40,105 nucleotides of DNA from Spirochaetota bacterium. GTDB lineage: Bacteria > Spirochaetota > Leptospiria > Turneriellales > Turneriellaceae. The notes under the pieces were generated by a model. That model made no database searches. It saw only the letters and a program-made list of their open reading frames with translations, and was not told the origin of the DNA. The stretch covers positions 1-40,105 of the forward strand of contig CAUJII010000172.1 of assembly GCA_963205035.1 (NCBI GenBank), given 5' to 3'. The translations under genes were made by a program, and so were the position numbers. The number at the start of each line of letters is the position of its first letter. The stretch's first letter is position 1. This document shows, piece by piece, positions 1 to 40,105 of this stretch.

Positions 1-1
1 A

Positions 2-25
2 TACGGTATGTTGGAGGGTGTCTAA
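2..25 (+). CDS. Possible C-terminal tail of FliH (partial; frame reads YGMLEGV-stop)
   Basis: Short open frame ending in TAA at 23-25 immediately upstream of fliI; fliH commonly precedes fliI. Only 7 residues are visible. Confidence 0.3.
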   Translation, partial: YGMLEGV

Positions 26-148
26 TTGGCTCGACTTCGCTCACTTCGATACATTTTTGCGCCGGAGGCAGAGTGAAAATGCCAATAAAATTGGCATTTT
101 TGTATCGAAGCCAGGCGCAAAAACACTCCGTGAGCGACTTATTAGACA
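19..148. repeat. Complex inverted-repeat element between the upstream flagellar ORF and fliI
   Basis: Paired arms: TGTCTAAT (19-26)/ATTAGACA (141-148); CGCTCAC (38-44)/GTGAGCG (130-136); CTTCGATACA (44-53)/TGTATCGAAG (101-110); TTTTTGCGCC (54-63)/GGCGCAAAAA (114-123); AAAATGCCAA (76-85)/TTGGCATTTT (91-100). Confidence 0.7.
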
Positions 149-194
149 ACCTCTTCGCAAGAAGAGCGGTAGGCTTTTCGCAGAGGTAAGCACG

Positions 195-1610
195 ATGATC
201 GCACGCAACGTCAGCCAAGAAGTCAAGCTCCTCGACAAATATAGAGACATAATCCAGAAGACAGAAACCATCCGGTCGTTGGGGTCTGTGCTCGAAATCC
301 AGGGGAATGTCGTCTTGTCGCGCGGGCCGGAGGTCCGCCTCGGTGAACTCTGCCATATCGAGGTTAATCCCACAATCGAACGTTTTGCCTCGTCGCAGAA
401 AAACTCCGAAGAAAAATACACGCTGGCTGAAGTTGTCGGCTTCCGCGACAGCACTGTCATCTTAGCGCCCCTCGAAAAAATTGTGGGAGTTTCACCCGGG
501 AGCCGCGTTGTTTCGACGGGTAATATGCCGGCAGTTTCTCTCACTCCCGCTGTCTTGGGGCGCGTCATCGATGGTATGGGACGCCCCATCGATAGTCGAG
601 GGATGCTCGTCGAGGGCGAGAGTCGGGGCCTTTATGGCGAGCCCCCGCAGCCTTTGAGTCGCCCTTTGATCCGCACTCCGCTTGCAACAGGCGTCAAGGC
701 GATCGATGCTTTTTTGACTTTGGGGCAAGGCCAGCGTATCGGAATTTTTGCAGGCTCGGGTGTGGGTAAATCCACCCTTCTGGGCATGATTGCAAAATAT
801 TCGACGGCGGATGTAAACGTGATTGCGCTTATCGGTGAGCGGGGGCGCGAGGTTTCAGAATTCATCCATGAGCAGTTGGGAGAAAGTGGCCGCAAGAAAT
901 CTGTCATCGTGACTTCGATTGCATCGGAATCTCCGATGAACCGCGTGCGTGCGGGTTACCTTGCGACGACGATTGCGGAGTATTTCCGAGACCAAGGCAA
1001 AAACGTTCTTCTCATGATGGATTCAATCACACGCTTGGCGCATGCACAGCGTGAAATCGGTCTTTCGCGCGGGGAGCCCGCAACGACACGGGGTTATCCT
1101 CCTTCGGTTTTTTCATTGATTCCGGGACTCATGGAAAGAGCCGGAACGAGTCAACAAGGCTCGATCACAGGCGTCTACACGGTGCTTGTCGAGGGCGACG
1201 ACATGAACGAACCGATTGCAGATACCGCACGCGGGGTTCTCGACGGCCACGTTGTTCTATCACGTAGACTCAATTCTCAAAACCAATATCCAGCGATTGA
1301 CATTGCCGAATCGATCAGCCGCACGATGCCATCGGTTGTCGATGCGGCGCACCTGAAACTCGCGCGGGATTTTCGCGAGATCTACACGGCCTATAAAGAA
1401 AACGAAGAAACAATCCACTTAGGAGCCTATGCTCGAGGCGCAGACCCTGTGATTGACAATGCTATTCTTTTGCGCGAACCCATGAAAAAATTCTTGAGAC
1501 AAACTCCGTCGGAACAGGTGGCGTTTGAAGATACGAAGCGGCAACTCACCGAGCTCATGGCAACCTTGAAGCCTCGCGTGGGTGGGGCCGTGCTAAGGCG
1601 GGGAGCATAG
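195..1610 (+). CDS. fliI: Flagellum-specific ATP synthase FliI
   Basis: Walker A GIFAGSGVGKSTLLG, ALIGERGREVSEF, LLMMDSITRLAHAQREIGLSRGEPATTRGYPPSVF. ATG at 195 preceded by GAGGTAAG; the frame stays open upstream to a GTG at 18. Confidence 0.96.
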   Translation: MIARNVSQEVKLLDKYRDIIQKTETIRSLGSVLEIQGNVVLSRGPEVRLGELCHIEVNPTIERFASSQKNSEEKYTLAEVVGFRDSTVILAPLEKIVGVSPGSRVVSTGNMPAVSLTPAVLGRVIDGMGRPIDSRGMLVEGESRGLYGEPPQPLSRPLIRTPLATGVKAIDAFLTLGQGQRIGIFAGSGVGKSTLLGMIAKYSTADVNVIALIGERGREVSEFIHEQLGESGRKKSVIVTSIASESPMNRVRAGYLATTIAEYFRDQGKNVLLMMDSITRLAHAQREIGLSRGEPATTRGYPPSVFSLIPGLMERAGTSQQGSITGVYTVLVEGDDMNEPIADTARGVLDGHVVLSRRLNSQNQYPAIDIAESISRTMPSVVDAAHLKLARDFREIYTAYKENEETIHLGAYARGADPVIDNAILLREPMKKFLRQTPSEQVAFEDTKRQLTELMATLKPRVGGAVLRRGA

Positions 1611-1618
1611 GATAGCTC

Positions 1619-2104
1619 ATGAAAAAATTTCATTTTCGCCTCGAATCGTATCTCAAAATCAAGAAACTCAAAGAGCAAGAAAAATTAGGCGCACTGGCAA
1701 AGGTAATGGCGAAGGTGAATAAGTACCATGCAGACGAAGCGGCATACGAAGAAGAATATGCCAAACTCTTGCAGACTCAACGCGGAATTTTCACGGAAAA
1801 GGCAGTCGCAATCCACGAGGTGCATTCTCTTTATGAATTTATCGACGCATTGCGCCGCCGCCGCGATATTGCGACTCACAATATAGCTCTCTTGCAAGAC
1901 GAATTAAGCGAGAAACGCACGGCCTATAACGAAGCGCGAAAAGCACGGCGCACGATTGAAATTATACGCGAGAAAAAATGGAGCGAATATAAGATGGAAT
2001 TAGAAAAAGAAGAAATCGCGGCCATGGACGATTTCAACGGGCAGCGCAAAAACACCGAGCTTACGCGTCAAGCCACGCAAGTACCGAAAATGGAGAGCCA
2101 CTAA
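1619..2104 (+). CDS. fliJ: Flagellar export chaperone FliJ-like coiled-coil protein
   Basis: Charged coiled coil, begins MKKFHFRLESYLKIKKLKEQEKLGALAKV, directly after fliI. Confidence 0.8.
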   Translation: MKKFHFRLESYLKIKKLKEQEKLGALAKVMAKVNKYHADEAAYEEEYAKLLQTQRGIFTEKAVAIHEVHSLYEFIDALRRRRDIATHNIALLQDELSEKRTAYNEARKARRTIEIIREKKWSEYKMELEKEEIAAMDDFNGQRKNTELTRQATQVPKMESH

Positions 2105-2105
2105 A

Positions 2106-2309
2106 ATGCAATACCCTGTTCAAGTGAAGCGTGTTTTCACGCGCCTTCAATTCCAAGCGCAAGATATTTGGCAAAACTTCCGCAGGCTCAAGCGGCATAT
2201 CGCGCAACTCGTCCATAGCATCGACGATGTCACTCACGGCGTGAGCCGCAGCCGACAAATTCTGCATGGGATTGGCTCCGACACGAGAGCTGAAGGAGAG
2301 AGAAGATGA
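2106..2309 (+). CDS. Small 67-aa protein of unknown function in the flagellar operon
   Basis: Starts 2 nt after the fliJ stop; its end overlaps the next ATG by 4 nt (ATGA). Confidence 0.55.
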   Translation: MQYPVQVKRVFTRLQFQAQDIWQNFRRLKRHIAQLVHSIDDVTHGVSRSRQILHGIGSDTRAEGERR

Positions 2310-2947
2310 ACCAAAAACGATTCGTAATTTTTTTACTGCTTCTGATAATTGTTTTTACAGGCGGTATTTTTTACGCGCTAAACAGCACGGGCATTGTGCG
2401 GGCTGCAGATGTTTTTCCGTTCTTGCAATCGAAGAATCCCGTGCGTGTAGAAGACAAAGATTTTCCGACCGAAGTCGAGAAGGTGGAGTTTCAAAAATGG
2501 GAACAAAAACTTATCGAGCGCGAAGAAGCTCTGGCGCGCCGTGAAGCTGAGCTCAAAGAAAAAGAGACAGGGAGCGATGAAATAAAACGCGAACTCGACG
2601 AGAGTAAGAACGCGCTCAAGGCAGAAAAAGAAAAATTCATCGCCGCGCAGCGCGAGTGGGACGATCGACAAAAGAAAATCAAGGACTTATCGGAGAAAGT
2701 GCGGAACATGCCACCCGATAAAGCGCAAGAGATGATGCAAAACTGGCGCGACTTCGATATCATCGACGTCATGCGACAGATGGATAAAGATGCAGAACTC
2801 GAAGGCTCTCAATCGATCGTGCCATACCTCCTAACGCTTTTTCAAAGCGAGCGTCGTGCAGAAATTACGCGTAAGATGATGCTGCCTTCGATAACGCAGA
2901 ACGACGCGAGCGCAAGCCAAGAGCAGTCGGCAGAGAATCAGCGGTAG
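2306..2947 (+). CDS. flbB: FlbB/MotE-like periplasmic flagellar collar protein
   Basis: N-terminal TM segment, long coiled coil, MPPDKAQEMMQNWRDFDIIDVMRQMD; position after fliJ matches spirochaetal flbB. Confidence 0.7.
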   Translation: MNQKRFVIFLLLLIIVFTGGIFYALNSTGIVRAADVFPFLQSKNPVRVEDKDFPTEVEKVEFQKWEQKLIEREEALARREAELKEKETGSDEIKRELDESKNALKAEKEKFIAAQREWDDRQKKIKDLSEKVRNMPPDKAQEMMQNWRDFDIIDVMRQMDKDAELEGSQSIVPYLLTLFQSERRAEITRKMMLPSITQNDASASQEQSAENQR

Positions 2948-2997
2948 TGTGGGAGTGTAGGCCGGAACTTGCTGGCACGATTTCTTCTGCGCCGATT

Positions 2998-3138
2998 TCA
3001 TTCTGGGAAAAAGTCGGCATCAAGTTTTTTCACATAATAGGTTTTGTGTGTCGTGACGCCTACGTTGTATTCTATAAGTAGCTCGGCTAGTTTTACACCG
3101 TCGATTAAGACAATGCGTTTGGGCGACCGGGATATGAT
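2998..3138 (-). pseudogene. C-terminal remnant of an Mrr-type (type IV) restriction endonuclease
   Basis: Reverse-strand translation between stops: IISRSPKRIVLIDGVKLAELLIEYNVGVTTHKTYYVKKLDADFFPE*. Resembles the Mrr_cat C-terminus (LIDG..LA.LMIEYNVGV..). Preceded by an in-frame TAG with no catalytic core visible upstream. Confidence 0.75.
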
Positions 3139-3197
3139 CTAACACCTCAAAATTGGAATGTACCTTTTCAGCGGTATTGCTGTCTGAAATCGCAAAC

Positions 3198-3599
3198 TTA
3201 CCGTATCATATAGCCGGCCTTATATTCTCTTGGGGACAGAATTTGAGTATCTTCAAAATTTTTCAACACCAGCAGATCTTGGTCACCGGTAATCAAAATT
3301 TCAGCTTCTACGGTTCTCGTAACCCATAGAACATTGTCGTCATCCGGATCACGACAAATTTCGGGCTTTTCCCCCTTAGGGATGGCGATGTTTACCCTTT
3401 CGCCCAAGTGCTTCAGGGTATCGCCGAGAGCATCTGTCGGAATCTTGAACTTGTCCCGGCATTTTCTACTGAATTCCTTTATTATCCATTCAGAAAGCCA
3501 AATCTCATGATTATTTAGCACAAAATCAAAAATTTCGGAAGAAACGCCCGGGAAAATCAGAGCCGAAATCAATACATTTGTATCGAATACAATCTTCAA
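3198..3599 (-). CDS. PIN-domain toxin-like ribonuclease
   Basis: MKIVFDTNVLISALIFPG start; conserved acidic positions (CRDPDDDNVL, ILITGDQDLL); overlaps an upstream RHH antitoxin-like ORF. Confidence 0.85.
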   Translation of the reverse strand: MKIVFDTNVLISALIFPGVSSEIFDFVLNNHEIWLSEWIIKEFSRKCRDKFKIPTDALGDTLKHLGERVNIAIPKGEKPEICRDPDDDNVLWVTRTVEAEILITGDQDLLVLKNFEDTQILSPREYKAGYMIR

Positions 3600-3814
3600 G
3601 AAATGGCCCGAAATACGTCTTCTTCGCTATAGAAACCTGCCCTCTCCGCATAGGGTCTCAATTTAGCCCTTATGCGATTCGTTTCCTGCCGATAGAGGTA
3701 CTGTTCCAAAGCCTTTTTGATGATTTCACTACGGGTTGTCTTGTTGGTCTTAACTGACTTATCAAGCTTCTTGCTAAGTTCTGGCTGCAGACTCACTGTA
3801 ATAATCTTCCGCAT
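3596..3814 (-). CDS. Ribbon-helix-helix (CopG-like) antitoxin
   Basis: ITVSLQPELSKKLDKSVKTNKTTRSEIIKKALEQYL is an RHH pattern; 4-nt overlap with the PIN toxin. Confidence 0.8.
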   Translation of the reverse strand: MRKIITVSLQPELSKKLDKSVKTNKTTRSEIIKKALEQYLYRQETNRIRAKLRPYAERAGFYSEEDVFRAIS

Positions 3815-3875
3815 TTGTAATACAGTGTAATAAACGAGGACAGCTACGACAACAATATTCTTAGATGACGATTTC

Positions 3876-4034
3876 GGGCGCGGGATTTGTTAGGGGGGCA
3901 CCGTAAAACTGAAAGCAGGCGTCTTCGCCGCTTTAGCAGCAACTTTGCGCGCAAAGTTGTGAGGCTTTCAGATTTACGGAGCATTGAATGCAATGTTGTC
4001 TGTGAAGTTACCCCCCCCAACAAATCCCGTGCCC
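3876..4034. mobile_element. MITE-like non-autonomous element, copy 1
   Basis: Terminal inverted repeats GGGCGCGGGATTTGTTAGGGGGG.../...CCCCCCAACAAATCCCGTGCCC; internal inverted repeat CCGTAAAACTGAAAGC/GCTTTCAGATTTACGG; central palindrome CAACTTTGCGCGCAAAGTTG (3940-3959). Near-identical to the reverse complement of 28012-28168. Confidence 0.85.
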
Positions 4035-4144
4035 CATTAAATATTTCCTTTACCGAATTGCATTGACGTTACAACAGACTTTATGCCGTTAGGCGGGCGG
4101 TGGTTTAGTATTACCAGCGCAAAAAAAATAATAAGGAAGTTTAT

Positions 4145-4543
4145 ATGGATATTAAGGAAATGGTCGATAAGGCTTTTGAAAATAAAACGCTTCAAGAAAT
4201 CCGCACGGCGGCGACAAGCGCACTGCAAGGCGTGAGTGACCGGGGTGCTGAGGTTCTAAATTCTGTGTTGCATGCAAAAACAGTGCAAGACCTCGCGGAG
4301 AATAAATACGTCAAGAACGCACAGGCAATCGTCGCGGGTTCTATTCAAAATTTGAAAGATGCCGTCGACAAAGCTTGGGAAAACAAGAGCCTTCAAGAAA
4401 TTGCTAATGCGGGCCTTGAAGCTCTTCAAGGAATCTCTCCCGAAGGAGCGGCAAAGCTGCGTGAAATTCTGCATGTGACTACCGTGAAGGATCTCGCAGA
4501 GAATAAGCACGTCAAAAACGCACAGGCTATCAATAAGGGTTAA
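4145..4543 (+). CDS. Internally duplicated helical protein of unknown function
   Basis: Two tandem ~62-aa repeats: (K)xxVDKAxENKxLQEIxxAxxxALQGxSxxGAxxLxxxLHxxTVxDLAENKxVKNAQAI. Confidence 0.75.
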   Translation: MDIKEMVDKAFENKTLQEIRTAATSALQGVSDRGAEVLNSVLHAKTVQDLAENKYVKNAQAIVAGSIQNLKDAVDKAWENKSLQEIANAGLEALQGISPEGAAKLREILHVTTVKDLAENKHVKNAQAINKG

Positions 4544-4553
4544 GGGTCACAGG

Positions 4554-4611
4554 GAGCGAGGATTGCGAGTCTCTTGACCGCAATCCTTTGGCTGCCTCCC
4601 AGGGCTCGCTC
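4554..4611. terminator. Nested hairpin downstream of the duplicated-helical-repeat gene
   Basis: GGATTGCG (4560-4567)/CGCAATCC (4579-4586) inside GAGCGAG (4554-4560)/CTCGCTC (4605-4611); inner stem followed by TTT. Confidence 0.35.
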
Positions 4612-4652
4612 ACCGCGCCTCTGTGCTACGGTGGTGATCGAAGACTTCTATT

Positions 4653-5726
4653 TCACGCTGTTTCAGCTAACGTTAATTCATACCAGTTTGCATAGTCGGT
4701 TCCCGGTTCGGCCATACTCATCGCCATGCCGCCTTGAATAGGGATGGCAAGATTTTCCGCCGAGTTCTTGTCTTCAAGATAGAAAAAGTTGTCGTCGGTG
4801 CTGGTTTCCCAGTATTCGCCGGTTTCTTCGCCATCGGTATCAAAAGTCTTCCAGTGGATGAGCTCCTCCGTACCGTTGAGCGTGTACTGGACTATAGAAC
4901 CGTTTTCAAAATCGTAACGGGTCACCTCGTCTTCCTGTTCAATGATCAATTCGCCTTTTTCATCAAAGTGCTGGTGGTTCTTCAAAAATTCGGCGAATTC
5001 TTTTTCGTCGTGAGGCTGTACGAGCGCCGCGTACCACGGTTTCGGTTCATCATGCCATCCGACTAAGAATGCGGTAAATTCCGATAATGCGGATTCATTG
5101 ACATTCGGCTTGGCCACAAGCATCACTTCATCCGGCGAACGTTTTATGGCATTCTTTTCAGAATAGCCGCCTTCCTTAGTTTGATATACATTGTATAAAT
5201 CCATTGCGCTGTACGCATGCAAAGATTCATGCGCAAAAACAAAGCTGTCCATAGGTGTTTCAGGGCCAAAGTAGATCATGTTGTATTCAAGTTTCTGTGC
5301 GGCATCGGCTATCGGTATTGAGTTCATGTGTGCGCGACCATCGGCTTTACCCAGGAACATAAAATGTATGTTGTAGTCATCGTACTCTCCTTTAATGCTT
5401 TGATATAAGGCTGTAATGCTCTCAAAGTCGAGTTGTTCTGCCGCCTTATTTGCCATTTCGTGTGTGGCGCTTGCGTCGTCGTCGATTTGCGGAACGCGTT
5501 CGAGCGCTATGTCGTTTTCCCAGTTGGGGCACGAGGTTTCAAACTGGATAGTTATGCCATATTCCTGTCCCTGTGCGGTTAACCATGCCAAACCTTCTTC
5601 AAGCTGTGCCCAAATGTCTTCTTTTTCTTTTTCTGTCCATGGATTCTCTTTTTCCGATACAAAAATCCCCACCGCCAGACAATCACCCGTCATTTTTTTT
5701 GCGGTTCCACCCCAAAATTTTGGCAT
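4653..5726 (-). CDS. Putative zinc metalloprotease-like protein with HExxH motif
   Basis: 357-aa ORF with DSFVFAHESLHAYSAMDLYN; no obvious signal peptide. Confidence 0.6.
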   Translation of the reverse strand: MPKFWGGTAKKMTGDCLAVGIFVSEKENPWTEKEKEDIWAQLEEGLAWLTAQGQEYGITIQFETSCPNWENDIALERVPQIDDDASATHEMANKAAEQLDFESITALYQSIKGEYDDYNIHFMFLGKADGRAHMNSIPIADAAQKLEYNMIYFGPETPMDSFVFAHESLHAYSAMDLYNVYQTKEGGYSEKNAIKRSPDEVMLVAKPNVNESALSEFTAFLVGWHDEPKPWYAALVQPHDEKEFAEFLKNHQHFDEKGELIIEQEDEVTRYDFENGSIVQYTLNGTEELIHWKTFDTDGEETGEYWETSTDDNFFYLEDKNSAENLAIPIQGGMAMSMAEPGTDYANWYELTLAETA

Positions 5727-5825
5727 AAGTTTTCTCCTTGAAAAATAGACTGGATGAGTCTGGATTAGCTCCCCGAAATGGGAAGCGTTTTTTGGATATT
5801 TTTCGGGTTACGGGGAAATCGCACG

Positions 5826-5851
5826 GAAATAAGATACTCGGATCTTATTTC
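5826..5851. other. 10-bp perfect hairpin overlapping the 3' end of the second PIN toxin gene
   Basis: GAAATAAGAT (5826-5835)/ATCTTATTTC (5842-5851), 6-nt loop; no T-tract. Confidence 0.4.
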
Positions 5852-6279
5852 AAAAACGGATTTTTTGCACATAACGGAGCAAATCGACTGAAATCGCGAT
5901 CAAGCGTGTAAATCACCTTAACGCCGTTTTCAATACAAACCGCGGCTACACGCGCATCGTGAACTTGCGAACCTGTAACATGGCTTTGGGTAAGGGTGTC
6001 GACGAGAATTGCAAAGCCGTCGAGCGATTCGGTTAAGATACTTATTCCCGGCGCGGCAAGTAAATTAGCACATTGACTTAGGGCTTCATCGCTCGTTGTC
6101 GGTATTTTGAAAATACGCGCATTTGTTACAATACCAAAAAACTCCACTAAGCAATGATAAGGGATAGCAAAATTTTGCGCCTCGATGAAAGCACTTTCGA
6201 GAAAATGGCGCGCTTTTTGATGCCAAGGGTTGTCGAGACGATGCGCGTAAACTAAGATATTCGTATCGATAGCATTCAT
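5845..6279 (-). CDS. VapC-like PIN-domain toxin
   Basis: MNAIDTNILVYAHRLDNPWHQKARHFLE...VTGSQVHDARVAAVCIENGVKVIYTLDRDFSRF; typical PIN acidic residues. Confidence 0.9.
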   Translation of the reverse strand: MNAIDTNILVYAHRLDNPWHQKARHFLESAFIEAQNFAIPYHCLVEFFGIVTNARIFKIPTTSDEALSQCANLLAAPGISILTESLDGFAILVDTLTQSHVTGSQVHDARVAAVCIENGVKVIYTLDRDFSRFAPLCAKNPFLK

Positions 6280-6518
6280 TCTGGGCTATAAAGCTCATCG
6301 CGAATTTTTTGCCAGTTTCCATCATATTCGGCTGAAACATAACCGCCCTTGCCCGACGGACGGATTCTCCACTGCTTTTTGGGTATTGGCTTACTTTCTG
6401 AAGCCAGATATTCGCGCAGCGCATCTTGCATAATCCGAGTAACGCTGGTGCCCCGTTTTTGGGCGACTAATTTTGCTTTTTGTAGCAACGGATCGGGCAA
6501 AATCAGCGTTGTCTTCAT
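6276..6518 (-). CDS. VapB-like antitoxin
   Basis: MKTTLILPDPLLQKAKLVAQKRGTSVTRIMQDALREYL; 4-nt overlap with the downstream PIN toxin. Confidence 0.8.
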   Translation of the reverse strand: MKTTLILPDPLLQKAKLVAQKRGTSVTRIMQDALREYLASESKPIPKKQWRIRPSGKGGYVSAEYDGNWQKIRDELYSPE

Positions 6519-6655
6519 ATATGCAATATACTTAATACCATACGATATGGCAATGAGTTTATTAAAATCTGAATGTACCAGAAATCCAAATTTTGATTGA
6601 CGTTTCCAAATGGAGTTTGCATGAAGGTATCCGTCAAATTTGGCGTTGCAAGGTT

Positions 6656-8419
6656 ATGGAGTATGTTTTGAAACCAACTGCTTTTCTTATGCGTTTAATC
6701 TCTTGCGTGGCTCTTGCCTTGGGCCTCATCGTGTTGCCTCTACACGCGGCACCCAAGGTTGACGGCATGTCGGTTCCCACACTTTCTGCGGCGTCTGCGC
6801 TCAACACTCCTTTAGGCGTGCGCTCCTATGGCATGGGTATGGCACAAACTGGTAACGCGAACGATCTTTCCGCTCTTTACTATAACCCCGCAGCGCTTGC
6901 CGATATGAACTACGTTGAGTATGCACTGTCTTACCATAGTTCTGCAAACGACGTGTCGGGAAATAGCTTTCTCATGTCGATTCCGTTACCCTATGGCAAC
7001 ATGGGTCTAAGCGGCGCTTTCAATTATGTGCAGAACAATGAGTACGTCCAAAACGGAGTAAATATAGTTCCCGACCGGAATAAATACTCCTACATTGCCG
7101 GCCTTTCTTACGGTGCACCGATCTTGCCACGGCTCTTAACAGGCGGCATGACAGTCAAATGGTTTGGCGCAAATTTTCTGGCATCGCCAGCAGTGACTTC
7201 CTATGAGCAGCAGCAAAAAGGACTTTTTATCGATTTAGCGCTCCGAAGTCTTTTTGATCCGGGGCTCTATTATGAATGGCTACACTGGTTACCGCGTTTT
7301 TCTGCGGGAGTTGCCGCGCGTAACCTGCACCCGCTGATGAAAATTCCTAACGAGGTGACGAGTGGGCAGAACCGCGAAGAATACAACGCTGGGTTTAGCA
7401 TGCACTTCCCTTACAAATTCATGCTGAACCTCGACTTGGTCAACAGCTTGAATTTGCCGACAATGTACCGCTTGGGGTTTGAATACTGGCCGGTGCACTT
7501 CTTAGCTTTGCGCGGTGGTATGACTTCTTCTAATTCCGGGTCTCGGTTCCAGTCGGTGCACTGGGGCATTGGCATAGGTGAAACAATCCAGAATTCCAAG
7601 CTTTCTTTTGAATACTCCGGTGCGAAAGAATATCTTGGAGGTTTCGGAGCGAATTTTGAGCGAGTCAACGAAACCTACCACCGCTTTGCATTCCACCAGT
7701 CGTTTGAGAGCATCGAAGTCGATAGCAAGGGACGCGTTCGGCCGATACGCTACACCGAACGCTACACACACCGCTACCGTTTTGCGAGTGAGCTCGCTCC
7801 GCGTGAAATTATTGCGGACTCAGTGACGAGCTTGAATGCAGAAGAGGCAAGCTATAATGCGGCGTTGAATGCGGTGGGCAACCAAACGGCATTAGACGTT
7901 CAAGAGCCGACTGAAGAACCTGCAGTACCGCCCGGCAAGAAACCACTCAAGACGCCTGCGCAAATTTTGCAACAGCAGCAACACATTGTGGGTAAACATA
8001 TTGTGGCGGTATATCCCGTGAGCGTCGAGCTCATTGCGGGCAGCCAGAAGAACTTTTCTCTCAAAGAAAAAATCCGTGGTAGTTATTTAGTTGAAGTAAA
8101 TCGCGGAGGTGCAGGACGCCTCATCAATTCAGCGAAGTTGACCGCGGCACCCTCTCAGGGTGAGAAAGAACTCGAAAGCGCGTATCTCAAAAGGCTTCAG
8201 AAGAGCTTGGGTGCCGATTTGATTGTGTTTACCAAACTCTATGTCGACGGCAACACGGGAGAGCTCCGCCTTGTGACGCTCTATTATCTGAAGAACGACA
8301 ACCAGATATCTGCACAGACCACGGTAAAGGGAAGCGATGCAAGAGAGGCCGAGTTCATGCAAAAAGTGACGGCAAAATTTGTGAGCGACCACAAAGCCTT
8401 GTTAGGGGAGCTTAAATAA
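6656..8419 (+). CDS. UPF0164/PorV-like outer-membrane beta-barrel with an additional C-terminal domain
   Basis: Signal-peptide-like N-terminus, then LNTPLGVRSYGMGMAQTGNANDLSALYYNPAALADMNYVEYALSYHSS (conserved N-terminus of this barrel family). Start chosen at ATG 6656 (AGGTT upstream); 6689 also possible. Confidence 0.75.
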   Translation: MEYVLKPTAFLMRLISCVALALGLIVLPLHAAPKVDGMSVPTLSAASALNTPLGVRSYGMGMAQTGNANDLSALYYNPAALADMNYVEYALSYHSSANDVSGNSFLMSIPLPYGNMGLSGAFNYVQNNEYVQNGVNIVPDRNKYSYIAGLSYGAPILPRLLTGGMTVKWFGANFLASPAVTSYEQQQKGLFIDLALRSLFDPGLYYEWLHWLPRFSAGVAARNLHPLMKIPNEVTSGQNREEYNAGFSMHFPYKFMLNLDLVNSLNLPTMYRLGFEYWPVHFLALRGGMTSSNSGSRFQSVHWGIGIGETIQNSKLSFEYSGAKEYLGGFGANFERVNETYHRFAFHQSFESIEVDSKGRVRPIRYTERYTHRYRFASELAPREIIADSVTSLNAEEASYNAALNAVGNQTALDVQEPTEEPAVPPGKKPLKTPAQILQQQQHIVGKHIVAVYPVSVELIAGSQKNFSLKEKIRGSYLVEVNRGGAGRLINSAKLTAAPSQGEKELESAYLKRLQKSLGADLIVFTKLYVDGNTGELRLVTLYYLKNDNQISAQTTVKGSDAREAEFMQKVTAKFVSDHKALLGELK

Positions 8420-8420
8420 A

Positions 8421-8927
8421 ATGGTCAAAAAAATTGCAAAATATGGAATTGTGCTCGTTCTTTCGTTGACGACGGTCTCTCTTTCTGCTGTCGAATTCGG
8501 TGGTGGCAAGATCGAGTATATGAATTCAAAGAACACCAGCTTTGCAGGTTTCGGACTTTTTACGTCGAACAAGCGCTTCGATGCAGAGGTCGAAGGTTTC
8601 TTCGCTCCTCGGCTTCTCGGAGAAGACGAACAATCGGCGACAACCTTGGGCGAAGATTACCGCGTCTTCTTTTTTGCCTTTTCGGCATACTTTCACTTCT
8701 TGCGCACCGACAAGATGAGTCTCTTTGCGGGCGGGGGAATCATGCCGTGGCTACCTCGCACCTATGCGTACCACCTTGCGGCGGGCATGGATTTTTTCAT
8801 CGGTGAAAATTGGCGGCTCTTTTATATGTTTCGTTATATGGACAATAACGCTGCGGAATACCGCTATCCAACGGGGATGTCGGTGAGCTTCGGAGTCAAA
8901 TATGCATTTCGGTTGTTGAATATATGA
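8421..8927 (+). CDS. Small outer-membrane beta-barrel-like protein
   Basis: Signal peptide followed by alternating aromatic strands ending in SFGVKYAFRLLNI. Confidence 0.6.
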   Translation: MVKKIAKYGIVLVLSLTTVSLSAVEFGGGKIEYMNSKNTSFAGFGLFTSNKRFDAEVEGFFAPRLLGEDEQSATTLGEDYRVFFFAFSAYFHFLRTDKMSLFAGGGIMPWLPRTYAYHLAAGMDFFIGENWRLFYMFRYMDNNAAEYRYPTGMSVSFGVKYAFRLLNI

Positions 8928-9523
8928 AAAAAATCAGCACATACATCCTTATTCTGGCGGTCGTCCTTTTGGCGGCGAATTGCCGGTCGCGTGGCCCCCT
9001 CGTTCAAAATCCGCGCGCAGGTACACCCGCAACCGAGTTCCACCACGAGAGCGCAAAATGGATCCCATGGTTTTACGCGAATAAGTCCTCTCGCGGCTTA
9101 GACCGCACGGACGACGCGTCTTTCTTAAATCAAGTGGGCGGCGGCGTGGGACTTCTCATGAATTCGGCACTCGATAAGCAATGGGATGGCCATAAGTTTT
9201 TCTATTATTATCTCGATTTGGATTACTCTCCCCAATATAATCCCGGCAAGACATACCCCGGCGACAAGGAGTGGATTCTTTCCAGCTACCCCGGTATCAT
9301 GTTTCGAACCTATACGCCCTTCTTCATGAAGATGCACTTAGGCATGGGGGCGAATTTACGTTTTGGCCAACACTACTACGACCGTTGGGGCATCTATGGC
9401 ATGATGGGGTTAGAGCTCTGGGGTTTAACCTCGAGCGTGATTTTTATAGGGCATCCTGGCCAAGCGAACTGGGAAACGGAATATAGGGCGGGGTATATGT
9501 GGACACCTGTGGAGTGGAGATAA
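8924..9523 (+). CDS. Putative lipoprotein, barrel-like
   Basis: Lipobox VLLAANC after a hydrophobic N-terminus; many aromatic beta-strand-like segments; 4-nt overlap with the upstream ORF. Confidence 0.6.
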   Translation: MKKISTYILILAVVLLAANCRSRGPLVQNPRAGTPATEFHHESAKWIPWFYANKSSRGLDRTDDASFLNQVGGGVGLLMNSALDKQWDGHKFFYYYLDLDYSPQYNPGKTYPGDKEWILSSYPGIMFRTYTPFFMKMHLGMGANLRFGQHYYDRWGIYGMMGLELWGLTSSVIFIGHPGQANWETEYRAGYMWTPVEWR

Positions 9524-9524
9524 C

Positions 9525-10292
9525 ATGAAGAATTTTTTTATTCCAACTTGTATATTGATGGCGCTGTTGAATGCTTCCATCGGTGCAGGCGAATATACCA
9601 ATAGCTTCAAGTTGCGCATCGACGAAGGCGATGCGGCGGGCGAGAGTTTCAAGAACGACCCAGTCGAGGCGTTCAACAATGCAGTCGAAGCCGCGATGAA
9701 AACCGGGCAAAGTTTAGGTGAGAGCGAACTCGTGAGCCGCAGCCAAACCAAAGACTTTGTTTTGCAAAGCAACTGGGTGAGAAAAGACGCCCACTTGCAA
9801 GTCACCGATTTGCAGGTGAAGAAATACCGCTTTTCACGTCCACCGGGCGAGCCGCTGCGTGTGAACATGGTCGTCGATATTCAGGCGGACTACGTCGACG
9901 TTCCAAAATTCATGGAAGATTATGAGAAAACGGTGACGGGTGCGGCGTACCGCTCGATGGCGGTGCCGGGTTGGGGCCAGCTCTACAACAGGCAATACAC
10001 GACGAGTATTCTCTACGGTGCGGCCTTCTGGACTTTCTATGTCATGTTTATTCAAGCTGCGAAATCGGCGGTGACGAGCGACGATCTGAGCACAGCGACA
10101 TTAAATTTTCAATTACCGGCGCTTATCTTGTGGAGCTTCAACGTTTCCGAGGCGGTGACCTCGCGCATTATGGGTCGCCAGGGGTTAGAAAACTTACGGC
10201 AGGCATACAGGCTGGACGCTAAATACTCTTACGAACCTCTCACCGAGCGGGGGTGGAAGTTTGACTTCATTTTGTTCGATTTTACTTTCTGA
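9525..10292 (+). CDS. DUF5683-like membrane protein (GWGQLYN motif), paralog A
   Basis: Signal peptide; AAYRSMAVPGWGQLYNRQYTTSILYGAAFWTFYVMFI. Confidence 0.6.
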   Translation: MKNFFIPTCILMALLNASIGAGEYTNSFKLRIDEGDAAGESFKNDPVEAFNNAVEAAMKTGQSLGESELVSRSQTKDFVLQSNWVRKDAHLQVTDLQVKKYRFSRPPGEPLRVNMVVDIQADYVDVPKFMEDYEKTVTGAAYRSMAVPGWGQLYNRQYTTSILYGAAFWTFYVMFIQAAKSAVTSDDLSTATLNFQLPALILWSFNVSEAVTSRIMGRQGLENLRQAYRLDAKYSYEPLTERGWKFDFILFDFTF

Positions 10293-10299
10293 GGCAGCT

Positions 10300-11178
10300 A
10301 TGGAAATAACACAAAAAAATAGACTTAGCTCCGCTCTCTTGACAGCCGCTCTAATCTTCAGTTCAGGTGGGCTTTATTCTGCGCCTACAAAAGGTGATTT
10401 AGGTCTGGATAAAGAATTTTATTCGACGCAAAAAGAAGTGCGCGTGCGCGACGCGATCGGTAAGGGACGCTCGAAAGAAATCGCCATCCAGAATGCACGC
10501 ATCGACGCACACCGCAAAGCGCTCGAGCGTTCGGTTTCGAGTTTTCGTCACATGATGGTCGAGACGAAAGACTTTGTCGTCACCAATGAACAGCTCATCG
10601 CCGATGTGAATGCAAAGGTCATCGACGAAGCGCGGTGCAGCGAGCCAAAGTGGGATCACAACGGCATGGATTTCTCGCCTTTCTTCGTGGCAATTATGGA
10701 CTGCCGCGTTACTGTGAGCTTTTTTGACCTCGATTATTTCACTACCGAGATCATGAAGACTGCCGAAGGAGCTTGCATCCGTTCGATTGTACTTTCTGGC
10801 TGGGGCCAGCTCTACAATAAGAACTACATCTCGAGTGCGGCGTTGGCGCTCGTGACTTATGGATCTATCGGTTATGGATATTCTCGGGAAACGAAAGTCT
10901 CTTCTGCACGCGATGCTTACAAAAGTGCGACAAATCCCACCGATGCGGAGCAAAAATACAAAGAGATGCGAAACCACCAAGAGGTTGCGCGCACAATGTA
11001 TGTGATTGGTGCTCTGACGTGGGCCTACTCGGTCTGGGAAGCTTTCGAGGACCGCGAACGTGCAGACGACGTTCTCTATCAAGTCCACCAAAAATACTTT
11101 GCAGGGAAGCTGAACTACAAGCCTGAAATTTCATTCTTTCAACGCTTTATGATGCAAAATACGAGGCCAAAATGGTAA
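10300..11178 (+). CDS. DUF5683-like membrane protein (GWGQLYN motif), paralog B
   Basis: CIRSIVLSGWGQLYNKNYISSAALALVTYGSIGYGY; N-terminal KEIAIQNARIDAHRKALERSV resembles LPP20/FlgT-type N-terminal domains. ATG at 10300 preceded by GAGG. Confidence 0.6.
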   Translation: MEITQKNRLSSALLTAALIFSSGGLYSAPTKGDLGLDKEFYSTQKEVRVRDAIGKGRSKEIAIQNARIDAHRKALERSVSSFRHMMVETKDFVVTNEQLIADVNAKVIDEARCSEPKWDHNGMDFSPFFVAIMDCRVTVSFFDLDYFTTEIMKTAEGACIRSIVLSGWGQLYNKNYISSAALALVTYGSIGYGYSRETKVSSARDAYKSATNPTDAEQKYKEMRNHQEVARTMYVIGALTWAYSVWEAFEDRERADDVLYQVHQKYFAGKLNYKPEISFFQRFMMQNTRPKW

Positions 11179-11654
11179 AACGGAGCGTACTTATTTCCAC
11201 TTTATTGCTGCTTTTCTTGGGGCGCTGCGCGATGACTGAGATGCCTATGCCGCATGATAATCCGCTCGATAGAATTTATGACAGCGGCGATTATCGCATG
11301 GTTCTTACAGGTACGATCGTGTCCTTAACCGAGAGCCAACTCAACTGGAGTGGTATCTTTCGAGTAGAGAAGGGCGAGGTCGACGTCCGAGACGTACAAA
11401 TGAATGGTAGCGCAGTTATTTATCGGAGTGCTGCGGAACCATCAGCGGCTGATCTCGATGCAGTCAAAAAAGCGCAGTCTCTTTCTGGCGCTTTCTCGGC
11501 TGTCGGCGGTTGCAGCGTTGGTCCCAAGGACGAAAGTTATGCAGGAGCGTGCGCTGTGACCAGTACCCCCAAAGGCTATTTTATCCTAAAATTTCCTTAT
11601 CGGGATAGTAGTAAATCGGGCACGCTCTACTCCAACTTTGTGGAGATACAATGA
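11172..11654 (+). CDS. Putative lipoprotein
   Basis: LLLLFLGRC lipobox; overlaps both neighbouring ORFs. Confidence 0.6.
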   Translation: MVKRSVLISTLLLLFLGRCAMTEMPMPHDNPLDRIYDSGDYRMVLTGTIVSLTESQLNWSGIFRVEKGEVDVRDVQMNGSAVIYRSAAEPSAADLDAVKKAQSLSGAFSAVGGCSVGPKDESYAGACAVTSTPKGYFILKFPYRDSSKSGTLYSNFVEIQ

Positions 11655-12901
11655 AAGCCATTTATTTACCCTTAGCCTTTTTCATCAGTCTTTTTATGGT
11701 GACAGGGGTGTCTTCCCAAAGAAGGAAAGCTCCACCGAAGCGTGCGGCAAAACCAGCCGCGCAGAAAGTGCCGCCGAAAGTGACCCCCAAGCCTCAAGAG
11801 ACGAAGCTGGGTAAAGAAGAGCGCGAACTTGCAGCGCCGCCGAAACCGACTTCTGTCAAGCTACCCGATGCCGAAAGACAACACGAGGACATGAGCAAGA
11901 ACCCGTTGCGCGGGACTTTCGACATGACGTTTTCTTACGGCTACTATAACTTCCTCACGCGGACCGAGAACAAGAGCGCGAACGCTTCAAGAGAGCTTTC
12001 TCTGCCATGGGATGGCACGGGACTTTTTGGAATGGATTTGGCGTTTAGGCTGGGGCACGATAAGGAAGACGAGTACGACAGCGGCAGCGGTTTCCATTAC
12101 TATCGCTCGAACCGTGGTATTTTCACCGATTTTGAATTAGGCTTCAAAACGCAGGCCGTCGACCCCGTGCGCTCGCGATTTAACTTGAAGACGAATGTGA
12201 ATGGAGTTTCGAGCGATATTCCAGTCGCGTTAGGCAGCAATGGCGGCACGGACTTAGCTCCCGTTTTGGTAGGCGACGAGAACTTGACGCAAGCGGGAAT
12301 TTCGAGTGCGTTACGCCAAAAGGTGGGAGGCTCTGCGTTTGAAGGCACGATGGTTTATGCGAATACATACTATCACCTCACACCGCTCAACATGCTCATG
12401 AACTGGGGGCATGCATTCCGGTGGTTTGACGCATCGCTCGGGCCGAGTTTGCGCGTGTGGTACTACCGCGATTATTCCGATCCCGTGCGAATTACGAGCA
12501 AGAATGACGACTGGACGCGGGCGACTTTCATGATTGTCTACCGCCAGTATATCCAGTTCCATCCGATGGTGCGCTTGAGCACGCGCTTCTATTTTCCGGC
12601 GCTCAGTTATTTTGGTGAGTTAGCGCGCTCGTCGAATTTCAACGAGAAAGAGTACATTCTGAACACCTCGCTTGACTTCTATCTTTTCCGTGCGTCGAGT
12701 GTCGGTCTCATTGCAAGTTTTGGCTATGAAGGACACTGGTGGTATGCGAACCCTTATAGCTCCGATCGTTTCGTCAAGACCGGCTTCAAAGAAGATGCAG
12801 GTGCAACCGACGCAAATTATGCGGGGTATGAGCAGACATCGAGATCTTCATACGAAGGTTTTTTTGCGCTGACGTTACAATTCCATTTCGGCGGCAAGTA
12901 G
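11651..12901 (+). CDS. Putative outer-membrane beta-barrel with Pro/Lys-rich N-terminal linker
   Basis: Signal peptide, KAPPKRAAKPAAQKVPPKVTPKP linker, then aromatic beta-strand pattern ending FALTLQFHFGGK. Confidence 0.6.
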   Translation: MKAIYLPLAFFISLFMVTGVSSQRRKAPPKRAAKPAAQKVPPKVTPKPQETKLGKEERELAAPPKPTSVKLPDAERQHEDMSKNPLRGTFDMTFSYGYYNFLTRTENKSANASRELSLPWDGTGLFGMDLAFRLGHDKEDEYDSGSGFHYYRSNRGIFTDFELGFKTQAVDPVRSRFNLKTNVNGVSSDIPVALGSNGGTDLAPVLVGDENLTQAGISSALRQKVGGSAFEGTMVYANTYYHLTPLNMLMNWGHAFRWFDASLGPSLRVWYYRDYSDPVRITSKNDDWTRATFMIVYRQYIQFHPMVRLSTRFYFPALSYFGELARSSNFNEKEYILNTSLDFYLFRASSVGLIASFGYEGHWWYANPYSSDRFVKTGFKEDAGATDANYAGYEQTSRSSYEGFFALTLQFHFGGK

Positions 12902-12906
12902 GCGCA

Positions 12907-13575
12907 TTATGGGCGTCGCGATAGATACGCATCGTAAAGAAAAAGAAAATTACGCGGGTGGTTTGAAACTTTCAGTTCAATTGAAACCCAACCTTCTGCA
13001 TCGCGAATGTGCGGAATATCAATTTTGACGGGTGACGCCGCAAGAGACTTTCCGCCTTGTCGAATCGTTTCATAGAATTCGCCGTCAATCCACACTTCGC
13101 ATTCTAAGAGATTGTTATAGGGTAGAGTTTTTTGGTTCTCGTGCCGGTTTCTGAGAGCCGCGATATCGAGATTGAGAGTCCACCCGTTTGCAAATGCGCT
13201 CCCTTTTTCGGTTATCGGACGGCGCAGCTTAAACGTAATCCCCGGAGAACTCAAAACAGCGGCGCGGTGGTAGAGAAGCCCCGCTCCGGGAGAATCTGAA
13301 GAGACTGCCAACCCCTGCGCACTCACCCAACGGGCCAGTTTTTCCTCCGACCAAATTTCATACGAACCACTCATTCGAGTCTTGTAATTCTCGCTCCACG
13401 GGGGGAACGCCAATGTTTCTGCGGGTATTGGGTTGAGAGAGGGATCCTGTGAAAGTGTTTGGGAATAGCTCATGTTAGACCTTTCGCTGGCAGTTGGCGT
13501 ATTCTCTTGAGTAAAAAGAGGCTGTGCTGCGAGAGAGAATAAGAGAAAGCCTATGCCACGGGAGAAATTCCGCAT
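12907..13575 (-). CDS. Hypothetical secreted protein
   Basis: Signal-peptide-like N-terminus MRNFSRGIGFLLFSLAAQPLFTQ; no recognised domain. Confidence 0.6.
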   Translation of the reverse strand: MRNFSRGIGFLLFSLAAQPLFTQENTPTASERSNMSYSQTLSQDPSLNPIPAETLAFPPWSENYKTRMSGSYEIWSEEKLARWVSAQGLAVSSDSPGAGLLYHRAAVLSSPGITFKLRRPITEKGSAFANGWTLNLDIAALRNRHENQKTLPYNNLLECEVWIDGEFYETIRQGGKSLAASPVKIDIPHIRDAEGWVSIELKVSNHPRNFLFLYDAYLSRRP

Positions 13576-13593
13576 GGTTTATTATCGGCTAAT

Positions 13594-14697
13594 TTAGACG
13601 TTGAAGCGAAAGTAAACTACATCCCCGTCTTGCATTGTGTATTCTTTTCCTTCAAGCCGCATCTTACCCGCCTCTTGCGCCTTCTTCTGCGTGCCAAATT
13701 CTTTCACGGCAGTGAACGGAGTGACTTCTGCGCGTATAAAGCCTCTTTCAATATCGCTATGGATGGTCCCGGCGGCTTGCGGCGCGAGTGAGCCGCTGGT
13801 GATATTCCATGCGCGCACTTCTTGTTCCCCTGCGGTGAAAAAAGTGATGTAGCCCAAAAGTGTGTAAGCCTCGCGGATAACACGGTTGAGCCCCGGCTCT
13901 TTGAGACCTAAGTCGGCTAAGAATTCTTTTTCTTCGTCAGGGCTCAGTTGCCCTATTTCTGATTCTATTTTTCCAGAAAGCGCAATCGCCTGCGCACCTC
14001 GGTCTTTCGCGACTCGCTGTAGTTCCCGAAATTCTGGGGAATTTTCCGGTTGAGCTAAGAGGCTTTCATCGATATTACCGATAAAGAGCACAGGCTTGAG
14101 GCTTAAGAGCGCAAGGTCTTTAATCAGATTTTTTTCATCGGTGCTGAGATTCGCTTGGCTCGCAGGCTTTCCCTCTTTCAGCAGAGCAAAAACACGTTCG
14201 AGAACTTCGGATATTTCGAGAGCTTCTTTATCGCCACTTTTTTTCTTTTTATTCAAATTTTGTAAGCGTTTGTCGACTTGATCGAGGTCGGACAAGATGA
14301 GTTCGAGTTCGATAATCTCTACATCTTGCTGAGGAGACACTTTCCCAGAAACGTGCGTAACATTTTCGTCTTGAAAGCATCGAACGACGTGTAGAATGGC
14401 GTTCACCTTGCGGATGTGATCTAAGAATTTGTTTCCTAACCCCTCACCTTGCGACGCGCCTTTGACAAGACCTGCAATGTCGACGAACTCCACCGCAACG
14501 GGGACGCTACTTTTTGGTTTAACGATGTCGACCAAGAAATCAAAGCGTGGGTCAGGCACGGCAACGACGCCGACGTTGGGGTCGATTGTGCAAAAAGGAT
14601 AGTTTTGTGCTTCTGCGCTGTGCGATTTTGTGAGCGCATTAAAGATGGTGGATTTACCCACGTTGGGCAGTCCGACGATTCCGCATTGTAAAGGCAT
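13594..14697 (-). CDS. ychF: Redox-regulated ATPase/GTPase YchF (OLA1 family)
   Basis: [25 protein letters not shown]...[19 protein letters not shown]-terminal TGS-like [42 protein letters not shown]. Confidence 0.97.
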
Positions 14698-14777
14698 CGG
14701 TCAGTGTCTTTTCGCGAGACATGCCCTCATCTGTATTTACGTTTGCGCTCTCATTCGACAATTAGCTTTGGTCTTCC

Positions 14778-15857
14778 GTGCGGATAGCGTTTTTCGTACC
14801 TCTTTTTTTCGCGTTAGTCGGCTGCGCGCGCTTTCGTACAAGCACAGTCAAACCCGAGAAAATTTTTTCCATAGCGATGGGCGAAGATAAGGCGGCCTTT
14901 CCGAAACAAAATGGCGTCTACCATGAAATCCCGAGCCGCGTGGGAATAATCCAAGATTGGATTGCGTTCTCAGAACCCTCGAAGCATACTGTAAAACTTT
15001 TTCGTGCCGGTAAGCAGGTGCTCGTGTTGCGTGGTGGTCAAGATGCGAAGACGGGGTCAAAAGGTCTCGAAGCGTTGACAATCCCAGGCCGCATCGTCAT
15101 GGGAGGCAACGACGATTTCTTTGTCGAGAATTACCTGCCGCCCGACGGCGAAAGCAAGAACCCTTCTGCACGCGGCCGTTACAAGATTTTGCAATTTGAC
15201 TTTAAGGGAAAACTCTTGCGCTCGATTGGACGCAAGGGGCTTCAAGAACTGGTTTTTGAAAACATACTTTGGTTCGATGTAGATACCAAAGGCAACCTCT
15301 GGGTGCTTTACCGTTATCTGGATGAACTCCACTTAGATAAGTACGAAGGCAGCCGCTTAGCTTTCGAGTATAGACAAACGGATTGCGAAGCCGTCACGTT
15401 AGACAAAAAACAAATTGAAAATCTTAAAGACCGCAACTCGCTTGTGCATTGCGAATATATGTACCCATTCTTTTCGGGGAACCGAATCATGCTCACATCG
15501 CGGATTGATCGCATTGATCCGGATTCTGCGAAGAAACAATTAACGCTCGCTTACAGAATTGTCAAAGTAAGAGACATCAAAGAAAACACGACGCAGACTG
15601 TTTTTCCGCGACTGAGCAGCATCGAAGAGCATCCGTATCTGCCTCTGGGAAAAGATAGCGTCGGAGTCTGGCAGAATCTGGAGCACGCACGAGTGCGGAT
15701 TGCGCGTTATTCAATAGAGGGTGATTTACGCAACTCGATTGTGATTGAACTGAGCGGCCGTCCGAATGAGTGGCGGCAAGTGTGGCAGGCGCTTTCGGGC
15801 GATATTTATGGAATCCGTGTATTTGCCGATCAACTGGAAGTTTATAGGTTTCAATAA
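14778..15857 (+). CDS. Lipoprotein, LIC_12708-like
   Basis: Lipobox FALVGC with GTG start at 14778; architecture resembles a leptospiral lipoprotein family (recalled, unverified). Confidence 0.6.
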   Translation: MRIAFFVPLFFALVGCARFRTSTVKPEKIFSIAMGEDKAAFPKQNGVYHEIPSRVGIIQDWIAFSEPSKHTVKLFRAGKQVLVLRGGQDAKTGSKGLEALTIPGRIVMGGNDDFFVENYLPPDGESKNPSARGRYKILQFDFKGKLLRSIGRKGLQELVFENILWFDVDTKGNLWVLYRYLDELHLDKYEGSRLAFEYRQTDCEAVTLDKKQIENLKDRNSLVHCEYMYPFFSGNRIMLTSRIDRIDPDSAKKQLTLAYRIVKVRDIKENTTQTVFPRLSSIEEHPYLPLGKDSVGVWQNLEHARVRIARYSIEGDLRNSIVIELSGRPNEWRQVWQALSGDIYGIRVFADQLEVYRFQ

Positions 15858-15878
15858 AAGTTTTTGATAGGAAGTTTA

Positions 15879-16895
15879 ATGAAAGCAACCGAATTTTTGC
15901 GCAAGGAATGGCCCCTGTTTTTCTCGCTTCTGTTCTTTGCAGGTCTGATGCTCTTAGACTACGAAAAGGGGTTCATGGCGAACTGGACATCTTTAACGTC
16001 AGGGCCACAGTCGACTCTTTTTGTTTCTGCTGGTTTCTTAACAGTTATTACACTCGCGTTTCTCGAAGGCATTCTGGGGATTGATAACGCGACGGTTTTA
16101 GCAATCCAAGTGCGTCATCTAAAACCCGAAGATACGCTCAAGGCCTTGACATGGGGAGTTTGGGGAGCACACCTCTTTCGGTTCATCTTTCTCCTTGCCG
16201 CCGGTTTTATTCTCGAACAGAAATGGATTATGGCGATTGGTGCGTTTTATCTTGTGAATTTAGCGGCCGATTTTTTTCTAAATAATTTCTTTCAACTCCT
16301 TGCAGACTTAAGCGTCTTGATTGCGTTGGCGGTCGTGTTCTATATCTCTCAAGAGACAGTGGGTACCGCGACTGTGAGAGTACCGGTTTGGATTGCGTTT
16401 CTCTTAATTGGAGTTTTCGCAATTTATCGTTACCTGCGCGAGCGCCGCAGATCGCTCTTGCACAAGAACCAAACCGAAGAGGGGATAACTGTTGCGCGAT
16501 CGCATTCCAAGCGTTTTCCCCTTCTGTCTGCGATCATAGCCGTGGAGTGGACAGATATTCTTTTCTCTTTTGACTCGATTGGCGCGGGTGTCGCGATGAC
16601 ACGCGATTTTTGGGTGCTTTTCTGGGGGGCATTTTTTGGCGTCACTTGCCTCAGGCTTTTTGCGAAATCTTTTGTGAAGCTGCTCGACCGTTTTCCGCAG
16701 CTCGAAGGCGCCGCAATGCTCGCCGTTTTGGTCGTGGGCGTCAAAATGGGTTTTGAAGCTATTCAAGATACGCTCAAACTCCATTTTTTTCATATTGAGA
16801 ACTGGCAGACGAGCCTTCTCGTGCTTGCAATTTTTATCGGGGCATTTTTTGTGAAGACGAAGACCCCGCATATTACGGAAGAAAAGCCGGAATAG
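15879..16895 (+). CDS. TerC/DUF475-family integral membrane protein
   Basis: LAFLEGILGIDNATVLAIQVRHLKPEDTLKALTWGVWGAHLFRF, second acidic helix VEWTDILFSFDSIGAGVAMT. ATG 15879 after TAGGAAG. Confidence 0.85.
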   Translation: MKATEFLRKEWPLFFSLLFFAGLMLLDYEKGFMANWTSLTSGPQSTLFVSAGFLTVITLAFLEGILGIDNATVLAIQVRHLKPEDTLKALTWGVWGAHLFRFIFLLAAGFILEQKWIMAIGAFYLVNLAADFFLNNFFQLLADLSVLIALAVVFYISQETVGTATVRVPVWIAFLLIGVFAIYRYLRERRRSLLHKNQTEEGITVARSHSKRFPLLSAIIAVEWTDILFSFDSIGAGVAMTRDFWVLFWGAFFGVTCLRLFAKSFVKLLDRFPQLEGAAMLAVLVVGVKMGFEAIQDTLKLHFFHIENWQTSLLVLAIFIGAFFVKTKTPHITEEKPE

Positions 16896-17096
16896 TTACT
16901 CGGGGGGGGCGTATGCCGTGCGCGAATAGTTACTCGCGGGCGTGTGCTGGGCGTGAATAGTTACTCGGGCGGCGTATGCCAAGCGCGAATAGCTACTCGG
17001 GGGGCGCGTGTTGGGCGTGAATAGTTACTCGCGGGCGTATGCTGGGTGCGAATAGTTACTCGGGCGGCACGGTCGTGCGCGAATAGTTACTCGCGC
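16890..17096. repeat. Tandem repeat array, six units of 31-34 bp plus a partial seventh
   Basis: Core GAATAGTTACTCG begins at 16890, 16924, 16955, 16987 (one variant: GAATAGCTACTCG), 17019, 17050, 17081; intervening G/C-rich segments are related (e.g. CGTATGCTGGGTGC, CGTGTGCTGGGCGT). Confidence 0.95.
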
Positions 17097-17567
17097 CTAG
17101 TGGTGGTGACCGTGGCCGCCATGCGCATGGCCGTGTGTCAGCTCCTCGGCGGTTGCATCGCGGATTTTCTGGATCGTGATTTCAAACGTGATATGTTTTC
17201 CCGCGTAAGGATGGTTGCCGTCGACGACGATATCTTTCTCATGCACTTCGGTGACGAAGGCGGGCACGACTCCCTGTTCGCTTTCGAGTTCGAGTTGCAT
17301 ACCGACTTCCATGGTGTCGCCGTCTTCAATTTGGTCTTTGGGGATAGTCATGACCAAGTCGCGTTGCATTTCGCCAAACGCATCTTTAGGGGCCATTTCC
17401 ACTTTTCCGGAGAAGCCTTCTTTCTTGTCGAGTAAGAACCGTTCCAAGGTTGGCATGATATTCTTGAACCCGTGGAGGTAGTCGAGAGTACCGTCTTCGA
17501 GTTTTTCTTTACCCGTTTCGCTGAGAATGTAGTCTATGGTGACTATTTTGTTTTTTGTGACTTGCAT
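17097..17567 (-). CDS. slyD: SlyD-like FKBP-type peptidyl-prolyl isomerase with His-rich tail
   Basis: VTIDYILSETGKEKLEDGTLDYLHGFKNIMPTLERFLLDKKEGFSGKVEMAPKDAFGEMQ; C-terminus HGHAHGGHGHHH. Confidence 0.9.
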   Translation of the reverse strand: MQVTKNKIVTIDYILSETGKEKLEDGTLDYLHGFKNIMPTLERFLLDKKEGFSGKVEMAPKDAFGEMQRDLVMTIPKDQIEDGDTMEVGMQLELESEQGVVPAFVTEVHEKDIVVDGNHPYAGKHITFEITIQKIRDATAEELTHGHAHGGHGHHH

Positions 17568-17570
17568 AAA

Positions 17571-18299
17571 TTATGTGCTAAATTCTAAAATCTTAATTTG
17601 TCTGCCTGTTTCGGCGTCGAGAAAATAAAAAGAAATGTCACCCAAATCGTCACGGGTGAGTTCGAGTTGGCAACGGCTTTGGTTGAGATTAGCGGCCTCA
17701 ACGAGGCTGCCATCGAGATAGAGGGCGATGTGTCCGGTGCTGTGCGCATCGTCTTTGCGTTTGAGCGACCAGTCGAGAAGGAGTGCCTCTTCATTCGCGC
17801 TAATTTTCAAGTCGAAAACGACGCCGGGAAGCTCGGGCCTAAGAACCGTAAAGCTGCCCGTTTTGAGAAAACCGCGTTCGCTGTCTCCCCGGAATGCCGG
17901 CATCGGAGTCACCGAGTATGGACTGAGTGCCGTTGCGTCACCTTCCAAGCGGAATGAATAACTTGTCTGCAATAGTTGCAGCTTGATGCGGCTATAAAGG
18001 CTGTTCCAAATTTCGTCGTCTAAAACAAAATCTTCGTCGCCTAAGACATCCCACGCATAAGCGATTGTACGCTCATCTGTAATCGCCGAAAAAGGTGAAA
18101 CCGAGTCGTAAATGGGATGGATAGACGTGCTGGTTGTTTTGTCGCGTTGGAGAGTTTTCACGACATGCTGAGCGCGTTTTGGTTTTGAAGGGGTCGCCGC
18201 GTCTTTCTTTCGCTTGGTGGATTGAGTTGTATTTTTCCCACTGCGGGTCGTCGTTTTCATGCGACGGTTTTTGGTTTTGCTCAGACGCTTTGCTTTCAA
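17571..18299 (-). CDS. Hypothetical protein with highly basic N-terminus
   Basis: Lys/Arg/Thr-rich first ~50 residues, then a globular domain; lies between two genes on the same strand. Confidence 0.6.
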   Translation of the reverse strand: MKAKRLSKTKNRRMKTTTRSGKNTTQSTKRKKDAATPSKPKRAQHVVKTLQRDKTTSTSIHPIYDSVSPFSAITDERTIAYAWDVLGDEDFVLDDEIWNSLYSRIKLQLLQTSYSFRLEGDATALSPYSVTPMPAFRGDSERGFLKTGSFTVLRPELPGVVFDLKISANEEALLLDWSLKRKDDAHSTGHIALYLDGSLVEAANLNQSRCQLELTRDDLGDISFYFLDAETGRQIKILEFST

Positions 18300-18314
18300 A
18301 TAACCCTCTCTAAT

Positions 18315-19157
18315 TTATTTTTCGTATTCTCTGTACGCTTTTTTCAACGAGCCTTTAGCCTTTATCAACTGCCGTTGTGCGGTGGCTATTGTGTCGCCGG
18401 TAACGTCCGCCACGATACGTATAGGAATGCGGGTGTCTATGGAAAAAAACTTTTTCTTGGCAATTTCTTTCTTTCTTTGCGACGTTTTCTGCTTTTGTAG
18501 ATTATCAGAAAGTATCTTGTCTTCTGTGTGCAAGAGGAGCTTCAGCAACCGGTCGCGTTCTGTGAGAAACTTTTTTCTCTTTTCGTCGACAAAGCGCAGG
18601 TACGCACGGTATGCGCGCAGCGTTTTCCACGGGTCGCTCTTGGCTTTCTTTTTTTTTTCAACGAGAAAGCGCATTTCTCTAAAAGTCAAAGCGGCCGCAA
18701 GCGAGAGCCGCGCATAAATAGACGTGGGAGGAGTCAATCCGTCAAAAAGGATGTGTTCGAGATCGTCTGTTGGTTTTTCTTCGTATTGCAATTCGATGCG
18801 CCGCGTGCGGAGCTCTTCGACCGAGAGAAGCTCTATTTGCGAACGGGGAAGTTTACGCCGTCTCAAAAAATGATTGAACTCAAAATTCAGAGTTGCAGCC
18901 ATATACTGATAGAAAGGCAGAAGTGTGGGGTCGTAGCGCTCGAGATGCCCTTCGAGTTTGTGACTCACATGGACGTAGAAATCCCCCGCGACATCGCTCG
19001 ATTGCTGGTGGCGCAGCCTGGCGTAGTTATAGACCATAACGTGAAGTTTTTGCGGTACGGCGGTCTCTTTGCCTTGTTTCCGAGCTAACGCATACGTGTC
19101 AAATATGGCTTGAAACTCTGTCTCATTCATTAGAACTGACTCATAAACACTCGGCAT
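18315..19157 (-). CDS. Putative divergent sigma-70-like regulator
   Basis: DVAGDFYVHVSHKLEGHLERYDPTLLPFYQYMAATLNFEFNHFLRRRK resembles sigma region 2; C-terminal IPIRIVADVTGDTIATAQRQLIKAKGSLKKAYREY resembles a region-4 HTH. Start could be 19130. Confidence 0.5.
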   Translation of the reverse strand: MPSVYESVLMNETEFQAIFDTYALARKQGKETAVPQKLHVMVYNYARLRHQQSSDVAGDFYVHVSHKLEGHLERYDPTLLPFYQYMAATLNFEFNHFLRRRKLPRSQIELLSVEELRTRRIELQYEEKPTDDLEHILFDGLTPPTSIYARLSLAAALTFREMRFLVEKKKKAKSDPWKTLRAYRAYLRFVDEKRKKFLTERDRLLKLLLHTEDKILSDNLQKQKTSQRKKEIAKKKFFSIDTRIPIRIVADVTGDTIATAQRQLIKAKGSLKKAYREYEK

Positions 19158-19217
19158 TCTGTGAAAGTTTGAAGCGTTTGCAAGAATTTTTATCAGTTTT
19201 CCGCACCGGAGGTTTGA

Positions 19218-20087
19218 ATGAGTGGCTCGAAAGCATTGCGTTTTGCCAAACTCGAAGGTTTAGGCAACGATTATCTCTTTACAGAAGATTCTCCAAAGAA
19301 TCCCCAGCGTGCAGCGCGCTTACTTTGCGACAGGCACTATGGCGTGGGTGCCGACGGTCTCGTTCTCATCATGGCTCCCGACAAAAAGTCCGAAGCCGAT
19401 TTTCAAATCCGTATCTTCAACCCCGACGGTTCAGAAGCCGAGATGTGCGGTAACGCCATCCGTTGTCTGGGCAAATATCTCTACGACCGGGGCAACACAA
19501 AGAAGCAAGAAATTAATGTGCAAACGCTCCGTGGAATTATCCCGTGCATTCTGATGGTACGCGATGGCCGAGTCTATCGTGTGAAAGCCGACATGGGCGA
19601 GCCGATTTTAGAACGCGCAAAAATCCCCATGGTATGCGCGGCCGGCGAAGAAGAGAAGCGTGTTCTGAAAGAGAAAATTTACCTCGAAGACCATAACACA
19701 TTTGAGTTCATGGCTGTTTCGATGGGTAACCCGCATGTCGTCATCTGGGTTGAGGACGTCGATAATTTCCCCGTTCATAAATACGGCCCGATGATTGAAA
19801 ACTATTCGCTTTTCCCTAACCGCACGAACGTCCATTTCATTCAGATGGTCGACGAAGACCACATTAAGCAGCGCGTATGGGAGCGGGGTGTGGGCGAAAC
19901 TTTGGCGACGGGCACAGGCGCTTGCGCAGCAGTTGTCGCGGGTGTTCTTGCCGGCAAGATCAAACGCAAAGCGAAAGTTGAACTACGCGGCGGCATTCTT
20001 GAAATCTATTGGTCTGAAAAAGACAACCACGTCTACATGACAGGCCCTTGCAAAGATGTCTTTGAAGGCCAAACGCTTCTCATCTGA
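19218..20087 (+). CDS. dapF: Diaminopimelate epimerase
   Basis: FAKLEGLGNDYLF, FNPDGSEAEMCGNAIRC, ATGTGACAAVVAGVLAGK. Confidence 0.96.
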   Translation: MSGSKALRFAKLEGLGNDYLFTEDSPKNPQRAARLLCDRHYGVGADGLVLIMAPDKKSEADFQIRIFNPDGSEAEMCGNAIRCLGKYLYDRGNTKKQEINVQTLRGIIPCILMVRDGRVYRVKADMGEPILERAKIPMVCAAGEEEKRVLKEKIYLEDHNTFEFMAVSMGNPHVVIWVEDVDNFPVHKYGPMIENYSLFPNRTNVHFIQMVDEDHIKQRVWERGVGETLATGTGACAAVVAGVLAGKIKRKAKVELRGGILEIYWSEKDNHVYMTGPCKDVFEGQTLLI

Positions 20088-20119
20088 TGAAAGCAGGCTC
20101 ACCTTCTTAAGAGACTTCG

Positions 20120-21664
20120 TTGGATAAAGTCGTTCTCCGCCGTGCGCTCATTTCGGTCTCCGATAAAACGGGGCTCGCGGAGTTTGCGCGCGCACTCGCG
20201 GAGCGCAGTGTCGAAATCTATTCTACGGGCGGCACGCTCCAGTTTTTGCGCGAGGCTAAGATACCAGCGCTTGCAGTCGAGGACTACACGGGTTTCCCCG
20301 AAATGATGGATGGCCGCGTTAAGACGCTCCATCCCAAAATTCACGGAGGATTTCTCGCACGCCGTGATTTAGAATCACATTTGGATGCTGTGGCCCACCA
20401 CGGCATCAAGCTCTTTGATCTTGTCGTCGTCAATCTATACCCCTTTGAGCGCGTTATCGCAAATCCCGACGCTACATTTGAAGAGGCGGTAGAAAATATC
20501 GATATTGGAGGGCCTGCGATGGTGCGCTCTGCGGCGAAGAACGCGGCGTCTGTTGCGGTTGTTGTCTCTCCCTCTGATTACGCCCGCGTCTTAGCGGAAC
20601 TTGCAGCGCATGAAAACGCTACGACCTTGGCTCTGAGAGAAGAGCTGCGCGTTAAAGCATACCAACGCACCGCAGCTTATGATGCGAGCATCGCGTCGTA
20701 TCTCGAAACAAAGCAAGGAAAGAAAGCGCTTCGGCTGCAACTGGTTGAAAAACAAAGTTTGCGCTATGGCGAAAATCCGCACCAGAGCGCAAGTTATTTG
20801 GTCGAAGCAGAAAGTCCTGATGCGTGGAAGCAACTGCATGGCAAAGAACTGTCATTTAATAATATTTTAGACTTAGATATTGCACTGCGTTTAGCTCAAG
20901 ATTTTTCAGATGGTGTTTGTGCAATTTTCAAGCACACGAACCCCTGCGGCGTTGCGGTGGGTGAAAACCAGGCTGAGATTTTACAGCATGCTATGGACAC
21001 CGATCCCGTCAGCTTTTTTGGTGGAATCGTCGTTTTTAATCGACCTCTGGGCAAAGCGGCCGCGGAAAAATTGGCGCCCCATTTTTTTGAACTCATTATT
21101 GCACCGCAGTTTATCGAGGGGGCTTTTGAAACTCTGGCCGCGAAGAAAAATCTCAGGCTCATCGAGGCGAATTTCGCGGCAATGCAAAAGCACCCATCGG
21201 ACCTGCGCGCTGTGCCGGGGGCGGGGGGGTATCTTCTCCAAGACACCGATTGGACGCTTTGGAATAACGAAGACATAAAAGTGGTTTCGCAGAAGGCGAT
21301 CAATGCCGAGACGCGGGAAGACTTGGCGTTTGCGCTTCGTGTTGCGAAGTTTGTGAAATCCAATTCGGTCGTATTTGCCTCTGGAAAGCGCACTTTGGCG
21401 ATTGGCGCCGGGCAGATGAGCCGCATCGACAGCATACGTATTGCCGAGATTAAAGCACGCGACGCAAAACTTTCGCTCAAAGGGTCGGTGATGGCGTCCG
21501 AGGCGTTCTTTCCTTTCCGCGACAGCGTCGACATGTGCGCAGCGTTGGGTGTGCGCGCTATTGTGCAACCGGGTGGGTCGATCAAAGACAGCGAGAGCAT
21601 TGCCGCAGCAGACGAGCATGGCATCGGTCTTCTCTTTTCAGGGATGCGGCACTTTCGGCATTAG
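20120..21664 (+). CDS. purH: Bifunctional AICAR formyltransferase/IMP cyclohydrolase
   Basis: RRALISVSDKTGLAEFA, MMDGRVKTLHPKIHGG, LRYGENPHQSA, FKHTNPCGVA; TTG start. Confidence 0.97.
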   Translation: MDKVVLRRALISVSDKTGLAEFARALAERSVEIYSTGGTLQFLREAKIPALAVEDYTGFPEMMDGRVKTLHPKIHGGFLARRDLESHLDAVAHHGIKLFDLVVVNLYPFERVIANPDATFEEAVENIDIGGPAMVRSAAKNAASVAVVVSPSDYARVLAELAAHENATTLALREELRVKAYQRTAAYDASIASYLETKQGKKALRLQLVEKQSLRYGENPHQSASYLVEAESPDAWKQLHGKELSFNNILDLDIALRLAQDFSDGVCAIFKHTNPCGVAVGENQAEILQHAMDTDPVSFFGGIVVFNRPLGKAAAEKLAPHFFELIIAPQFIEGAFETLAAKKNLRLIEANFAAMQKHPSDLRAVPGAGGYLLQDTDWTLWNNEDIKVVSQKAINAETREDLAFALRVAKFVKSNSVVFASGKRTLAIGAGQMSRIDSIRIAEIKARDAKLSLKGSVMASEAFFPFRDSVDMCAALGVRAIVQPGGSIKDSESIAAADEHGIGLLFSGMRHFRH

Positions 21665-21709
21665 GGGCAGGGGCTCTTAAGGAAGCCCCGACCAACGGGC
21701 AGCATTGCA

Positions 21710-23053
21710 ATGAACATCCGAAAAATTAAACGGGGTGCATTTCTCGAACTCGAGTGCAAACATTTTGTCGCGGAGGGGTTAGGCCTTTCTTATTTCACCG
21801 ACGAGACACTCAAAGAAAAATTCAAACCGCATGTTTTTTTTATTTGGGGAGTTCTCCCCGGAGAAAAATTTATTGCGCACATTCGGCAAGTCAAGTCAAA
21901 GCTCGCCTACGGAATTTTGGCCGACCGCGACGCTGTGGGCCTCGAGCACTCGGAGAAAAAATTTCTTCATAAGCGTTGGGCATTGCTTTCTCTATCTGCC
22001 GAGCGCGCTGAACCTGCGTGTGAAAATTATTTGCGTTGTGGCGGTTGCCGCATGCAGCACCTCTCGTATTTAGACACGTTACGCTACAAAAAAACTTGGC
22101 TTCAAGCACAGTTAGAGAGGAACGGGGTAAATCCCACAAAGCTCGAATTCTACGATTACCCAGAAAATTTTCGTTGGCGTTACCGCAACCACGTTCAGGT
22201 TCACATCAACAAGTGGGGGACGTACGGTTTTTACGAACCCGTATCGTACCATACGCGCGCATTCCCCGAACACGGTTGCCTGATTTTTGAAGAGAAGGCG
22301 CTGCGCTCTGAGATGCCGCGCTTTCCCGTTGCAGTACGCGCTGCGCGGATTCGAGTCGATACCGATGGGCGCGCCGTTTTTACCGAACTCAATTCGCCCG
22401 AAGAGAAGCGAACTCTGGCGACTTATTCCGTCGAGTGGCCGGTGGGGCGCGAGGTGAAAATTGAATTTCCTGTGACGAGTTTTTTTCAAGCCAACCTGCG
22501 CGCTTTGCCCGCGTGGCTTTCCAAAATTTCAGCATGCTTTCAGCGCACGGGGTTATCTTCTCCACGCGTCTTGGAGCTCTATTCGGGGTTTGGATTTATC
22601 TCGCGCATGCTTTCGCTTGAATTCCCATTATCTGTTCTTGCGCTGGATATTCTTAAGAAAGAACAAGTCGAGGCCGTGCGGTTTTTTGAAAACGGCAAAG
22701 AGATCCCGTCGGATTTTTCTAATAATTTTCGTACAACAGATCTTTTCTTGCCACAGAAAATTTCTGAGACGCTTCTTGAGGAGATACGAAAATTTTCTCC
22801 CGAACTCTTGCTCGTGAATCCGCCGCGTGCTGGGCTTTCAAAAGAGACGTGGAAGGTTTTCAGGGAAGTAGCTCTTAAAGCGTTCCAAGGTCCGATTATT
22901 TATTCCTCTTGCGACGCAGCGACGATGGCACGCGACCTTGCGCTTTTTCAAAGCGAAGGATACACCTGCCATGAAATGTGCGCGTTCGATTTTTTTCCGT
23001 GGACTCACCACTTCGAGACGGTCTCTTATTTGACTCACTCGAAAAATCCATAA
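21710..23053 (+). CDS. TrmA/RlmD-type class I SAM-dependent RNA m5U methyltransferase
   Basis: CGGCRMQHLSYLDTLRYK, FFQANLRALPAWL, VLELYSGFGFISRML, LLVNPPRAGLS, IIYSSCDAATMARDL. Confidence 0.9.
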   Translation: MNIRKIKRGAFLELECKHFVAEGLGLSYFTDETLKEKFKPHVFFIWGVLPGEKFIAHIRQVKSKLAYGILADRDAVGLEHSEKKFLHKRWALLSLSAERAEPACENYLRCGGCRMQHLSYLDTLRYKKTWLQAQLERNGVNPTKLEFYDYPENFRWRYRNHVQVHINKWGTYGFYEPVSYHTRAFPEHGCLIFEEKALRSEMPRFPVAVRAARIRVDTDGRAVFTELNSPEEKRTLATYSVEWPVGREVKIEFPVTSFFQANLRALPAWLSKISACFQRTGLSSPRVLELYSGFGFISRMLSLEFPLSVLALDILKKEQVEAVRFFENGKEIPSDFSNNFRTTDLFLPQKISETLLEEIRKFSPELLLVNPPRAGLSKETWKVFREVALKAFQGPIIYSSCDAATMARDLALFQSEGYTCHEMCAFDFFPWTHHFETVSYLTHSKNP

Positions 23054-23063
23054 TCTTCTTTAC

Positions 23064-24989
23064 TTGGCTGCGCGGAAGGTTAGCGTGCGCCGCATGCGTA
23101 TTCTGTGTGTCTTATTGTTTTCCACCTCGTCACTCTGCGCATTTATCGAGAAGGGAGAAATTGTTGTGCACGATAGAAGCCCTGTTTCGTTAGCGGGTTA
23201 CTGGCGTTTTGACACTCCGCAGGTTTCCAAATTTCTACGTATCGATAAAGAATGGCGCATGCAAAATGTAAAGGGAGTCTCGCGAGGTGTTTTTTCGCTC
23301 GTTATCACGGTTCCACAGCATCTACGGACGCGGGATTTTGGCGTCATCTTGCCGCCTGTATCGACTTCGATAACGCTTCGACTGAATGGAAAAGTGATAA
23401 CACAGAAGGGCAGGGTCGATAATACCCTCCGTTATCCCGAGCACTCTTCGGAGATGTTTCGATGGTACCCCATAAATCTGGAGGATTTTAGTAGCGATGC
23501 TGAGCAGCGCCTGACGCTCGAGGTAACAGGGTTTCATGGTGCGGGAGGAGTGTTCGGCGCATCGCATATCTATTGGGGTGGCATCGACGAGATTCAGCAA
23601 AAATTTAACTGGCTTCTTTTCTCCATCGTTTTTGTTGCGGCCGCTATTTTTGTGATTGCAGTTTTTCACTTCGCGTTGGTCGGCGATAGAACGCACCGCC
23701 GCGCCAATTTGCATTATGTTCTATTAACTTTGGCGATGGCGTTCCATGTGCTGGGGATGAACGGCTTGGGTTACTATCTCTTCGATCATTTTCTCTTGAA
23801 TGCAGTGCTCATTCATTTTCTGATAGCGCTATTTCCATTGACGATAATTGGTTTTACGTTACGCTACTTCAGACTCTCTTTCCCGCGACTGAGGCGAGTG
23901 ACGCACCTTTACAGTACCGCTGTCGTCGTTTTTCTTATAGTCGTCGCTATATTCCCAAAAGCCATTCCGTTCTATTTAGATTATGTGTTGCCGTTAGCTC
24001 TCGCGGCGATGGCACTTGCTTTAGCGTTTGCTTTTTACGGTGCGCTTGTGGGTGTGCGGCGAAAAATTGAGGGAGCAAAAACCATCACTGCGGGCCTTTT
24101 TGTTTATGGAGCCTGCGTGCTGAATGATGTCGTCTTTTATTATTCTTTTCTAACTCCTGTCAAACTTGCAGAGTATGGGTTTTTGATCTCGGCAATCTGC
24201 ATGGCCTTGGCACTTGCGGGCAGGCTCCGCAAATCGACGCGCGAAAAGGAAGAGTTGCGTGAATGGCAGAAGGAGATAACGCTCGCGGCACAAATTCAAA
24301 GGTCTGCCTTGCCACAGCGGCAGTTGCAGACGCCTTACTTGATTACCGCTTCTCTCTTCAAGCCGATGAAAATTATCGGCGGGGATTTCTTTGCTTTTTT
24401 TGAAGTTTCTGATCGGAAGGTAGGTTTCTTTATTGCCGATGTCTCAGGCCACGGAATTGCCGCAGCACTTCTCGTGAATATGCTGCGCTCGGTATTTTTT
24501 GAACAGCGCCAGGCGGCCGAGAATCCACCCGAACTCTTAGCGAACATGAACCGGATTCTCTATCCGCATTTGAACGAACAATTTATTACTGCGGCGTATT
24601 GTTTTGCGGATTTAGAAAAGAAGTGCCTTCGTGTATCACAGGCGGGGCATCCACCCCTCTTTTTTATCCGCACCCGAGAAGCGAAGCTTGATAGAATAAA
24701 ACCTAAAGGGCATTTTTTGGGCTTTTCTCCCGAAGAAAGCTATGGCGTCGAGGAGCTTGACCTCGCCGATTACAAGCGTCTCTTTTTATATTCCGATGGT
24801 ATTATCGAAGCCGGCACAATCCGCGGCCAGCCGTATTCCCTCGCTCACTTAGAAAAATACCTCTTGAGTACGTTGGGTTTTAGACAGCAGGAACTTTTAG
24901 AAGGTCTAGAACGCGACATCGAAGTTCAAACTGGCACGCCAATGAACGCCGACGACGATTCGAGCTGCATCGTTATTGATTTTTTGTAG
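23064..24989 (+). CDS. 7TM-anchored SpoIIE/PP2C-type serine phosphatase
   Basis: Signal peptide, beta-rich N-terminal region, ~7 TM helices, then AAQIQRSALPQ...IGGDFFAFFE...IADVSGHGIAAALLVNML...SDGIIEAG. Start may be 23094. Confidence 0.85.
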   Translation: MAARKVSVRRMRILCVLLFSTSSLCAFIEKGEIVVHDRSPVSLAGYWRFDTPQVSKFLRIDKEWRMQNVKGVSRGVFSLVITVPQHLRTRDFGVILPPVSTSITLRLNGKVITQKGRVDNTLRYPEHSSEMFRWYPINLEDFSSDAEQRLTLEVTGFHGAGGVFGASHIYWGGIDEIQQKFNWLLFSIVFVAAAIFVIAVFHFALVGDRTHRRANLHYVLLTLAMAFHVLGMNGLGYYLFDHFLLNAVLIHFLIALFPLTIIGFTLRYFRLSFPRLRRVTHLYSTAVVVFLIVVAIFPKAIPFYLDYVLPLALAAMALALAFAFYGALVGVRRKIEGAKTITAGLFVYGACVLNDVVFYYSFLTPVKLAEYGFLISAICMALALAGRLRKSTREKEELREWQKEITLAAQIQRSALPQRQLQTPYLITASLFKPMKIIGGDFFAFFEVSDRKVGFFIADVSGHGIAAALLVNMLRSVFFEQRQAAENPPELLANMNRILYPHLNEQFITAAYCFADLEKKCLRVSQAGHPPLFFIRTREAKLDRIKPKGHFLGFSPEESYGVEELDLADYKRLFLYSDGIIEAGTIRGQPYSLAHLEKYLLSTLGFRQQELLEGLERDIEVQTGTPMNADDDSSCIVIDFL

Positions 24990-25033
24990 CGACGCGTGTT
25001 TATTCGCAACGCTTACGCGAGTGCCTGTTCAGG

Positions 25034-25738
25034 TTAGTTACCCGCTTTGACGACCATCGCCGAGGCGGCTAAGAGATTTTGCAGAGCATGGCCGCAGACC
25101 GCCGGCCAAAGACTTTGAGAACGCCAAGTGACGTATTGAAAAATTAGCGCCATCGCCAAGATGGGGGGTAGGGCGGTAAAACTGTACGCGCCTTCGATGT
25201 GACTCAAGGTGAAAAGAATCGCACAAAAGAGTGCCGCTGCGAGAACATATTTCCTCTCTGTCACGCCTGTTGTGAGAGTGCCGAAAAGAAGCCCCCGAAA
25301 AATCCACTCTTCATATCCGGGGACGACGACGACAGTCGCGACGAGAAAAGCATACCGGTTGTCATAGATTTCTTTCGTGTCGAGAAAGCCTAATTGCTTC
25401 GGAGTGATTTGAAGGATGCTATAAAGAACACTAAAAAAAATTAGGCTAAGAAAAATTAATCCACAAGCTAAAAAAATTTCTTTGAGCGGCACACGTTGGA
25501 AGCCAAAGATTTGAGTGCCCGTGAAGCGCATGAGAAAGGGGGCGGGTAAGAGTGCCCCCGCCATTTGAACGACGACACTCACAAGAAGAAACCGAAACGT
25601 TGGCGTGGTTTCCTCAGTAGGGAAAATGCGTAATGTCAAGAACGCAAAAATTTGGATGAGCGCAAAAGACGCGAGGAGATAAACGAGAACGACAGCGTAG
25701 CGCGCTTTGAGGGGGCGCATGCCGTTCGTCTGGTTCAT
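25034..25738 (-). CDS. CPBP-family intramembrane metalloprotease (Abi/CAAX)
   Basis: PGYEEWIFRGLLFGTL, FTLSHIEGAYSF; multiple TM segments. Confidence 0.85.
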   Translation of the reverse strand: MNQTNGMRPLKARYAVVLVYLLASFALIQIFAFLTLRIFPTEETTPTFRFLLVSVVVQMAGALLPAPFLMRFTGTQIFGFQRVPLKEIFLACGLIFLSLIFFSVLYSILQITPKQLGFLDTKEIYDNRYAFLVATVVVVPGYEEWIFRGLLFGTLTTGVTERKYVLAAALFCAILFTLSHIEGAYSFTALPPILAMALIFQYVTWRSQSLWPAVCGHALQNLLAASAMVVKAGN

Positions 25739-26133
25739 GCGCGATTGTATGAACGACTCACCGTGGTGACAATGCCGCCGCGTGCATTGTACACGACTGA
25801 GATTTTTGCGCTTCGCATTCTTGCCACGTCGATTAAATCATCCAAGACACGGTTGACTACGTTTTCATGGAAAATTCCCACAGAGCGGAATGCCAAGAAA
25901 TACTCTTTTAGAGACTTGAGCTCCAAGCAAACCTTGTCGGGCGTATAGTCTAAATCGACAACGCCAAAATCGGGAAGGCCCGTCTTAGGACATATTGCCG
26001 TAAATTCAGGAAAATTCAGGTGGATGTTGTAATCCCGGTCGGGATAAATATTTTCAAAAACTTCGATTGCAGGCAGAGCGAGGGTGCGGATGTGATTCTG
26101 CCGCCCCTCGTACGAATTTTCGTTCCCTGCCAT
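25735..26133 (-). CDS. queF: NADPH-dependent 7-cyano-7-deazaguanine reductase QueF
   Basis: FTAICPKTGLPDFG, CLELKSLKEYFLAFRSVGIFHE. Confidence 0.95.
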   Translation of the reverse strand: MAGNENSYEGRQNHIRTLALPAIEVFENIYPDRDYNIHLNFPEFTAICPKTGLPDFGVVDLDYTPDKVCLELKSLKEYFLAFRSVGIFHENVVNRVLDDLIDVARMRSAKISVVYNARGGIVTTVSRSYNRA

Positions 26134-26138
26134 CGAGC

Positions 26139-27887
26139 TTACACTGCGGCCGTTTCTAAGAGCGCCACGAGTCCTGCCAAATAACGCTTGCTCATTGCAT
26201 AAAAGTGTGCGGCAACTTTTGTCTTATGGTTTGCAAGTTCGGTAAGGTTATTCTTCTGCGCAATCGTCACTTGTTGTGCCAACAGAATCGCCACATAAAT
26301 TCGCGCAAACGCGGCAACCATATCAATCGAGACGGCTTCTTTTTCTGTGCGCTCTTTATAGAGTGGCACGAGCTTCACAAGAGTTTCGATGTCGGCATTG
26401 AGTTTTCCTTTGAGGCTTGCGTCGCCAATTTTCTGAGCCTCTTCACGAAGGTGTGTGAGTAGGAAACCGCCTTCGCTAAGTCCCTGAACTACGCCGCCAA
26501 TTGCGGCCACGGCCTGCAACTGAGTTGTGCCTTCGTAGATGGTACAAATACGCGCGTCGCGATAAATTTTTGCAATGTCGTATTCCTCGGTGTACCCTGA
26601 GCCGCCGAAAATTTGCAGTGAATGGTACGCAACAAAGTTGGCCTCTTCGGAGCAGAAGAGCTTCGCTGTGGGAGTCAAAAGCTTTGCTAATTTATCGAGG
26701 CGCAGGACAGTCTCGTTTTTACGAACTGTACGCTCGTCGCCCGTTTCGGCGAGAAGTTTTGCAGAAAGCCCGTCGTAATGGTCGACGATTTCACATGCGC
26801 GGTAGGTCAGCGCACGCATTCCCTCGACCAGAGCTTCGTTGTCGTCTAAAATACGTCTTACAGCTGCGAGCTTGTCGATAGTGTCACCGAACTGCACGCG
26901 CTCCGATGCATATTTTTTGCCTTCTTGGTGTGCGGCTTCCGCGATGCCTAAAGACTGCACGGCGATCCCCATGCGCGCCCCATTCATCATTCCCAAAGCG
27001 TACCGCACAAGCCCCAAGCCTTCCTCGCCGATGAGCTCTGCCTTGCTGTTCTCAAAAACAATTTCACAAGTCGGAGAAATATGGAGTCCCATTTTGTCTT
27101 CGATGCGCGCCACTTCAATGTCGGAGCTATGGACTAAGAAGAACGAAAGACCCTTGGCCCCGGCACCTCCCGAGCGAGCGAGAGTTAAGATGACGCTGGG
27201 CTTGTCGCCGATGCCGCAACCATGCGTAATGAACCGCTTGGTGCCGTTGAGCCGCCACACTCCGTCTTCGCCTTTCGTCGCGCGCGTCATAACACGCGAG
27301 AGATCCGAGCCATAGTTGGGTTCGGTAAGAGCCATCGCTCCCGTCACTTCACCGGCCGCCATTTTGGGAACCCATTCATCGGACATTGTTTTGCTACCAT
27401 AGCGTTCGATGACCTCTGCAAGGTTAAAGCAACCGAGGGCAATCCCGAAAGCCGGGTCGGCGCGCGAGACCAACTCGAGCACGACCGATGCCGCAGTGAG
27501 GTTCATGCCAATACCACCGTGGTGGCGCTCCATCGCATAACCCAAAAGACCGGACTGGCCGAAGAGGTCGATGAGGCGGATCATATCGGGGGGGAAAGTT
27601 ACTTTGCCGTCGTGGAATTTGAGGCCATGCTTATCCATCGCGCGGATGACTGCCGCGACTTCCTTTCCAGAAAGTTCGCCGATTTGCTGCCAGACGGCCT
27701 TGTAACCTTCGATGGCTTCTTGGGTATTATTGGGCGCAAACTGCAGATGTTCGTTATTTGTTTTTTTGAACTCCGCCGCGTCTTTGAAATTTTGTTCTTT
27801 GAGCGGGACGATTGTCGCCCAATCGACGAAATGGTCGAGAGTAAATTGAAGATCTTTGTTTGTGTCGAAATAGTTACCTTGTACCAT
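26139..27887 (-). CDS. Acyl-CoA dehydrogenase
   Basis: GAMALTEPNYGSDLSRVMTRA, LNGTKRFITHG, FGGSGYTEEYDIAKIYRDARICTIYEGTTQLQ. Confidence 0.93.
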   Translation of the reverse strand: MVQGNYFDTNKDLQFTLDHFVDWATIVPLKEQNFKDAAEFKKTNNEHLQFAPNNTQEAIEGYKAVWQQIGELSGKEVAAVIRAMDKHGLKFHDGKVTFPPDMIRLIDLFGQSGLLGYAMERHHGGIGMNLTAASVVLELVSRADPAFGIALGCFNLAEVIERYGSKTMSDEWVPKMAAGEVTGAMALTEPNYGSDLSRVMTRATKGEDGVWRLNGTKRFITHGCGIGDKPSVILTLARSGGAGAKGLSFFLVHSSDIEVARIEDKMGLHISPTCEIVFENSKAELIGEEGLGLVRYALGMMNGARMGIAVQSLGIAEAAHQEGKKYASERVQFGDTIDKLAAVRRILDDNEALVEGMRALTYRACEIVDHYDGLSAKLLAETGDERTVRKNETVLRLDKLAKLLTPTAKLFCSEEANFVAYHSLQIFGGSGYTEEYDIAKIYRDARICTIYEGTTQLQAVAAIGGVVQGLSEGGFLLTHLREEAQKIGDASLKGKLNADIETLVKLVPLYKERTEKEAVSIDMVAAFARIYVAILLAQQVTIAQKNNLTELANHKTKVAAHFYAMSKRYLAGLVALLETAAV

Positions 27888-28011
27888 GTTTCCTCCGGCG
27901 TTTTTTTAGTCCACAGCTTAGGCGGATGGATAAACGCGTTGATATTTATCGACGTGTTTGCGGATGAAGACACCCTGTCAATTTAATCGTGTATCTGCAC
28001 GGTCAGCAACC

Positions 28012-28168
28012 GGGCGCGGGATTTGTTGGGGGGTAACTTCACAGACAACATTGCATTCACTGCACCGTAAATCTGAAAGCCTCGCAACTTTGCGCGCAAA
28101 GTTGCTGCTAAAGCGGCGAAGACGCCTGCTTTCAGTTTTACGGTGCCCCCCTAACAAATCCCGCGCCC
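28012..28168. mobile_element. MITE-like non-autonomous element, copy 2, with 8-9 bp flanking direct repeat
   Basis: TIR GGGCGCGGGATTTGTT.../...AACAAATCCCGCGCCC; flanked by CAGCAACCG at 28004-28012 and 28169-28177; central palindrome GCAACTTTGCGCGCAAAGTTGC (28084-28105); opposite orientation to copy 1. Confidence 0.9.
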
Positions 28169-28216
28169 CAGCAACCGCTGTATTCCCGAAAGCTCTTTAC
28201 AGTACATGCCGGGCAG

Positions 28217-29401
28217 GTGCGTTTTGTCATGCGCTTATCATCAGGGTTGCAGGGTGAGCTCGACCTCATCAAAAAAGTTTTTGCCGACGAAGACTGTAAC
28301 GAAAAAAATATCCTCGAAGTTGCCGAACGATTGTATCAAGAAGGTGAAAAAAATATTTACGCAAGACTTCTGCATATCATGTGCCATCTGCGTTTGGAAG
28401 CCACAGAGGCACGCGATACGTGGCATAACATCATTCGGCACAGGGATTTTCTGGAAAAAAAACTCGCTCGGCACACGGGGTTTCGTGTGGCGATGCTCGA
28501 CTACTTTGTCAACGAGAGTCATGAAATAAGAAACCCGAAAGTGATTGAAATACACGTTTATGCAGAAACGGCGCGGCAAGCCGCTGTCGATGAATTGACG
28601 GGGCTTTACAACCGACGTTTTTTTGAGGCGGCGCTCGAGCGTGAAATTAAACAAGCGCATCGGCATGCGAGGGAGCTTTCTCTCTTAATGATCGATATCG
28701 ACAATTTCAAAAAAATCAACGACACGCATGGGCATGCAACCGGCGACGCCGTGATCTCTGCGCTGGGACGGCTTCTGAAACGCAGCATCCGCCGCGAAGA
28801 CACCGCATGCCGCATCGGCGGTGAAGAGTTCGTGGTTCTCTTTCCCGAGACCAGCGCCGATGGAGCTCTCGTCGTGAGTGAAAAAATTCGTACGGAATTT
28901 GCAAACCTCAACATTGAAGGCTGCACGCTTTCGATTAGCGGTGGGCTTGCAACGTTCCCCGGCGACGCGCAAGAAGCGGCGGCTCTCATTAAAGACGCAG
29001 ATCAAATGCTCTATTTTGCTAAATACTCCGGAAAAAATCGCATCGTCTGTTTTGCGAATAACAAGAGACGGCATATCCGCTATCCGCTCCAGTGGGAGCT
29101 ATCGCTTAAACGCCAAGGGGGACGAAACGGCCAGGCTCTTTCTCAAGACGTTTCGATCGAAGGCATTTCATTTGAATTCGAAGGCGAAGCGACACCGGGC
29201 GAAAACATGGATCTATCGATAGCAGTCGATACGCATTCGTTAGAGCTGCCGGTCGAAATTGTATGGGTCGATGCCGCGCAACAAAATAAGAGGCTGCGTG
29301 CAGGGGCGCGCTTTCTTTTTCCCAGCGAAGAAAATGCACGGTCGTTACGCGAACAACTCCCACTGGGTTTTGAAGCGGAGCTGGAAAGGCATGCTGAGTA
29401 G
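28217..29401 (+). CDS. Diguanylate cyclase (GGDEF) with C-terminal PilZ-like domain
   Basis: DELTGLYNRRFFEAALEREI...RREDTACRIGGEEFVVLFPET (active-site GGEEF with RxxD I-site); C-terminal RRHIRYPLQWELSLKRQG...SQDVSIEGISFEFEG PilZ pattern. Confidence 0.88.
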   Translation: MRFVMRLSSGLQGELDLIKKVFADEDCNEKNILEVAERLYQEGEKNIYARLLHIMCHLRLEATEARDTWHNIIRHRDFLEKKLARHTGFRVAMLDYFVNESHEIRNPKVIEIHVYAETARQAAVDELTGLYNRRFFEAALEREIKQAHRHARELSLLMIDIDNFKKINDTHGHATGDAVISALGRLLKRSIRREDTACRIGGEEFVVLFPETSADGALVVSEKIRTEFANLNIEGCTLSISGGLATFPGDAQEAAALIKDADQMLYFAKYSGKNRIVCFANNKRRHIRYPLQWELSLKRQGGRNGQALSQDVSIEGISFEFEGEATPGENMDLSIAVDTHSLELPVEIVWVDAAQQNKRLRAGARFLFPSEENARSLREQLPLGFEAELERHAE

Positions 29402-29541
29402 AGAGGGTGGCTTGGCGCAGAAAAAATCGTCATTTCGCATCGTTTGCACGAGTTCCCGCACAGGCTCCTGGCTACCCTTTTTTTTGCTCTAAGTCTTTCT
29501 CGAAACGACCGATAAAAATTAAAGGAGTACCCAAAAGAAAA

Positions 29542-30453
29542 ATGCGCCTTGCACTATTGAAACCTCTTCGAGCAGTTTGGATATTCCTTTTTGTCATGCC
29601 TTTGAGCATGTCGTGGGGGGCATCTATCGACCAGGGTTTTGTCGAAAAGATACTCCGCGAAAATCGCTATTTTATAGAGTTCGTCAACGTAAGCGTGTCG
29701 AATTTTGGCTCGCCCGAAAACGAGAAAACTCTCAAGGATGCAAACCAACACAATTTCAACGCAAACCTCTATTACTTAGAGAGTAACTATGTCGACGCGT
29801 TTAAAGAAATTCGTTTAAGCCAAGAAATTTTGCTCGATCTCTATTACGATATCGTACAGAAGCGTTATATCGAAGACGCACGCACTCTGCTTGACTTGAA
29901 TGCTCCCATCATTATTCAATCGAAAGACCGCAAGTCGGCGCACTTCTTGCAGTTAGGTTACCGCGACGTTGAAGTGGCGCGTCAGTTTCGAGATATGGGG
30001 TATAACTATAACCGTTTTCTTTTCTCGAATAAAATCCGTTATTACATGGATGCGATTAAGCGCGCCAGGCGTGCAAAGCGTTTCGCATTTTTGTCTTTGA
30101 TTGAAAGCAAAACGCCCATAGAAGATAAGGTGGATTACCAAACACAAACTTGGGACGATGCCAGAAACAAAGATGACCGCGAAGTGATTCGAGATTACGA
30201 GCGCGTAAAAAACAACCTCGTCAATCAGATGAACCGCAAACTTTATGAGAACCGCATGAATTTTTTCTTGCACCACGACGATAACTACGGCCTCATCTCG
30301 GCGCAGAAAAAATCGGTTCTAAAAGACGCTTTCAAAGAACTCGATACAAAACGACCAGAAAAAGCGGTGCGTGATCCAGAATACCCCGCGAAAGATCAAC
30401 CGGAGAAGAACGTCGGCCAACCGGCAAAGCCGCAACCGGAGCCTAAGAAATAA
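29542..30453 (+). CDS. Hypothetical periplasmic alpha-helical protein
   Basis: Signal peptide MRLALLKPLRAVWIFLFVMPLSMSWGAS, long charged helices, Pro-rich tail. Confidence 0.65.
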   Translation: MRLALLKPLRAVWIFLFVMPLSMSWGASIDQGFVEKILRENRYFIEFVNVSVSNFGSPENEKTLKDANQHNFNANLYYLESNYVDAFKEIRLSQEILLDLYYDIVQKRYIEDARTLLDLNAPIIIQSKDRKSAHFLQLGYRDVEVARQFRDMGYNYNRFLFSNKIRYYMDAIKRARRAKRFAFLSLIESKTPIEDKVDYQTQTWDDARNKDDREVIRDYERVKNNLVNQMNRKLYENRMNFFLHHDDNYGLISAQKKSVLKDAFKELDTKRPEKAVRDPEYPAKDQPEKNVGQPAKPQPEPKK

Positions 30454-30458
30454 TTTGC

Positions 30459-31070
30459 ATGGCGAAAAATAGACAAGTCTCACTCCGATACCTCCGTCTA
30501 TTTTTCGCAGCCCTTGTTCTCGCAAATTTTTCTGCCAGTAGCGCAGCGGGGTCTCTCAATTTTGACAAGATGCGCAACAAAGGTGCGCAATACAGCCGCG
30601 AGCTGCGTTATTTTTTGGACTCAGGCTTTGTGCCGGGCCGTCAAAGTGCAATTGAAATGCAGCTTGAGGGTTTTGAACGGAGCATTGCAGGATATAAAGA
30701 AGCGAAACACACAGAAAAAAATCCGGCACTCAAGGCCGTCCAAGCCAGCTACGAAAGATTTCAGATAGAGTTTCGCGACATCGCCGATGTCTTGCGTGCG
30801 CTCATCGACAAATATAAAAAAACGTATTACGAGCGTAGCAGCGAGGCGATTACCAACACGACGACAAAAGAGAAAGTTCTCCGAACAATCGAAGTCGGCA
30901 AGCAAGACGAAGCGCGCGCCTTAGCTGCGTACAATAACAGAAATTTTTCGTACAGTGCGCAGGTTTACTTGCGCTCTCTCAAGCATTTTATGCGCGCTTT
31001 TGAGTTGCGTGGATGGCAGCAGCTTGTGCAAAGCTCAAAGCCCCCAGTGCCCAAGTCGCCTAAAAAATAG
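30459..31070 (+). CDS. Hypothetical periplasmic alpha-helical protein
   Basis: Signal-peptide-like N-terminus, helical charged body, 6 nt downstream of the preceding gene. Confidence 0.65.
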   Translation: MAKNRQVSLRYLRLFFAALVLANFSASSAAGSLNFDKMRNKGAQYSRELRYFLDSGFVPGRQSAIEMQLEGFERSIAGYKEAKHTEKNPALKAVQASYERFQIEFRDIADVLRALIDKYKKTYYERSSEAITNTTTKEKVLRTIEVGKQDEARALAAYNNRNFSYSAQVYLRSLKHFMRAFELRGWQQLVQSSKPPVPKSPKK

Positions 31071-31071
31071 T

Positions 31072-31977
31072 TTAACGTTCATCGCTGTGCGGCGGCGTCG
31101 TTGTCGCGGTTGGCTGCACGGTCACCGGTTGCACTTGCGGTTGTGAAAGCGTTCCTCGAATGTTGAGTTCGATGCGCCCGTCGTCTTGCAAAACATTCGC
31201 GAAGCGGAGTAATGTGCGCGGGTCTTTGTCTTGGTATTTTTCATAGAATTCATCGGTTGGTTTTAGAATAACATTTAGACTCAGTTGCCCTTGCGCCCCC
31301 GTTTGCATCGAGCCCTTAATCTTGACCGAGGCTAAACGTCCTAACGCCTCGCATTCGTCGATGGCGATTGTGCTTTCATGCACGCGCAATTTCAGTATGA
31401 CTTTAAGAAACGGAACGACAATTTCTTCTTTCAAGAAACGCATCTCTTTATAGACGACCTGCGCCGATTCGCCTTCGAACGATACGCTTCCCTGGAATGC
31501 TTGTTGTGTCCCTCCCGATTTTTTTTGCGTGAGATCTGTCTTCGCTTCGAGAGAATCGATTTTGAGCCCAAAATTGCCCTGCGAAAACGAGAGGATGACT
31601 GCGTTCGCCGTGCTCTTGTAGGTGTCTGAAAAGAGTATGGAGAAGAGAGAAATGTCGCCTTTGACCTCAGCAATCTTGAGAAGTCCTTGATTCTCGCCTT
31701 CACCCGAAAGTGGGATTTTCAAACTTTCGGCTTTGAAGTTGCCAAAGGATGAAAGTTTGAGATTACCAATTTCAACCGCTGGCCCTGTTGCGCTGGCTTG
31801 TCTGAGTGCGAGAAGTGCATAGTCTTCGAGAGGCGCAAAAAAAAGTAATCCAAAGACGAACGCGAGAAAACCCACAAGAAGAGGCACAAGCCGCTTCGCG
31901 ATGCGCTGCCACCGCGGAGCCTCTTCGATGGGCGGCGGGGGAGTTTCCATCGGTTCGGTCGTGCTTTCTTCGCTCAT
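31072..31977 (-). CDS. gspN: Type II secretion system protein GspN-like
   Basis: Single N-terminal TM, YALLALRQASATGPAVEIGNLKLSSFGNFKAESLKIPL; downstream of gspK-L-M. Confidence 0.65.
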   Translation of the reverse strand: MSEESTTEPMETPPPPIEEAPRWQRIAKRLVPLLVGFLAFVFGLLFFAPLEDYALLALRQASATGPAVEIGNLKLSSFGNFKAESLKIPLSGEGENQGLLKIAEVKGDISLFSILFSDTYKSTANAVILSFSQGNFGLKIDSLEAKTDLTQKKSGGTQQAFQGSVSFEGESAQVVYKEMRFLKEEIVVPFLKVILKLRVHESTIAIDECEALGRLASVKIKGSMQTGAQGQLSLNVILKPTDEFYEKYQDKDPRTLLRFANVLQDDGRIELNIRGTLSQPQVQPVTVQPTATTTPPHSDER

Positions 31978-32002
31978 AGAATTCTATTAACCTTCAGACG
32001 CG

Positions 32003-32524
32003 TCATTGTTTTTTTTGAAAACCCGAAATCTGCACTGTGAAATCGTAGAGTCCCGGCTTTTTAAGAACCGGCCTATAGCTGAACGACTCAATTTTGTAGA
32101 GGGTCTGCACGCTCTGTTCAATTTGTCGGATAAAATCCAGCACCAAATTTGCACTGCTTTCTCGAATAGACACCTTGACTTCGCGCTTCAAGTATTTATC
32201 TTGAACAACGGTATCTGTCGGTGTGAGAGTTCCGACTTTCTCTCTGAGGCCAATCGTCTTGAGCATTTGTTCGATACTCGAAAGCATGTTGTCGAGCTGC
32301 TGCGAATCGCCCGTCTTCATCGCTTGCAAGACTTGATATTCACGCCCGAGTTGTTCGATTCTCATCGTATCTTTTTCTGCGGAAGCCGATCTTTCTTCAA
32401 TCTCAGCGATGTATCGGAAAAACGCCCGCCCTGAAAAAAAGAGTATCAGAAAAAGAAAAAATACGCCCATGAGCATGAGGTATGTGCGCTCGCGCGGGTT
32501 GAGTGACTCCCAGAATTTCTTCAC
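32003..32524 (-). CDS. gspM: Type II secretion system protein GspM-like
   Basis: WESLNPRERTYLMLMGVFFLFLILFF start typical of GspM; gene context. Confidence 0.75.
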   Translation of the reverse strand: MKKFWESLNPRERTYLMLMGVFFLFLILFFSGRAFFRYIAEIEERSASAEKDTMRIEQLGREYQVLQAMKTGDSQQLDNMLSSIEQMLKTIGLREKVGTLTPTDTVVQDKYLKREVKVSIRESSANLVLDFIRQIEQSVQTLYKIESFSYRPVLKKPGLYDFTVQISGFQKKQ

Positions 32525-32527
32525 GAT

Positions 32528-34168
32528 TTAGTTTTCCGTTTTTTTCACTTTGACAAAGAGAGTAAATTTAATTCTGTTTTGCCCGCCAGGCCCCGGAGTA
32601 GAATTTTCGTTCTTGGATTCGACACCGGCAAAGAGCGGCGATTTGCTTAAAGACCGTTTCATATCTTCTAACTTCGCAAAATCAGGCACAAGGCCGTTGA
32701 TTTCGACGCCTCGGTCGCTATAATAGAATGAATTGATTTCCAGCCCCGATTCGGTCGATATATTTTGGTGCAACTGAACCAAAATCGCCGACAAGCGCGG
32801 CGACTTGAGAAAGACTTCCAGAATTTCAGTCTTTTGTCTTTCTTTGCGCACTAACTCTGAAGCGTAAGTGAGTGCGGTGACGTTTTCAGGAATTTTCGCA
32901 CTTGCGAAAAATTGCTGGAAAATTTTGGCTTGGCGATCATCCCATTCTTTCAACTGGTATTGTCGCCTCTTGAAATCGATGAAAAAAGAAATCAGAAACA
33001 CGAGAACGGCGCCGATAGCAAGTCCTAAGACCAAGCGGCTTACGCCGCGCTGGCTTGTCAGAACCCATTTGCGCAAATCGTCTTTGAGGAGATTCATCTT
33101 GCCCGAAATGGTCTGCGAGTAGGCGCCACCCATGGTCATGAGATGCTCTCTGTTGAGGAGCGCCAAGGGAGTGCGTTCATAGGGGAAGGGTTCGACAGGG
33201 CGGTTGAGTTTCTTTACCAACGCGTTTTCGATGACGAGCGCATTGTTGAGGTCGGAGCTTAACGAGACTTTCATTGAAGCGAGGTCTTGAGCGCTGATCG
33301 CTTTCTTCTCTATTTCGCTCTTTTCGCTGGTGACGTCGCCTTCTTGGTCTATCTGCAAATTGCGCAGTGAAATATCGAGCTCGTGGCCAATCGCGTCGGT
33401 AAAATTTTCAATCGTATGGATTAAGCTCTTGAGTTTTTCTTTGGTAAGCTTTTGTGTTTTCTGAAAATCCTCGAGTTCGGGGCTTTCGTCCAAAGTGGGC
33501 GGGAGCGCTAAGAGAATGCGTTGAATTTCACTCGCATCTTTTTTCCACTTGGAGCGAAGTTTTGTGATTAGCCAATCGTAACCAATCGGCATGACACGCG
33601 CAAAACGCCATTCGCCGTTCAATACAATAACGATGACGGACGCTTGGCGCGAGACATGCAACATTACGGACGATTCGAGACCTGTAAAGGGATGGAGGCG
33701 AAAGAGCGCATCGTGCGGAGTGTAGATACCCAAGACGGTGATAGACCGTTGGCGAAATTCATCCAAAAAACGGATGAGGATGTCTTTACGCGAACCCGTA
33801 ATAATTGCGCGAGTCGAGTGGTTGGCAGCGTGTGTTGTGAGGTAGCTGTCATAGACGACGTCTGCAAGATCAAAAGGGAGCAGAGGTTCCAGTTCAAAAG
33901 GCAAAACCTCGCGCACCTTGCGTCTATCTGCAAACGGAAAAAAAAGCTCGCGTGTGAAAAGACTTTCATAGGGGACGTTGAAATAGACACCGATCGCGTC
34001 GCTGTAGTGCTCTTTGACGAAAGCCGCAGCCTGTTCGGCAAGACTGGCTTTGGGATCCACCGCTTTACTTTCGGCCTGAAAAAATGAACGGCCGGCAAAA
34101 CCGCTACGAAACGCCAAACCTTTAATTTCGTAAGGGTTAATTTCAATCACAACGGGAGCGCGTGCCAT
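32528..34168 (-). CDS. gspL: Type II secretion system protein GspL-like (PilM/PilN fold)
   Basis: REVLPFELEPLLPFDLADVVYD plus one TM segment and a PilN-like C-terminal periplasmic domain. Confidence 0.75.
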   Translation of the reverse strand: MARAPVVIEINPYEIKGLAFRSGFAGRSFFQAESKAVDPKASLAEQAAAFVKEHYSDAIGVYFNVPYESLFTRELFFPFADRRKVREVLPFELEPLLPFDLADVVYDSYLTTHAANHSTRAIITGSRKDILIRFLDEFRQRSITVLGIYTPHDALFRLHPFTGLESSVMLHVSRQASVIVIVLNGEWRFARVMPIGYDWLITKLRSKWKKDASEIQRILLALPPTLDESPELEDFQKTQKLTKEKLKSLIHTIENFTDAIGHELDISLRNLQIDQEGDVTSEKSEIEKKAISAQDLASMKVSLSSDLNNALVIENALVKKLNRPVEPFPYERTPLALLNREHLMTMGGAYSQTISGKMNLLKDDLRKWVLTSQRGVSRLVLGLAIGAVLVFLISFFIDFKRRQYQLKEWDDRQAKIFQQFFASAKIPENVTALTYASELVRKERQKTEILEVFLKSPRLSAILVQLHQNISTESGLEINSFYYSDRGVEINGLVPDFAKLEDMKRSLSKSPLFAGVESKNENSTPGPGGQNRIKFTLFVKVKKTEN

Positions 34169-34170
34169 AG

Positions 34171-35253
34171 TTATTCTGCGTAAAAAACGAGCCGCCGCGC
34201 GATTGGGTCCAAAACTCCCATGACTTGCGCCGTCTGCGAATCAATCGACGCTTCGGCAACAATCTTATAGATTTGGTTGGTCGTCGTAATGCGGTCGTAG
34301 ATTTCCTGGAAGAGCGTCAGCTCACCGCGTGTCTTGATTTGCAGCTCTGGAAGGTTCGCAATGTCTTCTCGGTTCTTGAAACGTCCCCCGCGTTTGAGAC
34401 GCTCCGCGATAATTTTACGCGCTGCAGCAGGCGTCATAAATTCAGACAACGACAAGATGACGTGGTAGGGCGCGGAGTTGAGGTTGAGAAGGTCTGTCGA
34501 AGTGTCCGCGTTATAGACAAGGTATGTTGTGATGTTGTTCGCGAGGATGTAGTCTTCTGGCGTGAGCGTTGCTTTTTCGATGTCGCTTGCAGAAACGGTT
34601 TGCGTGTTGAGTTTTTTATCCTCGGAGCGCAGGTCGTCGTAAAGTAGGCGTTGGTCGAAGCCCGGAATAAAGAGCAGCTCTTCAATCGATTGAAGCCGTC
34701 CGTTCTTGATCCGCCGGGGAGGAATGAGCCGCTCATAGTCAGCCCTCTCTGCGCCACGCGGCATCGGCACATTGTTCTCGTCGATATAGTCGACGACCGC
34801 TTGCCACAAATCGGCCGGGATTCCCATTGCAGTCGAGAGACGTTGAAAGTATTCGAGTTGCCTTTCGTCAGTCTTGTCTTCAAACATGCGCACCAACCGA
34901 TTCACGTTGAGCTTCCCGCTTTCTTCACTGAGCGAAAGAGACACGAGCCCGCCACCTAAAGGGATTGTTGGCGCCAGGGTGAAAATCCCAAAATCATAGA
35001 GCGAATCGATAGGAACACGCGTGAGAAGCAAGATGCCTGTTTCGAGTCCGCTTTGTGCAAGCTGGAGAGTCTTTTCGCGGTGGCCGACGACGGACACAGC
35101 GCGGTATTCATTCAACGCAAAACGGACATAGACTAAGGCGACAGATGCAGAGAGAGTCAAGATGAGCGTCGTCGTAATCAGAATAATCGCGCCGCGCGAA
35201 CGGAGAAAATACTTTCGCGATTCTCGGAGCATGGGGGAGTTATTCTCTTTCAT
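34171..35253 (-). CDS. gspK: Type II secretion system minor pseudopilin GspK
   Basis: Prepilin-type N-terminus RSRGAIILITTTLILTLSASVALVYVRF; IDENNVPMPRGAERADYERLIPPRRIKNGRLQSIEELLFIPGF. ATG at 35253 selected. Confidence 0.85.
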   Translation of the reverse strand: MKENNSPMLRESRKYFLRSRGAIILITTTLILTLSASVALVYVRFALNEYRAVSVVGHREKTLQLAQSGLETGILLLTRVPIDSLYDFGIFTLAPTIPLGGGLVSLSLSEESGKLNVNRLVRMFEDKTDERQLEYFQRLSTAMGIPADLWQAVVDYIDENNVPMPRGAERADYERLIPPRRIKNGRLQSIEELLFIPGFDQRLLYDDLRSEDKKLNTQTVSASDIEKATLTPEDYILANNITTYLVYNADTSTDLLNLNSAPYHVILSLSEFMTPAAARKIIAERLKRGGRFKNREDIANLPELQIKTRGELTLFQEIYDRITTTNQIYKIVAEASIDSQTAQVMGVLDPIARRLVFYAE

Positions 35254-36082
35254 CGAGGTATTTTTCCAATCGAGAACGGTGCGCGGGTCTTGGAATACAT
35301 CCGAACGCAGCGTTGAAAAGCGCAAGACGCACTTCTTCGTAAATAAAAGGCGCCATCGCCTTTCTCATCGAACGCGACATCTCTACCGTCACAATTTGAA
35401 TTTCATTCTCCGCCGCCCAAGTTCCCAAAGAGCCAGGGGTCGGGTAGCCGACACCGTGTCCTAAAGGATAATCGGAAAGGGTGGCAAATTCTTTGCCATA
35501 AGAATCGCTGCCCTTGTTGGGTAAGACGACACGGAACGGCTGGTGCAGATTAAAAATAACCTTCGGCGGGTATTTTCGCATCAGACTCAAGAACGCTTCG
35601 GTCTCCAATGCTTTGGGGTTTTCAGCGCCCGCGTCGTCTGTCGGAAAATCGCGGTTGAGATCGGTCTTGTTAAGAGCCAACCGGTTTCGACGACTATAAC
35701 CGTCGGGGTTGTAAAGCGGTATCACAAGAATACGGTGGTTGTTCTGGAAGTCGCGGCTCAAAAGGCGCACCTCGCGCAGAAAATAATCGAGAACAACTTT
35801 GCTATTGCGTTCGTCACCGTGCTGCGCTGCAATCAAATAGACGTTTTGAACCGGCTCTGCACCTTTCTCGGGTCGAACGATGTATGCGACTAAGTTCTTT
35901 CCTTTTTGCGACTTTCCATAACTAATCGCCTTTGTTTTAATTTTTCGTTCGTCGAGCGGCGTATCAATCTTGCAAGTCAAACTCTCGATGAGCTTGGAGT
36001 GTTCCCACGAAGAAAGATATTTTTTTTCAGAAGGCGTGACGCAAAAAAGAGGTATGCATATGAGACAGAAAATTTTTTTCAC
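35240..36082 (-). CDS. M14-family zinc carboxypeptidase/amidase
   Basis: AAQHGDERNSK (HxxE), YNPDGYSRRNRLALNKTDLNRDFPT, NLHQP, VTVEMS. Confidence 0.85.
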   Translation of the reverse strand: MKKIFCLICIPLFCVTPSEKKYLSSWEHSKLIESLTCKIDTPLDERKIKTKAISYGKSQKGKNLVAYIVRPEKGAEPVQNVYLIAAQHGDERNSKVVLDYFLREVRLLSRDFQNNHRILVIPLYNPDGYSRRNRLALNKTDLNRDFPTDDAGAENPKALETEAFLSLMRKYPPKVIFNLHQPFRVVLPNKGSDSYGKEFATLSDYPLGHGVGYPTPGSLGTWAAENEIQIVTVEMSRSMRKAMAPFIYEEVRLALFNAAFGCIPRPAHRSRLEKYLDERE

Positions 36083-37251
36083 TGGAGAGAGTCTCTGAGA
36101 TCCTTCATGATGTTTTTTTGCATCGCTTCGTTGGTCCCTCCGCCAATCGAAAGCAATATCGCATCGCGCAAAAGTTTTTCAACCGGGTATTCGCGTGTGT
36201 AACCATATCCGCCGAAAACTTGAATCGCCGTGCGCGCCGCGTATTCTGCCATTTGAGTTGCGGAGAGTTTTGCCGCTGCGGCAGACAAACTCTCACGCGA
36301 CGAGGGTCCGATGCGGAGTGCCGTTTCATAGACAAGTGCGCGGCTTGCGCGGTAACGGGCATACGACTCCGCGATGAGCTGCTGTATTTGACCGAAGTCC
36401 GCGAGTTTTTTTCCGAAGGCACTTCTGTCGAGCGATGCGTAGCGCACCATTTCATCGAGTGCGCGTTTTGCAATCCCTAAAGACATCGCGGCAAGCGTCA
36501 ATCGCTCAATCTCAAGGTTACGCATCATGTGTGTCAGCGCTCCGCCTTCTTCGCCGATGAGGTTTTCTGTGGGAACTACAACGTCTTCAAAGACGAGTTG
36601 GCAGGTAGGGGATTGTCTCATGCCTAACTTGATTTCTTTCTTGCCGACGCTAAAACCTTTGAAATTATTTTCGACGATGAAGCTCGATATGGCCTGCCGT
36701 TTATCTTTTTGAGTGCGCGCATAGACGATGAAGAAACTGCCGCAATTTCCGTTTGTGATCCATTGCTTCGTGCCGTTCAAAATATAATGGTCGCCCTTCT
36801 TTTCGGCGCTTGTCGTCATGCCCAAAACGTCGGTGCCCGCTCCCGGTTCAGACATCGCCATGCCCGCAAGAGCCGTGCCGTCTAAGACCTGCGGCAGATA
36901 GCGTTTGCGTTGGTGGTCGTTTGCCGAGTGGTAAAGGTTATTCACAAAGAGCACTTCGTGCGCAAGGTAGCTCAAAGTAAACGCGGCGTCTGAATAGCTC
37001 AGCTCTTCATGGACGATGACGCTTGCTGTCGCGTCGAGACCGTAACCGCCGGCGTCTGCTGGTACGGTGATGCCGAAGAGGTTATACTCGCTCCCCATTT
37101 TGCGCAAGAGCGCTTCGTTCAGCGATTCTTTCTCGTCAAACTCGTGGACTTGCGGTTCGAGAACGCCTTTCGCAAGGTCTCGCGTGAGACCGCGCAGTGC
37201 GGCATGGTCGTCGGTCGGGTTGAATAAATCGAACATTAGGGTATTAGCCAC
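36079..37251 (-). CDS. Acyl-CoA dehydrogenase
   Basis: GMAMSEPGAGTDVLGM, LNGTKQWITNG, FGGYGYTREYPVEKLLRDA. Confidence 0.94.
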   Translation of the reverse strand: MANTLMFDLFNPTDDHAALRGLTRDLAKGVLEPQVHEFDEKESLNEALLRKMGSEYNLFGITVPADAGGYGLDATASVIVHEELSYSDAAFTLSYLAHEVLFVNNLYHSANDHQRKRYLPQVLDGTALAGMAMSEPGAGTDVLGMTTSAEKKGDHYILNGTKQWITNGNCGSFFIVYARTQKDKRQAISSFIVENNFKGFSVGKKEIKLGMRQSPTCQLVFEDVVVPTENLIGEEGGALTHMMRNLEIERLTLAAMSLGIAKRALDEMVRYASLDRSAFGKKLADFGQIQQLIAESYARYRASRALVYETALRIGPSSRESLSAAAAKLSATQMAEYAARTAIQVFGGYGYTREYPVEKLLRDAILLSIGGGTNEAMQKNIMKDLRDSLQ

Positions 37252-37317
37252 AAAGCGGAATACGTTGCAAAGCCAAATGGCGCGAGTTCTAAGCCTAAAC
37301 TGTGAACCAAATCTATC

Positions 37318-37926
37318 TCAACTATTCGAGTAAACTCTCTCTAACGCAAAACCCCGCGCCCGCAGCATTTCCCTCGTATCGTCCATGAACACTTTACCGC
37401 CGATGAGGAGCACCGCGCCAAACGCCGCTAAATCCAACGCGCTCAGTTTGGAATGAGTGCGGTCGCCGGCTTGCGAATAAGCGAGAATTTTTTTCTCTGA
37501 ATAAGGCGGAGTTAAAATATCTAACGCGGGCTCGCTTGCCGCGTCTTGGATTCCATAAAGAAGCGTGTCGTATTTAAACCCGCGCGCGTGGCGTTCTAAG
37601 ATGGCCGGGCGGATGGCAGAGATTCCCGAACCATGCGTGATGAATAGAAACGGTTTGGAGACGCTGAAGTCGCACTCGAAGCCTGCGCCTTGTGCCGCAG
37701 TGATGAAGACAGTCTTCCCTAAATAGCGTGTGCGGCTCAAGAGGAGCAAATCTTTTTCACTCGGGTGTGAAGCGAGTGCCAGAAAGACAGGCGGTGAATC
37801 GAGAGTCGTTCGGAGTGCTACGAATTGCCCGGGCATATACTCGAATGCATGGGGGCGGGCCAAGGTCAAATGCACGAACCCAGCGGCGTCGGTTGTTTGC
37901 GAGAGAATTTGCGCTGTGTACGTCAT
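37318..37926 (-). CDS. FAD/NAD-binding oxidoreductase (ferredoxin reductase-like)
   Basis: YMPGQFVALR FAD-binding-like motif, LFITHGSGISAIRPAI NAD-binding-like motif, FGAVLLIGGKVFMDDTREML. Confidence 0.75.
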   Translation of the reverse strand: MTYTAQILSQTTDAAGFVHLTLARPHAFEYMPGQFVALRTTLDSPPVFLALASHPSEKDLLLLSRTRYLGKTVFITAAQGAGFECDFSVSKPFLFITHGSGISAIRPAILERHARGFKYDTLLYGIQDAASEPALDILTPPYSEKKILAYSQAGDRTHSKLSALDLAAFGAVLLIGGKVFMDDTREMLRARGFALERVYSNS

Positions 37927-38630
37927 GGAATTTTTATTCGCTTCTTGTAGATTTTCTCTAAGAACAGAATTTCATTTTGCCGAACATGCGCCGTGAAATC
38001 GAAGAAAACTTCTTTAGAGATGGGTTTTGTCGCATTATACCCCTGCTCAAAAATACGGAATAGACGGAGAGCTCCCACTGCGCGCGCTGCAAGAGAGACA
38101 GGTCGAATAATGACCGGCGCTAAGGGGTGTTTACTCAGATCGAAAAATGATTCGAGGTTCACCAAGACCAATTCGAGTTGGTTGACGCGTTCCTTGCTGG
38201 GGTTCGCCTTTCGGTAGAGCGATGCGAGCTTTTTGAAATCGACGAAATCGAGCCCGTCTGCGTGCACGATGAATTTTGGTTCCTTGCGAATTATCTGCGC
38301 CATGGTGAAATCGAGCGAGTCGGTGATTTCGTTCAGGTAGAGAAGTTTTTCGATTCGCTCGCGGCTTTTCGCGGTGAGCATTCCTTTGAAACGCTGGTAG
38401 GTTTTGACCGCCAGCTTGTCGCGCTCTTCTTTGCCTTCTAAAGTATAGATTTCTTGAAAGAAGTAATCCGCCAATGCCTGAGTCTTTGGGTCTTGAAAGT
38501 ACTCGACGTACGTCTGGCGAAAACGCCGTACATGCGTGTTAATAATAATTTGGTGGTACGGATCAACCACGCGGGCCAAAACCGGTGAGAGAAAAGCGGG
38601 GTCAATCGTAATGAAAGAGCTTTGCAACAC
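37923..38630 (-). CDS. Hypothetical protein (FFLEE-motif-like family)
   Basis: Helical protein with DYFFQEIYTLEGKEERDK; ATGA overlap with the downstream oxidoreductase; start uncertain (GTG 38630). Confidence 0.6.
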   Translation of the reverse strand: MLQSSFITIDPAFLSPVLARVVDPYHQIIINTHVRRFRQTYVEYFQDPKTQALADYFFQEIYTLEGKEERDKLAVKTYQRFKGMLTAKSRERIEKLLYLNEITDSLDFTMAQIIRKEPKFIVHADGLDFVDFKKLASLYRKANPSKERVNQLELVLVNLESFFDLSKHPLAPVIIRPVSLAARAVGALRLFRIFEQGYNATKPISKEVFFDFTAHVRQNEILFLEKIYKKRIKIP

Positions 38631-39864
38631 GGCCTGCCTTAAAGGCTTGTGCTCACGCTTGTGGATTAACTCTGCGTTAGGTTGTTCTGTGTATTTCTTG
38701 CGTCGATGGGCTCACTGGAATTTCTCTCTCCTCTTTATATTACTGTTTGTCGCTCCTCTTTCTGTCGGTGTTGCGCGAGAGCGAGGTCGGGTAAATACGA
38801 AGAAAACACGTAACACTCAGAGGACAGAGAGTGTGCGCATGACGCTCGTGCAGTTCGATAAGAAGGCATACCTCTCTGCGGGCAACCTCATCCGCATTCA
38901 CTCCGACCTTCGCTTGCGTTATTCGCAACGAGCAAAGCAGGGCGAAATTCGTTTTGGCATGCGCATCCTTCTTTTCGAGTTGGGCAAGTCGCACTATCAA
39001 GTGCAACACGAAGTGAACGAACTCGAGAGCCAAGGCACTCTTTATGACCAAGGGCTTTTCTTTTCGCGAGAGTTCGTCGAAGAAATTTTGACGGAGTTAA
39101 ACCTACCTGTTTCTTACCGCTTCAACGCGAATAATTTATTGATTCAACGCGAGGCAAAGAGAAAGACTCGAAAGATGCTCGATTTTATCGTTATCGATGC
39201 GGGGCATGGGGGCAAAGATTCTGGCGCACTGGGTTATTTCGACGTTCAGGAAAAGGATATTACACTGAAATTGGCGCACGCTCTGCAAGAGAGGCTCCGC
39301 GCAGATTTTTCCCATGTCAAAGTTTATCTGACACGCAGCGGCGACAGGTTCTATAAGCTCGAAACGCGCAGCCGCATCGCCAACCGCAAGAACAAAGACA
39401 GTGCGTTCGGGCTCTTTATCAGCATACACGGCAATTCGACGCTCTCGCCGAAGGTCAAGGGCTTTGAGGTGTATTACTTAGCGCAAAGCCACGACAACAT
39501 GGAAGCGCGGCAAATGATGCTCCGAGAAAGCATGCGTTACGAGAGTAGTGCTTACATCCGCAAACTCAAGAGCAAACTCATGAGCGCGCAGATTCAGCGA
39601 GAGAGCAAAACGCTTGCACGGAGCGTCTTTCACGGCATGTCGAATCGCCTTGACGGCATGATTAAACCGCGAAAAGTGAAGAAAGCGGATTTTGCAGTGC
39701 TCAGGGGTTCTCTCATGCCGGCGATTCTCATCGAGACGGGGTATCTTACAAACCGAGACGATTTGAAGAGGCTGCGGAGTGAGGAATACCAAAAAGCGTT
39801 TGCTGCAGGGGTAAGCCGAGGAGTGAGTACTTTTTTACATGAACTTACAAAAGCTGAAAGATAA
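38611..39864 (+). CDS. N-acetylmuramoyl-L-alanine amidase (AmiC-type)
   Basis: IVIDAGHGGKDSGALG, KDITLKLAHALQERL, FISIHGNST, ILIETGYLTNRDD. Confidence 0.93.
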   Translation: MKELCNTACLKGLCSRLWINSALGCSVYFLRRWAHWNFSLLFILLFVAPLSVGVARERGRVNTKKTRNTQRTESVRMTLVQFDKKAYLSAGNLIRIHSDLRLRYSQRAKQGEIRFGMRILLFELGKSHYQVQHEVNELESQGTLYDQGLFFSREFVEEILTELNLPVSYRFNANNLLIQREAKRKTRKMLDFIVIDAGHGGKDSGALGYFDVQEKDITLKLAHALQERLRADFSHVKVYLTRSGDRFYKLETRSRIANRKNKDSAFGLFISIHGNSTLSPKVKGFEVYYLAQSHDNMEARQMMLRESMRYESSAYIRKLKSKLMSAQIQRESKTLARSVFHGMSNRLDGMIKPRKVKKADFAVLRGSLMPAILIETGYLTNRDDLKRLRSEEYQKAFAAGVSRGVSTFLHELTKAER

Positions 39865-40105
39865 GTTTTTAGCTGTCGGGAGCTCCATCTCATCGGGCAT
39901 CGAGCGCACGACGGAATATCTCTCCCATCCCCTCAATCTTTTTCGTTTTTTAGCACTTCTTGCAGTCCTCGATTTTTTTGCCTTCATGTCGCTTACGCGT
40001 AGTAGTTATTTTCAACTCCTCAATCCCACATTTTTCTTGAGCATCGAGCGCGGCGAGTCGAGAGACTCGATGGAGTTGTTATTCCCCCGGTCGATTTCAC
40101 TGACA
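39839..40105 (+). CDS. N-terminal part of a membrane-anchored protein (runs off window)
   Basis: Open frame from ATG 39839 (MNLQKLKDKFLAVGSSISSGIERTTEYLSHPLNLFRFLALLAVLDFFAFMSLTRSSYF...) to the window end; overlaps the amidase stop. Confidence 0.6.
   Translation, partial: MNLQKLKDKFLAVGSSISSGIERTTEYLSHPLNLFRFLALLAVLDFFAFMSLTRSSYFQLLNPTFFLSIERGESRDSMELLFPRSISLT

Follow-up and report, generated by a model that had tools for sequence, protein, structure and literature searches.

Tandem arrays of short sites bound by ribbon-helix-helix (RHH) proteins have been described in several systems, such as the parS heptads of ParB (omega) of pSM19035, the parC site of ParR and the met boxes of MetJ. The RHH partition protein pSM19035 ParB needs at least four contiguous repeats for a working partition complex (PMC9499535), which by analogy may serve as a precedent for multi-site assembly. 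RHH folds are also found in accessory chains of the F-plasmid relaxosome, VirC2, single-chain Arc and AvtR. Two other kinds of short repeated word bear comparison. DNA uptake sequences of Neisseriaceae and Pasteurellaceae are short over-represented words with species dialects, occurring within genes and at gene ends; their bias towards gene termini has been reported (PMC2346458), and dialects are known in the Neisseriaceae (PMC3630211). REP and REPIN sequences with RAYT are high-copy short imperfect palindromes with a preference for gene ends and intergenic DNA, a linked protein gene and tandem clusters. The motif described here shares these properties of both kinds of word, and together with a multicopy gene it resembles REP/RAYT populations (PMC3116915).

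The array considered here lies in a window of 40,105 nucleotides (contig CAUJII010000172.1) from a Spirochaetota bacterium of the Turneriellaceae. The source genome, the one MAG on which the analysis rests, has a size of 2.6 Mb and is 82% complete; its relatives place it in Turneriella or in a genus near to it. Detailed reading covered ~945 kb of the 2.6 Mb as contigs, some picked for motif matches, and gene positions are approximate because the gene calls rest on a simple, purpose-written coding score. As in the RHH systems above, an RHH-type protein (predicted here) is paired with tandem short sites. Unlike in those systems, the cores lie 0-44 bp apart, number hundreds chromosome-wide, including inside genes, and their binding is predicted; unlike for pSM19035 ParB and ParR, no ParA or ParM partner was identified.

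The array at the terC-slyD junction

The array (16890..17093) lies between two convergent genes, one encoding a TerC-family membrane protein (15879..16895, + strand; PF03741, E 4.9e-42) and one a SlyD-type FKBP peptidyl-prolyl isomerase (17097..17567, - strand; FKBP-type PPIase, E 4e-30), matches that uphold the gene identities proposed in a preliminary description of the window. That description had also counted seven cores at 31-34 bp spacing in this gap, which is borne out by the core positions and by TRF (periods 31/63/95 over 16890-17093), with the amendment that one core is not identical to the others. Six are exact copies of GAATAGTTACTCG on the + strand, at 16890..16902, 16924..16936, 16955..16967, 17019..17031, 17050..17062 and 17081..17093, the second and the last of these lying within CGCGAATAGTTACTCGCG. 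The remaining core, fourth in order (16987..16999, +), reads GAATAGCTACTCG and carries a single substitution, T7C. Start-to-start spacings are 34, 31, 32, 32, 31 and 31 bp, and identity between units is 0.97 in the cores and 0.64 in the spacers. Shuffled windows (n=100) held at most 3 core matches, none having seven. The TerC stop codon, TAG at 16893-16895, is part of core 1, as had been claimed, so that the gene ends inside the array; the SlyD stop (CTA on the + strand) lies at 17097-17099, and core 7 ends three bases earlier, at 17093. The window had no match in Rfam. A lone ATAGTTACTCT near-match is found away from the array, at 29784 (-).

The same junction can be compared among relatives. 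In the related genome G005, terC and slyD are still convergent with overlapping stops, and the junction GAAAAAAATAGTTAATGATGG amounts to one AATAGTTA with no array. The stops overlap in TTAA in G006, where the motif is absent, and G001, G003 and G004 have other DNA between the two genes. Since the junctions of relatives are without it, the array is an expansion particular to this lineage, placed where two genes closely adjoin, and its seed may have been one site at the junction, as read from G005. The TerC tree did not settle whether the source genome and G005 are sisters. The earlier suggestion of a VNTR thus holds between species only, in that the array is missing from the corresponding junction of relatives, and it is not an isolated VNTR, its core being genome-wide. 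If this is right, what looks like a VNTR is part of a genome-wide system that none of the libraries searched annotates.

A short word in intergenic DNA, genes and arrays

The core of the array belongs to a genome-wide family of sites. The exact 13-mer GAATAGTTACTCG occurs 65 times in the source genome (reversed control, 0) and the word ATAGTTASTCG 222 times (control, 0), while GAGTAACTAT/ATAGTTACTC rank first among all 10-mers in the 945 kb (141 copies against 1.4 expected in a Markov comparison). A profile built from one site per cluster was informative only at the 13 positions of the core, the flanks contributing almost nothing, and single sites occur without conserved flanks. Predicted genes hold 110 of 231 sites; the density is 1.7 per kb in intergenic DNA against 0.13 per kb elsewhere, and site orientation had no clear bias with respect to GC skew. 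Across the phylum, ATAGTTASTCG is in clear excess only in the source genome and G005, with a weak excess in G002 and G010. A two-core pattern was found in none of the GTDB contigs or IMG/VR, scans that possibly did not include the source genome, and among open-access papers the 13-mer appeared in only one, an unrelated paper on mammalian genes. Other repeats are present in the same genome. An over-represented palindrome-like word, TCCATAGCTATGGA (e.g., L035:4063-4212), also forms a 38-bp tandem array; TCCATAGCTA has 30 copies in 945 kb, and a longer dispersed repeat with GAGCCTGTGCGGGAACTC has ~20 copies in 945 kb.

A search for further arrays and the orientation of their neighbouring genes, as the preliminary description had proposed, turned up at least 14 clusters in the contigs covered, each of three or more cores, with repeat periods of 13-57 bp, free spacers of 0-44 bp and spacer sequences unrelated to one another. 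Between units, the cores of the 14 arrays are 0.87-1.00 identical; 13 of the arrays have spacers, with identities of 0.35-0.90. The cores are maintained while the spacers drift. Away from RHH genes, arrays of at least three cores favour convergent gaps (7/123) over co-directional (4/538) and divergent ones (0/118; P 4e-4).

Within 663 well-scoring genes, ATAGTTASTC was counted 68 times, where shuffles of synonymous codons gave 1.2 (maximum 4); its reversed control in the same genes gave 2 against 3.2, and the genes of G004 gave 1 against 0.15. Several of these sites were seen by eye in conserved stretches, such as GRLKTGTPPRL...TINYS, HSYSLVHDDLPAMDDD and GQTNYSASK. These stretches are of normal length for MnmG, prenyl synthases and SDR enzymes, and the genic sites therefore presumably arose by substitution and not by insertion. 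Genic clusters gather at stop codons, with 14 of 94 within 25 bp where about 2 are expected. In-frame arrays of cores are also present (L042:4749-5046, L107:6921-6993 and L039:443-620), whose periods of 57, 30 and 42/39 are multiples of three; they translate as (S/T)NY(S/A) repeats, and some of the frames may be spurious.

A multicopy gene family and the dialects of the associated sites

Repeated matches of the motif within genes led to an unannotated protein family of ~150 aa (alignment A1), with 27 matches in the source genome (some of them fragments), 29 in G005, 32 in G007, 11 in G002, 8 in G006, 7 in G004, 6 in G003 and 0 in G001. It had no hit in Pfam, where VirD1 at E 0.013 was below the cut-off, no sequence match in the PDB, no member in viral contigs or plasmids, and no PHROG. 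An AlphaFold model (pLDDT 57) contains a strand-helix-helix at 59-97 (strand 59-66, helices 68-80 and 85-97), preceded by another strand and helix at 6-38. The best structural matches were F-plasmid relaxosome chains (Z up to 6.6), AvtR (5.1), single-chain Arc (4.9) and VirC2 (4.6), all of them below Z 8, a level that can reflect a common arrangement. The family differs from these proteins in that identity is 7-20% at Z 4.6-6.6 only, and no relaxase or conjugation genes were shown near its copies. We infer that it may be a tandem RHH protein, which the low-confidence model fits.

Sites are associated with the genes of this family. The copies have a common promoter-like stretch, TGAGAAAA...GGTATTTAATATATAGAGG, and nearly all carry TAACTA at +317 to +323. 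TAGTTA sites lie 100-235 bp upstream of all 11 intact copies examined in the source genome, of 4/4 in G006 and of about half in G005. Within 350 bp of RHH genes there are 21 sites against 4.9 expected, some of the 21 being in-gene sites, and 8 TTAC-type sites against 0.4 expected; most sites of the source genome are far from RHH genes. A second multicopy family of ~190 aa (MEYHQTSVSLREKSYRR...) also carries that promoter-like stretch and is represented by 11 ORFs in 945 kb (e.g., L056:15136-15708, L115:1407-1979, L090:18467-19039 and L052:19649-20000). Upstream of several of its copies lie two TAGTTATTACA-type sites in inverted orientation, ~50 bp apart, and it seems to be a remote offshoot of the RHH family.

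The word differs between species. A second form, TAGTTATTACA, has 91 copies in the source genome, 132 in G005 and 0-2 in other congeners. The sites 5' of the RHH copies of G006 read GGGG(A/G)TAACTA(T/C)CCCC, which led to the prediction that G006 alone would have GGGRTAACTAYCCC at dispersed sites; copies numbered 43 in G006 and 1 in G002, with none in the five remaining genomes (controls, 0). In G006 this word also forms tandem arrays of 39-40 bp, and its sites look partly like promoter-region copies because most dispersed ones share longer flanks. The putative recognition strand is IVKVRF in G006, whereas elsewhere it is in most cases IVTTRF or ITTTRF, a change of TT to KV. The species dialects are matched by this change in the recognition strand. 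In the source genome and G005, copies with the ITTT form of the strand tend to have TTACA half-sites (P 3e-4 in-gene, P 1e-3 upstream), these paralogs being related and not independent. The T. parva-like genomes G004 and G007 have 7 and 32 family matches without the dialect of the window; in G007, a genome of the same taxonomic family (1.4 Mb, 54% complete), that dialect is almost absent.

Competing explanations and the proposed system

The preliminary description had offered a protein-binding array as one reading, which is favoured by a genome-wide, flank-independent and strongly maintained motif together with a candidate binding-protein family. We consider it evenly poised that the array is a cluster of RHH-family recognition sites that expanded through tandem duplication where the two stop codons once overlapped. 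An uptake signal, a selfish REP-like element and an RNA terminator are weaker rivals than this RHH-site reading. The most serious is a selfish REP-like element, in which copying of the site would be due to the RHH family or to a partner, the arrays being by-products without host benefit. It would account for a multicopy gene with decayed fragments and sites at its flanks, for the intergenic enrichment (1.7 against 0.13 per kb), for arrays and for the longer shared flanks in G006. A drive-like spread is conceivable and would best explain the coding sites, which are not obviously explained by a regulator. We nevertheless hold a REP-like element itself to be unlikely: unlike in REP/RAYT there is no Y1/HUH transposase (PF01797 had no match in the 82% complete source genome and matched in 5 control genomes), single sites have a 13-bp core without conserved flanks or element boundaries, genic sites lie within conserved protein motifs by substitution and with no insertion, and the linked family is a predicted RHH protein, without known DNA-cutting chemistry. 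Nor does the word belong to REP sequences as 20-40 bp extragenic palindromes, since conservation ends at 13 bp and 110/231 sites are genic.

A DNA uptake signal, by which preferred import and biased recombination spread copies with species dialects, would fit an over-represented, flankless word of hundreds of copies in genic and intergenic DNA, its entry into genes by substitution and its enrichment at gene ends (14/94 genic clusters). ComEC is present in the source genome but equally so in motif-free congeners, and each genome has one strong PilB/GspE-type (T2SSE-family) ATPase and no second strong one as a possible PilT (MAG 82% complete). The motif is also less dense, at ~0.1 per kb, than classical uptake signals, and the tandem arrays and the tie to a multicopy putative DNA-binding gene, both differences from uptake sequences, are left unexplained; we therefore rate an uptake signal as rather improbable. 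An RNA-hairpin terminator or insulator acting in both directions between convergent genes, also raised earlier, draws on the preference of arrays for convergent gaps and on the two CGCGA/TCGCG stems of the window array. Two units do contain the CGCGAATAGTTACTCGCG stems, but the fold of the array RNA is not more stable than that of shuffles (z -0.87), 16890-17093 contains no T-run or terminator-like site on either strand, the stem is not conserved at single sites, many sites are genic, and convergent gaps are also those least harmed by tandem growth. These results speak against a terminator, to which we give little credence; insulation through bound protein at the window array is possible. Neutral slippage into a local satellite, the common core being accidental, is very hard to credit: tandem growth occurs and spacers differ freely, but 14 arrays whose spacers are unrelated have the same core, which is kept as the spacers decay, and the genome-wide excess with zero controls refutes it as a full account.

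The RHH-site reading would run as follows. One site where terC and slyD meet tail to tail would have been duplicated in tandem into seven copies. The recognition site would comprise a TAGTTA centre with species-specific flanks, and its likely binder is the lineage-expanded multicopy ~150-aa family, whose chains, with two predicted RHH units each, would contact the imperfect palindrome CGAATAGTTACTCG as pseudo-dimers. These proteins probably control their own genes via in-gene sites and sites 70-230 bp upstream. Tandem copies may hold several molecules side by side, as with pSM19035 ParB on repeat arrays, and the local effect, if the array has one, would likely be that of a nucleoprotein barrier or a protein sink in a promoter-free place, tandem growth having occurred where promoters stay undisturbed. 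Binding, cooperativity and any effect on transcription are what we infer. On this reading, the IVTTRF and ITTTRF types of protein in the source genome and the KV type in G006 would each bind their own dialect.

We tentatively propose a previously undescribed Turneriella system, an account that is possible though still the less probable outcome, in which a self-regulating multicopy tandem-RHH family co-evolves with a species-specific word of 13-16 bp in intergenic DNA, genes and arrays, forming a nucleoprotein or sequence-drive system that spans the chromosome, with a few residues of one strand determining its dialect. If this is right, these genomes provide a natural species series in which a DNA-binding family and its recognition word changed together, at tens to hundreds of sites each, and both RHH specificity and the spread of a short word through coding sequence would become directly testable.

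What the first reader, a model, noticed from the sequence alone, without database searches (positions are those of the whole stretch)
28004..28177. MITE-like 157-bp element with an 8-9 bp target-site duplication
The element runs from GGGCGCGGGATTTGTT to AACAAATCCCGCGCCC, has nested internal inverted repeats and a central 22-bp palindrome, and encodes no protein. CAGCAACCG flanks it on both sides (28004-28012, 28169-28177), the signature of transposase-mediated insertion. I do not recognise the family; an 8-9 bp duplication with G-rich ends would be compatible with several IS families (e.g. ISL3 or IS256 relatives), so the parental transposase is unknown.
Basis: partly seen in the sequence, partly recalled or inferred. 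Interest (0 to 1): 0.75.

Follow-up and report, generated by a model that had tools for sequence, protein, structure and literature searches.

The report
New mobile DNA repeat in Turneriella
The 157-base element is a genuine small "hitch-hiking" transposon (a MITE) that has copied itself to about ten places in a Turneriella-like spirochaete genome, and inside it sits a strongly conserved folded motif that also occurs on its own, mostly just after genes, across the genus.

Summary
The host genome (a draft in the genus of Turneriella parva) holds 10 near-complete copies, including the window's (the other nine 95-97% identical to it), in different gene contexts; a second lies in the window at 3876-4034. 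Six of ten carry 8-bp duplications (3 perfect, 1 perfect but displaced 4 nt, 2 at 7/8). Related elements with the same TIR design (GGGCGCGsGATwwnTYrGG) and 8-bp duplications occur in other species of the genus, including short ones lacking the interior. It is a new MITE family. The parental transposase was not found: four DDE families and Y1 were searched in seven genomes.

Unexpected: the interior (28069-28139) is a three-way-junction module, CTC-stem-TGCTAAAGC-stem-T, that also occurs free-standing (T. parva has at least 53 matches, nearly all free-standing), mostly just downstream of stop codons. Compensatory changes affect 18 of 25 pairs, wobble asymmetry suggests the opposite strand is the functional one, and Rfam has no match. 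The MITE is a new member of a known kind; the module may be an undescribed structured element.

The parts
28012..28168 (+). 157-bp MITE
   Evidence: 10 near-full copies in the host genome, TIRs, target-site duplication
28004..28011 (.). Left 8-bp target-site duplication CAGCAACC
   Evidence: compared with the other copies
28169..28176 (.). Right 8-bp target-site duplication CAGCAACC
28012..28033 (+). Left TIR GGGCGCGGGATTTGTTGGGGGG
   Evidence: same TIR design in relatives
28147..28168 (-). Right TIR
28069..28139 (-). Three-way-junction module (model R1 matches the + strand; wobble asymmetry points to the - strand as the folded, possibly transcribed one)
   Evidence: R1 match 85.2 bits; covariation; A-C versus G-T counts
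28084..28105 (.). Perfect 22-bp palindrome, stem 1 of the module
3876..4034 (-). Second MITE copy in the window, 96% identical, no target-site duplication seen
   Evidence: module at 3905-3975
26139..27887 (-). Acyl-CoA dehydrogenase gene; its start is 125 bp from the MITE
   Evidence: Pfam PF00441, PF02770, PF02771
28217..29401 (+). GGDEF-PilZ gene on the other side of the MITE
   Evidence: Pfam PF00990, PF07238

Best explanation
The element is a non-autonomous DNA transposon (MITE). A DDE-type transposase supplied in trans recognises the TIR (consensus GGGCGCGsGATwwnTYrGG) and inserts the element at a staggered cut, and host repair leaves an 8-bp target-site duplication. Shown: TIRs, repeated insertion at unrelated sites, 8-bp duplications, no coding capacity. 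Inferred: the DDE transposase, which is missing from, or unassembled in, the genomes searched. The family has subfamilies with different interiors between the same kind of TIR. In most of them the interior carries a conserved three-way-junction module. The module is a passenger as far as transposition goes, because 74-bp and about 80-bp relatives without it also have target-site duplications.
For: Ten near-full copies in the host, nine of them 95-97% identical to the window's, beside different genes. 8-bp duplications at 6 of 10 host copies, one of them displaced 4 nt, and at most related elements of the genus; shuffles never reach the observed number. TIR design shared across species while interiors differ. 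Short module-less members with duplications. Relatives lack an element at this position upstream of the acyl-CoA dehydrogenase gene.
Against: No transposase with matching TIRs was found. Four of ten host copies show no duplication, which could be decay, rearrangement or draft-assembly error. No strict orthologous empty site, because the neighbouring gene differs between species. The assembly is an incomplete draft (82%).
Confidence: 0.93

Rival explanations
1. REP/REPIN-type element moved by a RAYT (Y1 single-strand transposase), which leaves no target-site duplication.
For: Highly palindromic, intergenic and multicopy; Y1 transposases exist in five of seven genomes of the genus.
Against: 8-bp duplications. 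The host has no detectable Y1 transposase. None of the ten Y1 loci carries the module, and the T. parva and G006 Y1 genes are flanked by other palindromes.
Confidence: 0.03
2. A fixed regulatory or terminator structure, not a mobile element.
For: The interior module occurs free-standing near gene ends in T. parva, and the whole element folds very stably.
Against: Host copies lie in unrelated and mostly upstream or divergent regions, share sharp TIR boundaries and carry target-site duplications.
Confidence: 0.02
3. The MITE is a deletion derivative of an IS256-family insertion sequence, as the first reader suggested as one option.
For: The IS256 family makes 8-9-bp duplications (own knowledge). 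PF00872 fragments are found in the host and in two other MITE-bearing genomes, G005 and G006, and the host fragment sits at a contig end where an insertion sequence would break assembly.
Against: IS256 elements of G005 have unrelated TIRs. The host fragment has no close relative in 298 genomes of the phylum and its ends are unknown. MITE-bearing G002 and G004 lack PF00872.
Confidence: 0.2

Closest known systems
Bacterial MITEs in general (for example Correia elements, RUP, Nezha; own knowledge)
   Same: Short, non-coding, TIR-bounded, multicopy, target-site duplications, mostly intergenic
   Different: TIR sequence, 8-bp duplication and interior match nothing in the collections searched outside the genus; parent unknown
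IS256 and ISL3 families (candidate parents; own knowledge of duplication length)
   Same: Duplication length of about 8 bp
   Different: ISL3 transposase absent from the genus; the readable IS256 TIRs differ
REP/REPIN, BOX and ERIC type palindromic repeats (compared with the interior module)
   Same: Dispersed palindromic intergenic repeats, often at gene ends
   Different: Three-way junction with conserved CTC / TGCTAAAGC / T; not linked to the RAYT loci tested; no Rfam family matches

Membership tests
MITE | Terminal inverted repeats | tested here: met
   22-nt TIRs, 95% complementary
MITE | Target-site duplication of fixed length at several copies | tested here: met
   8 bp at 6 of 10 host copies, one displaced by 4 nt and two at 7/8, and at most related elements
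MITE | Short, no transposase gene, multicopy | tested here: met
   157 bp, 10 near-full copies
MITE | TIRs shared with an autonomous element that can mobilise it | tested here: inconclusive
   None found; draft genomes, and not every transposase family searched
ISL3-derived | ISL3 transposase with matching TIRs in the genome or genus | tested here: not met
   No PF01610 match in seven genomes; the host is an 82% complete draft
IS256-derived | IS256 transposase with matching TIRs | tested here: inconclusive
   Fragments present; the readable TIRs differ; the host fragment has no readable ends
IS1595-derived | IS1595 transposase with matching TIRs | tested here: not met
   Found only in T. parva and G001, none with GGGCGCG-type TIRs, none in the host
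REPIN/RAYT element | Y1 transposase flanked by the same repeat, and no target-site duplication | tested here: not met
   No R1 match at any of 10 Y1 loci; duplications present

The most novel reading that the evidence does not exclude
The MITE family is a vehicle for an undescribed structured nucleic-acid element of the Turneriella family: a three-way junction with near-invariant CTC / TGCTAAAGC / T bases and strong covariation. In free-standing form it lies in 3' untranslated regions, typically 44-50 nt after the stop codon of the gene transcribed in its functional sense. The MITE has captured it and spreads it to upstream regions.
Probability: 0.4. Interest if true: 0.65.

Novelty: new member of a known kind. 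Interest (0 to 1): 0.45.

Why it matters
It adds a well-delimited MITE family, with duplications and subfamilies, to a spirochaete lineage for which a limited literature search turned up no MITE. It also exposes a folded motif with exceptional covariation, shared by the MITEs and by dozens of free-standing gene-end repeats. That motif makes it testable whether mobile elements distribute an RNA (or single-stranded DNA) structure in these bacteria.

Tried and rejected
Parental transposase: PF12762, PF01609, PF01610, PF00872 and PF01797 in all genomes of the genus, with TIR inspection of the DDE loci; none matches. Collection-wide TIR scans: in GTDB genomes, hits outside the genus are unpaired and about as many as I would expect by chance; in IMG/VR, none. 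Single ends in G005 (C120, C152, C41) are truncated relics beside ordinary genes, not insertion sequences. Plasmid and phage collections: no match. Rfam: no family. Integron attC sites were considered for the module and dropped: copies are dispersed, not arrayed, and I saw no R'/R'' core sites on reading the sequences (no pattern search was run). Clean orthologous empty site: not available, because synteny breaks between species.

Full report
Observation. The element at 28012-28168 is as described: TIRs of 22 nt, an inner inverted repeat, and a perfect 22-bp palindrome at its centre. As a single strand it folds far better than shuffles (z -9.8). The flanking direct repeat reads as 9 bp in the window, but base 28012 is the first G of the element. 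The other copies show 8 bp, so the target-site duplication is CAGCAACC.

Copies. The host genome (2.61 Mb, 255 contigs, 82% complete) has ten near-complete copies including the window's; the other nine are 95-97% identical to it. There are also solo ends at C99 and C121 and some more diverged ends. One of the ten is a second copy in the window, at 3876-4034 minus. The copies lie beside different genes; one runs into the 3' end of an enoyl-CoA hydratase gene (C217) and the rest look intergenic. Duplications read: CAGCAACC (window), GATGCAGC (C16) and CTATCCAG (C217) are perfect; GAACTCGC (C225) is perfect but separated from the TIR by four extra bases; C126 and C177 match at 7 of 8; C176, C8, C172:3876 and C137 show none.

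Relatives. Searching 60 relatives by DNA finds matches only in the same genus; the TIR pattern was searched within the genus and, in exact form, in all GTDB genomes. Handle G004 has a 4,384,015-bp chromosome, the size published for Turneriella parva (PMC3746428). Their elements have TIRs of the same design but changed sequence and interior, and again 8-bp duplications. Two elements of G005 (74 and about 80 bp) lack the module altogether yet have duplications (8/8, and 7/8 after an end adjustment), so the interior is not needed for movement. Over 20 elements of the genus, 14 have flanking 8-mers with at least 7 identities; 20,000 shuffles of the right flanks never reached that, the maximum being 7. 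I chose the list by hand. It leaves out a few elements, and for some G005 elements the end was set 1-2 bases off the outermost TIR base when reading the duplication.

Insertion at the window locus. The non-coding region before the acyl-CoA dehydrogenase gene contains a motif shared by all the species compared (roughly AACGCGTTGATnnTTTTCGACGTGTTTT). The relatives continue from it without any element at this position; in G005 a different element lies about 340 bp further away with its own duplication. The next gene differs between species, so this is supportive but not a strict empty site.

Parent. Searches for PF12762 and PF01609, PF00872 and PF01610 in the genus found no transposase bounded by these TIRs. 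IS256-type fragments exist in the host (contig C122, first 146 bases) and in G005 and G006. G005 copies are decayed or internally deleted and have TIRs of about GCTCAATTCCTGTGTATAGA. The host fragment has no close relative in 298 genomes of the phylum. The parent stays unknown; an IS256-type parent remains possible.

The module inside. Many cross-species matches cover only the interior. Nineteen examples align readily: outer stem, CTC, stem 1, TGCTAAAGC, stem 2, T, outer stem. The structure, which I proposed by reading the same alignment, is supported by changes on both sides in 18 of 25 pairs (87 cells; shuffles average 24; slid controls at most 20). On 45 T. parva matches, aligned to the model, it is 20 of 25 pairs and 241 cells. 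The model finds 53 copies in G004, 28 in G005, 26 in G003, 12 in each of the host, G001 and G002, 5 in G006, 7 in G009 (another genus of the family) and 2 weak ones in G016 (same order); these are lower bounds because candidates were capped. No Rfam family matches. In the host, ten of the twelve matches are the MITE copies themselves, so in this genome the module is mostly carried by MITEs; in T. parva nearly all are free-standing.

Strand. Over 72 non-redundant modules the non-Watson-Crick cells include 34 A-C but only 8 G-T on the modelled strand. Of the 30 sequences with an excess of one type, 26 have more A-C. A-C on one strand is G-U on the other, so the strand opposite to the model looks like the one that folds. 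In the window that is the minus strand, the direction of the acyl-CoA dehydrogenase gene. Copies are related by descent, so the count is not a formal test. The low total of wobble pairs also fits a DNA palindrome kept identical by other means.

Place. Of 42 T. parva modules, 18 lie between two genes that point towards each other, with no longer ORF across them. In 29 of 42 the neighbour on the favoured side is transcribed in the favoured sense, and its stop codon is most often 44-50 nt from the module (longest-ORF gene models, not curated). The host's MITE copies, by contrast, are mainly in upstream or divergent regions. I infer that the module is a gene-end element which MITEs captured; the reverse order is not excluded.

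Verdict. A real MITE, a new family of a known kind. The shared module is the part worth following.

Noticed in passing
L135-L174 (T. parva, 3-5 kb stretches), mostly near locus position 2000: Free-standing modules sit inside larger composite palindromes (CAGGCTCCGG...CCGGAAGCCTG, then a second hairpin CAGTTTCC...GGAAACTG), with TAGCAG/CTGCTA at the outer ends overlapping the stop codons of the flanking genes.
   Followed up: partly
L208, L211, L212 (G005): Decayed and internally deleted IS256-type elements with TIRs about GCTCAATTCCTGTGTATAGA; this looks like a second family of deletion derivatives.
   Followed up: partly
L060 about 2918-3128 (host C4:22417) and L061 about 3197-3223 (host C122:8196): A second MITE subfamily in the host with TIR GGGCGCGGGATAAGTCAGGTGGGG and a different interior; the C4 copy has a 7/8 duplication, and a related element in G005 C139 has GCGCACCC on both sides.
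   Followed up: partly
L176, L177, L182, L184: Y1 (RAYT-like) transposase genes in T. parva and G006 flanked by their own perfect palindromes (for example TGTAGGGGTAGGTTTAAACCTACCCCTACA, GTTGCCACGGGTTTAAACCCGTGGCAAC), unrelated to the module.
   Followed up: no
window 3198-3814 (-): Two overlapping or adjacent small ORFs of 133 and 72 aa that read like a PIN-domain toxin and a ribbon-helix-helix antitoxin, directly beside the second MITE copy; by eye only.
   Followed up: no
L078 (G005 C59) against L079 (G005 C77): The short and long MITE forms differ by the module lying between 5-bp direct repeats GCAAC, which fits either a slippage deletion or an insertion of the module.
   Followed up: partly
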